Shown: piece by piece, positions 1-64,000 of the stretch
Numbering within the stretch: position 1 is the stretch's first letter
Layout: each line of letters starts with the position of its first letter
Source: Agromyces luteolus
GTDB taxonomy: Bacteria; Actinomycetota; Actinomycetes; Actinomycetales; Microbacteriaceae
Length of the DNA: 64,000 bases
Assembly: GCF_009729855.1 (NCBI RefSeq)
Contig: NZ_WODA01000002.1
Location: 1-64,000 of the forward strand
Direction: 5' to 3'
Notes under the pieces: model-generated
Told to the model about the DNA's origin: nothing
Seen by the model: only the letters and a program-made list of their open reading frames with translations
Databases searched by the model: none
Made by a program: the position numbers and the translations under genes

Positions 1-391
1 TTCAAAAAATTGGCATTGAACATAGTGCACGCTGTTGAGTTCTCAAGGAACGGACGCACCCGACAGACCAACCCGAAACCGAGCCAGCCCCACCGGGGCA
101 ACTTCCCTACTGTACCACCACCGCCTTCCCGAACGCTGGGCGTTCCGGAACCGCTCGAACCCGAGCAGACGTGGTGGTGATCTGTTCCCCAGGCTTGAAG
201 CAACCGAGTCGCACGAGGCGCCTACGAGGCTGTTTGGCTGGGATTCGCTGCCCGCCCCGTGAGCTTCTCGCTCCCGGCTGCCGTGGCAACGAAGAAGAAT
301 CTACGTGCCGCCGAACCCCCGGGCAAATCGGGCCTGCATCCCGGGCGTGTCGCGTCTCGGGGCGACCCGGTCGACGCTCGACAGCGCTCGA
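1..391 (-). other. Noncoding left edge; probable rRNA operon leader
   Basis: No convincing gene is seen here. Read on the minus strand, about positions 60 to 1 contain CCTTGAGAACTCAACAGCG followed by an AT-rich run ending in TTTTTTGAA. This resembles the conserved antitermination/processing leader that precedes 16S rRNA in Actinobacteria, so an rrn operon on the minus strand probably lies just left of the window. A 6-bp hairpin (GAACGC, 3-nt loop, GCGTTC) is at 131-145, and a TACAGT that could serve as a minus-strand -10 is at 116-111. The 16S gene itself is not visible, so the assignment rests on leader resemblance only. Confidence 0.5.
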
Positions 392-1483
392 TCAGAGGCC
401 CGAGTACGCGTGCAGGCCCTTGAAGAACAGGTTCACGACGGTGAAGTTGAACAGCACCGCGGAGAAGCCGATGATCGCGAGCCATGCCGAGCGCGAGCCG
501 CGCCATCCGCGGGTCGCTCGAGCGTGGATGTAGCCGGCGTAGACCACCCAGATGATGAAGGTCCACACCTCCTTGGTGTCCCAGCCCCAGTAGCGGCCCC
601 AGGCCTTCTCGGCCCAGATCGCGCCGGCCATGAGGGTGAAGGTCCAGAGGATGAAGCCGATGATGTTCACGCGGTACGCGAGGTTCTCGAGCGCGGTCGA
701 GTCGGGCAGGGTCGCGAGGAACGACTTCTTCACCGAGTCGGCGGTCGCGACGATCGCCTCCCGACGGGACTGCATGAGCTGCACGACCGAGAGCGCGAAC
801 CCGAGGGCGAAGAAGCCGACGGCCGACGTCGCGACGAACACGTGGATCACGAGCCAGACCGACTGCAGCGCCGGCGGCAACGGCACGACGCTGACGTAGA
901 AGTTCACCGTCGCGATGCCGAGCAGCACGAGCACGAGCCCGGTCACGAACGTGCCGAGGAAGCGCAGGTCGGTCTTCGCGATCAGCAGCACGACGAGGAA
1001 GACGGTCGTGATGACGAGCGTGCCGGTGAGCGCGAACTCGTACATGTTCGCCCAGGGCACCCGGCTCGCGGCGACGCCGCGCAGCACGGTCGCCGCCAGG
1101 TGCAGCGCCCAGGCGATGACGGTCATCGCGACGGCCACGCGCAGCGACGGCGAGCGGCCGTAGTCGACGGATGGCGCGGCGCTCGCGCCACGACGTGCGG
1201 CGCCCGCTCCCCTGCCCGCGCGCGGCGGTGCCGCGGTGGTGCCGCCGGCGGAGCCGGCGGCCGAGGCCGGAGCAGACGCGGTCGCGCCCTGCAGCGCGGG
1301 CTCGCGCTCGGACCCGGCCAGGTCGGCGCCGGCGGCGTCCGAGGTGCCCGCGGACGCGGCATCCGTCGCCTGCGTCGAGGCGGCCGAGCGGCGTGCGAGG
1401 TCGATCGAGTAGGCGATGAACGCGATCGCGTACACGGCCATCGCCGAGTACACGGCGATGATGGAGATCTCGTCGAGCGTCAC
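392..1483 (-). CDS. ccsB: Cytochrome c maturation protein CcsB/ResC
   Basis: This 363-residue polytopic membrane protein is the heme-handling partner of ResB in System II cytochrome c biogenesis. It moves heme across the membrane and helps ligate it to apocytochrome c. Visible features are a first membrane segment at about residues 7-27, an unusual Ala/Gly/Thr-rich cytoplasmic insert at about 33-100, then several membrane helices. The tryptophan-rich heme-binding motif reads WGRYWGWDTKEVW at about residues 295-307, followed by further helices to the C-terminus. It is the last gene of the run phosphatase-tlpA-ccdA-resB-ccsB. The long low-complexity insert is the only unusual feature. Confidence 0.95.
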   Translation of the reverse strand: MTLDEISIIAVYSAMAVYAIAFIAYSIDLARRSAASTQATDAASAGTSDAAGADLAGSEREPALQGATASAPASAAGSAGGTTAAPPRAGRGAGAARRGASAAPSVDYGRSPSLRVAVAMTVIAWALHLAATVLRGVAASRVPWANMYEFALTGTLVITTVFLVVLLIAKTDLRFLGTFVTGLVLVLLGIATVNFYVSVVPLPPALQSVWLVIHVFVATSAVGFFALGFALSVVQLMQSRREAIVATADSVKKSFLATLPDSTALENLAYRVNIIGFILWTFTLMAGAIWAEKAWGRYWGWDTKEVWTFIIWVVYAGYIHARATRGWRGSRSAWLAIIGFSAVLFNFTVVNLFFKGLHAYSGL

Positions 1484-1500
1484 TGTTCCACCTTACGTCG

Positions 1501-1540
1501 GGTCTCGATACGCGAGCTTCGCTCGCTACTCGACCACCGG
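1501..1540 (+). repeat. 40-bp palindromic dispersed repeat, copy A
   Basis: The unit begins GGTCTCGATACGCG, has a self-complementary centre (CGAGCTTCGCTCG) and ends CTACTCGACCACCGG. The same unit recurs at 6770-6809 and, inverted and degenerate, at 4610-4649. It resembles the REP-like repeat common in Microbacteriaceae genomes. This copy lies between resB and ccsB and runs into the resB reading frame, so it supplies the last codons (DPVVE) and the stop of resB. Confidence 0.8.
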
Positions 1541-3274
1541 GTCATCGGATCGGGGGCGCGGACCGGCGTGCCGGTCGGCGAACTCCTCGACCGCGCGCTC
1601 CAGCCCGGGGTCGTCGCCGCGAGCCAGGCCCGCGTACTCGAGCACGACCCGTCCGTCGGGCCGCGTGACTGCCTTCACCCACATGCGTCGGCGCGGCACG
1701 AAGAGCGAGAGCAGCAGGCCGCCGAGGATCAGCAGCGCGAACACGAGCACCCAGACCTGCGAGGGGTCGTGGTGCACGTCGAACGAGGCGAAGCGCGGCA
1801 CGCTCTGCGAGAAGTCGTCGCCCGCGGCATCCGGCGTCGCCGTCGCGAACTCGACCGTGCCGAGGCCGTTCGGCAGCTCCGTCGACTCCCCGGGCATGAG
1901 CTCGACCGAGTCGACGCCCGTCTGCCCGCCGGTGAGCTGCTCCATGCCGCTCGTGTCGAGCTGGTACACCGAGCGGGGAGTGCCGTCGTCGATGCCGAGG
2001 TCGCCCGAGTAGACGTTGAGCGTGAGCACCGGGAAGACGAGGTCGGGATACGTCGACGTGTACGCGCCCGTCGAGAGCGTCGACTGCGTCGGGTAGAAGA
2101 AGCCGACCATGCCGATCTGCTCGTCCAGGCCGTCCGGCACCTTGATCACGCCGATCGAGGTCAGGTTCGCGTCCTGCGGCAGGAAGGGCACCGAGTCCGT
2201 GAAGATGACCTCGCCGTCGGGGTCGCGCACCGTGATGGTCGGCGCGTAGCCGTTGCCGAGCAGGTACACGTCGGTGCCGTACTCGTAGAGCGGCTCGTTC
2301 ACCTTCACGTCGCGCTCCGCCGAGCCGTCGGGTCCGTCGATGGTGACGTGCGCCGTGAAGTCGATCGGCTGGCCGAGCGCGTCGGTGTTCTCGGTCTCGT
2401 AGACCGCGTCGAGTTCATCGAGCGTGAGGCGATAGGGCGTGAGCCGGCCGTCGTCGAAGAACCGGCCGGGGTTGAACGAGTCGTAGGCCGCGAGGGTGTT
2501 GACGAACGACTGGCCCTCGACGATGACGCGCTGTCCCGAGAAGCCGAACCCGCCGCCGATCGCGACGGTCACGAGCACGCCCACGAGCGCCGTGTGGAAG
2601 ACCAGGTTGCCGGTCTCCCGCAGGTAGCCGCGCTCGGCCGAGACCGACGGCACGCCGCGCTGGTCGTAGCGCTCGACGCGGTAGCCGGCCTTCTTCAGCT
2701 CGGTGGACGCGGAGGCGATCGCGGTCTCGGCGTCGGCTGCGGCGTCGGCCGCGTCGTCGGCGCCGCCGTCCAGCTCGCGCTCGGTGTACGCCGACAGCCG
2801 CGACAGCCGCGCGGGCGTCTTCGGCGGGCGGGCGCGCAGCGCCTCGAGGTGGTGCTTCGTCCGCGGGATGATGCAGCCGATGAGCGAGACGAACAGCAGC
2901 AGGTAGATCGCGGAGAACCAGACCGACGTGTAGACGTCGAACATCTGGAACGAGTCGAGCACCGGCGCGAGGTCGGGGTTGTCGGCGAAGTACTGCACGA
3001 CGCCGTTCGGGTCGCTCGAGCGCTGCGGCACGAGCGAGCCGGGCACGGCGGCGATCGCGAGGAGCAGCAGGAGCAGCAGCGCGGTGCGCATGCTCGTGAG
3101 CTGGCGCCACGCGAAGCGCAGCCACTCCAGCGGTCCGAGCTTCGGTGCGGTGACGGATGCCGCGGGGCCGGCCGTGCCGTCGTCGTAGTCGGCGGGCCGC
3201 AACGGGTCGACGCCCGTGTCGCGCGCGGACGCGGCATCCGCTCGCTCAGCCTCAGATCGCCGGGACGAAACCAC
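1526..3274 (-). CDS. resB: Cytochrome c maturation protein ResB
   Basis: This 582-residue ResB-family protein works with CcsB in System II heme delivery and ligation. Membrane segments are visible at about 62-84 ([11 protein letters not shown]), about 115-137 ([12 protein letters not shown]), about 215-240, and near the C-terminus ([17 protein letters not shown]). A large extracytoplasmic domain lies between the third and last segments. The N-terminal 45 residues are hydrophilic. The GTG start gives a 23-bp overlap with the end of ccdA, consistent with translational coupling. The C-terminal residues DPVVE and the stop codon lie within a copy of the 40-bp dispersed repeat, so the native tail was probably replaced. 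Confidence 0.94.
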
Positions 3275-4004
3275 TGATCACCGCCTGCAGGTCGTACATC
3301 CAGATGGTCCAGAGGCCCGACACCATGAGCACGCCGATCACGATGAGCAGCCCGCCGCCGATGAGGTTCACGGCGCGGATGTGCCGCCGCACGAACGCGA
3401 GCGCGTTCGCCGCCCAGCCGAAGCCGAGCGCGACGAGCACGAACGGGATGCCGAGGCCGATGCAGTACGCGAGGCCGAGCAGCGCGCCGCGACCGGCCGA
3501 GGCCGAGTCGGCGCTGAGGGCGAGTACGACCGCGAGCGTCGGGCCGATGCACGGCGTCCAGCCCAGGCCGAACACGATGCCGAGGAGCGGCGCTCCCGCC
3601 AGCCCGGTCGCCGGGCGCCACGACGGCTTGAACGTGCGCTGCAGGAACGTGAACTGCCCGATGAAGACGAGGCCCATGAGGATGAGGACCACGCCGAGCA
3701 CGCGGATGATGAGGTCGGACCAGCGGGCGAGCCACGCCCCGAGCACGCCGAATGCGGTCGTGAAGATGAGGAACACGAGCGTGAAGCCCGCGATGAAGAG
3801 GAGCACGCCGAGCAGCAGCCGGCGCCGCGCGCGGCGCGCCTCGTCGGCCTCGGCGCTCGCGTCGGCGAACCCGCCGAGGTAGCCGAGGTAGCCGGGCACG
3901 AGCGGCAGCACGCACGGCGACAGGAAGGACACGAGCCCCGCGGCGAGCGCGATCGGCAGCGCGGCGAGCAGCTGCCCGCTGAAGACGATCTCCCCGAGGT
4001 CCAT
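3252..4004 (-). CDS. ccdA: Thiol-disulfide transporter CcdA
   Basis: This 250-residue, six-helix membrane protein of the CcdA/DsbD-beta family carries reducing power across the membrane to the TlpA/ResA-type thioredoxin, keeping apocytochrome c cysteines reduced. The two redox cysteines are visible as C31 ([15 protein letters not shown]) and C152 (GWTPCIGPT), each in the expected Pro-Cys context at the start of a membrane helix. A charged loop ([11 protein letters not shown]) at about 52-62 separates the first two helices. The gene follows tlpA by 15 bp and overlaps resB. Length and motif match the family. Confidence 0.95.
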
Positions 4005-4019
4005 GTCGTGCCGCCGCCG

Positions 4020-4676
4020 CTACGCCTGCTCGGCGATGACGTCGCGCACGATCGTCTCGAGGATCGACGCGTCCTTCAGCTGCCCGAGGATGCGCGCGGC
4101 CACCCGGCCCTCGGCGTCGAGCACGAGCGTCGTCGGCACGGCCGCGGGCGGCACGTCGCCCGCGAAGGCGTACTGCACGGCGCCGTCGTTCGCGTCCACG
4201 ATCGAGGGGTAGGTGATGCCGAAGCCCTCTTCGAAGGATGCCGCGGTCGCGGCCTGGTCGCGGACGTTCACGCCCACGAACGCGGCCCCGTTCCCGTCGA
4301 ACTCCTCGAACACGTCCTGCAGCATCGGCGCCTCGGCGCGGCACGGCGCGCAGCCGGCGTACCAGAAGTTGACGACGGCGACCTCGCCGGCGAGGTCGGT
4401 CGAACCGAGCGTGTCGCCCTCGATCGTCGTACCGGTGAACTCGATCGGCTCGCCGCGCTGGTCGGCCGGGAACTCCGAGATCGTGCCGTCGCCCGCGATG
4501 TAGCCCTTGCCGCTGCCCTCGCGGTACTGCTCCGCGAGCGGGTCGCTCGAGCAGCCGGCGAGGGCGACGACGGATGCCACGGCGAGCGCGGCGGCCAGCG
4601 TCCCGCGCCTCGGTGATCGAGTAGCACGCGAAGCGCGCGTATCGAGATCACGCACCACGCGCGTATCGAGATCCAT
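4020..4676 (-). CDS. resA: TlpA/ResA-family lipoprotein thiol-disulfide oxidoreductase
   Basis: This 218-residue extracytoplasmic thioredoxin-fold protein reduces apocytochrome c for heme attachment using electrons from CcdA. It has a lipoprotein signal (hydrophobic stretch at about 27-40, lipobox LAGC with C42) and an active site CAPC (C109, C112) in NFWYAGCAPCRAEAP. The cis-proline region reads AAVPTTLVLD. The start is an ATG whose first base overlaps the stop of the upstream phosphatase gene (TGATG). Codons 1-24 are encoded by one and a half copies of the dispersed palindromic repeat, giving the odd duplicated segment DLDTR...DLDTR. The original N-terminus was probably replaced by the insertion. 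Confidence 0.93.
   Translation of the reverse strand: MDLDTRVVRDLDTRASRATRSPRRGTLAAALAVASVVALAGCSSDPLAEQYREGSGKGYIAGDGTISEFPADQRGEPIEFTGTTIEGDTLGSTDLAGEVAVVNFWYAGCAPCRAEAPMLQDVFEEFDGNGAAFVGVNVRDQAATAASFEEGFGITYPSIVDANDGAVQYAFAGDVPPAAVPTTLVLDAEGRVAARILGQLKDASILETIVRDVIAEQA
4610..4674 (-). repeat. Dispersed palindromic repeat, copy C plus a half copy, inside tlpA/resA
   Basis: Bases 4610-4649 are an inverted, slightly degenerate copy of the 40-bp unit seen at 1501-1540 and 6770-6809, with the core TCGAGTAGCACGCGAAGCGC. Bases 4658-4674 repeat one arm (CGCGCGTATCGAGATCC). Both lie within the reading frame and encode the first two dozen residues of the lipoprotein. Confidence 0.8.
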
Positions 4677-5320
4677 CACACCGCCCCCACGTCGGTGGCC
4701 TGCGCCTGGAGCCCGGCCGCCGGGTTCCGGTAGCCGACCTCGACGAATCGGCTGCCGCGGCGCTCGAACGTCGTGATGCTCGAGAGCGCGCACCGGCGCC
4801 GACGCGGGTCGTGCGCGAGCGACTTCCCGGCGACGCGGCGGTGCACCATCCAGATCGGCAGCTGGTGGCTGACCATGACGACGTCGCCGTCGTCGACGGC
4901 GTCGGCGGCATCCGTCATCGCGGCCAGCATGCGATCGGCGACCGAGCGGAACGGCTCGCCCCAGCTCGGCTCCCACGGGTTGACGAGGAAGGCCCAGTTG
5001 CGGACGTCCCGGAGCGCGGAGTCGCGCCCCGACATCCGCTTGCCCTCGAAGCGGTTGGTCGGCTCGATGATGCGGTCGTCGATCGTCGGCTCGAGTTCGA
5101 AGGCCTTCGCGATCGGCTCGGCGGACTGCTGGGTGCGCTGCAACGGCGAAGAGACGAGGACGGCGACGTGACGCTTGCGGGCGACGAGGTCGTCCGCGGC
5201 CGACCCGGCCATCGCGCGACCGAGGTCGCTCAACCCGAATCCGGGGAGTCGACCGTAGAGCACGCCCTGCGGGTTGAAGACCTCGCCGTGGCGCACGAGA
5301 TGGATCTGCTCGGCCGGCAC
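4676..5320 (-). CDS. Histidine phosphatase family protein
   Basis: This 214-residue member of the phosphoglycerate mutase-like histidine phosphatase superfamily has its nucleophilic motif at residues 9-13 (VRHGE). The second conserved histidine is in VMVSHQLPIW. The substrate is unknown; the family ranges from phosphoglycerate mutases to small-molecule and protein phosphatases. It heads the cytochrome c maturation operon, a position I recall as common in Actinobacteria, and its stop overlaps the tlpA start. The GTG at 5320 is chosen because a TAGACT -10 (5333-5328 on the minus strand) ends 7 bases before it, suggesting a leaderless message. The frame continues upstream but lacks family similarity there. 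Confidence 0.88.
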   Translation of the reverse strand: MPAEQIHLVRHGEVFNPQGVLYGRLPGFGLSDLGRAMAGSAADDLVARKRHVAVLVSSPLQRTQQSAEPIAKAFELEPTIDDRIIEPTNRFEGKRMSGRDSALRDVRNWAFLVNPWEPSWGEPFRSVADRMLAAMTDAADAVDDGDVVMVSHQLPIWMVHRRVAGKSLAHDPRRRRCALSSITTFERRGSRFVEVGYRNPAAGLQAQATDVGAV

Positions 5321-5327
5321 GCCCTCC

Positions 5328-5418
5328 AGTCTACGAAGCGGTTCCCTAGGAATCCGCCGTGCGCCCGAGGCATCCGCGCGCCGCCCCGGTCGGGCGCGGA
5401 ATCCGCGGCCGGTAGGAT
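5328..5418. promoter_or_regulatory. Divergent promoter region between phosphatase operon and aspS
   Basis: A minus-strand TAGACT at 5333-5328 sits 7 bases before the GTG of the phosphatase gene. A plus-strand TAGGAT at 5413-5418 sits 8 bases before the GTG of aspS. Both resemble actinobacterial -10 boxes, and both predict leaderless transcripts. No strong -35 is apparent. Confidence 0.6.
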
Positions 5419-5426
5419 GGCCTGTC

Positions 5427-6770
5427 GTGAACACGCGCACCCCTGTCAAGCAGCTCGCCGCCCTTCCCGACGACCCGGTCACCGTCGCCGGCTGGGTCGA
5501 GACGGTCCGCGATCAGAAGAAGGTGCAGTTCATCATCCTGCGCGACGAGTCCGGGGCGGTGCAGCTGGTGAACCCGGCGGTCCGCGAGCTCGACCCCGAG
5601 GGCGTCAGCGTCGGCGCGGCTGAGGCGTTCGCGCTCACCGAGCAGATCTCGGCGCTCGGGCACGGCACGTTCATCAGCGTGACCGGTCAGCTCAAGCACG
5701 ACGAGCGCGTCAAGCTCGGCGGCCTCGAGGTGAAGATCGAGTCGCTCGACGTGGTGTCCGAAGCGCTCGAGACGCCGATCGCGGCCGACTCGAGCCTCGA
5801 CAAGCGGCAGGACTGGCGCTTCCTGGACCTCCGCCACCCGAAGCAGAACCTCATCTTCCGCATCCAGACCACCTTCCTGCACGCGCTCCGCACCTACTGG
5901 GTCGAGCGCGACTGGATCGAGATCCAGACGCCGAAGCTCATGGCCTCGGCATCCGAGTCGCGTGCCGAACTGTTCGAGCTCGGCTACTTCGACGGCACGG
6001 CCTACCTCTCGCAGAGCCCGCAGTTCTTCAAGCAGATGGCGCAGCCGGCCGGCTTCGGCCGCGTCTTCGAGGTCGGCCCGGCGTTCCGCGCCGACCCGTC
6101 GTTCACGTCGCGCCACGCGACCGAGTTCACCTCGATCGACGCCGAGATGAGCTGGGTCGACTCGCACGAGGACGTCATGACGATGCACGAGGAGGTCCTC
6201 GTCGCGGGCTTCACGGCCGTCGTCGCCAAGCACGCCGAGGAGATCCGCGAGCTCTTCGGCGTCGAGGTCACCGTGCCGACGACGCCGTTCCCGCGCATCC
6301 CGCTCGCCGAGGCGAAGGAGATCGTCGCCTCGCGCGGCTACGTCGTGCCCCGCGCCGACGCCGACATGGACCCCGAGGGCGAGCGTCAGATCTCGGCGTA
6401 CGTGAAGGAGACCTACGGCCACGACTTCGTCTTCCTCACGGACTACGCCTCGAGCATCCGGCCGTTCTACCACATGCGCCACGCCGACGACGCGGGGTTC
6501 ACGAACTCGTACGACCTCATCTACAACGGCGTCGAGATCTCGACCGGCGCGCAGCGCGAGCACCGCATCGACGTCCTCGTCGAGCAGGCGAAGGAGAAGG
6601 GCCTCGACCCCGAGGAACTCGGGTTCTACCTCGACTTCTTCCGCTACGGCGTGCCGCCGCACGGAGGGTTCGGCATGGGCCTCGCGCGCCTGCTGATGCT
6701 CATGCTCGACGAGCACTCGATCCGCGAGACGACGTACCTCTTCCGCGGCCCGACGCGCCTGCTGCCGTAG
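5427..6770 (+). CDS. aspS: Aspartyl-tRNA synthetase, archaeal/eukaryotic type
   Basis: This 447-residue class II synthetase charges tRNA-Asp with aspartate and may also charge tRNA-Asn. An N-terminal OB-fold anticodon-binding domain (about 1-105) is followed by the catalytic core. Motif 2 is FEVGPAFRADPSFTSRHATE and motif 3 is GGFGMGLARLLMLML. It lacks the roughly 100-residue GAD insertion of bacterial AspRS (about 590 residues) and aligns with the short archaeal form. Such short enzymes are often non-discriminating and need GatCAB to make Asn-tRNA. The archaeal discriminator position after AGWV is Glu here, so specificity cannot be read from it. The GTG start follows a TAGGAT -10 by 8 bases. 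Confidence 0.95.
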   Translation: MNTRTPVKQLAALPDDPVTVAGWVETVRDQKKVQFIILRDESGAVQLVNPAVRELDPEGVSVGAAEAFALTEQISALGHGTFISVTGQLKHDERVKLGGLEVKIESLDVVSEALETPIAADSSLDKRQDWRFLDLRHPKQNLIFRIQTTFLHALRTYWVERDWIEIQTPKLMASASESRAELFELGYFDGTAYLSQSPQFFKQMAQPAGFGRVFEVGPAFRADPSFTSRHATEFTSIDAEMSWVDSHEDVMTMHEEVLVAGFTAVVAKHAEEIRELFGVEVTVPTTPFPRIPLAEAKEIVASRGYVVPRADADMDPEGERQISAYVKETYGHDFVFLTDYASSIRPFYHMRHADDAGFTNSYDLIYNGVEISTGAQREHRIDVLVEQAKEKGLDPEELGFYLDFFRYGVPPHGGFGMGLARLLMLMLDEHSIRETTYLFRGPTRLLP

Positions 6771-6809
6771 GTCTCGATACGCCCGCTGCGCGGGCTACTC
6801 GACCACCGG
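6770..6809 (+). repeat. 40-bp palindromic dispersed repeat, copy B
   Basis: This is the same 40-bp unit as at 1501-1540, with the centre changed to CGCCCGCTGCGCGGGC. The change is compensatory and keeps the hairpin. Its first G is the last base of the aspS stop codon, so it lies directly against that gene and could form a transcript-end hairpin. Confidence 0.8.
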
Positions 6810-6834
6810 GGGTGGACGCGGCAGACTCCTCCGT

Positions 6835-8085
6835 GTGGATGCCCTGCTGCTGTCGTTCGCGCTCGTGCTGCTGGCCGCCATCCTGATCTCGGGGATCGCG
6901 CACCGCACCGTGCTCTCGACGACCGTGCTCTTCCTCGTCGCGGGGTTCTTCCTCGGAAGCGGCGTGCTCGACGTCATCGTGCTCGAGCCGACCGACCCGA
7001 CCGTCACGACGGTCTCCTCGCTCGCGCTGTTCGTCGTGCTGTTCACGGACGGCCAGGAGGTCGCGCTCCAGCAGCTCCGAGCGGCGTGGCGCCTGCCCGG
7101 CCGGGCGCTGCTGCTCGGCATGCCGATCACGTTCGTCATCACGACCCTGCTCGGCGTCTGGCTGCTCGGATTCAGCTGGCTCGAGGCCGCGCTCGTGGCC
7201 GCGGTGCTCGCACCGACCGACCCGGTGTTCGCGTCGGCGATCGTGGGCCGTGCCGAGATCCCGCACCGCGTGCGGCACCTCCTCGGCGTCGAGTCGGGCC
7301 TCAACGACGGCCTCGCGCTGCCCGTCGTCCTCATCCTCATCGCGACGGTCGGCGGGCCGGAGGTCGAGCCGTTCGTGCTCGCCGAGGAGCTCGCGCTCGG
7401 CATCGCGGTGGGCATCGCGGTGCCGCTCGTCGTGGCGTGGCTCGTGCGGCGGAAGGTGTTCTCGCGCACTCCGCTCTATGCGTCGCTCACGCCGGTCGCG
7501 GTCGCGCTCATCGTGCTCGGCATCTGCACGGTCACGCACGCGAACCTCTACCTCGCCGCGTACGCGGCCGGCATCACGATCGCGACGGCCGCACCCGAGA
7601 TGCGCGACGCGTTCGCCGAGTTCGGCGGCCAGTTCTCCGAGCTCCTGAAGCTCCTGGCCATCCTCATGTTCGGCGCGCTCATCTCTCCCGAGCTGCTCGC
7701 CTCCGTGCCGTGGACGGCCTACCTCTTCGGCGTGCTGCTCATGGTGCTCGCCCGGCCGGCGGCGGTCGAGCTCTCGCTCGTCGGCAGCGGGCTGCCGTGG
7801 GAGGAACGCGCCACGGCGGCCTGGTTCGGCCCGAAGGGCTTCGCCTCGGTGCTCTACGGCCTGCTCGTGCTGCAGAGCGGCGCGCCGAACGCGGACTTCA
7901 TGTTCCACGTCGTCGTGGTCGCGATCGTGCTCTCGGTCGTCGCCCACTCGTCGACCGACGTGCCCATCGCCGGCTGGTTCGCGCGCCGCGAGGCGGCGGA
8001 CCGGGAGGCTCGGGCGACCTGGCTCGACACGCCCGAGGTCGGTCGGCGCGGCGGCATCCGCCCACCCGACGCGTCGGACGACTGA
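6835..8085 (+). CDS. Na+/H+ antiporter, CPA1 (NhaP-like) family
   Basis: This 416-residue integral membrane protein has about 11-12 hydrophobic segments covering nearly its whole length. The ion-translocation motifs of the CPA1 family are visible: APTDPVFASAIVG near residue 125 and LGVESGLNDGLALPVVL near 155. Such proteins exchange monovalent cations for protons in pH and salt homeostasis. The short C-terminal tail has no regulatory domain. It starts with GTG shortly after the dispersed repeat that follows aspS and appears monocistronic. Whether sodium or potassium is the ion cannot be decided from sequence. Confidence 0.9.
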   Translation: MDALLLSFALVLLAAILISGIAHRTVLSTTVLFLVAGFFLGSGVLDVIVLEPTDPTVTTVSSLALFVVLFTDGQEVALQQLRAAWRLPGRALLLGMPITFVITTLLGVWLLGFSWLEAALVAAVLAPTDPVFASAIVGRAEIPHRVRHLLGVESGLNDGLALPVVLILIATVGGPEVEPFVLAEELALGIAVGIAVPLVVAWLVRRKVFSRTPLYASLTPVAVALIVLGICTVTHANLYLAAYAAGITIATAAPEMRDAFAEFGGQFSELLKLLAILMFGALISPELLASVPWTAYLFGVLLMVLARPAAVELSLVGSGLPWEERATAAWFGPKGFASVLYGLLVLQSGAPNADFMFHVVVVAIVLSVVAHSSTDVPIAGWFARREAADREARATWLDTPEVGRRGGIRPPDASDD

Positions 8086-8106
8086 CCCGACCGCGCGGAA
8101 GCGCCG

Positions 8107-8388
8107 TCAGCCGCGCGCGAGCAGCGCCGTCTTGAGGCGGACCGGGTCGAGGCGCCAGTACCCGTGCACCTCGTCGTCGATGAGCAGCACGGGGATCTCC
8201 TCGGCGTAGCGGGCGCGCAGCGCCTCGTCGTCGAGGATCGATCGCTCCTCGAGCGTGGTCCGCGGCGACCCCGGCGTCGCGGCGAGCTCCTCGCGCACGC
8301 ACGCGACGACCTCGCGCGCGTCGTCGCAGAGGTGGCATCCGGGCTTGCCGATGAGGGTGAGGCGGATGTCGCGGAGCGTCGGGTTCAC
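8107..8388 (-). CDS. Glutaredoxin-like thioredoxin-fold protein
   Basis: This 93-residue protein of the glutaredoxin/DUF836 type carries a redox motif CHLC (C18, C21) in LIGKPGCHLCDDAREVV. A typical cis-Pro region follows (EEIPVLLIDDEVHGYWRL). It probably acts as a cytosolic thiol-disulfide oxidoreductase; its partner is unknown, and in Actinobacteria the reductant could be mycothiol. It uses a GTG start and lies downstream of the bS22 gene on the same strand, separated by a strong terminator hairpin, so it is probably transcribed separately or by read-through. Confidence 0.85.
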   Translation of the reverse strand: MNPTLRDIRLTLIGKPGCHLCDDAREVVACVREELAATPGSPRTTLEERSILDDEALRARYAEEIPVLLIDDEVHGYWRLDPVRLKTALLARG

Positions 8389-8417
8389 CCCGTCAGGATA
8401 CGTCGCGCGAAGACAGC

Positions 8418-8445
8418 GAAAAGCGCCAGGCCGATGGCCCGGCGC
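8418..8445 (-). terminator. Intrinsic terminator downstream of bS22 gene
   Basis: Read on the minus strand this is a 10-position stem (GCGCCGGGCC, loop ATC, GGCCTGGCGC) with one imperfect pair, followed by TTTTC. It lies about 20 bases after the stop of the small ribosomal protein gene. Confidence 0.8.
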
Positions 8446-8466
8446 CCTGCCGTGGTCGCGCTGCGA

Positions 8467-8565
8467 CTACTTCTTGTTGCGACGCTGGTGGCGCGTCTTG
8501 CGAAGCAGCTTGCGGTGCTTCTTCTTCGCCATGCGCTTGCGACGCTTCTTGATGACGGAACCCAC
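8467..8565 (-). CDS. Small ribosomal protein bS22 (AURKAIP1/COX24 domain)
   Basis: This 32-residue, extremely basic protein starts MGSVIKKRRKRMAKKKHRKL and ends RHQRRNKK. The pattern is the AURKAIP1/COX24 signature of bS22, an actinobacterial 30S protein seen in mycobacterial ribosome structures near the decoding region. The GTG start is supported by GTGAGG about 8 bases upstream. The alternative internal ATG (residue 12) would lose the conserved VIKKRRKRM segment. A TAGACT -10 lies on the minus strand at 8635-8630, giving a leader of roughly 55 bases. A terminator follows immediately. It is easily missed because of its size. Confidence 0.9.
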   Translation of the reverse strand: MGSVIKKRRKRMAKKKHRKLLRKTRHQRRNKK

Positions 8566-8703
8566 GAAAACCTCACAAAGATCGGGTCGGCCGCGCGTGC
8601 CGCAGCCGTGGGCGGAAACGCCCCGCGGTAGTCTAGCCCATTCGACCGCGAGGCGCGGTCCGGATCGATCGGCCCGCCCCGCGGCATCCGCTAGGTTCGG
8701 GTG

Positions 8704-9213
8704 ATGGCCCGACCCGAACTCGTCATCCGGACCACCCGCGAGGACGACTGGCGAGAGGTCCGCGACCTCCGCCTCGAGATGCTCCGAGACACTCCGATCG
8801 CCTTCGGCGACACGCTCGAGCGGGCACTCGGGTACGAGGAGGCCGAGTGGCGCACGCGCGCGAAGCGCGGCGAGTCGGCCGTGCAGACCGTCGTCGTCGC
8901 GATCGAGGGCGACCGCTGGGTCGGCACGATGGGCTGCTACGTTCCGGATGCCGCGACCGGTCCGCTGCTCGTCGGCGTCTACGTCACCCCGGACCGGCGC
9001 GGCGGCGATTCGGGCGTGACCGATGCGCTGCTCGACGAGATCGAGCGCTGGGCGACCGGCCGCGCCGACACGCTGCGGCTCGAGGTGCACGAGGACAATC
9101 CTCGGGCGCGCCGGTACTACGAGCGGCGCGGCTTCGCCTACACCGGGCACAGCCGCGAGTACGAGCTCGAGCCCGGCGGCCTCGAGCTCGAGATGGTGAA
9201 GCGACTGCGCTGA
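8704..9213 (+). CDS. GNAT family N-acetyltransferase
   Basis: This 169-residue single-domain acetyltransferase transfers an acetyl group from acetyl-CoA to an unknown amine. The acetyl-CoA binding region is recognisable around VGVYVTPDRRGGDSGVTDALL, followed by the C-terminal HEDNPRARRYYERRGFAYTGH seen in this family. The ATG at 8704 is preferred over the GTG at 8701, because a TAGGTT -10 at 8692-8697 leaves 6 bases before the ATG and predicts a leaderless message. The gene stands alone between bS22 (divergent) and the DUF1772 gene. Confidence 0.88.
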   Translation: MARPELVIRTTREDDWREVRDLRLEMLRDTPIAFGDTLERALGYEEAEWRTRAKRGESAVQTVVVAIEGDRWVGTMGCYVPDAATGPLLVGVYVTPDRRGGDSGVTDALLDEIERWATGRADTLRLEVHEDNPRARRYYERRGFAYTGHSREYELEPGGLELEMVKRLR

Positions 9214-9240
9214 CCCCCGCCCGTGGGGAAGACTGGGCGC

Positions 9241-9723
9241 GTGGACCTCCTCATTGCGGGCATCCTGGTCGCGGTCGTCGGAACCGGCGTCGCCGCGGGC
9301 GTCTTCTTCGCCTTCTCGGCGTTCGTCGTGCAGGGGCTCGATCGATTGCCCGAGGCGGATGCCGCGCGCGCCATGCGCGCCGTCAACGTCACGGCGGTGC
9401 GCTGGCCGCTCATGCTCGAGCTGTTCGGCACGGCGCTGCTCCTCGCGGTGCTGGCGGTCGCGTCGCTGCTCCGACCGGGCTCCGGCATCACCTGGTGGGT
9501 CGTGGCATCCGCTGCCCTCTACCTCGTGACCGTCGTGTTCGTCACGGGCGGCGGCAACGTGCCGCGCAACAACGCCCTGGCGGCGGCGCCCGACGAGCCG
9601 GAGGGGCTCGCGGCCGCGTGGCGGGCCTTCCGCGCGGGGTGGATGGGGTGGAACCACGTGCGCACGCTCGGCGCGGCGGCGTCCAGCGCCCTGCTCGCGG
9701 TCGGCCTCGTCGCGGCCGGCTAG
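9241..9723 (+). CDS. DUF1772 (anthrone oxygenase-like) membrane protein
   Basis: This 160-residue protein has about four membrane segments (residues 2-25, about 58-78, about 84-104 and a last one at 140-160). The family motif is recognisable as GVFFAFSAFVVQGLDRLP and FVTGGGNVPRNNAL. Some relatives are anthrone oxygenases in polyketide pathways, but most bacterial members have no known role and no polyketide genes are nearby. The GTG at 9241 places the first helix at the N-terminus. A GTG 18 bases upstream is possible. Confidence 0.8.
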   Translation: MDLLIAGILVAVVGTGVAAGVFFAFSAFVVQGLDRLPEADAARAMRAVNVTAVRWPLMLELFGTALLLAVLAVASLLRPGSGITWWVVASAALYLVTVVFVTGGGNVPRNNALAAAPDEPEGLAAAWRAFRAGWMGWNHVRTLGAAASSALLAVGLVAAG

Positions 9724-9738
9724 CGGCGGCGCGGTCCC

Positions 9739-10179
9739 CTAGCGGCGGCGCTTCGCGCCGACGACCGCGGTCACCTGCCGGGCCGTGTCGGCGAAGGCCT
9801 TCCCGAGAGCCGACGCGAAGGCCCGCTGGTCGTCGTTCAGCGTCTCGTCGGCATCGGCGTCGGCGCCCGCCAGCGTTGCGGCGTCGGCCGCGGCATCCGT
9901 CGTCACGAACGGGATGAGCCAGTCCTCGAGCCGCTCCAGCGGCGCGCGGTCGAGGTGGTAGTAGCGGTGCTGGCCCTCCTCGCGGACCCCGACCAGGCCC
10001 GACTCGCGGAGCACCTTCAGGTGCTTCGACACGGTCGGCTGGCTCACGCCGAGCGCGGTGACGATCTCGCCGACGCTGATCTCGCCGCCCGAGTCGGGCT
10101 GGGAGGTCTCCCGGTCGAGCAGGACGCCGAGGATGTCACGTCGGGTCGGATCCGCCACCACGTCGAAGATGTCCGCCAT
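9739..10179 (-). CDS. ArsR-family winged-helix regulator
   Basis: This 146-residue regulator is compact at the N-terminus (ADIFDVVADPTRRDILGVLL), has a recognition helix in SQPTVSKHLKVLRESGLV and a wing in REEGQHRYYHLD. The extension after about residue 85 is Ala/Asp-rich and of unknown role. No metal-binding Cys pair typical of ArsR/SmtB sensors is present, so this is probably a non-metal member. The ATG lies 6 bases after a TACCCT -10 on the minus strand, so the message is likely leaderless. It is divergent from trkH with overlapping control regions, and regulation of potassium uptake is possible but unproven. Confidence 0.88.
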   Translation of the reverse strand: MADIFDVVADPTRRDILGVLLDRETSQPDSGGEISVGEIVTALGVSQPTVSKHLKVLRESGLVGVREEGQHRYYHLDRAPLERLEDWLIPFVTTDAAADAATLAGADADADETLNDDQRAFASALGKAFADTARQVTAVVGAKRRR

Positions 10180-10185
10180 GGTGCA

Positions 10186-10221
10186 AGGGTAGCCAGTCGC
10201 GCCGGAGCCGGGGAGTACCAT
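10186..10221. promoter_or_regulatory. Divergent arsR-type / trkH promoters
   Basis: The minus-strand TACCCT at 10191-10186 fits a -10 for the leaderless ArsR-type gene. The plus-strand TACCAT at 10216-10221 fits a -10 for trkH with a start near 10228, leaving a short leader that holds the GGAGGA ribosome site (about 10238-10243). The two -10 boxes are 24 bases apart, so a bound regulator could affect both genes. Confidence 0.55.
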
Positions 10222-10249
10222 GACTCTCGCGTCGAGCGGAGGAGGGCGG

Positions 10250-11695
10250 ATGGCCTCGCACACCGTGGGTCGTCGGGGACCCGCCCGACGCTCATGGATC
10301 GCCGGCGTGCGCGACGCGTTCGACATCCTGGTGAAGAGCTCGCCGTCGCGGTTCGCGATCCTCGTGTTCGCGACGCTCATCCTCATCACGACCGCCCTGC
10401 TGTCGCTGCCGTTGGCGCGTGCCGGCGCCGGAACCGGCGGCACGCCGCTTCACGACGCCTTCTTCACCGCCGTCTCGACGATCTGCGTGACGGGCCTCAC
10501 GACGGTCGACATGGCCACGCACTGGTCGCCCTTCGGCAACACGATCATCTTCATCGGCATGAACGTCGGCGGCATGGGCGTCCTCACGCTGGCGTCGATC
10601 CTGGGACTCGTGGTCTCGCGGCGCCTCGGGCTGCGCGCGAAGCTGATGGCCGCGAGCGACACCAACCCGTCGAGGGTGCACGCAGGCCCCGTGTCCGAGC
10701 GGCAGGCGGTGCGGCTCGGCGAGGTCGGCGGACTGCTCGTGACGGTCGCCGTCAGCACGCTCGCGATCGAGGCCGCGGTCATGATCGGCATGATGCCGAG
10801 CGTGCTCGCCAAGGGCTACGACTTCGGCCTGAGCCTCTGGTACTCGGCCTACTACTCGGTGAGCGCCTTCACCAACACGGGCTTCAACCCGAACCCGATG
10901 GGGCCGGTCGAGTTCTTCGACGACTACTGGTTCCAGTCGCTCATGATGCTCGCCGTGTTCCTCGGCAGCCTCGGGTTCCCGGTGATCTTCACGCTGCTGC
11001 GCACGTGGAGGAGGCCGCGCCGCTGGAGCGTGCACGTGAAGCTCACGCTGACCACGACGATCGTGCTCTGGATCGCCGGCGCCGTCACGTTCCTCGTGCT
11101 CGAGTACAACAACCCGAAGACCTACGGCGGGCTGAGCTTCCTGAAGACCTTCTACGAGGCGTTCTTCATGTCGACCATGACGAGGTCGGGCGGCTTCGCC
11201 ACGATCGACATGGCCGACCTCTACGGCTCGAGCCTGCTCGTGACCGACATGCTGATGTTCGTCGGCGGCGGCTCGGCCTCGACCGCGGGCGGCATCAAGG
11301 TGACCACGCTCGCCGTGCTGTTCCTCGCCGCCTACGCTGAGGCGCGCGGCGCGCCCGCGATGGAGGCCTTCGGGCGGCGGATCCCGCGCGACATCCTGCG
11401 CCTGGCCGTCAGCGTCGTGCTGTGGGGCGCGACCATCGTGGCCGTCTCGACCGTGATCATCACCCAGATCACGAAGTCGGCGCTCGACTTCGTGCTCTTC
11501 GACGTGATCTCGGCGTTCGCGACGTGCGGGCTGTCGACCGGGCTCACCGAGTCGTTGCCGCCCGAGGGGAAGTACGTGATGGCTGCGACCATGTTCATGG
11601 GACGCGTGGGCACGGTCACCCTCGCGGCGGCCCTCGCGGCCGCGCAGAAGCGCCAGCTGTTCAGACGACCGGAAGAGAGGCCCATCGTTGGTTGA
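10250..11695 (+). CDS. trkH: Potassium uptake channel subunit TrkH/KtrB type
   Basis: This 481-residue membrane protein of the Trk/Ktr family has four pore loops. Selectivity-filter glycines appear in STICVTGLTTVD, SAFTNTGFNPNP, STMTRSGGFATID and FATCGLSTGL. It forms the K+-conducting pore gated by the TrkA-type RCK protein encoded just downstream. ATG 10250 is chosen because GGAGGA lies 7 bases upstream and a TACCAT -10 at 10216-10221 would place transcription start after the alternative ATG at 10220. Its 3' end overlaps trkA by 8 bp, so the two are translationally coupled. Confidence 0.94.
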   Translation: MASHTVGRRGPARRSWIAGVRDAFDILVKSSPSRFAILVFATLILITTALLSLPLARAGAGTGGTPLHDAFFTAVSTICVTGLTTVDMATHWSPFGNTIIFIGMNVGGMGVLTLASILGLVVSRRLGLRAKLMAASDTNPSRVHAGPVSERQAVRLGEVGGLLVTVAVSTLAIEAAVMIGMMPSVLAKGYDFGLSLWYSAYYSVSAFTNTGFNPNPMGPVEFFDDYWFQSLMMLAVFLGSLGFPVIFTLLRTWRRPRRWSVHVKLTLTTTIVLWIAGAVTFLVLEYNNPKTYGGLSFLKTFYEAFFMSTMTRSGGFATIDMADLYGSSLLVTDMLMFVGGGSASTAGGIKVTTLAVLFLAAYAEARGAPAMEAFGRRIPRDILRLAVSVVLWGATIVAVSTVIITQITKSALDFVLFDVISAFATCGLSTGLTESLPPEGKYVMAATMFMGRVGTVTLAAALAAAQKRQLFRRPEERPIVG

Positions 11696-12356
11696 TCGCA
11701 TCAAGCACGACGCCCCAGTGCTCGTCATCGGACTCGGCCGGTTCGGGGCGGCCACCGCCGGCCAGCTCGACCGCCTCGGCCGCGAGGTGCTCGCCGTCGA
11801 CGAGGACGAGGGCCTCGTGCAGAAATGGGCGGAGCGCGTCACGCACGCCGTCGTCGCCGACGCGAAGTCGCTCGACGCGCTGAAGCAGATCGGCGCCCAG
11901 GAGTTCTCGATCGCGGTGTGCGCGGTCGGATCGTCGGTCGAGGCATCCGTGCTCATCACCGCGAACCTCGTCGACCTCAAGATCCCGCAGATCTGGGCGA
12001 AGGCGATCTCGAGCTCGCACGGCAAGATCCTCGAGCGCATCGGGGCGAACCACGTCATCTACCCCGAACGCGAGGCGGGCGAGCGCACGGCGCACCTGGT
12101 GTCGGGCCGCATGCTCGACTTCATCGAGTTCGACGACGACTTCGCGCTCGTGAAGATGTACCCGCCGAAGCCGATCCGCGGCAAGAACCTCACCGACTCC
12201 GGCGTCCGCTCACGTCACAACGTGACCGTGGTCGGCGTGAAGAGCCCCGGCAAGCCGTTCACCTACGCGACCGAGAAGACCGTGGTGTCCAACCACGACC
12301 TCATCATCGTGTCGGGCACCGAGGGCGACATCGAGAAGTTCGCGGCGCTCGAATAG
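11688..12356 (+). CDS. trkA: TrkA/KtrA-type RCK regulatory subunit
   Basis: This 222-residue cytoplasmic protein has an N-terminal RCK Rossmann domain (VIGLGRFGAATAGQLDRLG, then the acidic strand end AVDEDE that contacts the nucleotide ribose) and a C-terminal RCK_C domain (about 145-222). It gates the TrkH pore in response to nucleotides. It is a single-RCK, KtrA-like form rather than the doubled E. coli TrkA. The overlap with trkH supports one complex. A terminator-like hairpin at 12412-12431 ends the operon. Confidence 0.93.
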   Translation: MVDRIKHDAPVLVIGLGRFGAATAGQLDRLGREVLAVDEDEGLVQKWAERVTHAVVADAKSLDALKQIGAQEFSIAVCAVGSSVEASVLITANLVDLKIPQIWAKAISSSHGKILERIGANHVIYPEREAGERTAHLVSGRMLDFIEFDDDFALVKMYPPKPIRGKNLTDSGVRSRHNVTVVGVKSPGKPFTYATEKTVVSNHDLIIVSGTEGDIEKFAALE

Positions 12357-12411
12357 CGGATGCTGCGGGGCGCATGCGTCGGCCCGGCACCGCGCACGGC
12401 TCGCCGGCGCC

Positions 12412-12431
12412 CCTCGGGCGCGGGCCCGAGG
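12412..12431. terminator. Bidirectional hairpin between convergent genes
   Basis: There is an 8-bp perfect stem (CCTCGGGC, 4-nt loop, GCCCGAGG) midway between the end of trkA and the end of the minus-strand gene at 12446. There is no T tract, so it is terminator-like by position rather than by full sequence. Confidence 0.5.
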
Positions 12432-12445
12432 CATCCCCGCCCGGC

Positions 12446-12844
12446 TCAGCCGACCACGCCAGCGACGGTCGAGGCGACCGTCGCGACGATGCCGATCCCG
12501 ACGAGGATCACGGCGATCGTGCCGAGCACGCGCGGCAGGTGCGACGCGGCCTCGAACCGCAACCGGTCGGGACTCCGCCGGCGCACCCACGCGAGCGGCT
12601 CGCCGTCCTCGGAATCGGGCTTGGGCTCCTCGCCCGGTTCGAGGGGGCGCTCGTGGAACTCGCCGCCGGCGAACCAGCGCACGACGGTGCCGTCGTCGCG
12701 CTCCACGATCGCGACCTCGATCGCATCCCATGCCCCGTCGGCCATACGCGCGAAGGCGAACGCGAGCAGCAGCACGCCTCCCGTCGCCAGCGCGACCCAC
12801 GCGACCACCTCGCCGGCGAGGGCGATGACGTCGAGCGGCTCCAT
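12446..12844 (-). CDS. Hypothetical two-helix membrane protein
   Basis: I do not recognise this 132-residue protein. It begins with a membrane helix (about 7-34, VIALAGEVVAWVALATGGVLL). A hydrophilic middle of about 75 residues contains TVVRWFAGGEFHERPLEPGEE, and the C-terminal helix is about 108-130. The middle could be a small cytoplasmic or extracytoplasmic domain. ATG 12844 is chosen because a TACGCT -10 on the minus strand ends 7 bases upstream, implying a leaderless message. It is monocistronic, convergent with trkA and divergent from the ABC exporter genes. Confidence 0.7.
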   Translation of the reverse strand: MEPLDVIALAGEVVAWVALATGGVLLLAFAFARMADGAWDAIEVAIVERDDGTVVRWFAGGEFHERPLEPGEEPKPDSEDGEPLAWVRRRSPDRLRFEAASHLPRVLGTIAVILVGIGIVATVASTVAGVVG

Positions 12845-12978
12845 GGCGCTGAGCGTACCCGCGATCGGAGGCACCGGATGACACCGCCGCGAGCCGAGCG
12901 GTCCGCGGCGTCGCGGGGCGTCGCGTGCCGTCGCGTGGCGCTGGTGGCGCGATCGCGCACGCGCGTAGCATCGCGCCC

Positions 12979-13938
12979 ATGAGCACCGTCATCAGCATCC
13001 GCGGCCTCGAGAAGCGCTTCGGTCGCACCGTCGCCCTCGACGGGCTCGACCTCGAGGTGGCGCAGGGCGAGATCCACGGCTTCCTCGGGCCGAACGGCGC
13101 GGGCAAGTCCACGACGATCCGGATCCTGCTGGGCCTCGCCAGGGCGAGCGGCGGCGAGGCGCGGCTGTTCGATCGCGATCCGTGGCGGGATGCCGCCGAC
13201 CTGCATCGGCGCGTCGCCTACGTCCCGGGCGACGTGAGCCTCTGGCCGAACCTGTCCGGCGGCGAGGCGATCGACCTGCTCTCGCGCCTGCGCGGCGGCA
13301 CCGCCGACCGCGCCGCCTACGCCGAGCGGAAGGCGCGGCTGATCGAGGCGTTCCAGCTCGACCCGCGGAAGAAGGGCCGCGCCTACTCGAAGGGAAACCG
13401 CCAGAAGGTCGCGCTCGTCGCCGCCTTCGCGACGCCGGCCGAGCTGTACATCCTCGACGAGCCGACGAGCGGGCTCGACCCGCTCATGGAGCAGGTCTTC
13501 AACCGCGAGATCGACCGCGCCGCCGCGGACGGCGCGACGGTGCTGCTGTCGAGCCACATCCTCTCCGAGGTCGAGACGCTCTGCGACCGGGTGAGCATCA
13601 TCCGCGCCGGGCGCCGGGTCGAGGCGGGCACGCTCGCCGAGCTCCGCCACCTGACCCGGTCGTCGGTCGCCTTCGTGCACGTGCCGGGCCAGGAGTCCGC
13701 CGTGGAGGCGCTCGACGGCGCCCACGACGTGGTCGTGAACGCGGGCCGCGTGCAGTTCACCGCCGACAGCGATCGCGTCGCCGCGCTCCTGCCCGAGCTC
13801 GGCCGGCTCGGGGTCGAGGGGCTGACCGTCGCCCCGCCCTCGCTCGAGGAGCTCTTCCTGCGCCACTACGGCGACGATCCGGCGATGGCGGATGGCGCGC
13901 CCGCGGCATCCGGGGCCGGTGCCGAGGCCGCACGGTGA
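12979..13938 (+). CDS. ABC exporter ATP-binding protein
   Basis: This 319-residue ATPase powers the adjacent permease. The Walker A motif is at residues 37-45 (GPNGAGKST) and Walker B reads LYILDEPTSGLDP. The signature is degenerate (YSKGNRQKVAL instead of LSGGQ), as in other drug/lipid ABC-2 ATPases. The C-terminal ~90 residues form the usual accessory domain. The TAGCAT at 12966-12971 ends 7 bases before the ATG, so the transcript is probably leaderless. Its last 4 bases (GTGA) contain the start of the permease gene. Substrate unknown. Confidence 0.9.
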   Translation: MSTVISIRGLEKRFGRTVALDGLDLEVAQGEIHGFLGPNGAGKSTTIRILLGLARASGGEARLFDRDPWRDAADLHRRVAYVPGDVSLWPNLSGGEAIDLLSRLRGGTADRAAYAERKARLIEAFQLDPRKKGRAYSKGNRQKVALVAAFATPAELYILDEPTSGLDPLMEQVFNREIDRAAADGATVLLSSHILSEVETLCDRVSIIRAGRRVEAGTLAELRHLTRSSVAFVHVPGQESAVEALDGAHDVVVNAGRVQFTADSDRVAALLPELGRLGVEGLTVAPPSLEELFLRHYGDDPAMADGAPAASGAGAEAAR

Positions 13939-15566
13939 GCCCGGTGGGGCTGCTCGTCCCGCTCGTCGCGTCGCGCGCGCGGCGGGACCGCCTCCAGCTG
14001 GTCCTGTGGATCGCCGGCACCGCCGGCCTCGCACTCATGGCCACCGCCGCCGTCGGCAGCACCTTCGGCGACGAGTCGGAGCGCGAGTCCATCCTGCGAC
14101 TGACGATCATCGCGCCCGCGATCCTCATCTTCCGCGGCACGCCGAACGGCGCGGGCGAGGGCGAGTTCGCGGTCTTCCTGATCCTCGCGTTCCTCTGCCT
14201 CATGGCGGGCCTGATGAGCACGTTCCTCGCGGTGCGGCACACGCGCGGCGACGAGGAGCAGAGCCGGGCCGAACTCGTGGCCGCGACGCCGGCCGCGCGC
14301 ACGCTGCCGACCGCGGCCACCGTCGTGCACGGCGTGCTCGCGAACCTCGTCCTCGCGATCGCCGTGGCCATCGCGTTCATGGCGAGCGGGCTGGATGCCG
14401 CGGGCTCGGCGGTCACGGGCCTCGCGGTCGGCGCGACCGGCGTCGCCTTCCTCGGCGTCGGGCTCGTCGCGGCGCAGCTGTTCCGCACGTCCCGCAGCGC
14501 GAACGCCCTGTCGGTCGCGCTCGTGCTGGCCGCCTACCTCGTCCGCGGCCTCGGCGACGCCCTCGGCGAGGCATCCGACGACGGGCTCTTCCGGACCGCA
14601 GCCTGGCCGAGCCGGCTCTCGCCGATCGGCTGGGCGCAGCGGACCGAGCCGTTCGCCGCGAACGACCCGACGCCGCTGCTGCTCTCGATCGGGCTCGCCG
14701 TGGTGCTCATCGGGCTGGTGTTCGTCTTCCAGTCCGCGCGCGACAGCGGCGCGAGCCTCCTGCCCGGGCGCGCCGGGCGCGCCGCGGCCGGTCCACTGCT
14801 CTCCGGCCACGTGGGCCTCGCCTGGCGGTTGAACGCGGGCGCGATCGCGTCGTGGGCCGTCGGCGCCGTCCTCGCCGGCGCGCTCGCCACGACGCTCACG
14901 CCCCTCGTCGACCAGATCGGCTCCGACGCCCCGGCGATCGCCGAGACGCTCCAGCAGGTCGCCGGCCCGAACGCGTCGCTCGAGGAGGCGTTCACGGTCA
15001 CGTTCTTCTCGATGGTCGGCATCCTCGCGGCAGCCGCCGCGCTGCAGGCCGTCATGCGCGCGCGGCTCGAGGAGGCGCACGGCTCGGCCGAGCCCGTGCT
15101 CGCGACGCCGGTGCCCCGTCGCGCGTGGCTCGGCGGGTACGCACTCGTCGGTGCGCTCGCGGTCGTCGTGATCCTGGTGCTCTCCGCGGGCGGGGCGCTG
15201 CTCGGCTCGCTCGCCTCCGACGACCCGGCCGCCTCGGCGGAGAACGCGCTGCAGTCGGCCCTCGCCCAGGCGCCGGCCGCGCTCGTGTTCCTCGGGCTGG
15301 GCCTCGTCGTCTTCGTCCTCGCACCCCGCCTGACGATCCCGGTCGCGTGGGCGCTGCTCGCCGCCGGAGCGTTCTTCGGCATCTTCGGCGAGCTCCTGGG
15401 CCTGCCCGACTGGCTGCACGACCTGTCGCCGTTCGCGCACTCCCCCCTGCCCGTGGGCGGCGAGGTCGACTGGACGGGCGGGTTCTGGATGCTGGGCATC
15501 GCCGCGGCGGCGACCGCACTCGCCGTCGTCGCGATGGGACGGCGCGAGCTCGCGACCGAGGGCTGA
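13935..15566 (+). CDS. ABC-2 type exporter permease, tetronasin-resistance-like
   Basis: This 543-residue membrane protein has two repeated six-helix halves (about 15-250 and 290-540), so one polypeptide supplies both membrane domains. This arrangement is typical of the polyketide-antibiotic/tetronasin exporter permease family of Actinobacteria. Hydrophobic segments are rich in Ala/Leu/Val, and a central hydrophilic linker (RDSGASLLPGRAGR) lies near residue 275. The GTG start overlaps the stop of the ATPase gene by 4 bp. Whether it exports an antibiotic, a lipid or something else is unknown. Confidence 0.85.
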   Translation: MSPVGLLVPLVASRARRDRLQLVLWIAGTAGLALMATAAVGSTFGDESERESILRLTIIAPAILIFRGTPNGAGEGEFAVFLILAFLCLMAGLMSTFLAVRHTRGDEEQSRAELVAATPAARTLPTAATVVHGVLANLVLAIAVAIAFMASGLDAAGSAVTGLAVGATGVAFLGVGLVAAQLFRTSRSANALSVALVLAAYLVRGLGDALGEASDDGLFRTAAWPSRLSPIGWAQRTEPFAANDPTPLLLSIGLAVVLIGLVFVFQSARDSGASLLPGRAGRAAAGPLLSGHVGLAWRLNAGAIASWAVGAVLAGALATTLTPLVDQIGSDAPAIAETLQQVAGPNASLEEAFTVTFFSMVGILAAAAALQAVMRARLEEAHGSAEPVLATPVPRRAWLGGYALVGALAVVVILVLSAGGALLGSLASDDPAASAENALQSALAQAPAALVFLGLGLVVFVLAPRLTIPVAWALLAAGAFFGIFGELLGLPDWLHDLSPFAHSPLPVGGEVDWTGGFWMLGIAAAATALAVVAMGRRELATEG

Positions 15567-15589
15567 CCGGATCGACGTAGCCTTGACGG

Positions 15590-16714
15590 GTGGACTGCGC
15601 CTACTTCGACGCGGGGCGCTGCCGGTCGTGCTCGCTCATGGGGCGCCCGTACCCGTCGCAGCTCGGCGACAAGCAGGCGCACGCCGAAGAGCTGCTCGGC
15701 GCGTTCGACGTCCCGCAGTGGCTGCCCCCGGTCGCGAGCGGCGAGCGCGACTACCGCAACAAGGCGAAGATGGTCGTCGGCGGCACGGTCGACGCGCCGA
15801 CGATCGGCATCCTCGACGCCGACGGCCACGGCGTCGACCTGCAGGCGTGCGGCATCTGCTCGCCGGGGCACCGCGCCGCGTTCCCGGTGCTCGCCCGGTT
15901 CATCACGCTCGCCCGCATCACGCCCTACGACGTCGTCGCCCGCCGCGGCGAGCTGAAGCACCTCATCGTGACCGAGTCGCCCGACGGCGAGCTCATGGTG
16001 CGGTTCGTACTGCGCTCGACCGAGCCGCTCGGCCGCATGCGCAAGCACCTGCCGACGCTGCTCGCCGAGCTCCCGCAGGCGCGCGTCGTCACCGCGAACC
16101 TCCTGCCCGAGCACAAGGCCGTGCTCGAGGGCGCCGACGAGGTCGTGCTCACCGAGGCCGACACGCTGCCCATGCGGCTCAACGACGTGACGATGCACCT
16201 GCGCCCGCAGAGCTTCTTCCAGACGAACACCGCGATCGCCGAGGCGCTCTACGCGGAGGCCCGCGACTGGATCCGCGACCTCGCGCCGGAGGACGCGTGG
16301 GACCTCTACTCCGGCGTCGGCGGCTTCGCGCTGCACCTCGCCGGCGGCGAGACCGCCGTCACGGGCATCGAGACGAGCGTCGAGGCGGTCGCGAGCGCCG
16401 AGCTGAGCCGGACGGATGCCGCGCTGTCGCGGGTCCGCTTCGCGGCGGGCGACGCGACCGAGTTCGCGCTCGGCGCGGCATCCGCCCCCGACCTCGTCGT
16501 CGTGAACCCGCCCCGCCGCGGGATCGGTGCCGACCTCGCGGGCTGGCTCGAGCGGTCGGATGCCGCGCACGTGCTCTACTCGTCGTGCAACGTCGCGTCG
16601 CTCGCGAAGGACCTCGCGGCGATGCCGTCGCTCCGGCCCGTGAAGGCGCGCGTGTTCGACATGTTCCCGCAGACCACGCACTTCGAGGTCATGGTCCTCC
16701 TCGAGCGCACCTGA
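15590..16714 (+). CDS. rlmC: 23S rRNA (uracil-C5) methyltransferase, RlmC type
   Basis: This 374-residue SAM-dependent methyltransferase of the RlmC/RlmD/TrmA family adds a methyl to C5 of a uracil in 23S rRNA (U747 in E. coli). N-terminal cysteines C3, C11 and C14, with CGIC further on, form the Fe-S cluster site. There is no TRAM domain, as in RlmC. The SAM motif is LYSGVGGFALHLA, and the catalytic Cys is in YSSCNVASLAKDL. The GTG start follows a TAGCCT -10 (15578-15583) by 6 bases, predicting a leaderless message. Target position inferred from the family. Confidence 0.88.
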   Translation: MDCAYFDAGRCRSCSLMGRPYPSQLGDKQAHAEELLGAFDVPQWLPPVASGERDYRNKAKMVVGGTVDAPTIGILDADGHGVDLQACGICSPGHRAAFPVLARFITLARITPYDVVARRGELKHLIVTESPDGELMVRFVLRSTEPLGRMRKHLPTLLAELPQARVVTANLLPEHKAVLEGADEVVLTEADTLPMRLNDVTMHLRPQSFFQTNTAIAEALYAEARDWIRDLAPEDAWDLYSGVGGFALHLAGGETAVTGIETSVEAVASAELSRTDAALSRVRFAAGDATEFALGAASAPDLVVVNPPRRGIGADLAGWLERSDAAHVLYSSCNVASLAKDLAAMPSLRPVKARVFDMFPQTTHFEVMVLLERT

Positions 16715-16721
16715 TCCCGAG

Positions 16722-17570
16722 CTACGCGCCGGCGGCGAGCTCGCGGGCGCGGGCGAGGGCGGCGTCGGTCGCGCGGGCGAAGAGGTCGGGGAGGTCGGCG
16801 TCCTCGAGGACGGCGATCGCCCGCTCCGTGGTGCCCTTCGGGCTCGTGACGCGTCGGCGCAGCTCGGCGGGGTCGTCGACGGATGCCGCGAGCAGCTCGC
16901 TCGCGCCCCGGAACGTGCCCTGGACCATCACGGCGGCCTGTTCCGGGGCGAATCCCTTCGCGATCGCCGCCCGCTCGAGCGCCTCGATGAGGAGGAAGAC
17001 GTACGCCGGCCCGGAGCCGGAGATCGTCGAGAGCGCGTCGAGCTGCGACTCGGGCACCACGAGCACCTCGCCGACCGTCTCGAAGAGCGAGACGACGAGG
17101 GCCAGGTCCTCCGACGACGAACGGGTGCCCGCGGAGACGCCGGTGACCGCGCGACCGACGACCGCGGGCGTGTTCGGCATCGTCCGAACGACCGAGACGT
17201 GCGACGGAAGGTGGGCCTCGAAGGTCGCCACAGTGACGCCGGCGGCGACGCTCACGACGATGGCGCCGGGCTCGAGCGCGTCGGCGATCTCGTCGAGGAG
17301 GTCGGGCACCATGGCGGGCTTCACGGCCACGACGACGAGCTTCGCGCCGGCGACCGCGCGACGGTTCGCCGCGGCATCCGTCTCGGTCGCGAACGCCGTC
17401 ACCCGCGGCTCGTCGTCGAACTCGGCGGCGCGCGCCGCGCTGCGGTTCGTGGCCGCGATGCCGGCCGCCGAGACGTGCGGCTGAAGCAGCCCGGCGAGCA
17501 CCGCGCGGGCCATCGATCCGGCGCCGAGGAAGGCGATCACGGGCAGGTCAACGGGTTGCGAGGGGGCCAT
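16722..17570 (-). CDS. proC: Pyrroline-5-carboxylate reductase
   Basis: This 282-residue enzyme catalyses the last step of proline synthesis, NAD(P)H-dependent reduction of pyrroline-5-carboxylate. An N-terminal Rossmann motif (IAFLGAGSMARAVLAGLL) binds the cofactor. The C-terminal dimerisation/active-site region has the signature SGSGPAYVFLLIEALERAA. The start is ATG 17570 rather than 17579, because the minus-strand TAGGAT (17583-17578) ends 7 bases before it, giving a leaderless message like its divergent neighbour. The frame remains open further upstream without family similarity. Confidence 0.94.
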   Translation of the reverse strand: MAPSQPVDLPVIAFLGAGSMARAVLAGLLQPHVSAAGIAATNRSAARAAEFDDEPRVTAFATETDAAANRRAVAGAKLVVVAVKPAMVPDLLDEIADALEPGAIVVSVAAGVTVATFEAHLPSHVSVVRTMPNTPAVVGRAVTGVSAGTRSSSEDLALVVSLFETVGEVLVVPESQLDALSTISGSGPAYVFLLIEALERAAIAKGFAPEQAAVMVQGTFRGASELLAASVDDPAELRRRVTSPKGTTERAIAVLEDADLPDLFARATDAALARARELAAGA

Positions 17571-17577
17571 GCCAGCC

Positions 17578-17587
17578 ATCCTAGGAT
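17578..17587. promoter_or_regulatory. Palindromic shared -10 for proC and the CDF transporter
   Basis: The 10-bp perfect palindrome ATCCTAGGAT reads TAGGAT on both strands. On the minus strand it ends 7 bases before the proC ATG (17570). On the plus strand it ends 6 bases before the CDF ATG (17594). Each spacing fits a leaderless start, so one symmetric element can serve both divergent genes. Confidence 0.7.
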
Positions 17588-17593
17588 TGGCGC

Positions 17594-18556
17594 ATGAGCG
17601 CATCCGGCGGCACGAAGGCGATCCTGGCGGCATTCCTCGCGAACACGGGCATCGCCGTGACGAAGTTCATCGCGTGGTTCTTCTCCGGGTCCGCGTCGAT
17701 GCTCGCGGAGGCGGTCCACTCGGTGGCGGATGCGGGCAACCAGCTGCTGCTCTTCTTCGGCGGCCGGCAGGCCAAGCGCGAGGCCGACCGCGAGCACCCG
17801 TTCGGCTACGGGCGCGAGCGCTACGTGTACGCGTTCGTCGTGTCGATCATCCTGTTCTCGGTCGGCGGCGTGTTCTCGATCTACGAGGGCGTCGAGAAGA
17901 TCCAGCACCCCCACGAGCTCGAGGTGCCGTGGCTGCCGATCCTCGTCCTCGTGATCGCGATCGTGCTCGAGTCGTTCTCGCTGCGCACGGCGGTGAAGGA
18001 GTCGAACCGGATCCGCGGCAAGCAGACCTGGGTGCAGTTCGTGCGCCGCGCGAAGGCGCCCGAGCTGCCCGTCGTGCTGCTCGAGGACGTCGCGGCGCTC
18101 CTCGGCCTCGTGTTCGCCCTCTTCGGCGTGGGCCTCACGATCATCACCGGCAACACGATCTTCGACGCGATCGGCACGCTCATGATCGGCACGCTGCTCA
18201 TCATCGTCGCGATCATCCTCGGCATGGAGACCAAGAGCCTGCTGGTGGGCGAGGGCGCGAACGAGGCCGACGTGAAGAAGATCGAGCAGGCGATCCTCGC
18301 CGGCCCCGAGGCCGAGCGGATCATCCACATGAAGACCCTCTACCTCGGGCCCGACGAGCTGCTCGTCGCCGCGAAGCTGGGGTTCCACGGCGGCGAGACC
18401 CTCGCCGAGGTGTCGACCGCGATCAACGTCATCGAGCAGCGCATCCGCCACGCGGTGCCCGCTGCACGCGTGATCTACGTCGAGCCCGACATCTACGTCG
18501 ATCCGAACCTCGCCGCGCCGCCCACCGACGCGATCGTCATCAAGGGCCTCGAATGA
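17594..18556 (+). CDS. Cation diffusion facilitator (CDF) metal exporter
   Basis: This 320-residue membrane protein of the CDF family exports divalent metals (Zn, Mn, Fe or Co) in exchange for protons. Helix 2 carries the metal-site pattern HSVADAGNQ, and the loop motif is HPFGYGRERYVYAF. About six membrane helices (to about residue 215) are followed by a soluble C-terminal domain of about 100 residues. Metal specificity cannot be read safely. The first helix begins almost at the ATG. Its stop overlaps the ATG of the next gene by 4 bp. Confidence 0.9.
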   Translation: MSASGGTKAILAAFLANTGIAVTKFIAWFFSGSASMLAEAVHSVADAGNQLLLFFGGRQAKREADREHPFGYGRERYVYAFVVSIILFSVGGVFSIYEGVEKIQHPHELEVPWLPILVLVIAIVLESFSLRTAVKESNRIRGKQTWVQFVRRAKAPELPVVLLEDVAALLGLVFALFGVGLTIITGNTIFDAIGTLMIGTLLIIVAIILGMETKSLLVGEGANEADVKKIEQAILAGPEAERIIHMKTLYLGPDELLVAAKLGFHGGETLAEVSTAINVIEQRIRHAVPAARVIYVEPDIYVDPNLAAPPTDAIVIKGLE

Positions 18557-19302
18557 CGGATGCCGCCGGCACGGCCGGCCGACCCGTCGCCCTGGTCCTG
18601 CGCCACGACTCCGCCATCGGCCTCGGCAACCTCGGGCCCGCGCTCGAGGTGCACGGCTACGAGGTCCGGTTCCTCGACGCGCCGACCGAGGACGTGACGG
18701 CCGTCGACCCGCTCGCGCCCGACCTCGTCGTGGTGCTCGGCGGCGAGGAGGGCGCGTACGAGACCGACGCGTACCCGTACCTCGCCGACGAGCTCGACCT
18801 GCTGCGCACGCGCATCGCCGCCGAGGCGCCGATCTACGGCGTCTGCCTCGGCGCGCAGCTGCTGGCGGCCGCGCTCGGCGCGGACGTGTACCGAGGCCCG
18901 CGCAAGGAGGTCGGCTGGCTCGGCGTCGACCTCACCGAGGCCGGCGAGGGCTCGCCCGTGCGCCACGCGGAGGGCGTGCGGTTCGTGCAGTGGCACGGCG
19001 ACACGTTCGACCTGCCCGAGGGCGTCGAACGCCTCGCCGGGTCGCCGCAGTACGCCAACCAGGCGTTCCGCCGCGGCGACTGGCTGCTCGCGGTGCAGTT
19101 CCACCCCGAGATCGACCGCGAGATCCACGACGACTGGCTCGCGGCGTGGGGCGACGAGCTGCCGGAGTACGGGCTCGACGTCGCCGAGATGCGCGAGCTC
19201 CAGGCGACCTGCGGCCCCGCCGCCGAGACCGCGTCGGCCGCGATCCTCGGCGAGTTCGTCGAGGGCCTCGCCCGGCGCGGCGCGCTGCCGCGCGCGAGCT
19301 GA
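18553..19302 (+). CDS. Class I glutamine amidotransferase-like protein
   Basis: This 249-residue protein is a stand-alone class I glutamine amidotransferase domain. The nucleophile C98 lies in YGVCLGAQLLAAALGA, and the catalytic His-Glu pair is in VQFHPEID. Related free-standing proteins are annotated as GMP synthase-like or gamma-glutamyl hydrolases acting on unknown substrates. There is no synthetase domain. It is translationally coupled to the CDF exporter (ATGA overlap), but a functional link to metal export is not evident. The start MTDAAG uses the common GGATGCC word of this genome. Confidence 0.85.
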   Translation: MTDAAGTAGRPVALVLRHDSAIGLGNLGPALEVHGYEVRFLDAPTEDVTAVDPLAPDLVVVLGGEEGAYETDAYPYLADELDLLRTRIAAEAPIYGVCLGAQLLAAALGADVYRGPRKEVGWLGVDLTEAGEGSPVRHAEGVRFVQWHGDTFDLPEGVERLAGSPQYANQAFRRGDWLLAVQFHPEIDREIHDDWLAAWGDELPEYGLDVAEMRELQATCGPAAETASAAILGEFVEGLARRGALPRAS

Positions 19303-19333
19303 GCCGCTCCCGGTTCCGCCGGGTGCGGCGCGC

Positions 19334-19816
19334 TCAGCCCGCGGTGGTCGGGCGGCGCAGCGGATCCTCGAAGAAGTCGCGGAGCAGCCGTGCCGAGGCG
19401 TCCGCCTCGACCTCCGCGTAGACCTCGACGCGATGGTTCAGGCGCCGGTCGCGGAGCACGTCGTAGACCGAGCCGGCGGCGCCGGCCTTCTCGTCCCACG
19501 CGCCGAACACGACGGTCGGGACGCGCGCGGCGAGGATCGCGCCGGCGCACATCACGCACGGCTCGAGCGTCACCACGAGGGTGCAGTCGGTGAGGTGCCG
19601 GTCGCCGGTGACGCGGGCAGCCTCCCGGATGGCGAGGAGCTCGGCGTGCGCCGTCGGGTCCTCGTGCAGCTCGCGCTCGTTGCGCCCGGTCGCGACGACC
19701 TCGCCGTGGCGGACCACGACGGCGCCGACGGGCACGTCGCCCGAGACGAGGGCGGCGGATGCCTCGGCGAGGGCGAGCCGCATCCATTCGACGTGCTCAG
19801 GGCGCTGCACCGGCAT
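19334..19816 (-). CDS. tadA: tRNA-specific adenosine deaminase TadA
   Basis: This 160-residue zinc deaminase converts A34 to inosine in tRNA-Arg(ACG). The substrate tRNA gene is in this window at 30690-30762. The zinc and catalytic motifs are visible: HAE in [11 protein letters not shown] and PCxxC in [13 protein letters not shown]. Length and order match the TadA family. ATG 19816 is chosen because GAAGGGG lies 7-13 bases upstream; an ATG at 19834 is possible. It is divergent from upp. Confidence 0.93.
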
Positions 19817-19865
19817 CCGTTCGCCCCTTCTCATCGGCGGAACCCCCGCAACTAGACTCGAGCCT

Positions 19866-20498
19866 ATGCGAGTCCACGTTGCCGACCACCCGCTCGTCAC
19901 CCACAAGCTCACGGTGCTCCGCGACGAGACGACGCCGTCCCCGGTGTTCCGCTCGCTCGTCGAGGAGCTGATGACGCTCCTCGCCTACGAGGGCACGCGC
20001 GAGGTGCGCGTCGAGCCGGTCGACATCGTGACGCCGGTGGCCCCGACGACGGGTGTGCGCATCGCCGACCCGAAGCCGCTCATCGTGCCGATCCTGCGCG
20101 CCGGCCTCGGCATGCTCGAGGGCATGGTCAAGCTGCTGCCGTCGGCCGAGGTCGGCTTCCTCGGCATGGCCCGCAATGAAGAGACGCTCGAGCCGACGAC
20201 GTATGCCGAGCGGCTGCCAGACGACCTGTCGGGTCGGCAGTGCTTCGTGCTCGACCCGATGCTCGCGACGGGCGGGTCGCTGATCGCGGCGATCGACTTC
20301 CTGCTCGCGCGCGGGGCGACGGATGTCACGGCCATCTGCATCCTGGCGGCGCCCGAGGGCCTGCAGGCCGTCGAGCAGGCGATGGCCGGCCGCGACGTCA
20401 CGGTCGTGCTCGGCGCGGTCGACGAGCGACTGAACGAGCACGGCTACATCGTGCCGGGCCTCGGCGACGCCGGCGACCGGCTGTACGGCCTGGTCTGA
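19866..20498 (+). CDS. upp: Uracil phosphoribosyltransferase
   Basis: This 210-residue enzyme joins uracil and PRPP to give UMP in pyrimidine salvage. The PRPP-binding loop reads [20 protein letters not shown], and the uracil-binding C-terminal segment is [15 protein letters not shown]. Both match family members. TAGACT at 19853-19858 ends 7 bases before the ATG, so the message is probably leaderless. No terminator with a T tract follows. An imperfect inverted repeat at 20613-20648 lies downstream. Confidence 0.96.
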
Positions 20499-20743
20499 CG
20501 GCCTCGGCCCCGCCCGGCGTCATGGCGTGGCGTCGACGTGCGGTTCGTGTTACGCACGCCTCACCTCGCAGGATCTTCGCTGTGAGACACGCCGTGCGGA
20601 GAACGATCCGGCAAGATTCGAGAATTCACCTCGCTCTCGAAGAATCTTCCGCATCCGACGACCGGCACATCGGACCTCCCCTCTCCACGTCCCCGCGCGC
20701 GCACCGCGTGCGACGTCACGCACGGTCATCGGCGGGTCACGGT
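20499..20743. other. Noncoding region with an AT-rich inverted repeat
   Basis: No gene is convincing here. An inverted repeat with arms AAGATTCGAGA (20613-20623) and TCTCGAAGAATCTT (20635-20648), with a 3-base bulge in the right arm, is less GC-rich than its surroundings. It may be a regulatory site or the end of the upp transcript. The rest contains no clear hairpin with a T tract. Confidence 0.4.
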
Positions 20744-20772
20744 TTGACACATCCGCACGCCTGGGTTTGACT
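20744..20772 (+). promoter_or_regulatory. Candidate promoter for the Cys-rich upstream ORF
   Basis: TTGACA (20744-20749) is followed after 17 bases by TTGACT (20767-20772), a weak -10. Transcription would then start at or next to the ATG at 20780. Two direct TTTGAC repeats 23 bases apart could instead be regulator half-sites. Confidence 0.45.
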
Positions 20773-20779
20773 TTCGCCC

Positions 20780-20881
20780 ATGACTGACACCGCACGCTCC
20801 CTGACCGCCCTCGAGGCTCAGTGGACTGCCGGCGCGATGATGCCGGCGCGTGCGTCCATGTGTTGTCGAATGTGCCGCTGA
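20780..20881 (+). CDS. Cys-rich upstream ORF, possible attenuation leader peptide
   Basis: This 33-residue reading frame ends in a cysteine cluster (MCCRMCR, then stop). The ATG lies 7 bases after a candidate -10, so it would be read as a leaderless message. The coding part contains a hairpin (GCCGGC, 8-nt loop, GCCGGC) just before the Cys codons. Cys-rich leaderless upstream ORFs that sense cysteine supply are known in mycobacteria. Here the next gene, 160 bases on, encodes a winged-helix regulator. No Shine-Dalgarno is present. The peptide is too short to assign otherwise, and translation is inferred. Confidence 0.45.
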   Translation: MTDTARSLTALEAQWTAGAMMPARASMCCRMCR

Positions 20882-21041
20882 CCAGCGAACCCCCGCCGAG
20901 CACGCGACCGATCCCATCCGGACCGGAACGGCTCCGTCGAACCCGACACCTCTGATCGGGCTCTCCCCGGCCCACTCGGGCCCTTCGCTCCGACCCCGCG
21001 ACGACGGGGCCGTCGACGCATCTTCAGCACAAGGATCCGCC
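20882..21041 (+). promoter_or_regulatory. Leader between upstream ORF and winged-helix gene
   Basis: Two small hairpins lie here: GGCCC/GGGCC at 20969-20982 and CCCCG/CGGGG at 20994-21009. The ribosome site AAGGA follows at 21031-21035. CCGATC and GATCGG segments further upstream could pair in an alternative fold. If the upstream ORF controls expression, the switching structure should be in this stretch. Confidence 0.4.
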
Positions 21042-21821
21042 ATGTCTCTCACCCTCGCTCCCGCCGTCCGCACCGCGCACCCCGCCGTACGCCCCACGCA
21101 CCCGGCCGCGTACCGCCCCCAGCCGGCCGCCGCACGGCCCGCCGCCCCGGCGGCGGCGCCCGTCGCCCCCGCTGCTCCCGTCGCGCCCGCGGCACCGCGG
21201 CCTCGTGCCGTGCCCGAGGGCACCGAGGCGCGCGGCTTCGTCCTCTACGTCGGCATCGACGAGCTCAAGGCCGCGGCCGACGGCACCAGCCTGCACCGCA
21301 TCGTCGAGGCCCTCCGCACGCTCACGACCGAGCTCGCGCCCTCCGCCGAGACGTACGCGGCGGTGGCCCTCGCGCCCGAGGGAGCCGGCGGCCGAGACGT
21401 CGACGTCGTGCGACTCGCCCTGCAGGACCCGGCCGCGCTCGCCCGCCAGCGCGAGTCCCAGGGCCTGAGCGACGACGCCGACCGCCACCCCGACGGCGTC
21501 ATCATCGACATCTCGCGCAAGCGCGTGCTGCTCGATGGCGAGCCCGCCGGCCTGACGTACAAGGAGTTCGAGCTCCTGCAGTACCTCGTGCTCCGCGAGG
21601 GTCGCACGATCGACCGTCACGAGCTCATCGACGGCCTGTGGGCCGGCGACGACGAGATCCCGAACGAGCGCACGATCGACGTGCACATCCGCCGGCTCCG
21701 CTCGAAGCTCGCCCACTACCAGGACATCGTCCGCACCGTCCGCGGCGTCGGCTACCGCTTCGACCGGCACGCCGACGTCTCGATCCGCCAGGCGTCGACG
21801 CCGAGCCCCGACGTGTTCTGA
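21042..21821 (+). CDS. Winged-helix transcriptional regulator (OmpR/PhoB-type DNA-binding domain)
   Basis: This 259-residue protein has an unusual Ala/Pro-rich N-terminal ~60 residues (repeats of PAAP, VAPAAP) and a middle domain of unknown fold (about 65-145). The C-terminal winged helix (about 150-245) contains LTYKEFELLQYLVLREGRTIDRHELI and ERTIDVHIRRLRSKL, typical of OmpR/PhoB output domains. No receiver domain or phosphorylatable Asp context is seen, so it is an orphan regulator. AAGGA 7 bases before ATG 21042 supports this start. The Cys-rich upstream ORF suggests post-transcriptional control. Confidence 0.85.
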   Translation: MSLTLAPAVRTAHPAVRPTHPAAYRPQPAAARPAAPAAAPVAPAAPVAPAAPRPRAVPEGTEARGFVLYVGIDELKAAADGTSLHRIVEALRTLTTELAPSAETYAAVALAPEGAGGRDVDVVRLALQDPAALARQRESQGLSDDADRHPDGVIIDISRKRVLLDGEPAGLTYKEFELLQYLVLREGRTIDRHELIDGLWAGDDEIPNERTIDVHIRRLRSKLAHYQDIVRTVRGVGYRFDRHADVSIRQASTPSPDVF

Positions 21822-21908
21822 GCCGGGTCATCGCCCGCTCGTCGGGACTCTCAGGAAACTCCCCCGCATTCGGGGCACATCCCACTAGCGCCCGTTATCG
21901 ATCCGTTA

Positions 21909-22020
21909 TATATTCGTAGCGCACCGGCTGTTTGCTGTGGCGGCTGGTGCGGAATGTGATTGCAGGACACTCTTGGTGCAAGGGAGAGGGCCGGTCGTCA
22001 GCCTCTACGACCGGCCCTCA
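21909..22020 (+). ncRNA. Candidate small RNA or structured leader
   Basis: An AT-rich TATATT (21909-21914) could be a -10. It is followed by a hairpin (GCACCGGC 21921-21928 pairing with GCTGGTGC 21943-21950, one G-U pair) and then a perfect 13-bp stem (21986-21998 with 22007-22019). The span of about 100 nt with two stable hairpins and no reading frame suits a small RNA. It could equally be the end of the winged-helix transcript plus the promoter of the MarR gene. No known RNA family is recognised. Confidence 0.35.
21986..22019. terminator. Strong 13-bp hairpin, terminator-like
   Basis: The stem GAGGGCCGGTCGT / ACGACCGGCCCTC has an 8-nt loop and no mismatches. No T tract follows on either strand. 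A second hairpin (CCCCC/GGGGG around 22033-22048) comes just after. Position between two plus-strand genes fits a terminator of the winged-helix transcript. Confidence 0.55.
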
Positions 22021-22152
22021 ACCGTGTCCGCCCCCAGTTGAGGGGGCCCCGCCGCGCCATCCCGGTCCCGGCACTCGGCGCCGGTTCCATGCATCCCTAT
22101 CCTTGGTCTCATCGGCGGCTGTGCGCCGCACGTCCGACGAGAGGAGCCGGGG

Positions 22153-22620
22153 TTGGCGGATCGCGCGATGGCGGTGGCGGCGTGGGAGGCGCTCTTCCGC
22201 GCCCAGGTCTCGATCATGCGCCGGCTCTCGGCGGAGTTCCCGACCGAGGTCATGTCGCTCAACGAGTACGACGTGCTCTTCAACATCTCGCGCGCTCCCG
22301 GTCGACGGCTCCGCCTGAAGGACCTCAACCGCCACGTCCTCATCTCACAGCCGAGCGTGAGCCGGCTCGTCGACCGGCTCGCCGCGCGCGACTGGGTCGA
22401 GAAGACGGATGACCCGCTCGACGGCCGCGGCACGATCGTGCAGCTCACCGCCAAGGGCTTCCAGGAGTTCCGCCGCGCCGCCATCCACCACATGGAGGCG
22501 ATCACCGACCGCATGGGCGGCGGCCTCGACGAGGACGAGCTGCGACAGCTCATCGACCTGTGCGACCGTCTGCGCGAGGCGCAGGACCCGCCCCCGACCG
22601 GCCAGCAGCGCGAGGGCTGA
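22153..22620 (+). CDS. MarR-family transcriptional regulator
   Basis: This 155-residue regulator has the MarR winged-helix fold: a dimerising N-terminal helix (about 5-45), a recognition helix in HVLISQPSVSRLVDRLAARDWV, a wing in EKTDDPLDGRGTIVQLT, and C-terminal helices. The reading frame begins with TTG at 22153, preceded by GAGGAG 6 bases upstream. An ATG five codons later (22168) is also possible but has no ribosome site. No adjacent efflux or catabolic gene identifies its target. The convergent S41 peptidase ends 28 bp downstream. Confidence 0.88.
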   Translation: MADRAMAVAAWEALFRAQVSIMRRLSAEFPTEVMSLNEYDVLFNISRAPGRRLRLKDLNRHVLISQPSVSRLVDRLAARDWVEKTDDPLDGRGTIVQLTAKGFQEFRRAAIHHMEAITDRMGGGLDEDELRQLIDLCDRLREAQDPPPTGQQREG

Positions 22621-22648
22621 TCGGCCGCATCGGGTCCGCGAGGTCGCG

Positions 22649-24577
22649 CTACACGCCGATCAGGCGCGAGGCCACGAGGTCGTCGCCGTCGAACCCCTCC
22701 AGTCGGAGCACGCTGTCCGGCGTCGCGCCGTCGACGGATATGTCGAGCAGCGTCGTCCCGTCCTGGGTGGTCGTGGTCCCGACGGGTCGGCCGTCGAGGT
22801 AGACGTCGACGCTGTCGATCGAATCGGTCTGGAGGGTGAGCGTGCGTCGGCCGTTCGACGGAGCGCCGAGCGCCGCCTCGAGCATCCGGGGCGTCCGTTC
22901 GGCCAACAGCCGCCCTGCCGCCTCCATGAGATCCACGTTGTCCTCCATGACGTCCCGTCGCGTGAGGCGGTGGACCTCGTCCGGCACGATCCCGAGGTCC
23001 TCGACCGGCTGGCCGAACCGATCGCCGACCCGGAGGCAGCGCCGGAGCGACACGCGGTAGGCGGCACCCGCGGGCAGCGGTCGCAGCGGCCCGCCCGTCC
23101 AGTCCGCGCGCAGGTCCTCATGGGTGAGCACGTTCGCCCCTCCCGCGCCGGTGTTGTCGTCGACGCCGAGCACGGGCCCGATCGCGTGGTCCTGGAAGCC
23201 GGCGGCGAAGATGTCGGTGGCGCTGTAGCAGAGCGCGTCGGTGACCAGCACCACCGGTCCGTGGTACAGCTGGCCGACCCCGTTGACGACGTCCTCGGGG
23301 TAGAGCGGCAGCGCCCGCGAGAACGGCGCGCCCGTGGTGATCGACTCGTCGATCGAGGGCTTCCAGTCGCGGTAGTCGGCGACCCGGCCGGTCAGGTCCG
23401 CGGTGAGCCGGGTGTTGATGAACTGCATCGGCTCGGGCCGGACCCGGCGGGGCGTGAAGAACTGCAGGAGGAACTCGGAGGCGATGACGAAGCCGCCGCC
23501 GTTGCCGCGGACGTCGAGGATCAGGCCCTCGCGCGGCAGCACCGACGTCAGCCGCGCGACCTCCTCGATGAACGCCTCGATCCGGCGATCCTGCATGAAG
23601 AACGTGAAGATCCGCAGGTGTCCGAACGTGCCGCTCGCCGTCGCGACCGTCCGCGCCTTGAGCTCGGTCGGCCGCGTGGTCGGCACGATCCCGGCCTCCT
23701 GCTGCGCCTTGGTGGCCCGCGGGACGTCGAGCGAACTGCGCTCGACCCGCGCCTCCTCCTTCAGGGAGGCCGGGGCGAACAGGCGGCGCTTCACCTGGCG
23801 GCTGAGCTCGGTCTTCAGGTCGAGTCCGACCAGGTGCGACGCCGGCGACGCGACCCCCTGGGGGAGCTCGGCACTCGCATCGCCGCCGCCCAGGTCCGCC
23901 GCGGATTCGAACACGCGCCAGGGCAGGCGCGTCTCGTGCTCGGCAGCGCCGACGCGGTACGTCAGGTCCACCCAGTCCTCGTCCGGCGGCAGCGACATGC
24001 CGACCGGCCGGATCGTCATGTTCTCCAGGCCTCGCGCGAGGCTCGCCGCCGTGTTGCTGCCGGCCTCGCGGGCGGCGTTGCGTTCGACGGCGATCGCCAT
24101 CGGGCTGCCGTTCCAGTGCGTGACCTCGGCGCCGACGACCAGGTCGGGGTCTCCCGTGAGATGGTCGAAGGTCTTGGTCACGATCCACTTCGTCGTCCCG
24201 GCGTCCGCGCAGCGCTCGACGAGGATGCCGAGGAAGGCGAAGCCCGCATAGCGGTCGGGGAGGATGTAGTTCGTGTGCAGGTCGCGCAGTCCGAGGAAGA
24301 CTCGCTGCAGCGCGACGTGGAACTCCGGCTCGGTGAGCACCGGCAGCCGCGACCGCAGCAGTCGCAGGCCCTGGAGCGGGTCGACCGCGTGCATCGCGCG
24401 CTTCAGCGGCAGGTGGACGTAGAGCCCCTCGATCAGGATCTCCGCCTGGTCGACGAGCGTCCTCCGTTGGGCTTCGGTGAGTGCGCCGGACTCCACGTGC
24501 GCGCGGAACTCCGGCATCGTGCGGACCGCACCGAGTCCGTGGCCGCGCCCCATCCCGATGACGTTGATCGATGGCAT
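22649..24577 (-). CDS. S41-family peptidase (tail-specific protease-like), atypical
   Basis: This 642-residue protein has an N-terminal helical region (about 20-120), an S41-like core (about 290-545) and a C-terminal ~90-residue beta-rich segment. The nucleophile is probably S452 in CYSATDIFAAGFQDHAIG, matching the conserved serine of S41 enzymes, with the preceding core strand LILDVRGNGGGFV. The Lys normally found about 25 residues later in CtpA-type enzymes is not seen, because that stretch reads LGVDDNTGAGGAN. It has no signal peptide or obvious PDZ domain, so it appears cytoplasmic. No operon partner. The substrate is unknown. Confidence 0.75.
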   Translation of the reverse strand: MPSINVIGMGRGHGLGAVRTMPEFRAHVESGALTEAQRRTLVDQAEILIEGLYVHLPLKRAMHAVDPLQGLRLLRSRLPVLTEPEFHVALQRVFLGLRDLHTNYILPDRYAGFAFLGILVERCADAGTTKWIVTKTFDHLTGDPDLVVGAEVTHWNGSPMAIAVERNAAREAGSNTAASLARGLENMTIRPVGMSLPPDEDWVDLTYRVGAAEHETRLPWRVFESAADLGGGDASAELPQGVASPASHLVGLDLKTELSRQVKRRLFAPASLKEEARVERSSLDVPRATKAQQEAGIVPTTRPTELKARTVATASGTFGHLRIFTFFMQDRRIEAFIEEVARLTSVLPREGLILDVRGNGGGFVIASEFLLQFFTPRRVRPEPMQFINTRLTADLTGRVADYRDWKPSIDESITTGAPFSRALPLYPEDVVNGVGQLYHGPVVLVTDALCYSATDIFAAGFQDHAIGPVLGVDDNTGAGGANVLTHEDLRADWTGGPLRPLPAGAAYRVSLRRCLRVGDRFGQPVEDLGIVPDEVHRLTRRDVMEDNVDLMEAAGRLLAERTPRMLEAALGAPSNGRRTLTLQTDSIDSVDVYLDGRPVGTTTTQDGTTLLDISVDGATPDSVLRLEGFDGDDLVASRLIGV

Positions 24578-24974
24578 GAGATCCCCCCGGATCCCGTCCT
24601 ACTCCTCCCCGACGAAAATGAACAGTCCTCATTTCCTCGGACGAGGCGCTCCGGTGACCGCGGCTGTCCGGTGGACGCGCCGCTCCGGTCCGCGCGACGC
24701 GCGCGAGCGGGCATGACGGTGGGACGGGAACCCTACCTCCCGCCCCACCGCGGCCTCACAGGAGGCCCTCCCCGCCGAGCGACCCGAACTGAGCTCGGCG
24801 AGCCACCTCCCGAGCGACCGTGCTGGGACATCCGGTCGCATTCGCCGCGGTGCAGCGATCTGTCGGGTCGGGTCCCGACTCGGGTTTTGAGGAATCGTAT
24901 CGTTTTGCGGTGACGGCGGCAGTGCCCCAGAGCGGGGGGCACGGATCGGACGCGGCGTTCCGGTTCGGCCGCGC
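24578..24974. other. Intergenic region upstream of the S41 peptidase
   Basis: No gene is supported. Near the S41 start there is an AT-rich inverted repeat, GAAAATGA (24614-24621) and TCATTTC (24629-24635), a possible operator or promoter element. Around 24893-24920 a less GC-rich stretch contains, on the minus strand, TACGAT flanked by CAAAACGA and CTCAAAAC; this could be a more distant promoter. A GTCGGG/CCCGAC palindrome is nearby. Confidence 0.4.
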
Positions 24975-25289
24975 TCAGGCGGTGGCGGGCTGGCCGCCGG
25001 GCCAGTCGATCGACTCCTCGTAGCCCGGGTGCTTCCGCAGCCACGCGGCGATGAACGGGCAGCGCGGCACGATCCGCTCGCCGCGGCGAACCGCATCCTC
25101 CACGACGAACCTCGCGAGCATCGACCCGAGGCCGCGGCCCTCGAACGCCGGGTCGACGACCGTGTGGGTGAAGATGATGCGCCCCGGACTCGCCCGGAAC
25201 TTCGCGAAGCCGGCCTGGCCGCCGCCGAGGAGCAGCCGGTAGCGGCTCGCCTCGTCGTCGCGGACGATCTCGACGTCGTCGTCGGTCAC
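24975..25289 (-). CDS. Small GNAT-like N-acetyltransferase (YidJ/YjdJ type)
   Basis: This 104-residue protein belongs to the short GNAT-related family (COG2388). The acetyl-CoA binding motif is FEGRGLGSMLARFVVEDAVRRG, and the C-terminal motif CPFIAAWLRKHPGYEE is typical. Members are predicted N-acetyltransferases, but substrates are mostly unknown. The GTG at 25289 is preceded by GAGGAGATCCC, a good ribosome site. An in-frame ATG further upstream overlaps the end of the membrane protein gene and is less likely. It lies downstream of that gene on the same strand, about 40 bp away. Confidence 0.85.
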   Translation of the reverse strand: MTDDDVEIVRDDEASRYRLLLGGGQAGFAKFRASPGRIIFTHTVVDPAFEGRGLGSMLARFVVEDAVRRGERIVPRCPFIAAWLRKHPGYEESIDWPGGQPATA

Positions 25290-25330
25290 GGGATCTCCTC
25301 TCCGCGCGGGCCGGTCGGCCCGCAGGCTCA

Positions 25331-26545
25331 TCAGGTGGAACGCGCGAGGGCCGGCTGCATTCCCGGTGGTGGCGCACCGGCGAACGCGAACGTGGGGATG
25401 GTGGCGGTGCGGACCCGGTCGCCGAGCGCCGCTGCGCTGCGCGTCGGGGACGCGACGAGCTCGCCGACCGCCGCCGCGAGCGCGGGCGCGTCGACCCGTT
25501 CCGGATGCGTCGTGACGACCAGCGCGATGAGCCAGACGAACACGAGCGCGAATGCGACGACCTCGAACACGGTCAGCGACGCCAAGCCGAGGCCGTCGTA
25601 GACGACCCATGCGGCGACCTCGGTCACGAGCGACGCGACCGAGGTCACGACGAGCCTCCGCGGCATCCGTCGCACGAGCCACGGGGTCCCGGCGGCCAGC
25701 AGGAAGAAGGCCGCGCCGGCCGCGCTCGCGAACACGTTGTGCAGCGTCTCGTCGGCGTCGATCGGCACGAGGCCGACGCCGGCGAGCGCGAAGCCGATGA
25801 TGCCGACGAGGCCGTGCACGACCATCCGCGCGCCCCGGCGCGCCCGGTACTCGGGCCGCGCGAGCCCTCGGACGAGTCGACCGGCCATCGCCGCCATCGC
25901 ACCGCCCGAGAGCACCAGGCCGGCGTTGAACCACACGGCGGCGACGTCGTCGGATGTCCCGAGCGTGCTGAAGTTGCGGACCCACCACTCGCCGGTGTCG
26001 GTGAGGCTCATGCTCGCGAGGCATCCGGCCGCCAGGAGCATCGCGACCACGTTGAAGGACCGGTAGACGGACTGGTGGTGGGCGCGGCGATGCACGGCGC
26101 CGGTCGTGGCGCCGAGCCCTCCGGCGAGCACGGCGCACGCGGCGAGGTGGCCGCCCGGGAACCCGTCGAACGCCCCGGCGGAGCTGCCCACCGCGAGCGC
26201 CGCGATCGTCGCCCACACCGACGCGTTGGCGAACGCGCCGAGCTGCGGGCTCGCGCGCGGGACGAAGCACGCCGCCGGCCCGCCGCGACGCCGGGCGGGC
26301 ACCGATGCGACGGTGAGGGCGGCGAGCAGGAGCAGGGCGACGAGCACCGCGACCGCGAGGCACAGCACGTCGACGACGACGTGCCCCGCACCGAGTGCCT
26401 CGTCGTGCGGATGGGGGACGAGGTGGACGAGCCGCGTCGCCGCCGCCACCGCGACCGCCGCCGCGATCGCGACCATCGCCGAGACGAGGGCAGCGTGACG
26501 GGCGACCGGCGCCTGGCCGGTCGCAGCGGCGCTCGCACCCCTCAT
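25331..26545 (-). CDS. DUF998-like multi-spanning membrane protein
   Basis: This 404-residue protein has roughly 9-10 membrane helices over residues 20-350 and a hydrophilic tail of about 60 residues. The segment HGLVGIIGFALAGVGLVPIDADETLHN is typical of DUF998 proteins, with a charged pocket between helices. Function unknown; the family is scattered in Actinobacteria and some members flank stress or carbohydrate genes. Here the GH15 enzyme lies upstream on the same strand with a 129-bp gap, so it may be in the same transcription unit. No catalytic motif is apparent. Confidence 0.7.
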   Translation of the reverse strand: MRGASAAATGQAPVARHAALVSAMVAIAAAVAVAAATRLVHLVPHPHDEALGAGHVVVDVLCLAVAVLVALLLLAALTVASVPARRRGGPAACFVPRASPQLGAFANASVWATIAALAVGSSAGAFDGFPGGHLAACAVLAGGLGATTGAVHRRAHHQSVYRSFNVVAMLLAAGCLASMSLTDTGEWWVRNFSTLGTSDDVAAVWFNAGLVLSGGAMAAMAGRLVRGLARPEYRARRGARMVVHGLVGIIGFALAGVGLVPIDADETLHNVFASAAGAAFFLLAAGTPWLVRRMPRRLVVTSVASLVTEVAAWVVYDGLGLASLTVFEVVAFALVFVWLIALVVTTHPERVDAPALAAAVGELVASPTRSAAALGDRVRTATIPTFAFAGAPPPGMQPALARST

Positions 26546-26674
26546 AGTCGAACTCTCGATCGCGGGAATCTGACCGGTCAGAGCCTAACCGGAGGCGTCC
26601 GTCCTGCCGAAGTCCGCTTCCGGGGGACAACGGGGATCCATGGCGGATTCACAGGCGTCCGGGCCGCGACGCGG

Positions 26675-28552
26675 TCAGTCGATCCGGCGGCCGCGCCGGA
26701 GCACGGGCTCGACGTCGCCGGAGCCGTGGTCGAGCTGGTAGTCGAGGTTCACCGCCGCGTTGATCAGCGCGAGGTGGCTGAACGCCTGCGGGAAGTTGCC
26801 CAGCTGCTCGCCCGTGAGCCCGATCTCCTCGGCGTAGAGGCCGAGGTGGTTGGCGTACGTGAGCATCTTCTCGAACACGAGCCGCGCCTCGTCGAGGCGG
26901 CCCGAGCGCGCGAGCGCGTCGACGTACCAGAACGAGCACAGCGTGAACGTGCCCTCCGAGCCCTTCAGCCCGTCCGGTGCGGCCGCGGGGTCGTAGCGGT
27001 AGACGAGGCTGTCCGAGACGAGCGAGTCGTCGATGGCCTCGAGCGTCGACATCCACATCGGGTCCCGCGGCGTGATGAAGCCCATGAGCGGCATGAGCAG
27101 CAGCGAGGCGTCGAGCACGTCGCTGCCCTCGTGCTGCACGAACGCCTGCCGCGTGGGGTCGAAGGACTCCATGATGCGCTCGTAGATGCGGTCGCGCTCG
27201 TGCACCCACCGCGTCATCGACGCGGGCCGGCCGTGCGACCGGGCGATGCGGATGCCGCGGTCGAGCGCCACCCACGACATGAAGCGGCCGTAGGTGAACT
27301 TCTGGGGGCCGCCGCGGGTCTCCCAGATCCCCTCCTCCGGCGTGTCCCAGTGGTCGCAGAGCCAGTCGAGCATCTCCCTGACCTTCATCCACCCGGCGTG
27401 CGGGAGCTCGAGGCCGTGGGTGTCGGCGAGGTGGATCGAGTCCATCGCCTCGCCGAAGATGTCCAGCTGGAGCTGGCCGGCCGCGCCGTTGCCGACCCGG
27501 ACCGGCCTGGACTTCCGGTACCCGGAGAAGTGCTCCAGCGTCTCCTCGCCGAGGTCCGACGAGCCGTCGACGCGGTACATGATCCGCAGCGGCGCCGTGT
27601 CGGATCCGACGCCCTCGTGGATCCGCTGGAGCAGCCATCCGACGAAGGCCTCCGCCTCGTCCTGGTAGCCGAGGCTGAGGAGCGCGTAGACCGAGAACGA
27701 GGCGTCGCGGATCCAGGTGTACCGGTAGTCCCAGTTGCGCTCGCCGCCGATCTGCTCGGGCAGTCCGGTGGTCGGCGCGGCGACGAGCGCGCCCGTCGGC
27801 GCGTACGTCATGAGCTTCAGCGTGATCGCCGAGCGGGCGACCATCTCCCGCCAGCGGCCCGTGTACGTCGAGCGGTCGTTCCAGCGGCGCCAGTACCGTC
27901 GCGTCTCGAAGAAGGTCGCGATGAGCTCGTCCTCGCTGATCTGCCGGGCGTCGACGTCGCCCGACTCGAGCATGACGCCCGTGAGCTCGCCGGCGCGGAG
28001 CGTGATCGTCACCTTCACGCCCTGGTCGACGACCTCGACCTTCCCGGCCCGCTCGTCGCCGTGCAGGATCGGGTCGCCGACGCGATGCAGGGTGAGCACG
28101 AGGTCGTCGGAGACGAACTTGGCACCGGGACCCGACGGCACGAGCCGGTGCGGTGCGCGGCCGTAGTCGAAGCGGGGCTGGATCTCGCCCTCGAAGGTCA
28201 TCTCCCCCCGGACGACGCGGACCATCCGGACGATCGCGTGCCGGTCGGTCGCGGGCCCCTCGGCCACCGGCATGAAGTCGATCACCTCGCCGACGCCGAC
28301 GTCCGTCAGGAACCGGGTGATGAGGATGGCGGTGTCCGGCAGGTAGAGCTGCCGGGTCACGTACTCCATGCCGACCGGACGGATGCGGAAGAAGCCGCCC
28401 CGCTGGGCGTCGACGAGCGAGCCGAACACGCTCGGGGCGTCGAACCTCGGACTGCAGAACCAGTCGATGGTGCCGTCGGTCGAGACGAGCGCCGCCGTCT
28501 GCAGGTCGCCGATCAGGCCGTGGTCGCTGATGTCCGGGTACCGCTTCGCCAT
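26675..28552 (-). CDS. Glycoside hydrolase family 15 protein (trehalase/glucoamylase)
   Basis: This 625-residue GH15 protein has an N-terminal beta domain (about 1-210) and an (alpha/alpha)6 catalytic barrel (about 225-610). Recognisable motifs are NWDYRYTWIRDASFSVYAL, QLDIFGEAMDSIHLA and GLYAEEI near the C-terminus, which should carry a catalytic Glu. Mycobacterial members of this type are trehalases that release glucose from trehalose; others cleave glucose from alpha-glucan ends. There is no signal peptide, so the substrate is intracellular. ATG 28552 follows a strong AAGGGGCG site. It is divergent from the amylosucrase gene, with only 95 bp between them, suggesting joint control. Confidence 0.9.
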   Translation of the reverse strand: MAKRYPDISDHGLIGDLQTAALVSTDGTIDWFCSPRFDAPSVFGSLVDAQRGGFFRIRPVGMEYVTRQLYLPDTAILITRFLTDVGVGEVIDFMPVAEGPATDRHAIVRMVRVVRGEMTFEGEIQPRFDYGRAPHRLVPSGPGAKFVSDDLVLTLHRVGDPILHGDERAGKVEVVDQGVKVTITLRAGELTGVMLESGDVDARQISEDELIATFFETRRYWRRWNDRSTYTGRWREMVARSAITLKLMTYAPTGALVAAPTTGLPEQIGGERNWDYRYTWIRDASFSVYALLSLGYQDEAEAFVGWLLQRIHEGVGSDTAPLRIMYRVDGSSDLGEETLEHFSGYRKSRPVRVGNGAAGQLQLDIFGEAMDSIHLADTHGLELPHAGWMKVREMLDWLCDHWDTPEEGIWETRGGPQKFTYGRFMSWVALDRGIRIARSHGRPASMTRWVHERDRIYERIMESFDPTRQAFVQHEGSDVLDASLLLMPLMGFITPRDPMWMSTLEAIDDSLVSDSLVYRYDPAAAPDGLKGSEGTFTLCSFWYVDALARSGRLDEARLVFEKMLTYANHLGLYAEEIGLTGEQLGNFPQAFSHLALINAAVNLDYQLDHGSGDVEPVLRRGRRID

Positions 28553-28647
28553 ACGTCGCCCCTTCCCCCACTGGGGATGGTGGCATGCGGGCGGGTGAGG
28601 GGCAAGGGCGGGTGGATGCCGCGGCCCGAATGGTGGAGGCTGGGCGC

Positions 28648-30588
28648 ATGGCACGAATGGGAACCGACGCCGATGTCGACCTCGCCAGGATCCGCCCCGG
28701 GGGGCCCGCGGCATCCGCCCACCACGACGCCGACTTCGAGCGGCGCCTCGCCTCCGCCTTCCCGGTGCTGCACGGGCTGTTCCACCGGCTCTACGGCGAG
28801 CGCGACGACGCCCTCGACGTGCTCGCCGGCGTGATCGCCGACGCGGCGGCGTCCTGGGCGGAACGACCGACCGACCTCAAGGTCGCCGACGCCCGCCGGG
28901 AGCAGGACTCGACCTGGTACCTCTCGAACGGCATGCTCGGCGGCGTCTGCTACGTCGACCGGTACGCGGGCGACCTGACCGGCATCCGCGCGCGCATCCC
29001 GGAGTTCGTCGAGCTCGGCCTCACCTACCTGCACCTCATGCCGCTGTTCGCGGTGCCCGAGGGCAACTCCGACGGCGGTTACGCAGTCTCGAGCTACCGC
29101 GCGGTCGCCCCGCACCTCGGCACCATCGACGACCTGCAGGGCCTCGCCGCCGAGCTGCGCGCGAACGGCATCTCGCTCGTGCTCGACTTCATCTTCAACC
29201 ACACGGCGTCGAACCACGAGTGGGCCCGGCGCGCGGTTGCGGGCGAGCCCGGGTACGAGGACTTCTACCTGATCTTCCCCGACCGCGCGATGCCCGACGC
29301 GTACGAGAAGACGGTGCGCGAGATCTTCCCCGACGACCACCCGGGCTCGTTCGTGCCGCTGCCCGACGGTCGCTGGATCTGGGCCACGTTCCACACGTTC
29401 CAGTGGGACCTCAACTACGCGAACCCCGCGGTCTTCCGGGCGATGGCCGGCGAGATGCTGTTCCTCGCGAACCTCGGCGTCGACGTCCTGCGCATGGACG
29501 CGGTGGCGTTCATCTGGAAGCGACTCGGCACGCCGTGCGAGTCCCTCCCCGAGGCGCACCTGCTGCTGCAGGCGTTCAACGCCGTGCTGCGCATCGCGGC
29601 GCCGAGTCTGCTGTTCAAGTCCGAGGCGATCGTGCACCCCGACGAGGTCGTCGAGTACATCTCGCCCGGCGAGTGCCAGCTGTCGTACAACCCGCTCCAG
29701 ATGGCGCTCACCTGGGAGGCGCTCGCGACGCGCGACCCGCGGATGCTCCGGCAGGCGCTCGAACGCCGGCACGCGCTGCCCGACGGCTGCGCGTGGGTCA
29801 ACTACGTGCGCGGCCACGACGACATCGGCTGGACCTTCGCCGACGAGGACGCCGCCGAGCTCGGCATCGACGGGTTCGACCACCGCCGGTTCCTCAACGC
29901 GTTCTACGTGAACCGCTTCCCCGGAAGCTTCGCGCGCGGCGTGCCCTTCCAGGAGAACCCGCGCACGGGCGACGCACGCGTGGCCGGCACGACGGCCTCG
30001 CTCGCCGGCGTCGAGGCCGGCGATCCGCACGGGGTCGACCGCGTGCTGCTCGCCCACGCGATCGCACTGTCGACCGGAGGGATCCCGCTCGTCTACCTCG
30101 GCGACGAGGTGGCGCAGCTGAACGACTACGGCTTCGTCGACGACCCCGCGCTCGCCGACGACAGCCGGTGGGTGAACCGGCCGCGCCGCCCCGATGAGGC
30201 GTACGCCGCTCGGCACGACCGCGACACCGCGGCCGGCGCGGTGTACGCGGGACTCACGCGCCTCATCCAGGTGCGACGGGGCACCCCGGAGTTCGCGGGC
30301 GGGCGACTGGTGCCCTTCGATCCGCGACATCCCACCGTCCTGGCGTACCAGCGCCCGGCGGCGACGGATGGCGCTGCCGCGCCCGGCACGACCGCCATCG
30401 TGCTCTGCCTCGCGAACGTCGGCGACGCACCCGCGGCGATCGACGCGCTCACGCTCTCGGGGTTCGCGCCGGAGGCGCACGAGCTCATCACCGACCGGCG
30501 GGTCTCGCTCGAGCGCGGCATCGTGCTCGAGCCGTGCCACGTCGCGTGGCTGCGCGTGCGCGCCGCCGACGAGCCCCCGCGGTTCTGA
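28648..30588 (+). CDS. Amylosucrase (GH13)
   Basis: This 646-residue GH13 enzyme builds alpha-1,4-glucan from sucrose, releasing fructose. It closely follows Neisseria amylosucrase as I recall it: the helical N-terminal domain, then the catalytic nucleophile D284 (LRMDAVAFIWK), acid/base E326 (FKSEAIVHPDEVVEYI), and H390-D391 with the extra D392 (YVRGHDDIGW). All are two residues below the Neisseria numbering. The regions YNPLQMAL, DDSRWVNRPRR and SFARGVPFQ also match. Other sucrose-active GH13 enzymes remain possible. ATG 28648 has GGAGG 8 bases upstream. No signal peptide is present, so it acts in the cytoplasm. It is divergent from the GH15 gene. Confidence 0.88.
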   Translation: MARMGTDADVDLARIRPGGPAASAHHDADFERRLASAFPVLHGLFHRLYGERDDALDVLAGVIADAAASWAERPTDLKVADARREQDSTWYLSNGMLGGVCYVDRYAGDLTGIRARIPEFVELGLTYLHLMPLFAVPEGNSDGGYAVSSYRAVAPHLGTIDDLQGLAAELRANGISLVLDFIFNHTASNHEWARRAVAGEPGYEDFYLIFPDRAMPDAYEKTVREIFPDDHPGSFVPLPDGRWIWATFHTFQWDLNYANPAVFRAMAGEMLFLANLGVDVLRMDAVAFIWKRLGTPCESLPEAHLLLQAFNAVLRIAAPSLLFKSEAIVHPDEVVEYISPGECQLSYNPLQMALTWEALATRDPRMLRQALERRHALPDGCAWVNYVRGHDDIGWTFADEDAAELGIDGFDHRRFLNAFYVNRFPGSFARGVPFQENPRTGDARVAGTTASLAGVEAGDPHGVDRVLLAHAIALSTGGIPLVYLGDEVAQLNDYGFVDDPALADDSRWVNRPRRPDEAYAARHDRDTAAGAVYAGLTRLIQVRRGTPEFAGGRLVPFDPRHPTVLAYQRPAATDGAAAPGTTAIVLCLANVGDAPAAIDALTLSGFAPEAHELITDRRVSLERGIVLEPCHVAWLRVRAADEPPRF

Positions 30589-30642
30589 GCGGCACGGCGG
30601 CGAGGCATCCGCCCCGCCCTTCGGATGTTCGCGCCGACGGAA

Positions 30643-30683
30643 GAAGCCCCGGACCCCCGCGTTCTGCGGGATTCCGGGGCTTC
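30643..30683. terminator. Bidirectional terminator between amylosucrase and tRNA-Arg
   Basis: The 11-bp outer stem GAAGCCCCGGA / TCCGGGGCTTC encloses an inner CCCGC/GCGGG stem. It lies after the amylosucrase stop (plus) and directly after the 3' end of tRNA-Arg (minus). On the minus strand it is followed by TTCC. Confidence 0.75.
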
Positions 30684-30689
30684 GCTCTG

Positions 30690-30762
30690 CGCGCCCGGAG
30701 GGACTCGAACCCCCAACCTTCTGATCCGTAGTCAGATGCTCTATCCATTGAGCTACGGGCGC
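30690..30762 (-). tRNA. tRNA-Arg (anticodon ACG)
   Basis: This 73-nt tRNA has a 7-bp acceptor stem (GCGCCCG/CGGGCGC) and D arm AGCTCAATGGATAGAGC. The anticodon loop contains ACG, and the T arm contains GGTTCGAGTCCC. CCA is not encoded. A34 is the substrate of TadA, encoded in this window, so it becomes inosine and reads CGU/CGC/CGA. Confidence 0.97.
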
Positions 30763-30929
30763 ATGGGATGTCGCCCGGAACCTCTCGGCTCATCAGGCAA
30801 CCCGGTTACTCTATCTCACGCCGCGGCCTCGCGCCAATCGAGCGCGTCGGCCCGGGCGCGTCGTCGCGCGGTTATCCCCGATCGGAAGCCGAGCCTCCAC
30901 TCGGCGGCCGCCGGCATTAGCATTCCGCC

Positions 30930-31253
30930 ATGGGCAAGCTGATCTACAACTCCTCGAACCGCGAGATCGAGATCGAGGACCGCACGCTCGCGCACCTGCG
31001 CGTCGCCATCATCAACAAGCTGCGTCGGTCCGAGAGCTTCGCCATGACCTGGGAACACGGCATCGAGCACGGGAGCGGCCGCACCACCCTCTGGCTCCAC
31101 GAGTCGGTGCCCCTGCAGTTCGTGTTCAGCGGCAACCGCCCGCCGAAGCTCAACCGCCTGTGGATCGAGCAGATGCTGCTCTCCGCCAACAGCACGAGCG
31201 GGCTGCAGAACGTGCCGGAGCCCGAGGAGAACGAGCCCTTCGACTTCGAGTGA
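30930..31253 (+). CDS. DUF7882-family small protein, paralogue 1
   Basis: This 107-residue protein is one of three paralogues here (others at 31952-32305 and 35874-36215). The shared pattern is MGxLxY, RxLAHL, KLRRxESF, W.H, GRxxLWLH, PLxFVF and a final LMxxAN segment, ending in an acidic tail. In databases such proteins are often labelled ATP-dependent DNA ligase, but there is no KxDG motif or nucleotidyltransferase fold. They are now grouped as DUF7882, and their function is unknown. TAGCAT at 30918-30923 ends 6 bases before the ATG, so it should be leaderless. This copy is the most divergent (MGKLIYNSSNREIEIED). Confidence 0.8.
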   Translation: MGKLIYNSSNREIEIEDRTLAHLRVAIINKLRRSESFAMTWEHGIEHGSGRTTLWLHESVPLQFVFSGNRPPKLNRLWIEQMLLSANSTSGLQNVPEPEENEPFDFE

Positions 31254-31325
31254 GCGGATGCCGGCGGCTGCGTGGATGCTCGATCGCGCCCCGCGACGCA
31301 CGGTGCCCTCCCTTCCGTGATAACA

Positions 31326-31406
31326 GCCGCCCGTTCGGGCGGCAACCCCTCGATCCGCGGGTCGGGTCGTGCCTACGGTGGCCGCCGCGTGCGATCCCGC
31401 ACGCGG
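31326..31406 (+). promoter_or_regulatory. Two hairpins between DUF7882-1 and the SRPBCC gene
   Basis: GCCGCCCG/CGGGCGGC with a 2-nt loop (31326-31343) is terminator-like after the DUF7882 gene. A second, 9-bp perfect hairpin (CCGCGTGCG, loop ATCC, CGCACGCGG; 31385-31406) ends only 4 bases before the GAAGGGAG ribosome site of the SRPBCC gene, so it may be an operator or a leader structure. Confidence 0.5.
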
Positions 31407-31424
31407 GACGGAAGGGAGATCACC

Positions 31425-31955
31425 ATGAGCACGACCGTGACCGCCGACATCGAGGTGGACGTGCCGGTTCGCGTGGCCTACGACCAGTGGACCCAGTTCG
31501 AGACGTTCCCGCGCTTCATGAGCGGAGTGGACTCCATCCGCCAGGTCGATGACGCGACGACGCACTGGGTGGTGTCGGTCGGCGGGGCCACCCGCGAATT
31601 CGACGCGGACGTCTCCGACCAGGTTCCCGACGACCACGTCGCCTGGCACAGCACCACCGCCGAGGTCGACCATCGCGGCCGCGTCGAGTTCCGTCCGGTC
31701 TCGGACGACCGGACCCGCGTCGACGTCACGCTCGAGTGGGAGCCGGAGGGCTTCGTGGAGAAGGCGGGCGCCGCGCTCGGCGTCGACGACCGGCAGGTCG
31801 AGCACGACCTGCGGAAGTTCAAGGAGTTCATCGAGTCCCGCGAGGCTCCGACCGGGGCCTGGCGGGGTGAGGTCCACGGGGGCGGCGCAGCCGCCGACCA
31901 GGGCGCGCTCGGCGACGACGGGATCGTCGGCCAGGACCCGGACCTCCGCCCCTAG
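31425..31955 (+). CDS. SRPBCC-family protein (cyclase/dehydrase-like)
   Basis: This 176-residue START/SRPBCC-fold protein has a hydrophobic ligand cavity. The opening pattern (VDVPVRVAYDQWTQFETFPRFMSGV) is typical of the polyketide cyclase/dehydrase and coenzyme Q-binding Coq10-like group. In Actinobacteria such proteins are often stress-associated, and the ligand is unknown. The last ~30 residues are a Gly/Asp-rich tail outside the fold. GAAGGGAG lies 7 bases before ATG 31425. Its TAG stop shares the tetranucleotide CTAG with the stop of the convergent DUF7882 gene. Confidence 0.85.
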   Translation: MSTTVTADIEVDVPVRVAYDQWTQFETFPRFMSGVDSIRQVDDATTHWVVSVGGATREFDADVSDQVPDDHVAWHSTTAEVDHRGRVEFRPVSDDRTRVDVTLEWEPEGFVEKAGAALGVDDRQVEHDLRKFKEFIESREAPTGAWRGEVHGGGAAADQGALGDDGIVGQDPDLRP

Positions 31956-32305
31956 GCGCTCGCGGGGTCGGGCCCGTCGACCTCGTCGGCGGCGCCCGGC
32001 GCCGGGTCGAGGTGCTCGGGCACGAGTTGGATGCCACCCGTGGAGTTCGCGCTCCGCATGAGCTCCTCGAGGTAGGTCCGGCTGAGCTCCGGCGGCTCGG
32101 GATCGTCGAACACGAATCGCAGCGGGATGTTCGGGTGGAGCCACAGCGTGCTGCGCCCGTCCGGCTGATCGTCGGGGTGCTGCCACGACACCGTGAAGGA
32201 CTCGCCCCGGCGGAGCTTCGTGACCACGGCGACCTGCAGATGCGCCAGCGCCCGGTCCGCTATGCCGATCGCGGTCCCGGCGTTCCCGTAGTACAGCGTG
32301 CCCAT
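31952..32305 (-). CDS. DUF7882-family small protein, paralogue 2
   Basis: This 117-residue protein shares the full pattern of its paralogues: MGTLYYG, RALAHLQVAVVTKLRRGESF, GRSTLWLHPNIPLRFVF, LMRSANSTGG. It has an acidic, Ala/Pro-rich tail of about 20 residues. The minus-strand TAGCCT (32318-32313) ends 7 bases before the ATG, predicting a leaderless message. It ends exactly against the SRPBCC gene. The conserved KLRR and LWLH segments suggest a small alpha/beta fold binding nucleic acid or a protein, but that is inference. Confidence 0.8.
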   Translation of the reverse strand: MGTLYYGNAGTAIGIADRALAHLQVAVVTKLRRGESFTVSWQHPDDQPDGRSTLWLHPNIPLRFVFDDPEPPELSRTYLEELMRSANSTGGIQLVPEHLDPAPGAADEVDGPDPASA

Positions 32306-32424
32306 GGCGACGAGGCTACCGCGACGCGCTCGACCGCACGCCGTACGCGGTCCGTCAACCCCCTCGGCCCATCCCGTGCACGCGCGTAGCGTGACCGCAC
32401 GGACACTCGGAAGAGGAGGCCTGC

Positions 32425-33306
32425 GTGCAGGACCACCTGGTCGACCCGACCACGAAGCACACCGCGGAGCCGTTCCCGCAGCAGGAGCAGCTCCCGCCCG
32501 GCATGACCCCGCGGATGACACCGCAGCCCGACCACGGCGAGTACAGCTACCGCGGCGCGGGCCGATTGGCGGGACGGCGAGCGCTCATCACCGGCGGCGA
32601 CTCCGGCATCGGCCGGGCCGTCGCGATCGCGTTCGCCAGGGAGGGTGCGGACGTCGCCATCTCGTACCTGCCCTCCGAGCAGGAGGACGCCGACGAGACG
32701 GCCTACTGGATCCGCGACGCGGAGCGGCGCGCCGAGCTCCTGCCCGGCGACCTCGTCGACGAGCAGCACTGCGCCGACCTCGTCGAGCAGACCTGCGACG
32801 CGTTCGGCGGCATCGACCTGCTCGTGCTGAACGCGGCGCACCAGCGCGACCGGGGCGGCATCGACGAGGTGCCGACCGACGACTTCGACGAGGTCATGCG
32901 CGTCAACCTGTACTCGAGCGTGTTCCTCGCCCGGGCGGCGGTACCGCGCATGGACGCCGGCTCGTCGATCATCACGACGTCGTCGATCCAGGGCTTCGAC
33001 CCGTCATCCCGTCTCGTGGACTACGCGATGACGAAGGCGGCGCTCGTGGCGTTCACGAAGGCGCTGGCCGAGGAGCTCGGGCCCCGCGGCATCCGCGTCA
33101 ACTCGGTCGCGCCCGGCCCCATCTGGACGCCGCTCATCCCGTCGACGGGATGGCCCGACAAGCTGCCGAAGTTCGGCCAGGACACGCCGCTCGGCCGCGC
33201 GGGGCAGCCGGCCGAGCTCGCGGGCGCCTACGTGTACCTCGCGTCGGACGACGCGTCGTTCACGTCGGGCGCGATCCTGCCGGTCACCGGGGGCAAGCCC
33301 CTCTGA
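32425..33306 (+). CDS. SDR-family oxidoreductase, general-stress GSP39/YghA type
   Basis: This 293-residue short-chain dehydrogenase carries the N-terminal extension typical of the B. subtilis GSP39 and E. coli YghA group (QEQLPPGMTPRMTPQPDHGE). The NAD(P) motif is ITGGDSGIGRAVA, and the catalytic Tyr-Lys pair is in VDYAMTKAAL. The C-terminus ends in LPVTGGKPL. Substrate is unknown, possibly an aldehyde or sugar. Members are induced by general stress. The GTG at 32425 is supported by GAGGAGG 6 bases upstream. A gene for a small Rho-N/SAP-like protein follows by 40 bp. Confidence 0.9.
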   Translation: MQDHLVDPTTKHTAEPFPQQEQLPPGMTPRMTPQPDHGEYSYRGAGRLAGRRALITGGDSGIGRAVAIAFAREGADVAISYLPSEQEDADETAYWIRDAERRAELLPGDLVDEQHCADLVEQTCDAFGGIDLLVLNAAHQRDRGGIDEVPTDDFDEVMRVNLYSSVFLARAAVPRMDAGSSIITTSSIQGFDPSSRLVDYAMTKAALVAFTKALAEELGPRGIRVNSVAPGPIWTPLIPSTGWPDKLPKFGQDTPLGRAGQPAELAGAYVYLASDDASFTSGAILPVTGGKPL

Positions 33307-33346
33307 CCGGCGCCACGACCCCGCACGGAAGGAAGGAGAGACCGAC

Positions 33347-33619
33347 ATGCCCGGCAACCGACGAGGACAGAACTCGCTGAAGGACCCGGAACTGTACGAG
33401 GAGCTCCGCGACGACGGCGCCTCCAAGGAGAAGGCCGCCCGGATCTCCAACGCGGCCGCAGCGCGGGGCCGTACGGCGGTCGGCAGGAAGGGCGGCGAGT
33501 CCGGCAGCTACGACGACTGGACCGTGCCCGAACTGAAGAAGCGCGCGAAGGAACTCGGCCTGACGGGCTACAGCGGCAAGCGCAAGGGCGAGCTCATCGA
33601 CGCCCTGCGCAACCACTGA
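33347..33619 (+). CDS. Small DUF7218/Rho-N-like (SAP-type) protein
   Basis: This 90-residue basic protein has an N-terminal segment seen in DUF7218 proteins (SLKDPELYEELRDDGASKEKAARISNAA). The C-terminal SAP/Rho-N-like motif, WTVPELKKRAKELGLTGYSGKRKGELIDALR, is a helix-turn-helix fold that usually binds DNA or RNA. It is likely a small nucleic-acid-binding protein, and its partner is unknown. It lies between the stress dehydrogenase and topoisomerase IB, whose ATG is 10 bp beyond its stop, so co-transcription with the topoisomerase is likely. AAGGAGAG precedes the ATG. Confidence 0.8.
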   Translation: MPGNRRGQNSLKDPELYEELRDDGASKEKAARISNAAAARGRTAVGRKGGESGSYDDWTVPELKKRAKELGLTGYSGKRKGELIDALRNH

Positions 33620-33629
33620 GGGGCGACGG

Positions 33630-34604
33630 ATGCCGCGACTGCGACGCGTCGAACCGTACGCGTCACCCGGGCTCACGCGCCGTCGCAGCGGTCGCGGCTT
33701 CACCTACCGCCACGCGGACGGATCGGCCGCCGACCGCGCCGATCGCAACCGGATCGCGGACCTCGCGATCCCGCCCGCGTGGGACGACGTCTGGATCGCC
33801 GAAGCGCCGAACGCGCACATCCTCGCCGTCGGCGTCGACGCGGCCGGCCGTCGCCAGTACCTGTACCACCCGGTCTGGCGCGAGCGGCAGGACGCCGAGA
33901 AGTTCGAGCGGATGACGGCGCTCGCCGAGGTGCTCCCCGCGGCTCGGCGCGGGGTCCGCCGCGACCTCGCGCTCGACGAGCTGCTGCGCGAGCGCGTGCT
34001 CGCCGCGGCCTTCCGCACGCTCGACCTCGGCGCCATCCGGATCGGGTCGGAGGAGTCGCTCGCGCAGGCCCGCAGCCGCGGGCTGACGACGCTGCTCGTG
34101 CGGAACGCCCGCCTGGACGGCGTCGACGCCGTGCGACTCCGGTTCCGCGCGAAGGGCGGCGTCGCGCAGGAGCTCGTGCTGGAGGATGCGGCGCTCGCGG
34201 CGTTCGTGGAGGGGATGTCGGGCCGCTCGCCGGCGGCGAGGCTCTACGCGTTCGCGGAGGGTCGGCGCATGAGGCCGCTCGGTCCGATCGACGTCAACGA
34301 GGACATCCGGTCGCGGACGGGCGGCGACTTCACGGCGAAGGACTTCCGGACGCTCCGTGGGACGATCGCGGCGGCGGACCGGCTCGCGGAGCTCGGCACC
34401 GCCGGAACGACGCGCGCCCGTTCCGCCGCGGTTCGGGAGGCGATCGTCAGGGCGAGCGAGGTGCTCGGCAACACGCCCGCGATCGCGAAGGCGAGCTACG
34501 TGGACCCGCGGGTCGTCGAGGCGTACGAGCACGGCCGCCTGGTGGGACTCCGGGGCGGACGGGAGCGCGCACTGCTGCAACTGCTCGTCGACGACGTCGC
34601 CTGA
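33630..34604 (+). CDS. Poxvirus-type DNA topoisomerase IB
   Basis: This 324-residue type IB topoisomerase relaxes supercoils by a 3'-phosphotyrosyl intermediate. The nucleophile is Y290 in AKASYVDPRV. The N-terminal domain (about 15-95) and the catalytic core with the conserved arginines and DVNEDI / GDFTAKDFRTLRGT motifs match bacterial poxvirus-like enzymes. This enzyme is not universal in bacteria and is scattered in soil Actinobacteria. It follows the Rho-N-like gene with a 10-bp gap. GAGGGGCG upstream of ATG 33630 supports the start. Its neighbours link it to the DNA repair/stress block. Confidence 0.93.
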   Translation: MPRLRRVEPYASPGLTRRRSGRGFTYRHADGSAADRADRNRIADLAIPPAWDDVWIAEAPNAHILAVGVDAAGRRQYLYHPVWRERQDAEKFERMTALAEVLPAARRGVRRDLALDELLRERVLAAAFRTLDLGAIRIGSEESLAQARSRGLTTLLVRNARLDGVDAVRLRFRAKGGVAQELVLEDAALAAFVEGMSGRSPAARLYAFAEGRRMRPLGPIDVNEDIRSRTGGDFTAKDFRTLRGTIAAADRLAELGTAGTTRARSAAVREAIVRASEVLGNTPAIAKASYVDPRVVEAYEHGRLVGLRGGRERALLQLLVDDVA

Positions 34605-34721
34605 ACCGTGCGGCGGCCGTGCGTCTGCTGGGCATCCTCCACATGTGCGTCGAGCGGTACATACGCCGCCATACGCTAGCCCTATCCACTGCGGGCGGAT
34701 GCCCGCGAGACACCGGCTGGG

Positions 34722-35849
34722 AAGTCGACGACGACGGGCCGGATCATCAGCGCATCACTCATCCCTGCACCGCACCTCGGTGCGCTCCGCACCACGAAGC
34801 CGCGCGGTGATCGCCCCGGCGTCACCCAGAGCTACGCGGCCCTGTCGCAGGTCATCAAGGAGAGCGGGCTGCTCCGCCGGACGCCGATCTTCTACTCGCT
34901 GCTGGTCGGCGGGCTCGTGCTCGCACTGGGAGGCGCCGTCACGGGCTTCGTCCTGCTCGGCGACACCTGGTACCAGCTGCTCATCGCAGGGGCGCTCGGG
35001 ATCATCTTCACGCAGTTCGCCTTCTTCGCCCATGAGGCGTCGCACCGCGCGGTGCTCTCGTCGGGCCGAGCCAACGACCGCGTCGGACGCCTCGTCGCGA
35101 CGGCCATGGTCGGCATCAGCTACCAGTGGTGGATGACGAAGCATACGCGGCACCACGCGAACCCGAACCGGATCGGCAAGGACCCGGACATCGAGTTCGA
35201 CACGATCTCCTTCACCGAGGAGTCGGCGGCGCGGCAGCGCGGGATCATCGCGTGGATCACGCGCCGACAGGGCTGGCTGTTCTTCCCGCTGCTCCTCCTC
35301 GAGGGCCTCAACCTGCACGTCACGTCGATCCGCTCGCTGTTCGAGCGCCGCGCGATCCCCGGGAGGGCGTTGGAGCTCACGCTCATCGCGGTGCGCCTCG
35401 GCGCCTATGTCGCCGTCGTGTTCTGGTTCCTGCCGCTCGGCATGGCGTTCGCGTTCCTCGGGGTGCAGCTCGCCGTCTTCGGCGTGTACATGGGCGCATC
35501 CTTCGCGCCGAACCACAAGGGCATGCCGATCGTGCCCGCCGACGCGAAGCTCGACTTCCTGAGCAAGCAGGTGCTGACGAGCCGCAACATCACGGGTCGC
35601 TGGACCGGCGCGCTCATGGGCGGCCTGAACCACCAGGTCGAGCACCATCTCTTCCCGAGCATGCCGCGACCGCATCTCGGGCGGGCGCGGGAGATCGTCA
35701 GGGAGCACTGCCGCTCGATCGGCGTCCCCTACACCGAGACGACCCTGCTCGACTCGTACGGCATCGTGGTGCGGTACCTGAACCGGGTCGGGCTCTCGGC
35801 GCGCGACCCGTTCGACTGTCCCGCTGCGGGCGAGTTCCGTCGACGCTGA
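34722..35849 (+). CDS. Membrane fatty acid desaturase, start codon uncertain
   Basis: This protein is an acyl-lipid/acyl-CoA desaturase using a diiron centre. The His boxes are HEASHRAV, HTRHHANPN and NHQVEHHLFPS, with 4-6 membrane helices between them. The frame is open from 34680 to the stop, but it has no ATG, GTG or TTG before the GTG at 34917, which lies inside the first membrane helix. Family-like sequence (LIPAPHLGALRT, PGVTQSYAALSQ) begins well before it. I place the start near 34722, where AAG precedes TCGACGACGACG; in a typical relative this would be ATG (MSTTT). Either a non-standard start is used or the gene has lost its start. Confidence 0.8.
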   Translation, partial: KSTTTGRIISASLIPAPHLGALRTTKPRGDRPGVTQSYAALSQVIKESGLLRRTPIFYSLLVGGLVLALGGAVTGFVLLGDTWYQLLIAGALGIIFTQFAFFAHEASHRAVLSSGRANDRVGRLVATAMVGISYQWWMTKHTRHHANPNRIGKDPDIEFDTISFTEESAARQRGIIAWITRRQGWLFFPLLLLEGLNLHVTSIRSLFERRAIPGRALELTLIAVRLGAYVAVVFWFLPLGMAFAFLGVQLAVFGVYMGASFAPNHKGMPIVPADAKLDFLSKQVLTSRNITGRWTGALMGGLNHQVEHHLFPSMPRPHLGRAREIVREHCRSIGVPYTETTLLDSYGIVVRYLNRVGLSARDPFDCPAAGEFRRR

Positions 35850-35873
35850 CTCCGCCCGTCCGGAAGCGGGAGC

Positions 35874-36215
35874 CTACGCCGCCTCGACGGGCTTCGGTCC
35901 GGTCGGCTTCCGCGCGGCCGCGTGCTCGAGGTCGAGCACGATGCCTCCGCCCGAGTTGGCGCCGCGCATGAGGTCCTCGATCCACTCGCGGTCGAGCTCG
36001 CCGGCCTCGGGCGTCTCGAACACGAACCGGAGCGGGATCGCGGGGTGGAGCCACAGCGAGCTGCGGCCGCGCGTCGGGCCGTCGACGTGGCGCCAGGAGA
36101 GGGTGAAGCTCTCGTTGCGACGGAGCTTCGTCGTGATGGCGATCTTGAGGTGGGCGAGGGCTCGGTCGTCGATCTCGATCGGCGTGCCGGCGTCGCCGTA
36201 ATACAGGGTTCCCAC
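35874..36215 (-). CDS. DUF7882-family small protein, paralogue 3
   Basis: This 113-residue protein is the closest relative of paralogue 2: MGTLYYGDAG, RALAHLKIAITTKLRRNESF, GRSSLWLHPAIPLRFVF, LMRGANSGGG. It has a short basic Ala/Pro tail. GTG start; the minus-strand TAGTGT (36227-36222) ends 6 bases before it, so it is leaderless. It is encoded next to ligD on the same strand, starting 54 bp after the ligD stop. It may share regulation with the NHEJ genes. Confidence 0.8.
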   Translation of the reverse strand: MGTLYYGDAGTPIEIDDRALAHLKIAITTKLRRNESFTLSWRHVDGPTRGRSSLWLHPAIPLRFVFETPEAGELDREWIEDLMRGANSGGGIVLDLEHAAARKPTGPKPVEAA

Positions 36216-36268
36216 GGCTGAACACTAACCCCCGTCCGGGTGTCAGCGAAATCATCCGTTCGATTCAT

Positions 36269-38734
36269 TCACCCGGGGTGCGCGTCGGCGTCCCCCGGAC
36301 CCGCCCCGGCCTCGAACCCCACGTCGCCCGCCGCCTTGTCGGGCCTGAGGCCTCGCCAGCGCGGATGCCGCGCCACCCCGGTCCGCGTCCACTCGCCGAA
36401 CTCGATCTCCCCGACGACCTCGGGCCGGACCCAGACGGCGTCCGCGGCGTCCGCGGCCGGGACGTCGATGAACGGCGAGGTGTCCCCCGCGAGCCCGTCG
36501 AGCACTCCCTGCAACCGCTCGGTCTCGCGCTCGCGGAGGCCGGACCCGACGCGGCCCGCGTAGCGGAGCCCGTCGGGGGTCGGCACGCCGACGAGCAGCG
36601 AGCGTATGCGGCCGACCCGCGTGCCGGACCCCATCCGGTACCCGCCGATGACGACCTCCTGGGTCCGCGAGAGCTTGACCTTGACCCAGTCGTCGCTCCG
36701 GACGCCGGGCTCGTAGCGCGAACCGCGTCGCTTCGCGACGATCCCCTCGAGCCCGAGCCGTCGCGCCTCCTCGAGCGCGTCCTCCGCGCCCCGCCCCACG
36801 ACCGGCGGCACGTCGACGGGTGCGTCCGCGTTCGGCCGCACGAGGCGTTCGAGTCGCTCGCGCCGGCGATCGTACGGCTCGTCGACCGTGGGGGTGCCCG
36901 CCACCTCGAGCACGTCGAACAGTTGCAGTCCGACCGGGACGGATGCCGCGGCCGCGGCGATCTCGCGCGGCTTGCCGAGGTTCATCCGGCGCTGCAGCAG
37001 CCCGAAGTCGGGCCGGCCCTCCTCGTCGAGTGCGACGATCTCGCCGTCGACCACGGCGTCCGCGCGGAGCGCGGACCCGAGCCCCGCGAGCTCCGGGTAC
37101 GTCGCCGTCTGGTCGATCCCGTTGCGGCTGACGAGCCGCGCGACGCCGTCCTCCACGCGGGCGACGACGCGGATGCCGTCCCACTTCCACTCGATCGCCC
37201 AGTCGTCGCCCGAGACGAGCCCGGGCGTGCCGGCGACCGCGAGCATGGGCTTCGGCACGGGATCGCGCGGGACCGCGCCGGCCGTGCGGAGCGCGCGGGG
37301 CGTCGACGTGGCCGGCGCGGCCGCGGCATCCGCCCCTCGCCCCTCGACCGCGGCGCCGCGCTGCTCCTTCATGCGGTGCAGCAGCCACTGGCTCTTCTCG
37401 CCGTCGCCCTGCGTGCGGATGAGCGCCAGGCGTACGCGGCCGAGCGGGCCGCCGACCCGGCCGTGCAGCGTGAAGATGACCTCGTCGTCGCGCCACTTCT
37501 CGGTCTCGTAGGTGCCCGTGTCCCACACCGTCATGCCCCCGGCGCCGTACTGGCCGTCGGGGATCGTGCCCTCGAAGACGAGGTACTGCATCGGGTGGTC
37601 CTCGGTCTGCACGGCGAGGTGGTTCGCGCCCGTGTCGTCCGGCACGCCCTTCGGCACCGCCCAGCTCTTCAGCACGCCGTCGCGCTCGAGCCGCAGGTCG
37701 AAGTGCAGGCGCCGCGCGTGGTGCTCCTGGATCACGAAGCGCGGGTCGCCGTCGTTCGCGACGCCCCACGCCGAGTCGGGCATGGGCTCGGGCGTCGAGC
37801 CGGCCGTGCGCATCGAGAGGTACGTGCTGAGCGGCCCGTCGGCGGAGGCCCCGGTGACCTCGAGCATCGGATCGCCGCGCTCGGACACGATCGCGACCAC
37901 CTCGTCGGCTTCGAGCTGGCGCAGGTCCGGATCCTCGAGCTCGTCCCACGTTCGCGGCGCCGCGACCGTCGGACGGAAGCGGCCGCGCAGGGAGTACGGC
38001 GCGATCGTCGTCTTCTTGGCGTTGTTCTGGCTCCAGTCGATGAGCACCCTGCCGCTGCGGAGGGTCTTCCGCATGCTCGACACGACCAGGTCGGGGTGGT
38101 CGGCCTCGAGGGCCCGTGCGAGTTCGTGCGCGACGGCCGACACCTGCTCCGAGGTCTGCGCGCCGTCGAGCGGCGCGTAGAGGTGGATGCCCTTGCTGCC
38201 GCTCGTCACCGGCACGGGGTCGAGGCCGATCGGGTGCAGGAGGTCGCGGACCATGCGCGCGACCTCGGCGCACTCGGCGAGGCCGACGCCCTCGCCCGGG
38301 TCGAGGTCGAACACCATTCGGTCGGGATTCGCGGGCGCGCCCGACGCGTCGAAGCGCCACTGCGGCACGTGCAGCTCGATGGCGCCCATCTGCGCGAGCC
38401 ACACGAGCGTCGCCCGGGCGTCGGCGATCGGGTACGTCTTGTCGCCGTCGGAGTGGTGCTGGATGCCTCGCCGGATCCACTCGGGCGCGTGCTCGAGGTT
38501 CTTCTCGAAGAAGGCCTGCTCCGGATGGCTCGGGGTGCCGACCCCGTTCACCCAGCGCTTGCGCGTGATCGGCCGCCCGGCGACGTGGGGCAGCATCACG
38601 GGTGCGATCTCGGCGTAGTAGGCGATCATCTCGCCCTTGGTCATGCCGGCCTCCGGGTACATGACCTTGTCGAGGCTCGTCAGACGCAGCCGACGTCCGT
38701 CGACGTCGACCAGCTGCGCGGGGCCCTGCGCCAT
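36269..38734 (-). CDS. ligD: Multifunctional NHEJ DNA ligase D (polymerase-phosphoesterase-ligase)
   Basis: This 821-residue protein performs end processing and sealing in bacterial non-homologous end joining with Ku. The domains are in the mycobacterial order. The polymerase is about 1-300, with the catalytic DxD at D143/D145 in MVFDLDPGEG. The 3'-phosphoesterase (about 325-465) has HHARRLHFDLRLERDG. The ATP-dependent ligase (about 500-810) has the adenylated K517 in WKWDGIR and ends with the OB fold. A poly-Ala/Thr linker separates the last two. CAGGAT (38746-38741, minus) lies 6 bases before the ATG, implying a leaderless message. It is divergent from ku. Confidence 0.97.
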   Translation of the reverse strand: MAQGPAQLVDVDGRRLRLTSLDKVMYPEAGMTKGEMIAYYAEIAPVMLPHVAGRPITRKRWVNGVGTPSHPEQAFFEKNLEHAPEWIRRGIQHHSDGDKTYPIADARATLVWLAQMGAIELHVPQWRFDASGAPANPDRMVFDLDPGEGVGLAECAEVARMVRDLLHPIGLDPVPVTSGSKGIHLYAPLDGAQTSEQVSAVAHELARALEADHPDLVVSSMRKTLRSGRVLIDWSQNNAKKTTIAPYSLRGRFRPTVAAPRTWDELEDPDLRQLEADEVVAIVSERGDPMLEVTGASADGPLSTYLSMRTAGSTPEPMPDSAWGVANDGDPRFVIQEHHARRLHFDLRLERDGVLKSWAVPKGVPDDTGANHLAVQTEDHPMQYLVFEGTIPDGQYGAGGMTVWDTGTYETEKWRDDEVIFTLHGRVGGPLGRVRLALIRTQGDGEKSQWLLHRMKEQRGAAVEGRGADAAAAPATSTPRALRTAGAVPRDPVPKPMLAVAGTPGLVSGDDWAIEWKWDGIRVVARVEDGVARLVSRNGIDQTATYPELAGLGSALRADAVVDGEIVALDEEGRPDFGLLQRRMNLGKPREIAAAAASVPVGLQLFDVLEVAGTPTVDEPYDRRRERLERLVRPNADAPVDVPPVVGRGAEDALEEARRLGLEGIVAKRRGSRYEPGVRSDDWVKVKLSRTQEVVIGGYRMGSGTRVGRIRSLLVGVPTPDGLRYAGRVGSGLRERETERLQGVLDGLAGDTSPFIDVPAADAADAVWVRPEVVGEIEFGEWTRTGVARHPRWRGLRPDKAAGDVGFEAGAGPGDADAHPG

Positions 38735-38740
38735 GCCCCC

Positions 38741-38796
38741 ATCCTGCCCGCCGCAGCGGGCAAGGGGTATCGCTCCAGCCGGGCGGGGTGTGTACT
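38741..38796. promoter_or_regulatory. Divergent ligD / ku promoter region
   Basis: CAGGAT on the minus strand (38746-38741) and TGTACT on the plus strand (38791-38796) each lie 6 bases before their start codons. Both genes should therefore be leaderless and could be co-regulated from the 68-bp gap between start codons. Confidence 0.5.
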
Positions 38797-38802
38797 GGGG
38801 GC

Positions 38803-39750
38803 ATGCGAGCCGTGTGGAAGGGGGCGGTCACGTTCGGCCTCGTCAACGTGCCCGTCAAGCTGTACAGCGCCACCGAGGACCACGACGTGTCCCTGCACCA
38901 GGTGCACGACGCGGACGGCGGGCGGATCCGCTACCAGCGCGTGTGCGAGATCGACGGCGAGGTCGTGCCGTACCAGCACATCGACAAGGCGTACGACGAC
39001 GGCGAACGCACCGTCATCATCACCGACGAGGACCTGAAGTCGCTGCCCGCCGAACGCAGCCGTGAGATCGAGGTCGTCGAGTTCGTGCCGACCGACCAGA
39101 TCGACCCGATCATGTTCGACCGCAGCTACTACCTCGAGCCCGACTCGGCGTCGAACAAGGCGTACGTGCTGCTGCGCGAGGCGCTCGAGTCGACGGACCG
39201 CACCGCGGTGGTACGGATGGCGCTGCGCCAGAAGACGCGGTTGGCCGCGCTCCGCGTGTTCGGCGACGTGCTCATGGTGCAGACCCTGCTCTGGAGCGAC
39301 GAGGTGCGCCAGGCGAACTTCCCGGCGCTCGACGAGCCCGCGAAGATCACGTCGAAGGAGCTCGACCTGTCGAAGCAGCTCATCGAGAGCCTGTCGAACG
39401 ACTTCGAGCCCGAGCAGTTCGTCGACGAGTACCAGCAGGAGCTCCGCACGCTGATCCAGGCCAAGCTCGAGCAGGGCGACGCCCTCGACACGGCCGCCAC
39501 GTTCGGCGAGCAGCCCGAGGAGGAGGGCGGCGAGGTGATCGACCTCATGGAGGCGCTGCGCCAGTCGATCGCCGCGAAGCGCGGCGGCGGGGCGGATGAC
39601 GCGAAGTCCTCGTCCTCGGCGAAGCCGGCGTCGAAGTCCTCGTCGTCGAAGAAGCCGGCTGCGAAGGGCTCGAGCACGACGTCGTCGAAGTCCGGATCGT
39701 CCGATGAGAAGCCGGCGGCGAAGCGCCGCACCGCCAAGAAGGCGGGGTGA
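38803..39750 (+). CDS. ku: Non-homologous end-joining protein Ku
   Basis: This 315-residue bacterial Ku forms a homodimeric ring on double-strand ends and recruits LigD. The beta-barrel core (about 1-260) opens with MRAVWKGAVTFGLVNVPVKLYSA and includes YYLEPDSASNKAYVLLREAL. The C-terminal 50 residues are a Ser/Lys/Ala-rich tail, a known feature of extended actinobacterial Ku that aids DNA binding and sliding. ATG 38803 gives the standard N-terminus. It is divergent from ligD. Confidence 0.97.
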   Translation: MRAVWKGAVTFGLVNVPVKLYSATEDHDVSLHQVHDADGGRIRYQRVCEIDGEVVPYQHIDKAYDDGERTVIITDEDLKSLPAERSREIEVVEFVPTDQIDPIMFDRSYYLEPDSASNKAYVLLREALESTDRTAVVRMALRQKTRLAALRVFGDVLMVQTLLWSDEVRQANFPALDEPAKITSKELDLSKQLIESLSNDFEPEQFVDEYQQELRTLIQAKLEQGDALDTAATFGEQPEEEGGEVIDLMEALRQSIAAKRGGGADDAKSSSSAKPASKSSSSKKPAAKGSSTTSSKSGSSDEKPAAKRRTAKKAG

Positions 39751-39774
39751 CTCGCGTCGCGGCCGGAGGAGGTC

Positions 39775-40911
39775 TCAGGTCGCCAGCCGGCCGGCGACCT
39801 CGGTCGCGACGGCGACGGCCACGGACTCGTCCGGGGCCGTGACCTGCACCCAGTCGGCGCCGACCACCACGTCGACGGCGCAGGTGCCGTACGCGGCGTC
39901 GCATCGGAGGACGGCGACATCCGGGGCGACGAGGCCGAGGTCGACCTCGGACCCGGGCGGCACCAGACCGCCGCCGTCGGCGATGCGCTCGTAGGCCCAG
40001 CGCCCCCCGCGCACCCAGTCCGCGCCGGCCACGATCTCGTCGGCATCGGCCCGGAACCACCGGCAGCCGAGGTCCCCGGCGATCGTCTTCGCCTCGGCCC
40101 ATTCGCTCCAGCCGCCGGCGAACGACGACTCCACGACCTCGGCGACGCCGGCAGCCGACTCCACGACCGCGTCCGGCACGAGGTCCTGGCAGTCATCGGG
40201 GATCGCCGATCCGGTCGCGGCGGGCGGTTCAGGCGGACTGGCGGCATCGACGGCGGCGACAGCGGCGTCGACCACCCGGCCGAACGTCGTCGGGTCCGGT
40301 GCGCCCGAGCCATCCGTCGCCTGCACCTGGACCCAGGCGCCCGACGCCGGCTGCGTGGCCGTGCAGGTCTGCCCGCCGCAGTCGGTGCCCGCCGCCGGCA
40401 TGCCGAAGCGGACCGCCGTGTCGCTCCACCCTCCGGCCGGCGGCGGGACGACGGTGACGAGGAGCCCGACGTGCGCGGGATTCGTGCCGTACTGGCTGTT
40501 GGACGGTTCACCGTTCGACCACTCGCACGCCAGGCCGCCCACGGCGACGATGGAGGTCATGCGCGGCAGCGAGATCCCGACCGAGGACGCGGTCACGAGC
40601 GGGTCGGTCGGCTCGACCGGTGCGGCGAACAGGTCGCCGACGAGCGTCGCGGGGACCAGCCCGTCGCAGTCGAGGTCGTAGCGGGCGACGGGCGGTTCCG
40701 ATCCCGGTGCCGTCTCGGCGACGGGCTCCGTCGACGGGGTCGGCGTCGCCGCAGCCGTCGTCGGCCCGGCGGGTCCTGCCGACGGCGCCGCACAGGCGCT
40801 CAGGGAGACGCCTGCGGCGAGCGCGACGGCCAGGATCCCGGGAGCGCGGAGACGGGCGGCGATGCCGGGGCGAGCAGGGTCGGCGCTCGCGGCGCCCGTT
40901 CGGGTCGACAT
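39775..40911 (-). CDS. Predicted lipoprotein with two DUF3558-like halves
   Basis: This 378-residue secreted lipoprotein has a signal peptide ending in LSAC (Cys about residue 40). A Thr/Pro-rich linker (about 45-70) is followed by two related halves (about 78-200 and 225-378). Each contains a Cys pair and a CEW or CRWF segment, suggesting a duplicated disulfide-stabilised fold like DUF3558. The role is unknown; it may be a cell-surface binding protein. The minus-strand TAGGCT (40923-40918) ends 6 bases before ATG 40911, so it is probably leaderless. It has no clear operon partner. Confidence 0.75.
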   Translation of the reverse strand: MSTRTGAASADPARPGIAARLRAPGILAVALAAGVSLSACAAPSAGPAGPTTAAATPTPSTEPVAETAPGSEPPVARYDLDCDGLVPATLVGDLFAAPVEPTDPLVTASSVGISLPRMTSIVAVGGLACEWSNGEPSNSQYGTNPAHVGLLVTVVPPPAGGWSDTAVRFGMPAAGTDCGGQTCTATQPASGAWVQVQATDGSGAPDPTTFGRVVDAAVAAVDAASPPEPPAATGSAIPDDCQDLVPDAVVESAAGVAEVVESSFAGGWSEWAEAKTIAGDLGCRWFRADADEIVAGADWVRGGRWAYERIADGGGLVPPGSEVDLGLVAPDVAVLRCDAAYGTCAVDVVVGADWVQVTAPDESVAVAVATEVAGRLAT

Positions 40912-40982
40912 GCCCGAAGCCTAGGGGGCCGCGGGAAGCTCGAACCTCAGGGACGGCACTGAGGCGCGACGCGGACGGCGGC

Positions 40983-41633
40983 TCATCGGTGTGATCCGGA
41001 GCCGGGCAGCCCGTCGAGGATCACCCGCAGCCCGTGGGCGAAGGCCTCGTCGTGGCTCGGGGCCGAGCCGTCGCGCACGGCCTCGGCGATTCGCCGGAGG
41101 TGGGGCAGGTCGGCGGCGGAGTCGTCGTCGAGCAACCGACCGGCGGCCTCCTCGGCGTCGGAGGACTCGACGAGCGCCTGCTGCTTCTCCTGCAGCACGA
41201 AGCCGTAGACGTAGCTGTCGAGCGCGGAGACCCCGAGGATCGACTCGATCGGCGTGCACCCCGCGTCCAGCAGGACGCCGAGGACCGCGTCATGTCGGCG
41301 CAACCGGTGGGCACCGACATGGTCGCGCGACTCGATGAGGCCGAGCACCCAACTGTGTCGCGCGACGGCGGCCCGGGTCGACCGGGCCGCGAACTCGAGG
41401 TCCGTCCGCCAGTCGGCGCCGGAGCGCGTGACCTCGATCTCGGAGAACACCGCGTCGACGATCGCGTCGACGATCGCGTCCTTGCTCGGCACGTGGTGGT
41501 ACAGGGCCATGGCCTCGACCCCGAGCGAGTCGGCGACCTTCCGCATGCTCACGGCGGCGACGCCGCCCTGATCGGCCAGCGCGACGGCGGCCCCGATGAT
41601 GCGCTCCGGCGTGAGCGGCGGTCGTGCCGGCAT
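40983..41633 (-). CDS. TetR-family transcriptional repressor
   Basis: This 216-residue TetR/AcrR regulator has an N-terminal HTH (about 10-55; VSMRKVADSLGVEAMALYHHVPSKDAI) and a TetR_C-like ligand-binding domain. It is divergent from the DUF4386 membrane protein, with two palindromic TTACA-NN-TGTA sites between them, so it probably represses both itself and that gene. The inducer is unknown. A 12-bp tandem duplication at 41452-41475 encodes the DAIVDAIVDA stretch after the HTH. Codon use is like its neighbours. Confidence 0.9.
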   Translation of the reverse strand: MPARPPLTPERIIGAAVALADQGGVAAVSMRKVADSLGVEAMALYHHVPSKDAIVDAIVDAVFSEIEVTRSGADWRTDLEFAARSTRAAVARHSWVLGLIESRDHVGAHRLRRHDAVLGVLLDAGCTPIESILGVSALDSYVYGFVLQEKQQALVESSDAEEAAGRLLDDDSAADLPHLRRIAEAVRDGSAPSHDEAFAHGLRVILDGLPGSGSHR

Positions 41634-41665
41634 GGTCCTCCTCGCGTGATCCCCGACTCAGGACC

Positions 41666-41710
41666 TTACACGTGTATAGTGGCGTCCGTTCACGTACCTT
41701 ACAGGTGTAA
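41666..41710. promoter_or_regulatory. Two TetR-type operators and promoter between divergent genes
   Basis: TTACACGTGTAT (41666-41677) and TTACAGGTGTAA (41699-41710) are near-perfect palindromes of the form TTACA-NN-TGTA. Their centres are 33 bp apart, about three helical turns. A plus-strand TATAGT (41675-41680) overlaps the first site, and the ribosome site AGGAG directly follows the second. Binding would block the membrane protein gene and the regulator gene itself. Confidence 0.75.
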
Positions 41711-41722
41711 AGGAGATTCGAG

Positions 41723-42463
41723 ATGCGACGCGCCCACGAGACATCCGGGAGCGGTTCGGGCACGCGGACGGTTCGGCCGCGTTCGACGCCAGAGCGTCGT
41801 GCGGCGACGACCGCCGGGGCCCTGGTGCTCGTGGCGATGATCGCGGGGGTCCTCAGCGTGGTCCCCGTGCTGGAGGAGCCGGACTACCTCGGATCGGTGA
41901 CGCAGCGCGGACCGGAGCTCGTCTCGGGCGCACTGTTCCAGCTGGTCATGGTGGTGGCGTACGCCGGCTTCGCGCTCGTCCTCCACCCGATCCTGAGGCG
42001 CGCGAGCCCGACGCTCGGCGTCGGCTTCGTCGGATTCCGGCTCGTCGCCTGCGGGTTCCACCTGCTCGCGATCGCCATGCTGGCGCTCCTGCTGGACCTC
42101 GCGCACGGGTACGACGCCGCGATCGGCACGCCGGCGGCCGAGGTGACCGCCATCGTCGCCGAGGCGGTGCGGATCGGGCGCGACCTCGTCAACCACGTCG
42201 TCGTGATCACCGCGATGGGCCTCGGCGACCTGCTGCTCTTCGTGCTGCTCCTCCGGTGGCGACTGGTCCCCCGGTGGCTGTCGGTGTGGGGCATCGCCGG
42301 CGTCGTGGCGGCGATCGCCGCGAGCGCGCTCCTGCTCGCCGGCGTCGTGGAGGTGGTCGGCGTGCCCTACCTGGCGCTCACCGCACCGCTCGCGCTGCAG
42401 GGCGTGGTGCTCGCGGGCCTGCTCGTCGTCCGCGGGCTCGACACGGCGCGGCTCCCGGCGTGA
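41723..42463 (+). CDS. DUF4386-family membrane protein
   Basis: This 246-residue protein has six membrane helices after a hydrophilic N-terminal ~28 residues. It resembles DUF4386 proteins of unknown role; some relatives are annotated as polytopic proteins linked to resistance or lipid handling. Motifs include GFRLVACGFHLLAIAMLALLL and FVLLLRWRLVPRWLSVWG. It is divergent from and almost certainly controlled by the TetR regulator through the two palindromes upstream. AGGAG lies 8 bases before ATG 41723. Confidence 0.8.
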   Translation: MRRAHETSGSGSGTRTVRPRSTPERRAATTAGALVLVAMIAGVLSVVPVLEEPDYLGSVTQRGPELVSGALFQLVMVVAYAGFALVLHPILRRASPTLGVGFVGFRLVACGFHLLAIAMLALLLDLAHGYDAAIGTPAAEVTAIVAEAVRIGRDLVNHVVVITAMGLGDLLLFVLLLRWRLVPRWLSVWGIAGVVAAIAASALLLAGVVEVVGVPYLALTAPLALQGVVLAGLLVVRGLDTARLPA

Positions 42464-42490
42464 GCCCGACCGGCCGGCGGCGCCGCGCGG

Positions 42491-43021
42491 TCAACCGCCC
42501 GCCGGAGCCGGTGGTCCCGCGATGGCGCCGAGCGCCCAGGCGTAGTGCCCGCCGAGGCACTCGTGCGCGGGCTCGGCCAGGGTGGCGCCCCGAAGCCACG
42601 CTCGCCCGTCGCTGAAGATCTCGGCGTCGCTCATCGCGTCGAGGCGGGCGAGCGACGAGTCGTGGCTCGCCCTGAGCCGTGCTCGGGCGGTGGTCGGATC
42701 GCCGTCGCCCCGGTAGCGGTCGCGCAGGTCGCGGTTCAGGCGGTCGAGGTCGCGCCAGGTGTACCCGTCGGCGGGATACGCGGGCGCCTCGCCCGCGGCG
42801 TCGGCGGCGAGCCAGCCGAGCAGCAGCACGTGCCAGGCGTGCAGGTGGTTGACGACGTCGACCGCGTCCCGGTCGCGCGGCGCGGGGGCCGCGGCATCCG
42901 TCATCGGCTCGTCACGGCCGGGGAGCGCGACGCCGTCGAGGGCGTCGAGCGCGCGTTCGAGTTCGGCGAAGCGCTCGACCGCCTGGCGGACCAGGTCGGC
43001 GCGGTGCTGCGGGATGCTCAC
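42491..43021 (-). CDS. ClbS/DfsB-family four-helix protein
   Basis: This 176-residue protein resembles the ClbS/DfsB family of the DinB-like four-helix bundle superfamily. The recognisable segments are the N-terminal helix RADLVRQAVERFAELERALDAL, the WHVLLLGWL helix and GHYAWALGAIAG at the end. ClbS hydrolyses colibactin, and DfsB-type members are often annotated as self-resistance or detoxification proteins, but most members are uncharacterised. GTG 43021 is 6 bases after a minus-strand TAGGCT, so it is likely leaderless. It ends 28 bp from the convergent DUF4386 gene. Confidence 0.75.
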   Translation of the reverse strand: MSIPQHRADLVRQAVERFAELERALDALDGVALPGRDEPMTDAAAPAPRDRDAVDVVNHLHAWHVLLLGWLAADAAGEAPAYPADGYTWRDLDRLNRDLRDRYRGDGDPTTARARLRASHDSSLARLDAMSDAEIFSDGRAWLRGATLAEPAHECLGGHYAWALGAIAGPPAPAGG

Positions 43022-43030
43022 GCGCCCAGC

Positions 43031-44793
43031 CTACGATCCGTGCGCGACGGCGAGGATCGCGGCCGTCTCGGGCGGGAGTTCGATCATGCGGTCGGGCACG
43101 CCGGCGTCGGCGAGCGCGGGATCGGTCGCGAGCAGCACCTCGGCCGGTCCGTCGAGCTCGAGCGCCCACGGCGACGCGCCGAGGTTCACGAGCACCACGA
43201 CCCGCTCGTGGGCGTCGGGGGCGCCGCGATCCATCCGGAACCGGCTCGCCGCATCATCCGCCCACGCCGTCGTGTGCTCGAACGCCGGGTCGGTGAGCTC
43301 GGGGCGCGCGCGGCGGAGGGCGAGCAGTCGGCGGTGCAGGTCGAGCAGGCGCGCGTGCGCGCCGTCCGTCTGGCTGGGCTCCGACCACTCGAGCTTGGAG
43401 CGCCGGAAGGTCTCGGGGTCCTGCGGGTCGGGCACGAGCGACTCGTCCCAGCCCATGCGGGCGAACTCGGCGATGCGCCCCTCGGCGGTCGCACGGCCGA
43501 GCTCGGGCTCGGGGTGCGACGTGAAGAACGCCCAGGGCGTCGACGCGCCCCACTCCTCGCCCATGAACAGCATGGGCGTGAACGGCGTCGTCAGGTTCAG
43601 CACGGCGGCGATCGCCAGCCGGGCCTCGCCGAGCGCGGGCGAGAGGCGGTCGCCGGCCGCGCGGTTGCCGACCTGATCGTGGTCCTGCGCGAACGTCACG
43701 AGGCGCCAGGCCGGCACGGCCGGATCGATCGGCCGTCCGTGGTCGCGCCCGCGGAACGACGAGTAGGTGCCGTCGTGGAAGAAGCCGCGCGTCGTGGTCT
43801 TCACGAGCGCGTCGAGCGGCGCGAAGTCGGCGTAATAGCCCGCGGTCTCGCCCGTGAGGGCGACGTGCATCGCGTGGTGGTGGTCGTCGCTCCACTGCGC
43901 GGTGAGACCGTATCCGCCCGCCTCGCGCGGCAGGATGAGCGTCGGATCGTTGAGGTCGGACTCGGCGATCAGCGTGAGCGGCCGGCCGAGGTGCGCCGAG
44001 AGCGCGTCGGCGTGCTCGGCGAGCTCGCGCAGGATGTGCCGGTCCGACCGGTCGCGCAGGGCGTGCACCGCGTCGAGCCGCAGCCCGTCGACGTGGAAGT
44101 CGCGCAGCCACGTCATCGCGTTCTCGACGATGTAGCGGCGCACCTCGGGTTCGTCGAGGTTCACCGAGTCGCCCCACGTGTTGCGCTCGGCCGTGCGCAG
44201 GTACGGCCCGAACCGCGGCAGGTAGTTGCCGCTCGGTCCGAGGTGGTTGTAGACGACGTCCTGGATGACGGCGAGCCCGCGCGCGTGGCACGCGTCGACG
44301 AAGCGCTGGTAGGCGGCCGGCCCACCGTACGCCTCGTGGACGGCGTACCAGAGCACGCCGTCGTAGCCCCAGTTGTGCGTGCCGTTGAACGCGTTGACGG
44401 GCAGCAGTTCGACGAAGTCGATTCCGAGGTCGACGAGGTGGTCGAGTCGCTCGATCGCCGAATCGAGCGTGCCGTCGGGCGTGTACGTGCCGACGTGCAG
44501 CTCGTACACGGTGCCGCCCGCGAGCTGCCGGCCGGTCCACTCGGCATCCGCCCACTCGTGGGCGCCGAGGTCGAAGGCGGCGCTCAGTTCGTGCACGCCG
44601 AGCGGCTGCCGGAGCGATCGCGGGTCCGGGAGGGCCCGGTGGTCGTCGTCGAGCACGAATCCGTACTCGTCGCCGGGCGCGAGCTCGACGTCGGCGTGCC
44701 ACCGGTCGCGGTCGTCGCGCCGCATCGGCAGGTCGGCGCGGCCCGGGCGTCGCAGCGCGACGCGCGTCGGGATCGGAGCCCAGAGCTCGGGCG

Positions 44794-44797
<4 letters not shown>
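43031..44797 (-). CDS. treZ: Malto-oligosyltrehalose trehalohydrolase TreZ
   Basis: This 588-residue GH13 enzyme releases trehalose from maltooligosyltrehalose made by TreY. An N-terminal beta domain (about 1-90) precedes the catalytic barrel. Conserved regions visible are [21 protein letters not shown] (nucleophile Asp), LIAESDLND (acid/base Glu) and AQDHDQVGN. The ATG at 44797 overlaps the treY stop by 4 bp (ATGA), so the two genes are translationally coupled, and treZ is the last gene of the operon. No signal peptide. The assignment is secure from order and motifs. Confidence 0.95.
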
Positions 44798-47273
<2,476 letters not shown>

Positions 47274-47277
<4 letters not shown>

Positions 47278-49481
47278 GTGCCCGCCTCCGTCCTCGGCGC
47301 GGGGGCCTCGTCCTTGGCCGCCGCGACCATCGCCGACAGCGACGCGGCGACCGAGTGGTCGACCTCCTCGGGCGTGGGGTCGTGCTGGCGCAGCACGACG
47401 AGCGACCGCTGCTCGAGCGCGATGACGTCACCCGGCTGGACCGGGTCGCTGTCGGCCCGACGGCCCGCCGTGTCGATGAGCACCTCCCACTCGGGCGAGA
47501 GCTCGTGCCGCGGGATCGTGAACTCGACCGTGTCGTCGTGCGCGTTGAACAGCACGATGAAGTGCCGGTCGACGATGCGCTCGCCCCGTCGGTCGCGCTC
47601 GCGGATGCCCTCGCCGTTCAGGAACACGCCGATCGCCTTGCCGAACCCCGCGTCCCAGTCCTCGGGCGCCATGATCGTGCCGTCGGGGCGCAGCCAGACC
47701 AGGTCGGGCACCGGGCCGCCCTCGGGCTGGCGCACGGGTCGGCCGTCGAAGAACCGGCTCCGACGGAACGTCGGATGCTCCGCTCGAAGCTTCGCCACCG
47801 CCGCCGTGAACTCGATGAGCGGCTGGTCGGCGTGCTCCCAGTCGACCCAGCTGAGCGCGCTGTCCTGCGCGTAGACGTTGTTGTTGCCCTGCTGCGTGCG
47901 CCCGAGCTCGTCGCCGTGCGAGAGCATCGGCACGCCCTGCGAGAGCAGCAGGGTCGCGATGAAGTTGCGCTGCTGACGCGCCCGGAGGGTGAGGATGTCG
48001 GGATCGTCGGTCGGGCCCTCGACGCCGAGGTTGTACGAGCGGTTGTGCGATTCCCCGTCCTTGCCGCCCTCGCCGTTGGCGTCGTTGTGCTTCTCGTTGT
48101 ACGACACCAGGTCGCGCAGCGTGAAGCCGTCGTGCGCCGTGACGAAGTTGATGGATGCCACGGGCCGCCGCCCCGAGTGCTCGTAGAGGTCGGCCGAACC
48201 GGTGAACCGCGAGGCGAACTCGCCGAGCGTCGCCGGCTCGCCGCGCCAGAAGTCGCGGACGGTGTCGCGGTACTTGCCGTTCCACTCGGTCCACTGCGGC
48301 GGGAAGTTGCCGACCTGGTACCCGCCGGGGCCGACGTCCCACGGCTCGGCGATGAGCTTGACCTGCGAGACCACCGGGTCCTGCTGCACGAGCTCGAAGA
48401 AGGTCGACAGCTTGTCGACCTCGTAGAACTCGCGTGCGAGCGTCGACGCGAGGTCGAAGCGGAATCCGTCGACGTGCATCTCGAGCACCCAGTACCGGAG
48501 CGAGTCCATGATGAGCTGCAGCGCGTGCGGGTTGCCGACGTTCAGCGAGTTGCCCGTGCCCGTGTAGTCCATGTAGAAGCGCTTGTCGTCGTCGACGAGC
48601 CGGTAGTAGGCGGCGTTGTCGATGCCGCGCATCGACAGCGTCGGCCCGAGGTGGTTGCCCTCGGCCGTGTGGTTGTAGACGACGTCGAGGATCACCTCGA
48701 TGCCCGCGGCGTGCAGGGCCTTCACCATCGCCTTGAACTCCTGCACCTGCTCGCCGCGCTGGCCGGTCGAGGCGTACGCGTTGTGCGGTGCGAAGAACGC
48801 GATGGTGTTGTAGCCCCAGTAGTTCGACAGGCCCTTCTCCTGCAGGGTGCCGTCGTCGACGAACTGGTGCACGGGCATGAGCTCGATCGCCGTGACGCCC
48901 AGCTTCCTCAGGTGCTCGGTGACGACCGGGTGCCCGATTCCCGCGTAGGTGCCGCGGATCTCCTCGGGCACGCCGGGCAGCGTCTCGGTGAGGCCCTTCA
49001 CGTGCGCCTCGTAGATGAACGAGGCGGCGTACGGGGTGCGGGGATGCCGGTCGCCGGTCCAGTCGAAGAACGGGTTGGTGACGACGCCGAGCATCATGCT
49101 CTTCGCGGAGTTCTGGTCGTTCCGCCCGTCGGGCTCGCCGAACGGGTAGCCGAACAACGACTGGTTCCAGTTCAGCTCGCCCTCGACGGCCTTGGCGTAC
49201 GGGTCGAGCAGCAGCTTGTTCGGGTTGCAGCGGAGGCCCTTCGCCGGGTCGTTCGGCCCGTGGACGCGGTAGCCGTAGCGCTGGCCGGGCTGCACCTGTG
49301 GGAGGTACGCGTGCCAGATGTACGCGTCCACGTCGATGAGCTCGACCCGCTTCTCGCGCCGCCGGTTGTCGAACAGGCAGAGCTCGACCTTGTCGGCGAC
49401 CTCGCTGAACAGCGCGAAGTTCGTGCCGTTCCCGTCGAACGTCGCGCCGAGCGGGTAGGTGGAGCCGGGCCAACTGTGCAT
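47274..49481 (-). CDS. glgX: Glycogen debranching enzyme GlgX/TreX
   Basis: This 735-residue GH13 isoamylase-type enzyme cleaves alpha-1,6 branches to supply linear maltooligosaccharides to TreY. The starch-binding-like N-terminal domain (about 1-140) is followed by the barrel. Visible motifs are [46 protein letters not shown] and [21 protein letters not shown] short Lys/Ala/Glu-rich tail ends the protein. ATG 49481 is the first gene of the treX-treY-treZ operon. GTTGGGGG just upstream is a weak ribosome site. An out-of-frame ATG lies 4 bases upstream. Confidence 0.95.
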
Positions 49482-49606
49482 GCATCCCCCAACGGTGAGC
49501 CTCCGGCCATCGTAGGGGGCGGATGTTTCACGCCGGCGTCCGTTGACGGGAGCGGGCCTCTCGTGGTGGGTGCGACGTCCGCGGCCCCGCCCAGCACGCG
49601 GGAACG

Positions 49607-49651
49607 CCGACGGCCGGGGTGCGACCTCGTCGCCGCCCCGGCCGCCGTCGG
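49607..49651 (-). terminator. GC-rich hairpin after the lipoprotein gene
   Basis: The arms CCGACGGCCGGGG (49607-49619) and CCCCGGCCGCCGTCGG (49636-49651) form a strong stem with a 3-base bulge. It lies 20 bases after the stop of the minus-strand lipoprotein gene and before the glgX start. There is no T tract. Confidence 0.5.
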
Positions 49652-49672
49652 ACGTCTCCGCCCGGATGGGTC

Positions 49673-50146
49673 CTACTCGGACTCGGTGTCGGACTCCGTG
49701 TCGCAGGACGCGGCGACGGCGCCCGACGCCTCCTGGACCGCCGCCTGCTGGGAGGCGAGCTCATCGGGGTCCTGCTCGATGGTCATCGCCGCAGGGTCCT
49801 CCTCGGAGGGCACCTCCTCCAGGCCGCCGGCGTAGGTCGAGACCTCGTTGAGCGCGGTCTGGAACCCGCCGAGCGAGTCGATCAGCGCATCGCTGTCGCC
49901 GGCCTCCTCGATCAGCGCGTCGGTCCGCTCCGAGGCCTCGCCCAGGTAGTCCTGGAGCCCCTCGAGCGACGCCGGCGCGGCGAGGTTGTTCTGGACGCCG
50001 TTCGAGATGTCGCGAACCTCCGCGGCGATCGACGAGCAGCTCTCATCACCGGTCGCGGCGGTGTCCCCGCCGTCGCCGGACGCGCAGCCCGTGAGCGCGA
50101 GGGCACCGGCGAAGACCAGTGCCGCGGGCATGGTGAAACGTCGCAT
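49673..50146 (-). CDS. Small secreted lipoprotein, function unknown
   Basis: This 157-residue acidic protein has a lipoprotein signal peptide (MRRFTMPAALVFAGALALTGC, Cys about residue 21). The mature part is predicted mostly helical (about 38-145; Glu/Asp/Ala/Leu-rich with ALIEEAGDSDALIDSLGGFQTAL) and ends in an acidic repeat (DTESDTESE). It has two cysteines after the lipobox (in DESCSS and AASCDTES) that could pair. I recognise no family. It is flanked by tRNA-Ser on the same strand and has no operon partners. Confidence 0.75.
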   Translation of the reverse strand: MRRFTMPAALVFAGALALTGCASGDGGDTAATGDESCSSIAAEVRDISNGVQNNLAAPASLEGLQDYLGEASERTDALIEEAGDSDALIDSLGGFQTALNEVSTYAGGLEEVPSEEDPAAMTIEQDPDELASQQAAVQEASGAVAASCDTESDTESE

Positions 50147-50292
50147 TCTGCAACTCCCCCTGTGTCGTGTGGAACAGGTGGAGCATAGCCCTCGGCGCCG
50201 ACATCCCTCCAGAGCCCGGCCGACGGGCTCCGGCTGCGCCGGAAACGCGGAACGGCCGCGATGCACGCGGCCGTTCGGCTCGATGTCATGAG

Positions 50293-50381
50293 CGGAGACG
50301 GCGGGATTTGAACCCGCGGTCCCCTTACGGGGACTCCACCTTAGCAGGGTGGTGCACTCGACCGGACTATGCGACGTCTCC
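50293..50381 (-). tRNA. tRNA-Ser (anticodon GCT)
   Basis: This 89-nt class II tRNA has acceptor stem GGAGACG/CGTCTCC, a long variable arm (AGTCCCCGTAAGGGGAC) and an anticodon loop containing GCT. The T arm reads GGGTTCAAATCCC. CCA is not encoded. It reads AGC/AGU codons. Confidence 0.96.
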
Positions 50382-50510
50382 TCGTGAACGCCCGAAGGCG
50401 AACGCGACTGCCATCATAACCGGCATCCCGCCCAAAACACGATTCGGCGGTGCGGATGCCGCGGCTCGCGCCGCAGCACGCCCGTGGCGGTCGTGCGCGA
50501 CGACCGCCGG

Positions 50511-51815
50511 CTACTGGTCGGCGAGCGTGCGGCCGGCCGAACAGCGGGTCTCGGCGGCGGTCTGGCCGGTGACGTCGCTCGGCAGCGCCTGCTGGGTCGG
50601 CTCGGGGGCCGCCGGCTCGGCGGGAGCGTCGGTCGCCGGCTCCTCCGCGGGCGTCTCCTCGGTCGGCGTCTCGGCGACGGGCTCCTCGGTCGGCGTCGTG
50701 CTCGGGTCGCCGCTCGAGGTGAATGTCGCATCCTCCGCCGCGGTCGGGTCGAACGAGACCGGGGTGTCGTTCTGGAGCGCGAGGTTGACGAGCTCGGCCG
50801 ACTCGGTGGCCGCGACGCCGCCGTCGACGTAGCCGGTCGGGTACTGGATGAACGCGATCTTCGAGAGGTCGGTGTCCTTCAGCGCCTTCGCGATCGAGAC
50901 CATGCGCGTCGGGTCGGTGAGGCTGTCGGAGAGCTGCATGTTCGCCAGCGCCGCCTTCGCGATGCCGTAGAGCTTCACGGGGTCGGTGTAGGTGCCGTCG
51001 CTCTGCAGCTTGCGCGCGAGCGCCGAGAGGAAGACCTGCTGGTTCGAGATGCGGCCCAGGTCGGAGCCGTCGCCGACGCCGTGGCGGGTGCGGAGGAACT
51101 GCAGCGCGTCGATCCCTGCGAGCGAGTGCGTGCCCGCGTCGAGGAACATACCCGTGTACTCGTCCTCGATGGGTTCGGCCACGCAGACCTCGACGCCGCC
51201 GACGGCCTCGGAGAGGCCGGCGACGCCCATGAACTGCACGACGCCCGCGAACGGGATGGTCACGCCGGTGAGCTCCTCGACGGTCTTCACGACGCAGGGC
51301 ACGCCGCCGTACGAGAGCACCGAGTTGATCTTGACGTCGTACTGCTCCCAGACCTCCTCGCCCGATTCGGGGTCGGTGCATCCGGCAGGCACGTCGACGA
51401 ACATGTCGCGGGGGAAGCTGATGACCTCGACGTGCGAGTGGTCCTCCGAGATGTGCATGAGCATCGTGACGTCGTTGAGGACCGCGGTCTCCTCGTCGGG
51501 GTCGCCGAAGCCCGTGCCCTGGCCGGCTCGGCTGTCGCTGCCGATGACGAGCAGGTTGACGCCGCCCTCGATCGCGCCGACATCGGGCACGCCCTCGAGC
51601 ACGTCCTCGTTGCCGAGCGTCACGGTCGGCTTGGCGGTCGCGGCGAGGTCGAACGCGGCGTAGGCGGCGACGGCCGCCCCCGAGGTGAGGACCACTGCGA
51701 CGACCGAGGCGAGCGCCTTCGTGAGGGTGCCCCAGACTCCGTTGCGACGGAGGCGCCCGTGGCGCGTGCTCGAGGCGTCGGGTCGCGACGTGGGCTGCGG
51801 GGAGGTGCGGCTCAC
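50511..51815 (-). CDS. LytR-CpsA-Psr (LCP) family cell-wall ligase, paralogue 1
   Basis: This 434-residue LCP protein attaches glycopolymers to peptidoglycan from a lipid carrier. A single N-terminal membrane helix (about 30-52) is followed by the extracytoplasmic LCP domain (about 80-320). Active-site motifs are visible: SDSRAG, ISFPRDMFVDVPAG and FLRTRHGVGDGSDLGRISNQQ. A Thr/Glu/Pro-rich linker precedes a conserved C-terminal cap (LPSDVTGQTAAETRCS). The GTG start has GAGAGGAGA 5-13 bases upstream. The next LCP paralogue lies upstream with only a tRNA-Ser gene between them. Confidence 0.9.
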   Translation of the reverse strand: MSRTSPQPTSRPDASSTRHGRLRRNGVWGTLTKALASVVAVVLTSGAAVAAYAAFDLAATAKPTVTLGNEDVLEGVPDVGAIEGGVNLLVIGSDSRAGQGTGFGDPDEETAVLNDVTMLMHISEDHSHVEVISFPRDMFVDVPAGCTDPESGEEVWEQYDVKINSVLSYGGVPCVVKTVEELTGVTIPFAGVVQFMGVAGLSEAVGGVEVCVAEPIEDEYTGMFLDAGTHSLAGIDALQFLRTRHGVGDGSDLGRISNQQVFLSALARKLQSDGTYTDPVKLYGIAKAALANMQLSDSLTDPTRMVSIAKALKDTDLSKIAFIQYPTGYVDGGVAATESAELVNLALQNDTPVSFDPTAAEDATFTSSGDPSTTPTEEPVAETPTEETPAEEPATDAPAEPAAPEPTQQALPSDVTGQTAAETRCSAGRTLADQ

Positions 51816-51864
51816 TCGGTCTCCTCTCGGGGTCTCGGTCGGTCTCGGTGGTGCGGGATCTCGG

Positions 51865-51949
51865 CGGAGGGCGTGGGATTCGAACCCACGAGGCATTGCT
51901 GCCCACTGGTTTTCAAGACCAGCTCCATCGGCCGCTCGGACAGCCCTCC
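51865..51949 (-). tRNA. tRNA-Ser (anticodon TGA)
   Basis: This 85-nt class II tRNA has acceptor stem GGAGGGC/GCCCTCC and an anticodon loop CTTGAAA (TGA). It has a long variable arm and T arm GGGTTCGAATCCC. CCA is not encoded. It sits between the two LCP genes, which are on the same strand. Confidence 0.96.
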
Positions 51950-52099
51950 TCGCCCGGCGCGCCGCCGGACCGCGTTTCCGCGGCACGTCGACGGGCTGGG
52001 CAGGCCCCGATTCTAGCCGAACCGCATCCGCATCAGATTTCCACGTCGCGGCTGTGAGGGCCCTGAACCGCCCTCGGAGCGATCGGGGGAATGCCCGGG

Positions 52100-53518
52100 T
52101 CAGCCCGAATTCGCCGCCGCGCAGCGCACGTCCGCCGCGGTCTGGCCGCTCACGTCGCCCGGCAGCGCCTCGGTCGTCGGCTCCGAGGTCGGCGCGGGGG
52201 TCGCCGCATCCGTGGCCTGGGGCGGCTCAGTGGCCTCGGGCGTGTCGGATGCCTCGCCGGCGGGCGCCTCGGCCGGGTCATCCGTCGCGTTCGGATCGAC
52301 CGTCCCGAACGGGGTGTCGTCGGTCGCCGTCGGGTCGAACTGCACGGCGACGTCCTGCTGCAGGGCGGATGCCACGATGCTCGCCGACGCCGCGGGGACG
52401 ACCGCGCCCAGGTCGTCGGTGTAGACGGTCGGGTACTGGATGAACGCGATCCGGTCGAGGTCGGTCGACTGCAGCGCGCGGGCGACGGACACCAGGCGCC
52501 CGAGGTCCTGGAGTCCGGAGGAGAGGGTCATGTTCGTGACCACGGCACGGGCGATGCCGTACAGCTTCACGGGGTCTCCGAGCGTGCCGGCGGACTGCAG
52601 GGTGCGCGCGAGGGAGGCGAGGAACGTCTGCTGGCTCGAGATGCGGGCGAGGTCGCTGCCGTCGCCGACCGCATGCCGGGTGCGGAGGAAGGCGAGCGCC
52701 TCGTAGCCCTTGATGACGTGCGAGCCGGCATCGAGCACGAGGCCGGTGTAGGCGTCGTCGATCGGGTCGACGACGCACACCTCGACGCCGCCGACGGCCT
52801 CGGACAGCGCGGCGACCCCGTCGAACTCGACCACGCCGCCGACCGGGATGGTGATGCCGAGCATCTGCTCGAGGGTCTTCGCGATGCAGCCCATCCCGCC
52901 GTCGTTGAGGATCGTGTTGATCTTCACCCCGTAGCGCGCGGAGTAGCCGAAGGCCTCGGGGTCCTCGGGATCCGGGCACGCGGGCACGTCGACGAGCAGG
53001 TCGCGGGGGAAGCTCACGACCTCGGCGTGCGAGTGGTCCTGCGAGATGTGCAGGAGCATGGTCACGTCGTTCAGCACGCCGGACTCGATGTCGGGGTCGC
53101 CGAACGCCCCGCTCGCGGGCCGCTTGTCGCTGCCGACGAGCAGGAAGTTGAGGCCGCCCTCCATCGCGCCGATGTCCGGGACGCTCTCGAGCACCTGCTC
53201 GCTCGCGAACTTCACGCTCGGCTTCGCCGCGACCGGTTCGACGATCGAGCTGACCGCGTACGCGCCGATCGCACCGGATGCCACGAGCAGCGCCGCGAGG
53301 GTCGCCCCGACGCCCTTCGCCAGCGCGCGGCCGGCGCCACGACGCGGGAGCCGGCCGTGGTGGGCCGGTGGCACCGCCGCCTCGGTGAGCACGGGCGGGA
53401 GCCGCGAAGGCGGCGGCGCGGGCGGAGGGATGACGGCGGGCAGCCGGACGTGCCCGACCGTCGCGCCGTCGTCATCCGTCGGCGTGTCGTCGTGCGGTGC
53501 GTCGATCAGATCGCTCAC
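52100..53518 (-). CDS. LytR-CpsA-Psr (LCP) family cell-wall ligase, paralogue 2
   Basis: This 472-residue LCP protein is similar throughout to the neighbouring paralogue. A longer Pro-rich cytoplasmic N-terminus (about 1-65) precedes the membrane helix (about 70-92). The motifs are VGSDKRPASG, VSFPRDLLVDVPA and FLRTRHAVGDGSDLARISSQQ. The Thr/Pro/Ala linker and the C-terminal cap LPGDVSGQTAADVRCA correspond to those in paralogue 1. The pair probably arose by tandem duplication across the tRNA-Ser gene. GTG start; TAGGAT lies about 20 bases upstream on the minus strand. It likely ligates a cell-wall glycopolymer. Confidence 0.9.
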   Translation of the reverse strand: MSDLIDAPHDDTPTDDDGATVGHVRLPAVIPPPAPPPSRLPPVLTEAAVPPAHHGRLPRRGAGRALAKGVGATLAALLVASGAIGAYAVSSIVEPVAAKPSVKFASEQVLESVPDIGAMEGGLNFLLVGSDKRPASGAFGDPDIESGVLNDVTMLLHISQDHSHAEVVSFPRDLLVDVPACPDPEDPEAFGYSARYGVKINTILNDGGMGCIAKTLEQMLGITIPVGGVVEFDGVAALSEAVGGVEVCVVDPIDDAYTGLVLDAGSHVIKGYEALAFLRTRHAVGDGSDLARISSQQTFLASLARTLQSAGTLGDPVKLYGIARAVVTNMTLSSGLQDLGRLVSVARALQSTDLDRIAFIQYPTVYTDDLGAVVPAASASIVASALQQDVAVQFDPTATDDTPFGTVDPNATDDPAEAPAGEASDTPEATEPPQATDAATPAPTSEPTTEALPGDVSGQTAADVRCAAANSG

Positions 53519-53605
53519 GCGTTCCCCCGATCGCGATCCTAACCACGTTCGGCCTGATCAGGGGCGGAACTCCGCCGTTCGTGATGCGAACGCGACGCGC
53601 ACGGC

Positions 53606-53637
53606 CGGCTCGCGCGCACCGCGCGCGGGGCGAGCCG
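53606..53637 (-). terminator. Hairpin after the serS-HAD operon
   Basis: The stem CGGCTCGC / GCGAGCCG, with further GC pairing inside, lies directly after the HAD gene stop on the minus strand. There is no T tract. Confidence 0.45.
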
Positions 53638-53640
53638 CGG

Positions 53641-54453
53641 TCAGGGCAGCGAGTCGAGGACGGGCGCGAGCCCCGCCTCCTCGATGGGGCCGGTGCGTTC
53701 GTGCGCGGCGGCGACGACCTCGGCGGGAGCCTGTCCCATCGCGACGGACCGGCCCGCGGCGCCCGCCCAGTGGAACATCTCGATGTCATTGCGGCCGTCG
53801 CCGACGGCGATCACGCGGCGCAGCGGCACCCCGAGCCATCCGCGCACCCGCTCGAGCGCCGTGGCCTTGTTCACGCCGTCGGGAGCGATGTCGAGCCACG
53901 CGGTCCAGCCGATCGCGTAGCTGACGTGGTGCAGGCCCATCCGCTCGACGAGGCCGAAGAACTCGTCGAGGTCGTGGTCGACCGACGTCGCGACCACGCG
54001 GGTCGCGGGCTGCCCGAGCAGTCCCTCGAACTCCACCTCGCGCGCCCGCTCGAGGTTCCAGTCGGACATGCCGCGGGTGAAGAGCCGGTAGCCGTCGGCG
54101 AGCTCGACGAGGAACCGCCCGCTCGGCAGTTCGTCGCGGATGCGCAGCAGCACGTCGGTCGGGTCGAACGTCTCGACGTGCGCCTGCGTCCACCCGTCGG
54201 GCGACGACGGGTCGCGGCGCATGGTGATGGCGCCGTTCGCCGTGACGACGTACTCGGGCTCGAGCCCGAGGTGCTCGAGCACGGGCCGCGTGGTCGACCA
54301 GGAGCGCCCGGTGGCGAGCGTCACCACGTGGCCCCGGGCGACGGCGGATGCCACGGCCTCGACGACGGCGGGATCGATCGACTCGTCCTCGTGCATGATC
54401 GTGCCGTCGACGTCGAGGGCGACGAACCAGCGCTCGTCGGCAGCGGCGGTCAT
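53641..54453 (-). CDS. HAD-family hydrolase, Cof-type phosphatase
   Basis: This 270-residue HAD hydrolase of the Cof/class IIB type has the nucleophile motif ALDVDGTIM near the N-terminus, motif II in [14 protein letters not shown] and motif IV in [15 protein letters not shown] cap domain (about 90-185) sits between the core halves. Such enzymes dephosphorylate sugar phosphates or nucleotides; its substrate is unknown. Its ATG overlaps the serS stop by 4 bp, so it is translationally coupled to seryl-tRNA synthetase. I recall a serS-HAD pair in Actinobacteria, but the functional link is unknown. Confidence 0.9.
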
Positions 54454-55718
54454 CGCTCGACGGGGCGGAGCACCTCGAGGCCGCCGAGCCACGGGCGAAG
54501 CCCGTCGGGCACCACCACCGAGCCGTCGGCCTGCTGGTGCGTCTCGAGGATCGCGACGATCCACCGCGTCGTCGCGAGCGTGCCGTTCAGGGTCGCGACT
54601 GGCGCCGTCCTCCCGGTCCCGGTGCGGTGTCGGATGTCGAGGCGACGCGCCTGGAACGTCGTGCAGTTCGACGTCGACGTGAGCTCGCGGAACGCCTGCT
54701 GCGTCGGCACCCACGCCTCGACGTCGAACTTGCGGGCCGCGCTCGAGCCGAGGTCGCCCGCGGCGACGTCGATCACGCGGTACGCGAGGCCGAGCGCCTG
54801 CAGCATCTCCTCCTGCCAGGCGAGGAGCCGCTCGTGCTCCTCCTCCGCATCGGACGGGTCGACGTAGCTGAACATCTCGAGCTTGTCGAACTGGTGCACC
54901 CGGATGATGCCGCGCGTGTCCTTGCCGTGGCTGCCGGCCTCGCGGCGATAGCACGTCGACCAGCCCGCGTACCGGATGGGACCGGCCGAGAGGTCGAGGA
55001 TCTCGTCGGCGTGGTACCCGGCGAGCGCGACCTCGCTCGTGCCCGTGAGGTAGAGGTCGTCGGCCGGCAGGTGGTAGACCTCCTCGGCGTGCGCGCCGAG
55101 GAAGCCCGTGCCCTGCATGATCTCGGGGCGCACGAGCGTCGGCGTGATGAGCGGCGTGAAGCCGTTGCCGATCGCCTTGTCGAGGCCCATGTTCATGATC
55201 GCGAGCTGGAGGCGGGCGCCGACGCCCTTGAGGAAGTGGAACCGGGCGCCCGAGACCTTGGCCCCGCGCGCCATGTCGATGCCGTCCAGCAGTTCGCCGA
55301 TCTCGAGGTGGTCGCGCGGCTCGAAGCCGAACGCGGGGATCTCGCCCACCTCGCGGAGCACCTCGAAGTCCTCCTCGCCGCCCGCGGGGACGCCCTCGAT
55401 GACGACGTTGCCGATGCGCTGGACGGCGGTGGCGAACGCCTCCTCGGCGGCCGAGGCATCCGCATTTGCCTGCTTGACCTTCGCCGCGAGCTCCTGGGCC
55501 TGCGCGACGAGCGCCGCCTTCTCGTCCTTCGGGGCCTTCGCGACCTGCTTGCCGAACGCGTTCTGCTCGGCTCGCAGCGACTCGAACGCCGAGATCGCGG
55601 CCCGGCGTGCGGTGTCGGCGGCGACCGCGTCGTCGACGAAGGCCGGGGACTCGCCGCGCGCCTCCTGCGAGCGCTTGACCAGGTCGGGGTTCTCGCGGAG
55701 CAGCACGGGGTCGATCAC
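54450..55718 (-). CDS. serS: Seryl-tRNA synthetase
   Basis: This 422-residue class II synthetase charges tRNA-Ser. The N-terminal long coiled-coil arm (about 35-110; [34 protein letters not shown]) grips the long variable arm of tRNA-Ser. Motif 2 is [22 protein letters not shown], and motif 3 is [16 protein letters not shown]. The two tRNA-Ser genes in this window are its substrates. The GTG at 55718 is preceded by TACACT (55731-55726, minus) ending 7 bases before, implying a leaderless message. The HAD gene follows with a 4-bp overlap. Confidence 0.96.
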
Positions 55719-55812
55719 CCGAGCAAGTGTAGCCGGGGCATCCGTCGGGCTCGGCGGCCGCGTTCAGCGCATCCTCGGGCTCCGGGCCGCACCCATGCCC
55801 TAGATTCGACGC

Positions 55813-56823
55813 ATGAGTGCGGGCGAGACCGAGCAGGCGGATGCCGCGGGCGGCGAGCGACGCGTCGCGGTCGTCTTCAATCCGGTGAAGCAGGGCGTCG
55901 ACCAGCTCCGGCCGGTGGTCGACGAGCTGACGGCCGAGCACGGCTACGCCGCGGCGGAGTGGATCGAGACGACCGAGGACGACCCGGGGACCGGCCAGGC
56001 GCGCGAAGCGCGCGAGAAGGGCGTCGACCTCATCATCGCCGCGGGCGGCGACGGCACCGTGCGCGCGATCGCCGAGGGGCTCGACGGCGAGCAGATCCCG
56101 GTCGGCATCGTGCCGCTCGGCACGGGCAACCTCTTCGCGCGCAACATCGGGATCCCGGTCAACGACATCCCGGGCGCTGCGAAGCTGGCCTTCACGGGCC
56201 GCGATCGGGCCGTCGACGTGCTGCGCGCCAGGGTGCGTCGCGAGGACGACTCGACCGAGACCGAGGTGTCGCTCGTCATGAGCGGCATCGGCATCGACGC
56301 GGCCATGATCGCGAACACCGACTCCGACCTGAAGAAGCGGGTGGGCTGGCTGGCCTACGTCGACGCCGGGCTCCGCGCCATCCCGAACTCGGAGCCGTTC
56401 CGGGTCGCCCACCGCATGGACGACGGACGCACGCACCGCTCGAAGGTCTCGAGCATCCTCGTCGCGAACCTCGGCTACCTTCCGGGCAACATCGAGCTGA
56501 TCCCCGACGCCGAGATCGACGACGGCAGGCTCGACGTCGTGCGGCTGCAGCCGCGCAACGTCTGGGAGTGGCTCATGGTCTGGCGCCGCGTCGCGTGGGA
56601 GAACCGGGTGCTGCGCAAGTCGGCTCTCGGGCGCCAGCTCATCGACCTGACGGGCGGGAACAAGCGCCGCGAGGTGGTCTACTCCAGCGGCGCCAAGATC
56701 GACCTCGTCATCGACGGCGGCCCGCAGGAGTTCGAGATCGACGGCGAGGAGATGGGCACGATCACCGCGGCGCGATTCACGATCGAGCCGAAGTCGCTCG
56801 TCGTGCGGGTCAAGGAGCAGTAG
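55813..56823 (+). CDS. Diacylglycerol kinase-family lipid kinase
   Basis: This 336-residue enzyme of the DgkB/YegS type (diacylglycerol kinase catalytic domain) phosphorylates a lipid or sphingoid base with ATP. The ATP-binding motif is LIIAAGGDGTVRAIAEGL. The conserved GIVPLGTGNLFARNIGIP and the second domain (about 145-330) match the family. Substrate is uncertain (diacylglycerol or phosphatidylglycerol-related lipids). TAGATT at 55801-55806 ends 6 bases before the ATG, predicting a leaderless message. Its 3' end overlaps the convergent membrane-protein gene by 14 bp. Confidence 0.88.
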   Translation: MSAGETEQADAAGGERRVAVVFNPVKQGVDQLRPVVDELTAEHGYAAAEWIETTEDDPGTGQAREAREKGVDLIIAAGGDGTVRAIAEGLDGEQIPVGIVPLGTGNLFARNIGIPVNDIPGAAKLAFTGRDRAVDVLRARVRREDDSTETEVSLVMSGIGIDAAMIANTDSDLKKRVGWLAYVDAGLRAIPNSEPFRVAHRMDDGRTHRSKVSSILVANLGYLPGNIELIPDAEIDDGRLDVVRLQPRNVWEWLMVWRRVAWENRVLRKSALGRQLIDLTGGNKRREVVYSSGAKIDLVIDGGPQEFEIDGEEMGTITAARFTIEPKSLVVRVKEQ

Positions 56824-57130
56824 GGGCGGCAGGGCCGCCCTCGTCGGCGGCGCGGGCCCGGCGCAGCGCGACGAGTCGCGCGCCGACGAGGAGCGGCAGC
56901 CCCACGAGGGCCCCGAGGATGGCCGACGCTGCCGCACCGGAGAGCAGGTACGGCAGCGTCGCCATCAGGTAGGCGCGTCGCTGGGCGTCCGGGTCGCCGT
57001 CAACGAACACGGCGCCGGAGTCCGCCTGGACGATCCACGACGTCATGGTCCAGAGCACGACGAGGCCGGCCGCGCCCAGCACGACCAGCGCGATCACGTG
57101 CGGCGAGCGCAGCGCGCGGCCGACCTCCAT
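56810..57130 (-). CDS. Small two-helix membrane protein, unknown
   Basis: This 106-residue protein has helices at about 12-32 (VIALVVLGAAGLVVLWTMTSWIV) and about 60-90. The extracytoplasmic loop between them contains GAVFVDGDPDAQRRAYLMATLP. Basic C-terminal tail. I recognise no family. Its ATG overlaps the stop of the upstream gene (TGATG), so it is the third gene of a pheA-associated operon. It overlaps the 3' end of the diacylglycerol kinase gene by 14 bp on the opposite strand. Confidence 0.65.
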   Translation of the reverse strand: MEVGRALRSPHVIALVVLGAAGLVVLWTMTSWIVQADSGAVFVDGDPDAQRRAYLMATLPYLLSGAAASAILGALVGLPLLVGARLVALRRARAADEGGPAAPTAP

Positions 57131-57780
57131 CAGCCGACTCCTCCGTCGCCCGCGCGCACGGCGGCCGGTCGGAGCCGGCGGATGCCGTCGAGAACGGTGA
57201 GGATGGCGATGCCGACCACGGCCGAGCCGAGCAGGGGCGGGCCCGCCACGTACGCGAACGAGCGGAGGGCGAGCTCCCCGGAGGCCTGTCGGGGCGCGGC
57301 GAACGGGTCCTGACCCACGATCATCCACACCGCCCAGACCCCGACGAGGAAGGCGACCGCGACGGCGCTCCAGGCGACCCCGAACGCGATGCGCATGATG
57401 CGGTCGGCGTCGGCGTGCGCTGCGGCCGCGGGCGGCGCGGCGAGCGGTGGCGCCGCGTCGGACGCGGTGTCCGGTCGCGCGGCGTCGGGCGCGGCGGCCG
57501 GCGGCGCGGCGTCGGGCGGCGCGTCCGCGGACGGTACGTCCGAGGGCCGTGCGTCCGCGGGTCGGGCCGCCGCCGGCTCCGGAGCCGGTCCGTCCGCGGG
57601 AGCGGCGCCGGATCCGAGGACGGGAGTCGGGCCGGCGCCCTCGGCGGGCGCATCGCCACCGGACCGGCCGGGTTCCGTGGAGTCGTCGGCCGTGGCATCC
57701 GTCGGCCGCCCCGACCAGCCGCGCTGGAACCGCGGATCGAAGCGCGGATCGAACTGCGGCTCCGTCGCCGGCTCGGTCAT
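57130..57780 (-). CDS. Pro/Ala-rich protein with two C-terminal membrane helices
   Basis: This 216-residue protein has a long disordered N-terminal region (about 1-125) rich in Pro, Ala, Asp and Gly, with PQFDPRFDPRFQRGWSGRP near the start. Two membrane helices follow (about 130-155 and 180-200). The FDPRF repeat pattern is a recurring N-terminal feature in Microbacteriaceae membrane proteins of unknown role. It starts 5 bp after the pheA stop and overlaps the next gene, so the three are probably co-transcribed. The GC-rich low-complexity part is in frame and not a frameshift. Confidence 0.7.
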   Translation of the reverse strand: MTEPATEPQFDPRFDPRFQRGWSGRPTDATADDSTEPGRSGGDAPAEGAGPTPVLGSGAAPADGPAPEPAAARPADARPSDVPSADAPPDAAPPAAAPDAARPDTASDAAPPLAAPPAAAAHADADRIMRIAFGVAWSAVAVAFLVGVWAVWMIVGQDPFAAPRQASGELALRSFAYVAGPPLLGSAVVGIAILTVLDGIRRLRPAAVRAGDGGVG

Positions 57781-57785
57781 GGGGC

Positions 57786-58745
57786 TCAGTCCTCCTCGGG
57801 CTCGCCGCTCAGGATGCCGCGCAGCCAGTCGCGCGCCTCGATGAAGATCTCGTCGTCGTACTTCGAGTGGTACTCGACCTCGCGCCGGTCGGCGCGCGCG
57901 TAGGAGCCGAGGAAGATCACCTTCGGGCTGAACCGCCGCAGGCCGAGGAGCGAGTCGTACACGCGCTCGTCCTCGACGTGGCCGTCGAGGTCGATGACGA
58001 ACCGGTAGCGGCCCATCTCGTCGCCGATCGGCCGCGACTGGAGCAGCGACATGTTGACGCCGCGCGTCGAGAACTGCTCGAGCATCGCCAGCAGCGAGCC
58101 CGGCTCGTCGTCGGGCAGCTCGACGATGACGCTCGTCTTGTCGGCGCCCGTGCGCGCGGGGATGCTCCGCGACCGGCTGACCAGCACGAAACGGGTCATG
58201 GCGTTCGGGTTGTCGCCGATCGACTCCGCGAGCACCTCGACGTCGAGGTGGTCGACGATGCCGGGCGGGGCGACCGCGGCATCCGCCAGGCCGTTCTCGA
58301 AGAGGGATGCCGCGGCCTGCACGTTGCTCGTCGCCGGCAGGTGGGCGTGGTCGGGGAGCTCGCGCTCGAGCCATCCGCGGGACTGCGCGTACGCGACCGG
58401 ATGGGCGTTCACGACGCGCACCTCGTCGAGCCGCGTGCCGGGGCGTGCGACGAGGACGAAGTTCACGGGGACGAGGTACTCGCCGATGATGCGGAGGCCG
58501 GCGACCGTCGCGAGCGCGTCCTGCGTCGCGGACACTCCGCCGTCGACCGAGTTCTCGATCGCGATCATCGCCGCGGTCGAGCGCCCGTCGACGACGTCGG
58601 CGAGGGCCTCCCCCACGTTGTTCACGCTGCGCCAGTGCTTGCCCGCGGCCTCGTGCACCTGCTTCAGCGCGGCCTCGGTGAACGTCCCGGCCGGCCCGAG
58701 GTACGAGTACGTCTCGTCGGGGCGTGGCTGCGCGGCATCCGTCAT
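57786..58745 (-). CDS. pheA: Prephenate dehydratase
   Basis: This 319-residue enzyme converts prephenate to phenylpyruvate in phenylalanine synthesis. The catalytic prephenate dehydratase domain (about 10-195) contains YLGPAGTFTEAAL, AIENSVDGGVSATQDAL and a TRF motif (NAMTRFVLVSR). The ACT domain (about 208-285; PDDEPGSLLAMLEQFSTRGV, LQSRP) mediates feedback by phenylalanine. No chorismate mutase domain is fused, as usual in Actinobacteria. The minus-strand TAGGCT (58757-58752) ends 6 bases before the ATG, so it is leaderless. It heads a small operon with two membrane proteins. Confidence 0.95.
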   Translation of the reverse strand: MTDAAQPRPDETYSYLGPAGTFTEAALKQVHEAAGKHWRSVNNVGEALADVVDGRSTAAMIAIENSVDGGVSATQDALATVAGLRIIGEYLVPVNFVLVARPGTRLDEVRVVNAHPVAYAQSRGWLERELPDHAHLPATSNVQAAASLFENGLADAAVAPPGIVDHLDVEVLAESIGDNPNAMTRFVLVSRSRSIPARTGADKTSVIVELPDDEPGSLLAMLEQFSTRGVNMSLLQSRPIGDEMGRYRFVIDLDGHVEDERVYDSLLGLRRFSPKVIFLGSYARADRREVEYHSKYDDEIFIEARDWLRGILSGEPEED

Positions 58746-58829
58746 GCCGCAAGCCTACGGCGCGCGATCGACGTGTTTCGGGGAGCCGTCGCGTGCCGGC
58801 GGGGCAGAATGCATCGAGGGGGTGACGGC

Positions 58830-60116
58830 ATGACGACGACGGATGCCGCGGCCGCGCGCCGCGCGGTGCCGACCGACGAGGAGCGGCGCATCGCGCTGCG
58901 GCGCATGAAGCGCATCGCCCTCGGCCTGCTGCTCGCGGCCGCCGCGGTGTTCGCGGTCGCGTTCCCGCTGCAGGAGACCGTGCCGTGGATGGGCTTCGTG
59001 CGAGCGGCGGCCGAGGGCGCCATGGTGGGCGCGATCGCCGACTGGTTCGCGGTCACGGCGCTGTTCCGCCATCCGCTCGGGTTGCCGATCCCGCACACCG
59101 CGATCATCCCGCGCCGCAAGGACGAGATCGGCGCCACGCTCGGCGCCTTCGTCGAGGAGGAGTTCCTCTCCGAGGCCGTCGTGACCGGCAAGCTGCGCTC
59201 GATGGGCATCGCGCGGCGGCTCGGCGAGTGGCTGCGCGAACCCGAGAACGCCGAGCGGGTCACCGCCGAGGCATCCGTCGCCGGACGCGGCGTGCTCGCC
59301 CTGCTCGGCGACGACGACGTGGCCGACGTCATCGAGCAGCTCGCCCGGCGCCACCTGCTGGAGCCCGAGTGGGGCCCGGCGATCGGGCGGGTCGGAGCGC
59401 GCCTCGTCGCGGCCGACCAGCAGCGCGCGGCGGTCGACGCCGTGCTCGAGAAGGTCGAGACGTGGCTGGCCGCGCATCCGGAGGCGTTCGGCACGATGGT
59501 CTCGAGCCGGCTGCCGAAGTGGGTGCCCGGCTTCGTCGGCGGACTCGTCGACGACCGGGCGTACCGCGAGGTGCTCGCGTTCGCGCGGTCCGTGCGCGAG
59601 GAGCCGCGGCATCCGCTTCGCCTCGCGATCGACCGCTGGCTCGCCGAGGTCGCCGACGACCTGCAGCACGACCCCGCGATGATCGAGCGCATCGAGCGGC
59701 TGAAGCTCGACCTCGTCGAGAGCCCGCGGCTGCGCGAGTTCGCGGGCGAGGTGTGGGACTCGGTGAAGGTCTCGCTCGCCGCGTCGCTCGAGGACCCGGC
59801 GAGCGAGCTGCGCGCGGGCGTGCGCTCGGCGCTCATGGAGGTCGGGGCGCGCCTCGCGACCGACGAGGAGCTCGCCGCGAAGGTCGATGCCTGGGTGACG
59901 GATGCCGCGGCCTACGTCGTCGGCCGGTACCGCCACGAGATCGCGGGCGTCATCACCGAGACCGTCGAGCGGTGGGACCCGACCGAGACGACCGAGAAGA
60001 TCGAGCTCCAGGTCGGGCGCGACCTCCAGTTCATCCGGATCAACGGAACGGTCGTCGGTGCGCTCGCGGGGCTCGCCATCCACTCGATCGCGACCGCGGT
60101 CGGCGCCCTCGTCTGA
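58830..60116 (+). CDS. DUF445-family membrane-associated protein
   Basis: This 428-residue protein has an N-terminal helix (about 28-48) and a second hydrophobic segment (about 52-75; [25 protein letters not shown]). A long helical DUF445 body of unknown role follows, ending in a short C-terminal helix ([21 protein letters not shown]). The motif [23 protein letters not shown] is typical. The family is widespread and may act at the membrane; function is unknown. Start codons MTTTDAAAA include the GGATGCC word. It is divergent from pheA. Confidence 0.85.
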
Positions 60117-60174
60117 CCTCCGAGCCTGCCGTGAGGGGGTGTCGCGCGACAGGCGTGCGCGGCAGGATGGGGGC

Positions 60175-61806
<1,632 letters not shown>

Positions 61807-61910
61807 CCGCCGCCCGGCCACGGCAGCGTGGCGCGGCAGCGGGGCAGGGCAGACTGCGCACCCGCTGTCAAGCCTGAGCGCGGGGTGACCCGTGTGCCTA
61901 CCATGGCGTC

Positions 61911-62621
61911 GTGACCAACCTCGTCGTGATCCCGTGGCGGCCGGCGCCGTCCCGGCTGGCCGCCTTCGAGCGCGTCCTCGCCTGGTACCGCACCGAACTC
62001 CCCGAGTTCCGCATCGAGACGATCGACAGCGACGACGACGTGTTCGTGCTCGCGCGCACGCGGAACCTCGCCGTCGCTCGCCTCGCCGACCCCGACGACG
62101 TCGTCGTGATCAACGACGCCGACACGCTGCCCGATCCCGGTCCGCTCCGCGTGGCGGTCGCCGCGGCCGCGGTGAGCGGTCGGGTGCACCTGCCGTACAC
62201 GACGTACCGCTGGCTGGGCCCCGAGGGGACGGCCGACCTCGAGGCCGGCGTCGGGCTCGGCGACTGCGCGCACGTCCTCGTCCACGGCGCCTGCTCCGGG
62301 GTGTACGTCACCACGGCGCGGACCTGGGCGGCGCACGGCGGCCAGGACGAGCGGTTCCGCGGGTGGGGCTACGAGGACTCCGCGTGGCGGCTCGCGCACG
62401 AGACCCTCCTCGGCGCACCGCCGAATCGGCACGAGGGGGCCGTGCACGCGCTCTCGCACGAGCCCGAGGTCCGCGCCGGCGAGCAGTACGACCGGAACGC
62501 CGCGCTGATGGAGCGCTACCGCGCGGCCGCCGGCGACGTCGACGCGATGGCGGCGCTCGTCGCGGAGGGTCAGGCCGAGAGGGCCTCGAACGCGACCTCC
62601 GGGCCGGGTCTCGCGGCCTGA
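61911..62621 (+). CDS. GT2-like glycosyltransferase with galactosyltransferase-type C-terminal motif
   Basis: This 236-residue protein has a GT-A fold. It shows the DxD region VVINDADTLPDPGP and the C-terminal GWGYEDSAWRLAHE motif found in the N-terminal domain of galactosyltransferases (GT7/GT27-like). It probably transfers a sugar to a cell-envelope acceptor; donor and acceptor are unknown. GTG 61911 follows TACCAT (61899-61904) by 6 bases, implying a leaderless message. It overlaps the convergent GT1 gene by 52 bp at the 3' end. Confidence 0.8.
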   Translation: MTNLVVIPWRPAPSRLAAFERVLAWYRTELPEFRIETIDSDDDVFVLARTRNLAVARLADPDDVVVINDADTLPDPGPLRVAVAAAAVSGRVHLPYTTYRWLGPEGTADLEAGVGLGDCAHVLVHGACSGVYVTTARTWAAHGGQDERFRGWGYEDSAWRLAHETLLGAPPNRHEGAVHALSHEPEVRAGEQYDRNAALMERYRAAAGDVDAMAALVAEGQAERASNATSGPGLAA

Positions 62622-63865
62622 GCCGCCGCCGTCGCATCCAGTCGCGCTCGGTCCGAAACCGGCAGGTCGAGCACGCGACGGATCGCGTCGGCGAGGTCCC
62701 GCGCCGTCGCCGCGTTCGGGTCGAGGGCGACGCCGAAGCCGGCGGCCTCCACGGCGGCCGCGCCGGCGAACTGGTCGGTCGAGAACGGGAGCACGACGAG
62801 CGGGACGCCCGCGCCGATCGCCTCGGTGACGGAGTTGTTCCCGCCGTGCGTCACCGCCGCCGAGGCTGCGGCGAGGAGCCGCACCTGCGGCAGGTACGGG
62901 CGGACGAGCCAATCCGACGGGACGGCGCCCAACTCGGCGGCATCGGTCGAACCGGTCGCGACGGCCGCGCGCACCCCGACCAGGCGGAGCGCCTCCGCGA
63001 CGCGCGCGAGGACGTCGCCGCGGACCGACAGGAAGCTGCCGAAGCTCACGTAGGCGAACGGCCGGCCCTGCGCGAGCCACGCCTCGACGTCGGCGTCCTC
63101 GGCCTCCGAACGGCGCGCCGATCCGAGGAACCGATGGGTCGGCAGGAGTCGGCGTCGGGCGTCGTCGACCAGCTCGGTCGGGTAGTTGTAGAGCACGAGG
63201 GGGCCGTGCTCGGCGAAGGCGTCCTCGACGGGCCGATGGCCGGGGTCGAGCTCGGTCGCCGCGCGGTTCCATTCCTCGGTGAACCGCTCCGAGACCCGCC
63301 GGCACAGGCGGCGGAGGTCCTCCAGGCCGCTCGGGTCGGGGTCGAACGCGGACGGCCACGCGGGCGGCACGCCGTAGAGCTCGTCGCCCACCGGCAGCGC
63401 CGTCGGGTGTCCGAGCACGACGTCGCCGTGCGACGTCCCGGCGCCCAGCAGCCCGAGGCGCGCGCTGAACGCCAGGTGGTCGACGATGACGTGGTCCGGC
63501 ACCAGGTCGTCCACGATGCGCCGGGTGGCGCGCGCCCGCCCGACCGGGTCCCACATGAGGTCAGTCAGCCGCTCCTCCGCCTGGTACCGGAGGGTCGCGA
63601 GCGCGCCCTCCTCCGTCGCGCGGAAGAACCCCCGCAACGACGCGCCCTCGTCGGGCGGCTGCTCCCCCGCGGCGATGACCCCGGGGTTGGAGCCGCGGCC
63701 GAGCCGCAGGTCGCGGCGCTCGAACCCGAACGCCTCCACGATTCCCGCGGTGGCGGGACCGGTCGCCACCACGACGCGCTCGCCCCGATCGCGCCACGCC
63801 GTCGCGAGGGTCGCGAGCGGAAGCAGGTGGGACGCGTAGTCCGGGCTGATCACGAGGAGCGTCAT
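62570..63865 (-). CDS. GT1-family glycosyltransferase (MGT/UGT-like)
   Basis: This 431-residue GT-B enzyme resembles macrolide/UDP-sugar glycosyltransferases. The C-terminal nucleotide-sugar domain shows FAYVSFGSFLSVRGDVLARVAEAL, RPYLPQVRLLAAASAAVTHGGNNSVTEAIGAGVPLVVLPFSTDQF, in which HGG, the acidic and the Asp-Gln residues are typical. The N-terminal domain (about 1-210) is the acceptor site. The acceptor could be a lipid or natural product. Its ATG overlaps the stop of the upstream glycosyltransferase by 4 bp. The last 17 codons overlap the convergent gene. Confidence 0.85.
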   Translation of the reverse strand: MTLLVISPDYASHLLPLATLATAWRDRGERVVVATGPATAGIVEAFGFERRDLRLGRGSNPGVIAAGEQPPDEGASLRGFFRATEEGALATLRYQAEERLTDLMWDPVGRARATRRIVDDLVPDHVIVDHLAFSARLGLLGAGTSHGDVVLGHPTALPVGDELYGVPPAWPSAFDPDPSGLEDLRRLCRRVSERFTEEWNRAATELDPGHRPVEDAFAEHGPLVLYNYPTELVDDARRRLLPTHRFLGSARRSEAEDADVEAWLAQGRPFAYVSFGSFLSVRGDVLARVAEALRLVGVRAAVATGSTDAAELGAVPSDWLVRPYLPQVRLLAAASAAVTHGGNNSVTEAIGAGVPLVVLPFSTDQFAGAAAVEAAGFGVALDPNAATARDLADAIRRVLDLPVSDRARLDATAAAQAARPGPEVAFEALSA

Positions 63866-64000
63866 CGCGATCGTTCCGCGGATTCCAGCAGGGTGGCCTC
63901 GTCGCGGACGACGGTTCGATACACCTCGGCGAGCACCCGCGCCATCCGCTGGACCGTGAAGCGATCGCGCACCATCGCGCGCGACCGCTCGGCCCGTTGG
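63862..64000 (-). CDS. Glycosyltransferase, C-terminal fragment (cut by window end)
   Basis: Only the last ~45 residues are present; the sequence reads ...QRAERSRAMVRDRFTVQRM... and then VLAEVYRTVVRDEA... This tail resembles the C-terminus of GT4-family glycosyltransferases (a basic stretch, then RFTVQRMARVLAEVYR). The stop overlaps the ATG of the next gene (ATGA), so the two glycosyltransferases are coupled. The 5' part lies beyond the window. Confidence 0.65.
   Translation of the reverse strand, partial: QRAERSRAMVRDRFTVQRMARVLAEVYRTVVRDEATLLESAERSR

Follow-up and report, generated by a model that had tools for sequence, protein, structure and literature searches.

The window, the whole stretch of DNA that was analysed from the soil bacterium Agromyces luteolus, comprises 64,000 nucleotides. 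It carries three genes of the DUF7882 family (copies A, B and C), interleaved with genes for an SRPBCC protein, an SDR oxidoreductase, a DUF7218-Rho_N/SAP protein, DNA topoisomerase IB (TopoIB), a desaturase, LigD and Ku, as follows.

30918..30923, plus strand: -10 box TAGCAT, 6 bases to the ATG of copy A (motif position)
30930..31253, plus strand: DUF7882 copy A, 107 amino acids, ATG start, MGKLIYNSS type (PF25355, E 7.8e-39)
31425..31955, plus strand: SRPBCC (polyketide cyclase-like) protein with a Shine-Dalgarno-like leader (PF03364)
31952..32305, minus strand: DUF7882 copy B, 117 amino acids, ATG start, MGTLYYG type (PF25355, E 2.5e-37)
32313..32318, minus strand: -10 box TAGCCT, 7 bases to the ATG of copy B (motif position)
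32425..33306, plus strand: SDR oxidoreductase (PF13561; the top NCBIfam model, PRK06128, scored under its cut-off)
33347..33619, plus strand: DUF7218 and Rho_N/SAP-like small protein (PF23855, PF07498; SAP below cut-off)
33630..34604, plus strand: DNA topoisomerase IB (PF01028, PF21338)
34917..35849, plus strand: fatty acid desaturase, start uncertain (PF00487)
35874..36215, minus strand: DUF7882 copy C, 113 amino acids, GTG start, MGTLYYG type, adjoining ligD (PF25355, E 8e-37)
36222..36227, minus strand: -10 box TAGTGT, 6 bases to the GTG of copy C (motif position)
36269..38734, minus strand: LigD with primase-polymerase, phosphoesterase and ligase domains (PF21686, PF13298, PF01068; KWDGIR)
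38803..39750, plus strand: Ku (PF02735, TIGR02772, searched from 38788; the start MRAVWKG is inferred)

Membership in DUF7882 was assigned by a match to the PF25355 profile above 27 bits, and the three copies scored 132, 127.2 and 125.6 bits. Their pairwise identity is 48-62%. An earlier note on this DNA, made from the letters alone, had described three related small proteins within 5.3 kb, one of them directly next to ligD, and both points were borne out. The A. luteolus genome has six DUF7882 copies in all; three of six within 5.3 kb were seen in 12 of 200,000 random placements. The note had also pointed out that the proteins carry no ligase motif in spite of a ligase name in databases, and the analysis agrees. 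The K.DG motif is absent from copies A-C (LigD has KWDGIR), no ligase domain was matched by Pfam in A-C or by NCBIfam in A and C, and the RefSeq name 'ATP-dependent DNA ligase' stands on 7 of the 17 plasmid records under the DUF7882 match. RefSeq gives that name to some of these proteins of about 100 residues, whose sequence does not support it. Ligase, polymerase or Ku activity was rejected for DUF7882, which lies in the same island as the end-joining genes but lacks the motif and domains concerned. A phage origin was rejected: searched against 50,697 phage records, copy A matched nothing at E values up to 0.01, and PHROGs gave no match for four proteins (copy A and three small families). Anti-phage defence was likewise rejected, with no PADLOC match for six proteins.

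All three copies have a TANNNT -10 element only 6, 7 and 6 bases (A, B, C) before the start codon, as the earlier note had read. In the window, TANNNT stands 6-7 bases ahead of just 21 of 3284 ATG/GTG triplets. With a gap of 5-8 bases allowed, it was found at 54 of 54 DUF7882 copies in Agromyces loci (gaps of 5, 6 and 7 in 2, 34 and 18), which are mutually related and not independent. It was found at none of the three other copies of the A. luteolus genome, at 11 of 98 copies in other genera, and at 55 of 444 further called genes in Agromyces and 82 of 666 outside it, the starts of which are only roughly called. Start codons of the family were assigned after 3 of 158 profile matches with no start codon nearby had been dropped. 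In Mycobacterium tuberculosis, passages of a published study place the -10 motif 7-12 bp (centre) ahead of the start site (PMC3898074). Copies A-C have TANNNT spaced for transcription from the start codon; judging from the motif, their transcripts would begin there, and they are predicted to be leaderless. The promoter was also considered as a mark of closeness to Ku, LigD, TopoIB or DUF7218 outside Agromyces (strict pattern, 4 of 15 near copies and 7 of 83 far ones, p 0.06), and this is not claimed. A relaxed pattern, chosen post hoc, was present in 8 of 15 near and 9 of 83 far copies, and phylogenetically independent pairs gave no decision.

The island is conserved in the genus. Of the 17 named Agromyces genomes behind loci L007-L028, 15 have Ku and LigD together with a copy C relative in the stretch fetched around a DUF7882 copy; copies like copy A also occur in the island of other Agromyces, and a Ku-LigD-DUF7882-DUF7218 core is kept across the genus while spacing and other genes vary. 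Promoter, neighbour, clade and tree-pair counts refer to fetched loci; loci L142 and L147-L157 were fetched for their neighbours, and these counts therefore lean to Ku, TopoIB and rhodopsin. The clade tree holds 120 of 155 rows, most Agromyces loci having been thinned and a duplicate locus and short rows removed.

In the samples searched, DUF7882 was found only in Microbacteriaceae, where a genome may carry as many as 15 copies. Distance tests, which are independent of the choice of fetched loci, were carried out on 152 listed copies in 53 genomes, out of about 287 by our own sum; these are the best-scoring copies, with two own-genome copies added. Expected numbers assume random placement (with a flat genome of 3.4 Mb for DUF7218, the combined test and companion 2 below), and the Poisson p-values are too small because the genomes are related. 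At a distance of up to 6 kb, Ku was found near six listed copies (0.48 expected), or four without the two Agromyces genomes (0.45), and TopoIB near 12 (0.51), or seven without those genomes (0.49). DUF7218 was found within 3 kb of 10 listed copies (0.10 expected); the count is 5 of 144 without Agromyces (0.08). For Ku outside Agromyces, 1 was seen within 3 kb (0.23 expected) and 5 within 20 kb (1.52), and this link is thin. Taken together, 12 of 144 listed copies outside Agromyces have Ku, TopoIB or DUF7218 no more than 6 kb away (1.1 expected), and about nine-tenths of all listed copies are near none of the three. As a control, stand-alone LigD-type primase-polymerase genes, hand-picked for lying more than about 3 kb from Ku, gave one near DUF7882 (0.64 expected) and no enrichment. 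The survey of DUF7882 around ku, ligD and topoisomerase IB that the earlier note had called for revealed enrichment near Ku and TopoIB, a positional link beyond chance for a minority of listed copies.

By genome, 56 have both DUF7882 and Ku, 6 DUF7882 only, 4 Ku only and 34 neither. In genomes of at least 2.4 Mb, DUF7882 co-occurs with Ku (55 both, 6 DUF7882 only, 4 Ku only, 13 neither) and with TopoIB (55, 6, 5 and 12 in the same order), and no co-occurrence was seen with DUF7218 (26, 35, 8 and 9; p 0.79); all three tests are confounded by relatedness and lifestyle. The lack of co-occurrence with DUF7218 favours a shared neighbourhood without shared function, in which DUF7882 would gather in variable regions rich in stress genes and one arrangement would be inherited vertically per lineage. 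The presence of DUF7882 on plasmids with IS elements, the wide variation of its neighbours between loci and the grouping of several near copies within single clades (the MGYLIYG and MGTLYYG clades) point the same way. However, the primase-polymerase control shows no such gathering, the positional DUF7218 link is also seen in genomes that lack Ku or carry it at another place (G199, G214, G246, G251), and the Agromyces core persists despite the changes around it. This explanation is considered doubtful, yet serious.

Other recurrent neighbours of DUF7882 include c-di-GMP genes, a Dps-like ferritin, GAF-ANTAR, a sigma factor and SDR. The ferritin, GAF-ANTAR, GGDEF, sigma-70 and rhodopsin clusters were identified with Pfam from one member each; for the EAL genes and for the name 'Dps-like' we relied on our own reading of the sequence. 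A rhodopsin lies less than 1 kb from five listed copies in four genomes, assigned at the level of the rhodopsin family. In the literature searched, the name DUF7882 appears in a single paper, for a protein that may be the transducer of one rhodopsin group, and the Pfam family derives from that work, in which CryoRhodopsin neighbours were proposed to be ring-forming cytoplasmic transducers, pentameric, and complexed with the rhodopsin C terminus in AlphaFold 3 models (PMC12227055). The window copies belong to the same family by profile and share the small size and variable C-terminal tail. That they are themselves light-sensor transducers is nevertheless hardly credible: the A. luteolus genome has no Bac_rhodopsin match, beside these copies or elsewhere, and 50 of 62 DUF7882 genomes lack a rhodopsin above the cut-off (hand count). 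Copies A-C lie instead in an end-joining/TopoIB island, with leaderless-type promoters, and in clades other than the rhodopsin-linked ones. For the CryoRhodopsin field they provide a rhodopsin-free comparison set.

Two small families new here are the strongest genetic partners found for DUF7882. At 27 of its 32 places, companion 1 immediately follows a DUF7882 gene; for companion 2, 43 of 127 places are no more than 3 kb from a listed DUF7882, where 0.8 would be expected. Pfam, NCBIfam, PHROGs and PADLOC gave no match for either family. In profile comparison with DUF7882, 3 of 60 shuffles scored as high as companion 2, close to the shuffles, and 45 of 60 as high as a third small family, so that direct homology was not seen. 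In A. luteolus, one of the three non-island copies is accompanied by both companion families, and a LigC-type ATP-dependent ligase gene lies 1.4 kb away. At locus L151, in one genome, a companion 2 gene stands between Ku and LigD; overall, companion 2 shows no clear closeness to Ku, with 1 case within 6 kb against 0.43 expected.

The earlier note had proposed, from placement, a role in DNA end joining or damage response. On this view copies A-C would work at DNA breaks alongside Ku/LigD (and DUF7218/TopoIB), as accessory factors in non-homologous end joining. The conserved island, the links outside Agromyces with TopoIB and DUF7218 and the thinner one with Ku, the co-occurrence with Ku, the copy beside the LigC-type ligase and the L151 arrangement are consistent with this proposal, and its positional basis stood. 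Its functional part is unlikely, as some nine-tenths of listed copies are elsewhere, six genomes have DUF7882 but no Ku, companion 2 is not clearly close to Ku, other copies have rhodopsin, c-di-GMP, ferritin and ANTAR genes as neighbours, and no nucleic-acid-binding or catalytic domain was found with Pfam in A-C or with NCBIfam in A and C. The end-joining field gains a candidate accessory factor.

The AlphaFold2 monomer model of DUF7882 (pLDDT 88.3, pTM 0.78) has a predicted core of strand-strand-helix-strand-strand-strand-helix (EEHEEEH), and the companion 1 model follows the same order up to residue 65. Rv3208A, titled octameric/hexadecameric, was the top VIA-align match for both models; the two share a predicted fold that resembles it weakly. 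DUF7882 is longer than DUF3107/Rv3208A (PF11305; 7rur, 7rus), with a C-terminal helix, and is multi-copy and patchy, whereas DUF3107 is single-copy and near-universal in Microbacteriaceae (39 of 40). By sequence, PF11305 matched one other gene of A. luteolus and no DUF7882 copy, and the profile comparison was no better than shuffles (26 of 60 as high). The DUF7882 profile found no solved homologue up to E 1; that of companion 1 gave weak, seemingly unrelated matches (best E 0.012). The transducer models have been likened in ring and strand-pairing architecture to the bacterial PH domain (3DCX) (PMC12227055); the DUF7882 monomer model has the order EEHEEEH, and no PH chain is among the VIA-align matches listed for it, although absence from these listings, of PH chains or of others, does not speak against a fold.

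DUF7882 appears here as a family-wide, multi-copy system with strong partner families and repeated ties to regions that hold end-joining or TopoIB genes. Our preferred reading, held tentatively and at somewhat less than even confidence, is that its members are adaptors that form rings and serve more than one stress module. Copies A-C are leaderless-type paralogues of a family of small soluble proteins that may act as adaptor or scaffold subunits that assemble into rings. A client would be gripped through a short peptide of its own that pairs with an edge strand of the adaptor, as proposed for the CryoRhodopsin-linked members, and separate stress or sensing modules would each have recruited their own paralogues. 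Three paralogues are fixed, in Agromyces, in an island of stress and end-joining genes (Ku, LigD, TopoIB, DUF7218, SDR, SRPBCC). We infer the rings, docking, client and tie to stress. Because most other copies lie elsewhere, DUF7882 copies look like general stress adaptors and not dedicated DNA-joining parts; a specific end-joining role of copies A-C is possible. A bolder version, which we consider quite improbable, is a modular adaptor system of small ring proteins private to Microbacteriaceae, made of DUF7882 and two partner families, distantly akin to the Rv3208A fold. Its paralogues and mixed rings would plug into exchangeable clients such as rhodopsins, c-di-GMP enzymes, DUF7218/TopoIB and Ku/LigD, and the leaderless-type Agromyces trio would couple a stress signal to end joining.

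Promoters of the GTTT-N-GGGTAT type are those of stress sigma factors; such a promoter was sought by eye only and was not seen. Ahead of the ATG of LigD, the sequence AGGAT can be read as a Shine-Dalgarno element as well as a leaderless arrangement.

Two observations of the earlier note, that three related small genes are clustered within 5.3 kb and that each has a TANNNT -10 hexamer 6-7 bases before its start, were confirmed. The three genes (copies A, B and C) are Pfam matches to DUF7882 (PF25355) with a mutual identity of 48-62%, and the hexamer precedes their starts by 6, 7 and 6 bases, respectively. The 3.9 Mb source genome carries three more DUF7882 copies on other contigs, and the TANNNT promoter is absent from all of them (0/3). 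Three of the six copies fell inside 5.3 kb in 12 of 200,000 random placements. The copies and the adjoining tRNA gene are located as follows.

30689-30762, minus strand: tRNA-Arg(acg), immediately upstream of copy A (island edge)
30930-31253, plus strand: DUF7882 copy A
31952-32305, minus strand: DUF7882 copy B
35874-36215, minus strand: DUF7882 copy C

The island has the order glucoamylase-type, amylase-type (both labels are our reading of the sequence and not family search results), tRNA-Arg, A, SRPBCC, B, SDR, DUF7218/Rho_N/SAP, TopoIB, desaturase, C, LigD, Ku. The whole island is alike in related Agromyces; the identity of copy C is 96% with A. bracchium and 92% with A. kandeliae. With copy C as query, 22 Agromyces loci from 17 genomes were retrieved; because a close query was used, these are not a random sample. 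Ku and LigD were both inside the fetched stretch at 15 of the 22 loci (15 genomes), accompanied by DUF7218 at 15, TopoIB at 12, SRPBCC at 12, SDR at 11 and the desaturase at 3. Ku was not seen in the fetched stretch of A. tardus (L017) or A. salentinus (L024), nor in five further Agromyces loci from genomes already counted.

A TANNNT leaderless-type start was present in 54/54 Agromyces DUF7882 copies, island and other loci pooled. Shine-Dalgarno-like leaders precede SRPBCC, DUF7218 and SDR among the Agromyces rows listed. Ku and LigD are divergent, with starts 68 bases apart (window 38735-38802; Ku start inferred), and the strict TANNNT pattern was found before neither gene in Agromyces (0/17 each). 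By eye, a TNTACT-like (TGTACT-like) hexamer lies 6-7 bases before the ATG of Ku in 9 of the 10 listed rows, with TTCACT in the other. Ku in Agromyces may be leaderless; the leader type of LigD is ambiguous. The TANNNT and leaderless background is taken from PMC3898074, which gives leaderless transcripts for 26% of the M. tuberculosis genes having a primary start site. Among the titles listed for leaderless genes in Microbacteriaceae, for small proteins or ligase names in this family, and for end joining in Agromyces, none dealt with the present subject.

In the class sample, DUF7882 was detected in 8/197 genomes, all Microbacteriaceae (8 of 9 sampled from that family), and in 0/188 class genomes outside that family. 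Within the Microbacteriaceae sample it was detected in 62/100 genomes, at 1 to 15 copies each. It was also found in 17 plasmid records from six genera of the family; in 7 of the 17 records, the best match is named 'ATP-dependent DNA ligase' by RefSeq. IS elements, sigma factor, Asp23 or GAF-ANTAR genes lie beside it in three of the four plasmid regions opened, and the fourth is without such neighbours. On NZ_CP121273.1 (six DUF7882 places) and NZ_CP043654.1, the copies are beside IS elements and stress-type genes; DUF7882 may therefore move between replicons. Copy A had no match in the phage records searched.

DUF7882 and Ku are either both present or both absent in 90/100 genomes, but reduced genomes lack both. 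Among genomes of at least 2.4 Mb, the counts for both, DUF7882 only, partner only and neither were 55, 6, 4 and 13 with Ku, 55, 6, 5 and 12 with TopoIB, and 26, 35, 8 and 9 with DUF7218, the last showing no association.

Distances were determined for 152 of about 287 DUF7882 copies, from 53 genomes; these are the best-scoring ones listed, plus two copies of the source genome. Within 6 kb of these, TopoIB was found 12 times (expected 0.51), Ku 6 times (0.48) and rhodopsin 5 times (0.18); the control, stand-alone primase-polymerase genes, was not enriched (1, expected 0.64). Leaving out the two Agromyces genomes, the counts were 7 (0.49) for TopoIB and 4 (0.45) for Ku within 6 kb, and 3 (0.24) and 1 (0.23) within 3 kb. 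DUF7218 was within 3 kb of 10/152 copies (expected 0.10), or 5/144 (0.08) without Agromyces. At least one of TopoIB, Ku and DUF7218 was within 6 kb of 17/152 copies (expected 1.22), or 12/144 (1.14) without Agromyces. Ku is itself linked to both others, as 13 of 60 Ku genes lie within 6 kb of DUF7218 (expected 0.10) and 11 of 60 within 6 kb of TopoIB (0.20). The positional link of DUF7882 is thus real; TopoIB and DUF7218 show it more strongly than Ku does, and it holds in a minority of copies. The end-joining or damage role read from the gene placement is partly supported by the enrichment near Ku and TopoIB, and weakened by the minority of copies involved and the weaker link to Ku. DUF7218 (Rho_N/SAP-like end; window 33347-33619) is present in 35/100 family genomes; strongly linked to Ku, it is independently a candidate accessory of end joining.

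In a tree built from 101 columns of 120 copies, with many forks unresolved, copies B and C belong to a starred MGTLYYG clade shared with two leaderless-type copies from other genera, and copy A lies within a starred Agromyces clade. Of the 10 rows in another starred clade (MGYLIYG..EYEI), 6 are near TopoIB, DUF7218 or LigD; L147, L150 and L151 among these 6 had been fetched for such neighbours. Called genes within 4.5 kb of DUF7882 were also clustered. Outside Agromyces they included SDR (10 loci), Dps-like ferritin (6), GAF-ANTAR (4), EAL-like (4, our reading), PAS-GGDEF (3), rhodopsin (4), sigma-70 factor (3), TopoIB (4) and Ku (4), EAL-like and PAS-GGDEF being c-di-GMP genes; these counts are descriptive, as gene calling was incomplete at loci poorer in GC, some of the loci were neighbour-chosen and there was no control. 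The ferritin, likewise counted without a control, is at L139, L144, L151, L105, L117 and L163.

The name DUF7882 was found in one paper only of the literature searched, PMC12227055, whose authors submitted it as a family once they had described putative CryoRhodopsin transducers. There, AF3 pentamers pair strands with the rhodopsin C terminus, and the transducers are likened to bacterial PH domains. In contrast to that system, the A. luteolus genome gave no rhodopsin match, nor did 50 of the 62 genomes with DUF7882 give one above the cut-off (hand count). DUF7882 proteins are most likely small ring-forming adaptors. An N-terminal hairpin, a helix and three further strands would form a sheet, whose edge would take up a client's peptide, and the variable tail may relay the signal. 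The island copies would be expressed from leaderless-type promoters and serve one or more island products; as a client, TopoIB or DUF7218 would agree somewhat better than Ku with the gene positions. The proposed ring, docking and client derive from the CryoRhodopsin proposal and a weak structural match. Taken together, what had been observed in the island stands and its interpretation is partly supported; a setting and partners for this recently named family are new.

The strange, testable part is a family-wide set of small partner proteins, examples of which follow.

L107 (source genome, contig C26) 2660-2959, plus strand: companion 1
L107 3005-3361, minus strand: companion 2
L029 10354-10629; L090 5341-5616; L103 5416-5679; L158 3807-4067: third small family

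Companion 1 (~70-100 aa), directly downstream of DUF7882, occurs in 24/100 genomes at 32 places. Of these, 25 are downstream of a listed DUF7882 and two more were placed so by profile in fetched loci (27/32), one adjoining a DUF7882 split over two frames; five are without DUF7882. At 7/9 listed places there is a 4-base overlap with the DUF7882 stop, and the predicted fold order of companion 1 is the same as that of DUF7882. Companion 2 (~110-120 aa, multi-copy, GPASQL-like strand) occurs in 49/100 genomes at 127 places, of which 43 have a listed DUF7882 within 3 kb (expected 0.78). Within 6 kb of DUF7218 it was found 4 times (0.14), and it showed no clear closeness to Ku (1, expected 0.43), TopoIB (2, 0.44) or the control (1, 0.64). 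Of the 197 genomes sampled from the class, 4 carry companion 2, all Microbacteriaceae. A genome of a different genus has a companion 2 gene (L151 2071-2373) between Ku and LigD. One or two members of each companion gave no match in Pfam, NCBIfam, PHROGs or PADLOC. The third family (86-91 aa, FSPG motif), at four loci near DUF7882 beside c-di-GMP-type genes, is a relative of companion 1 by profile comparison (hhalign, probability 91%). In the source genome each companion occurs once, outside the window and together with one DUF7882 copy; a gene for a LigC-type ATP-dependent DNA ligase (PRK08224; L107 4079-5146) lies 1.4 kb away. The wrong ligase name on DUF7882 may stem in part from this neighbour.
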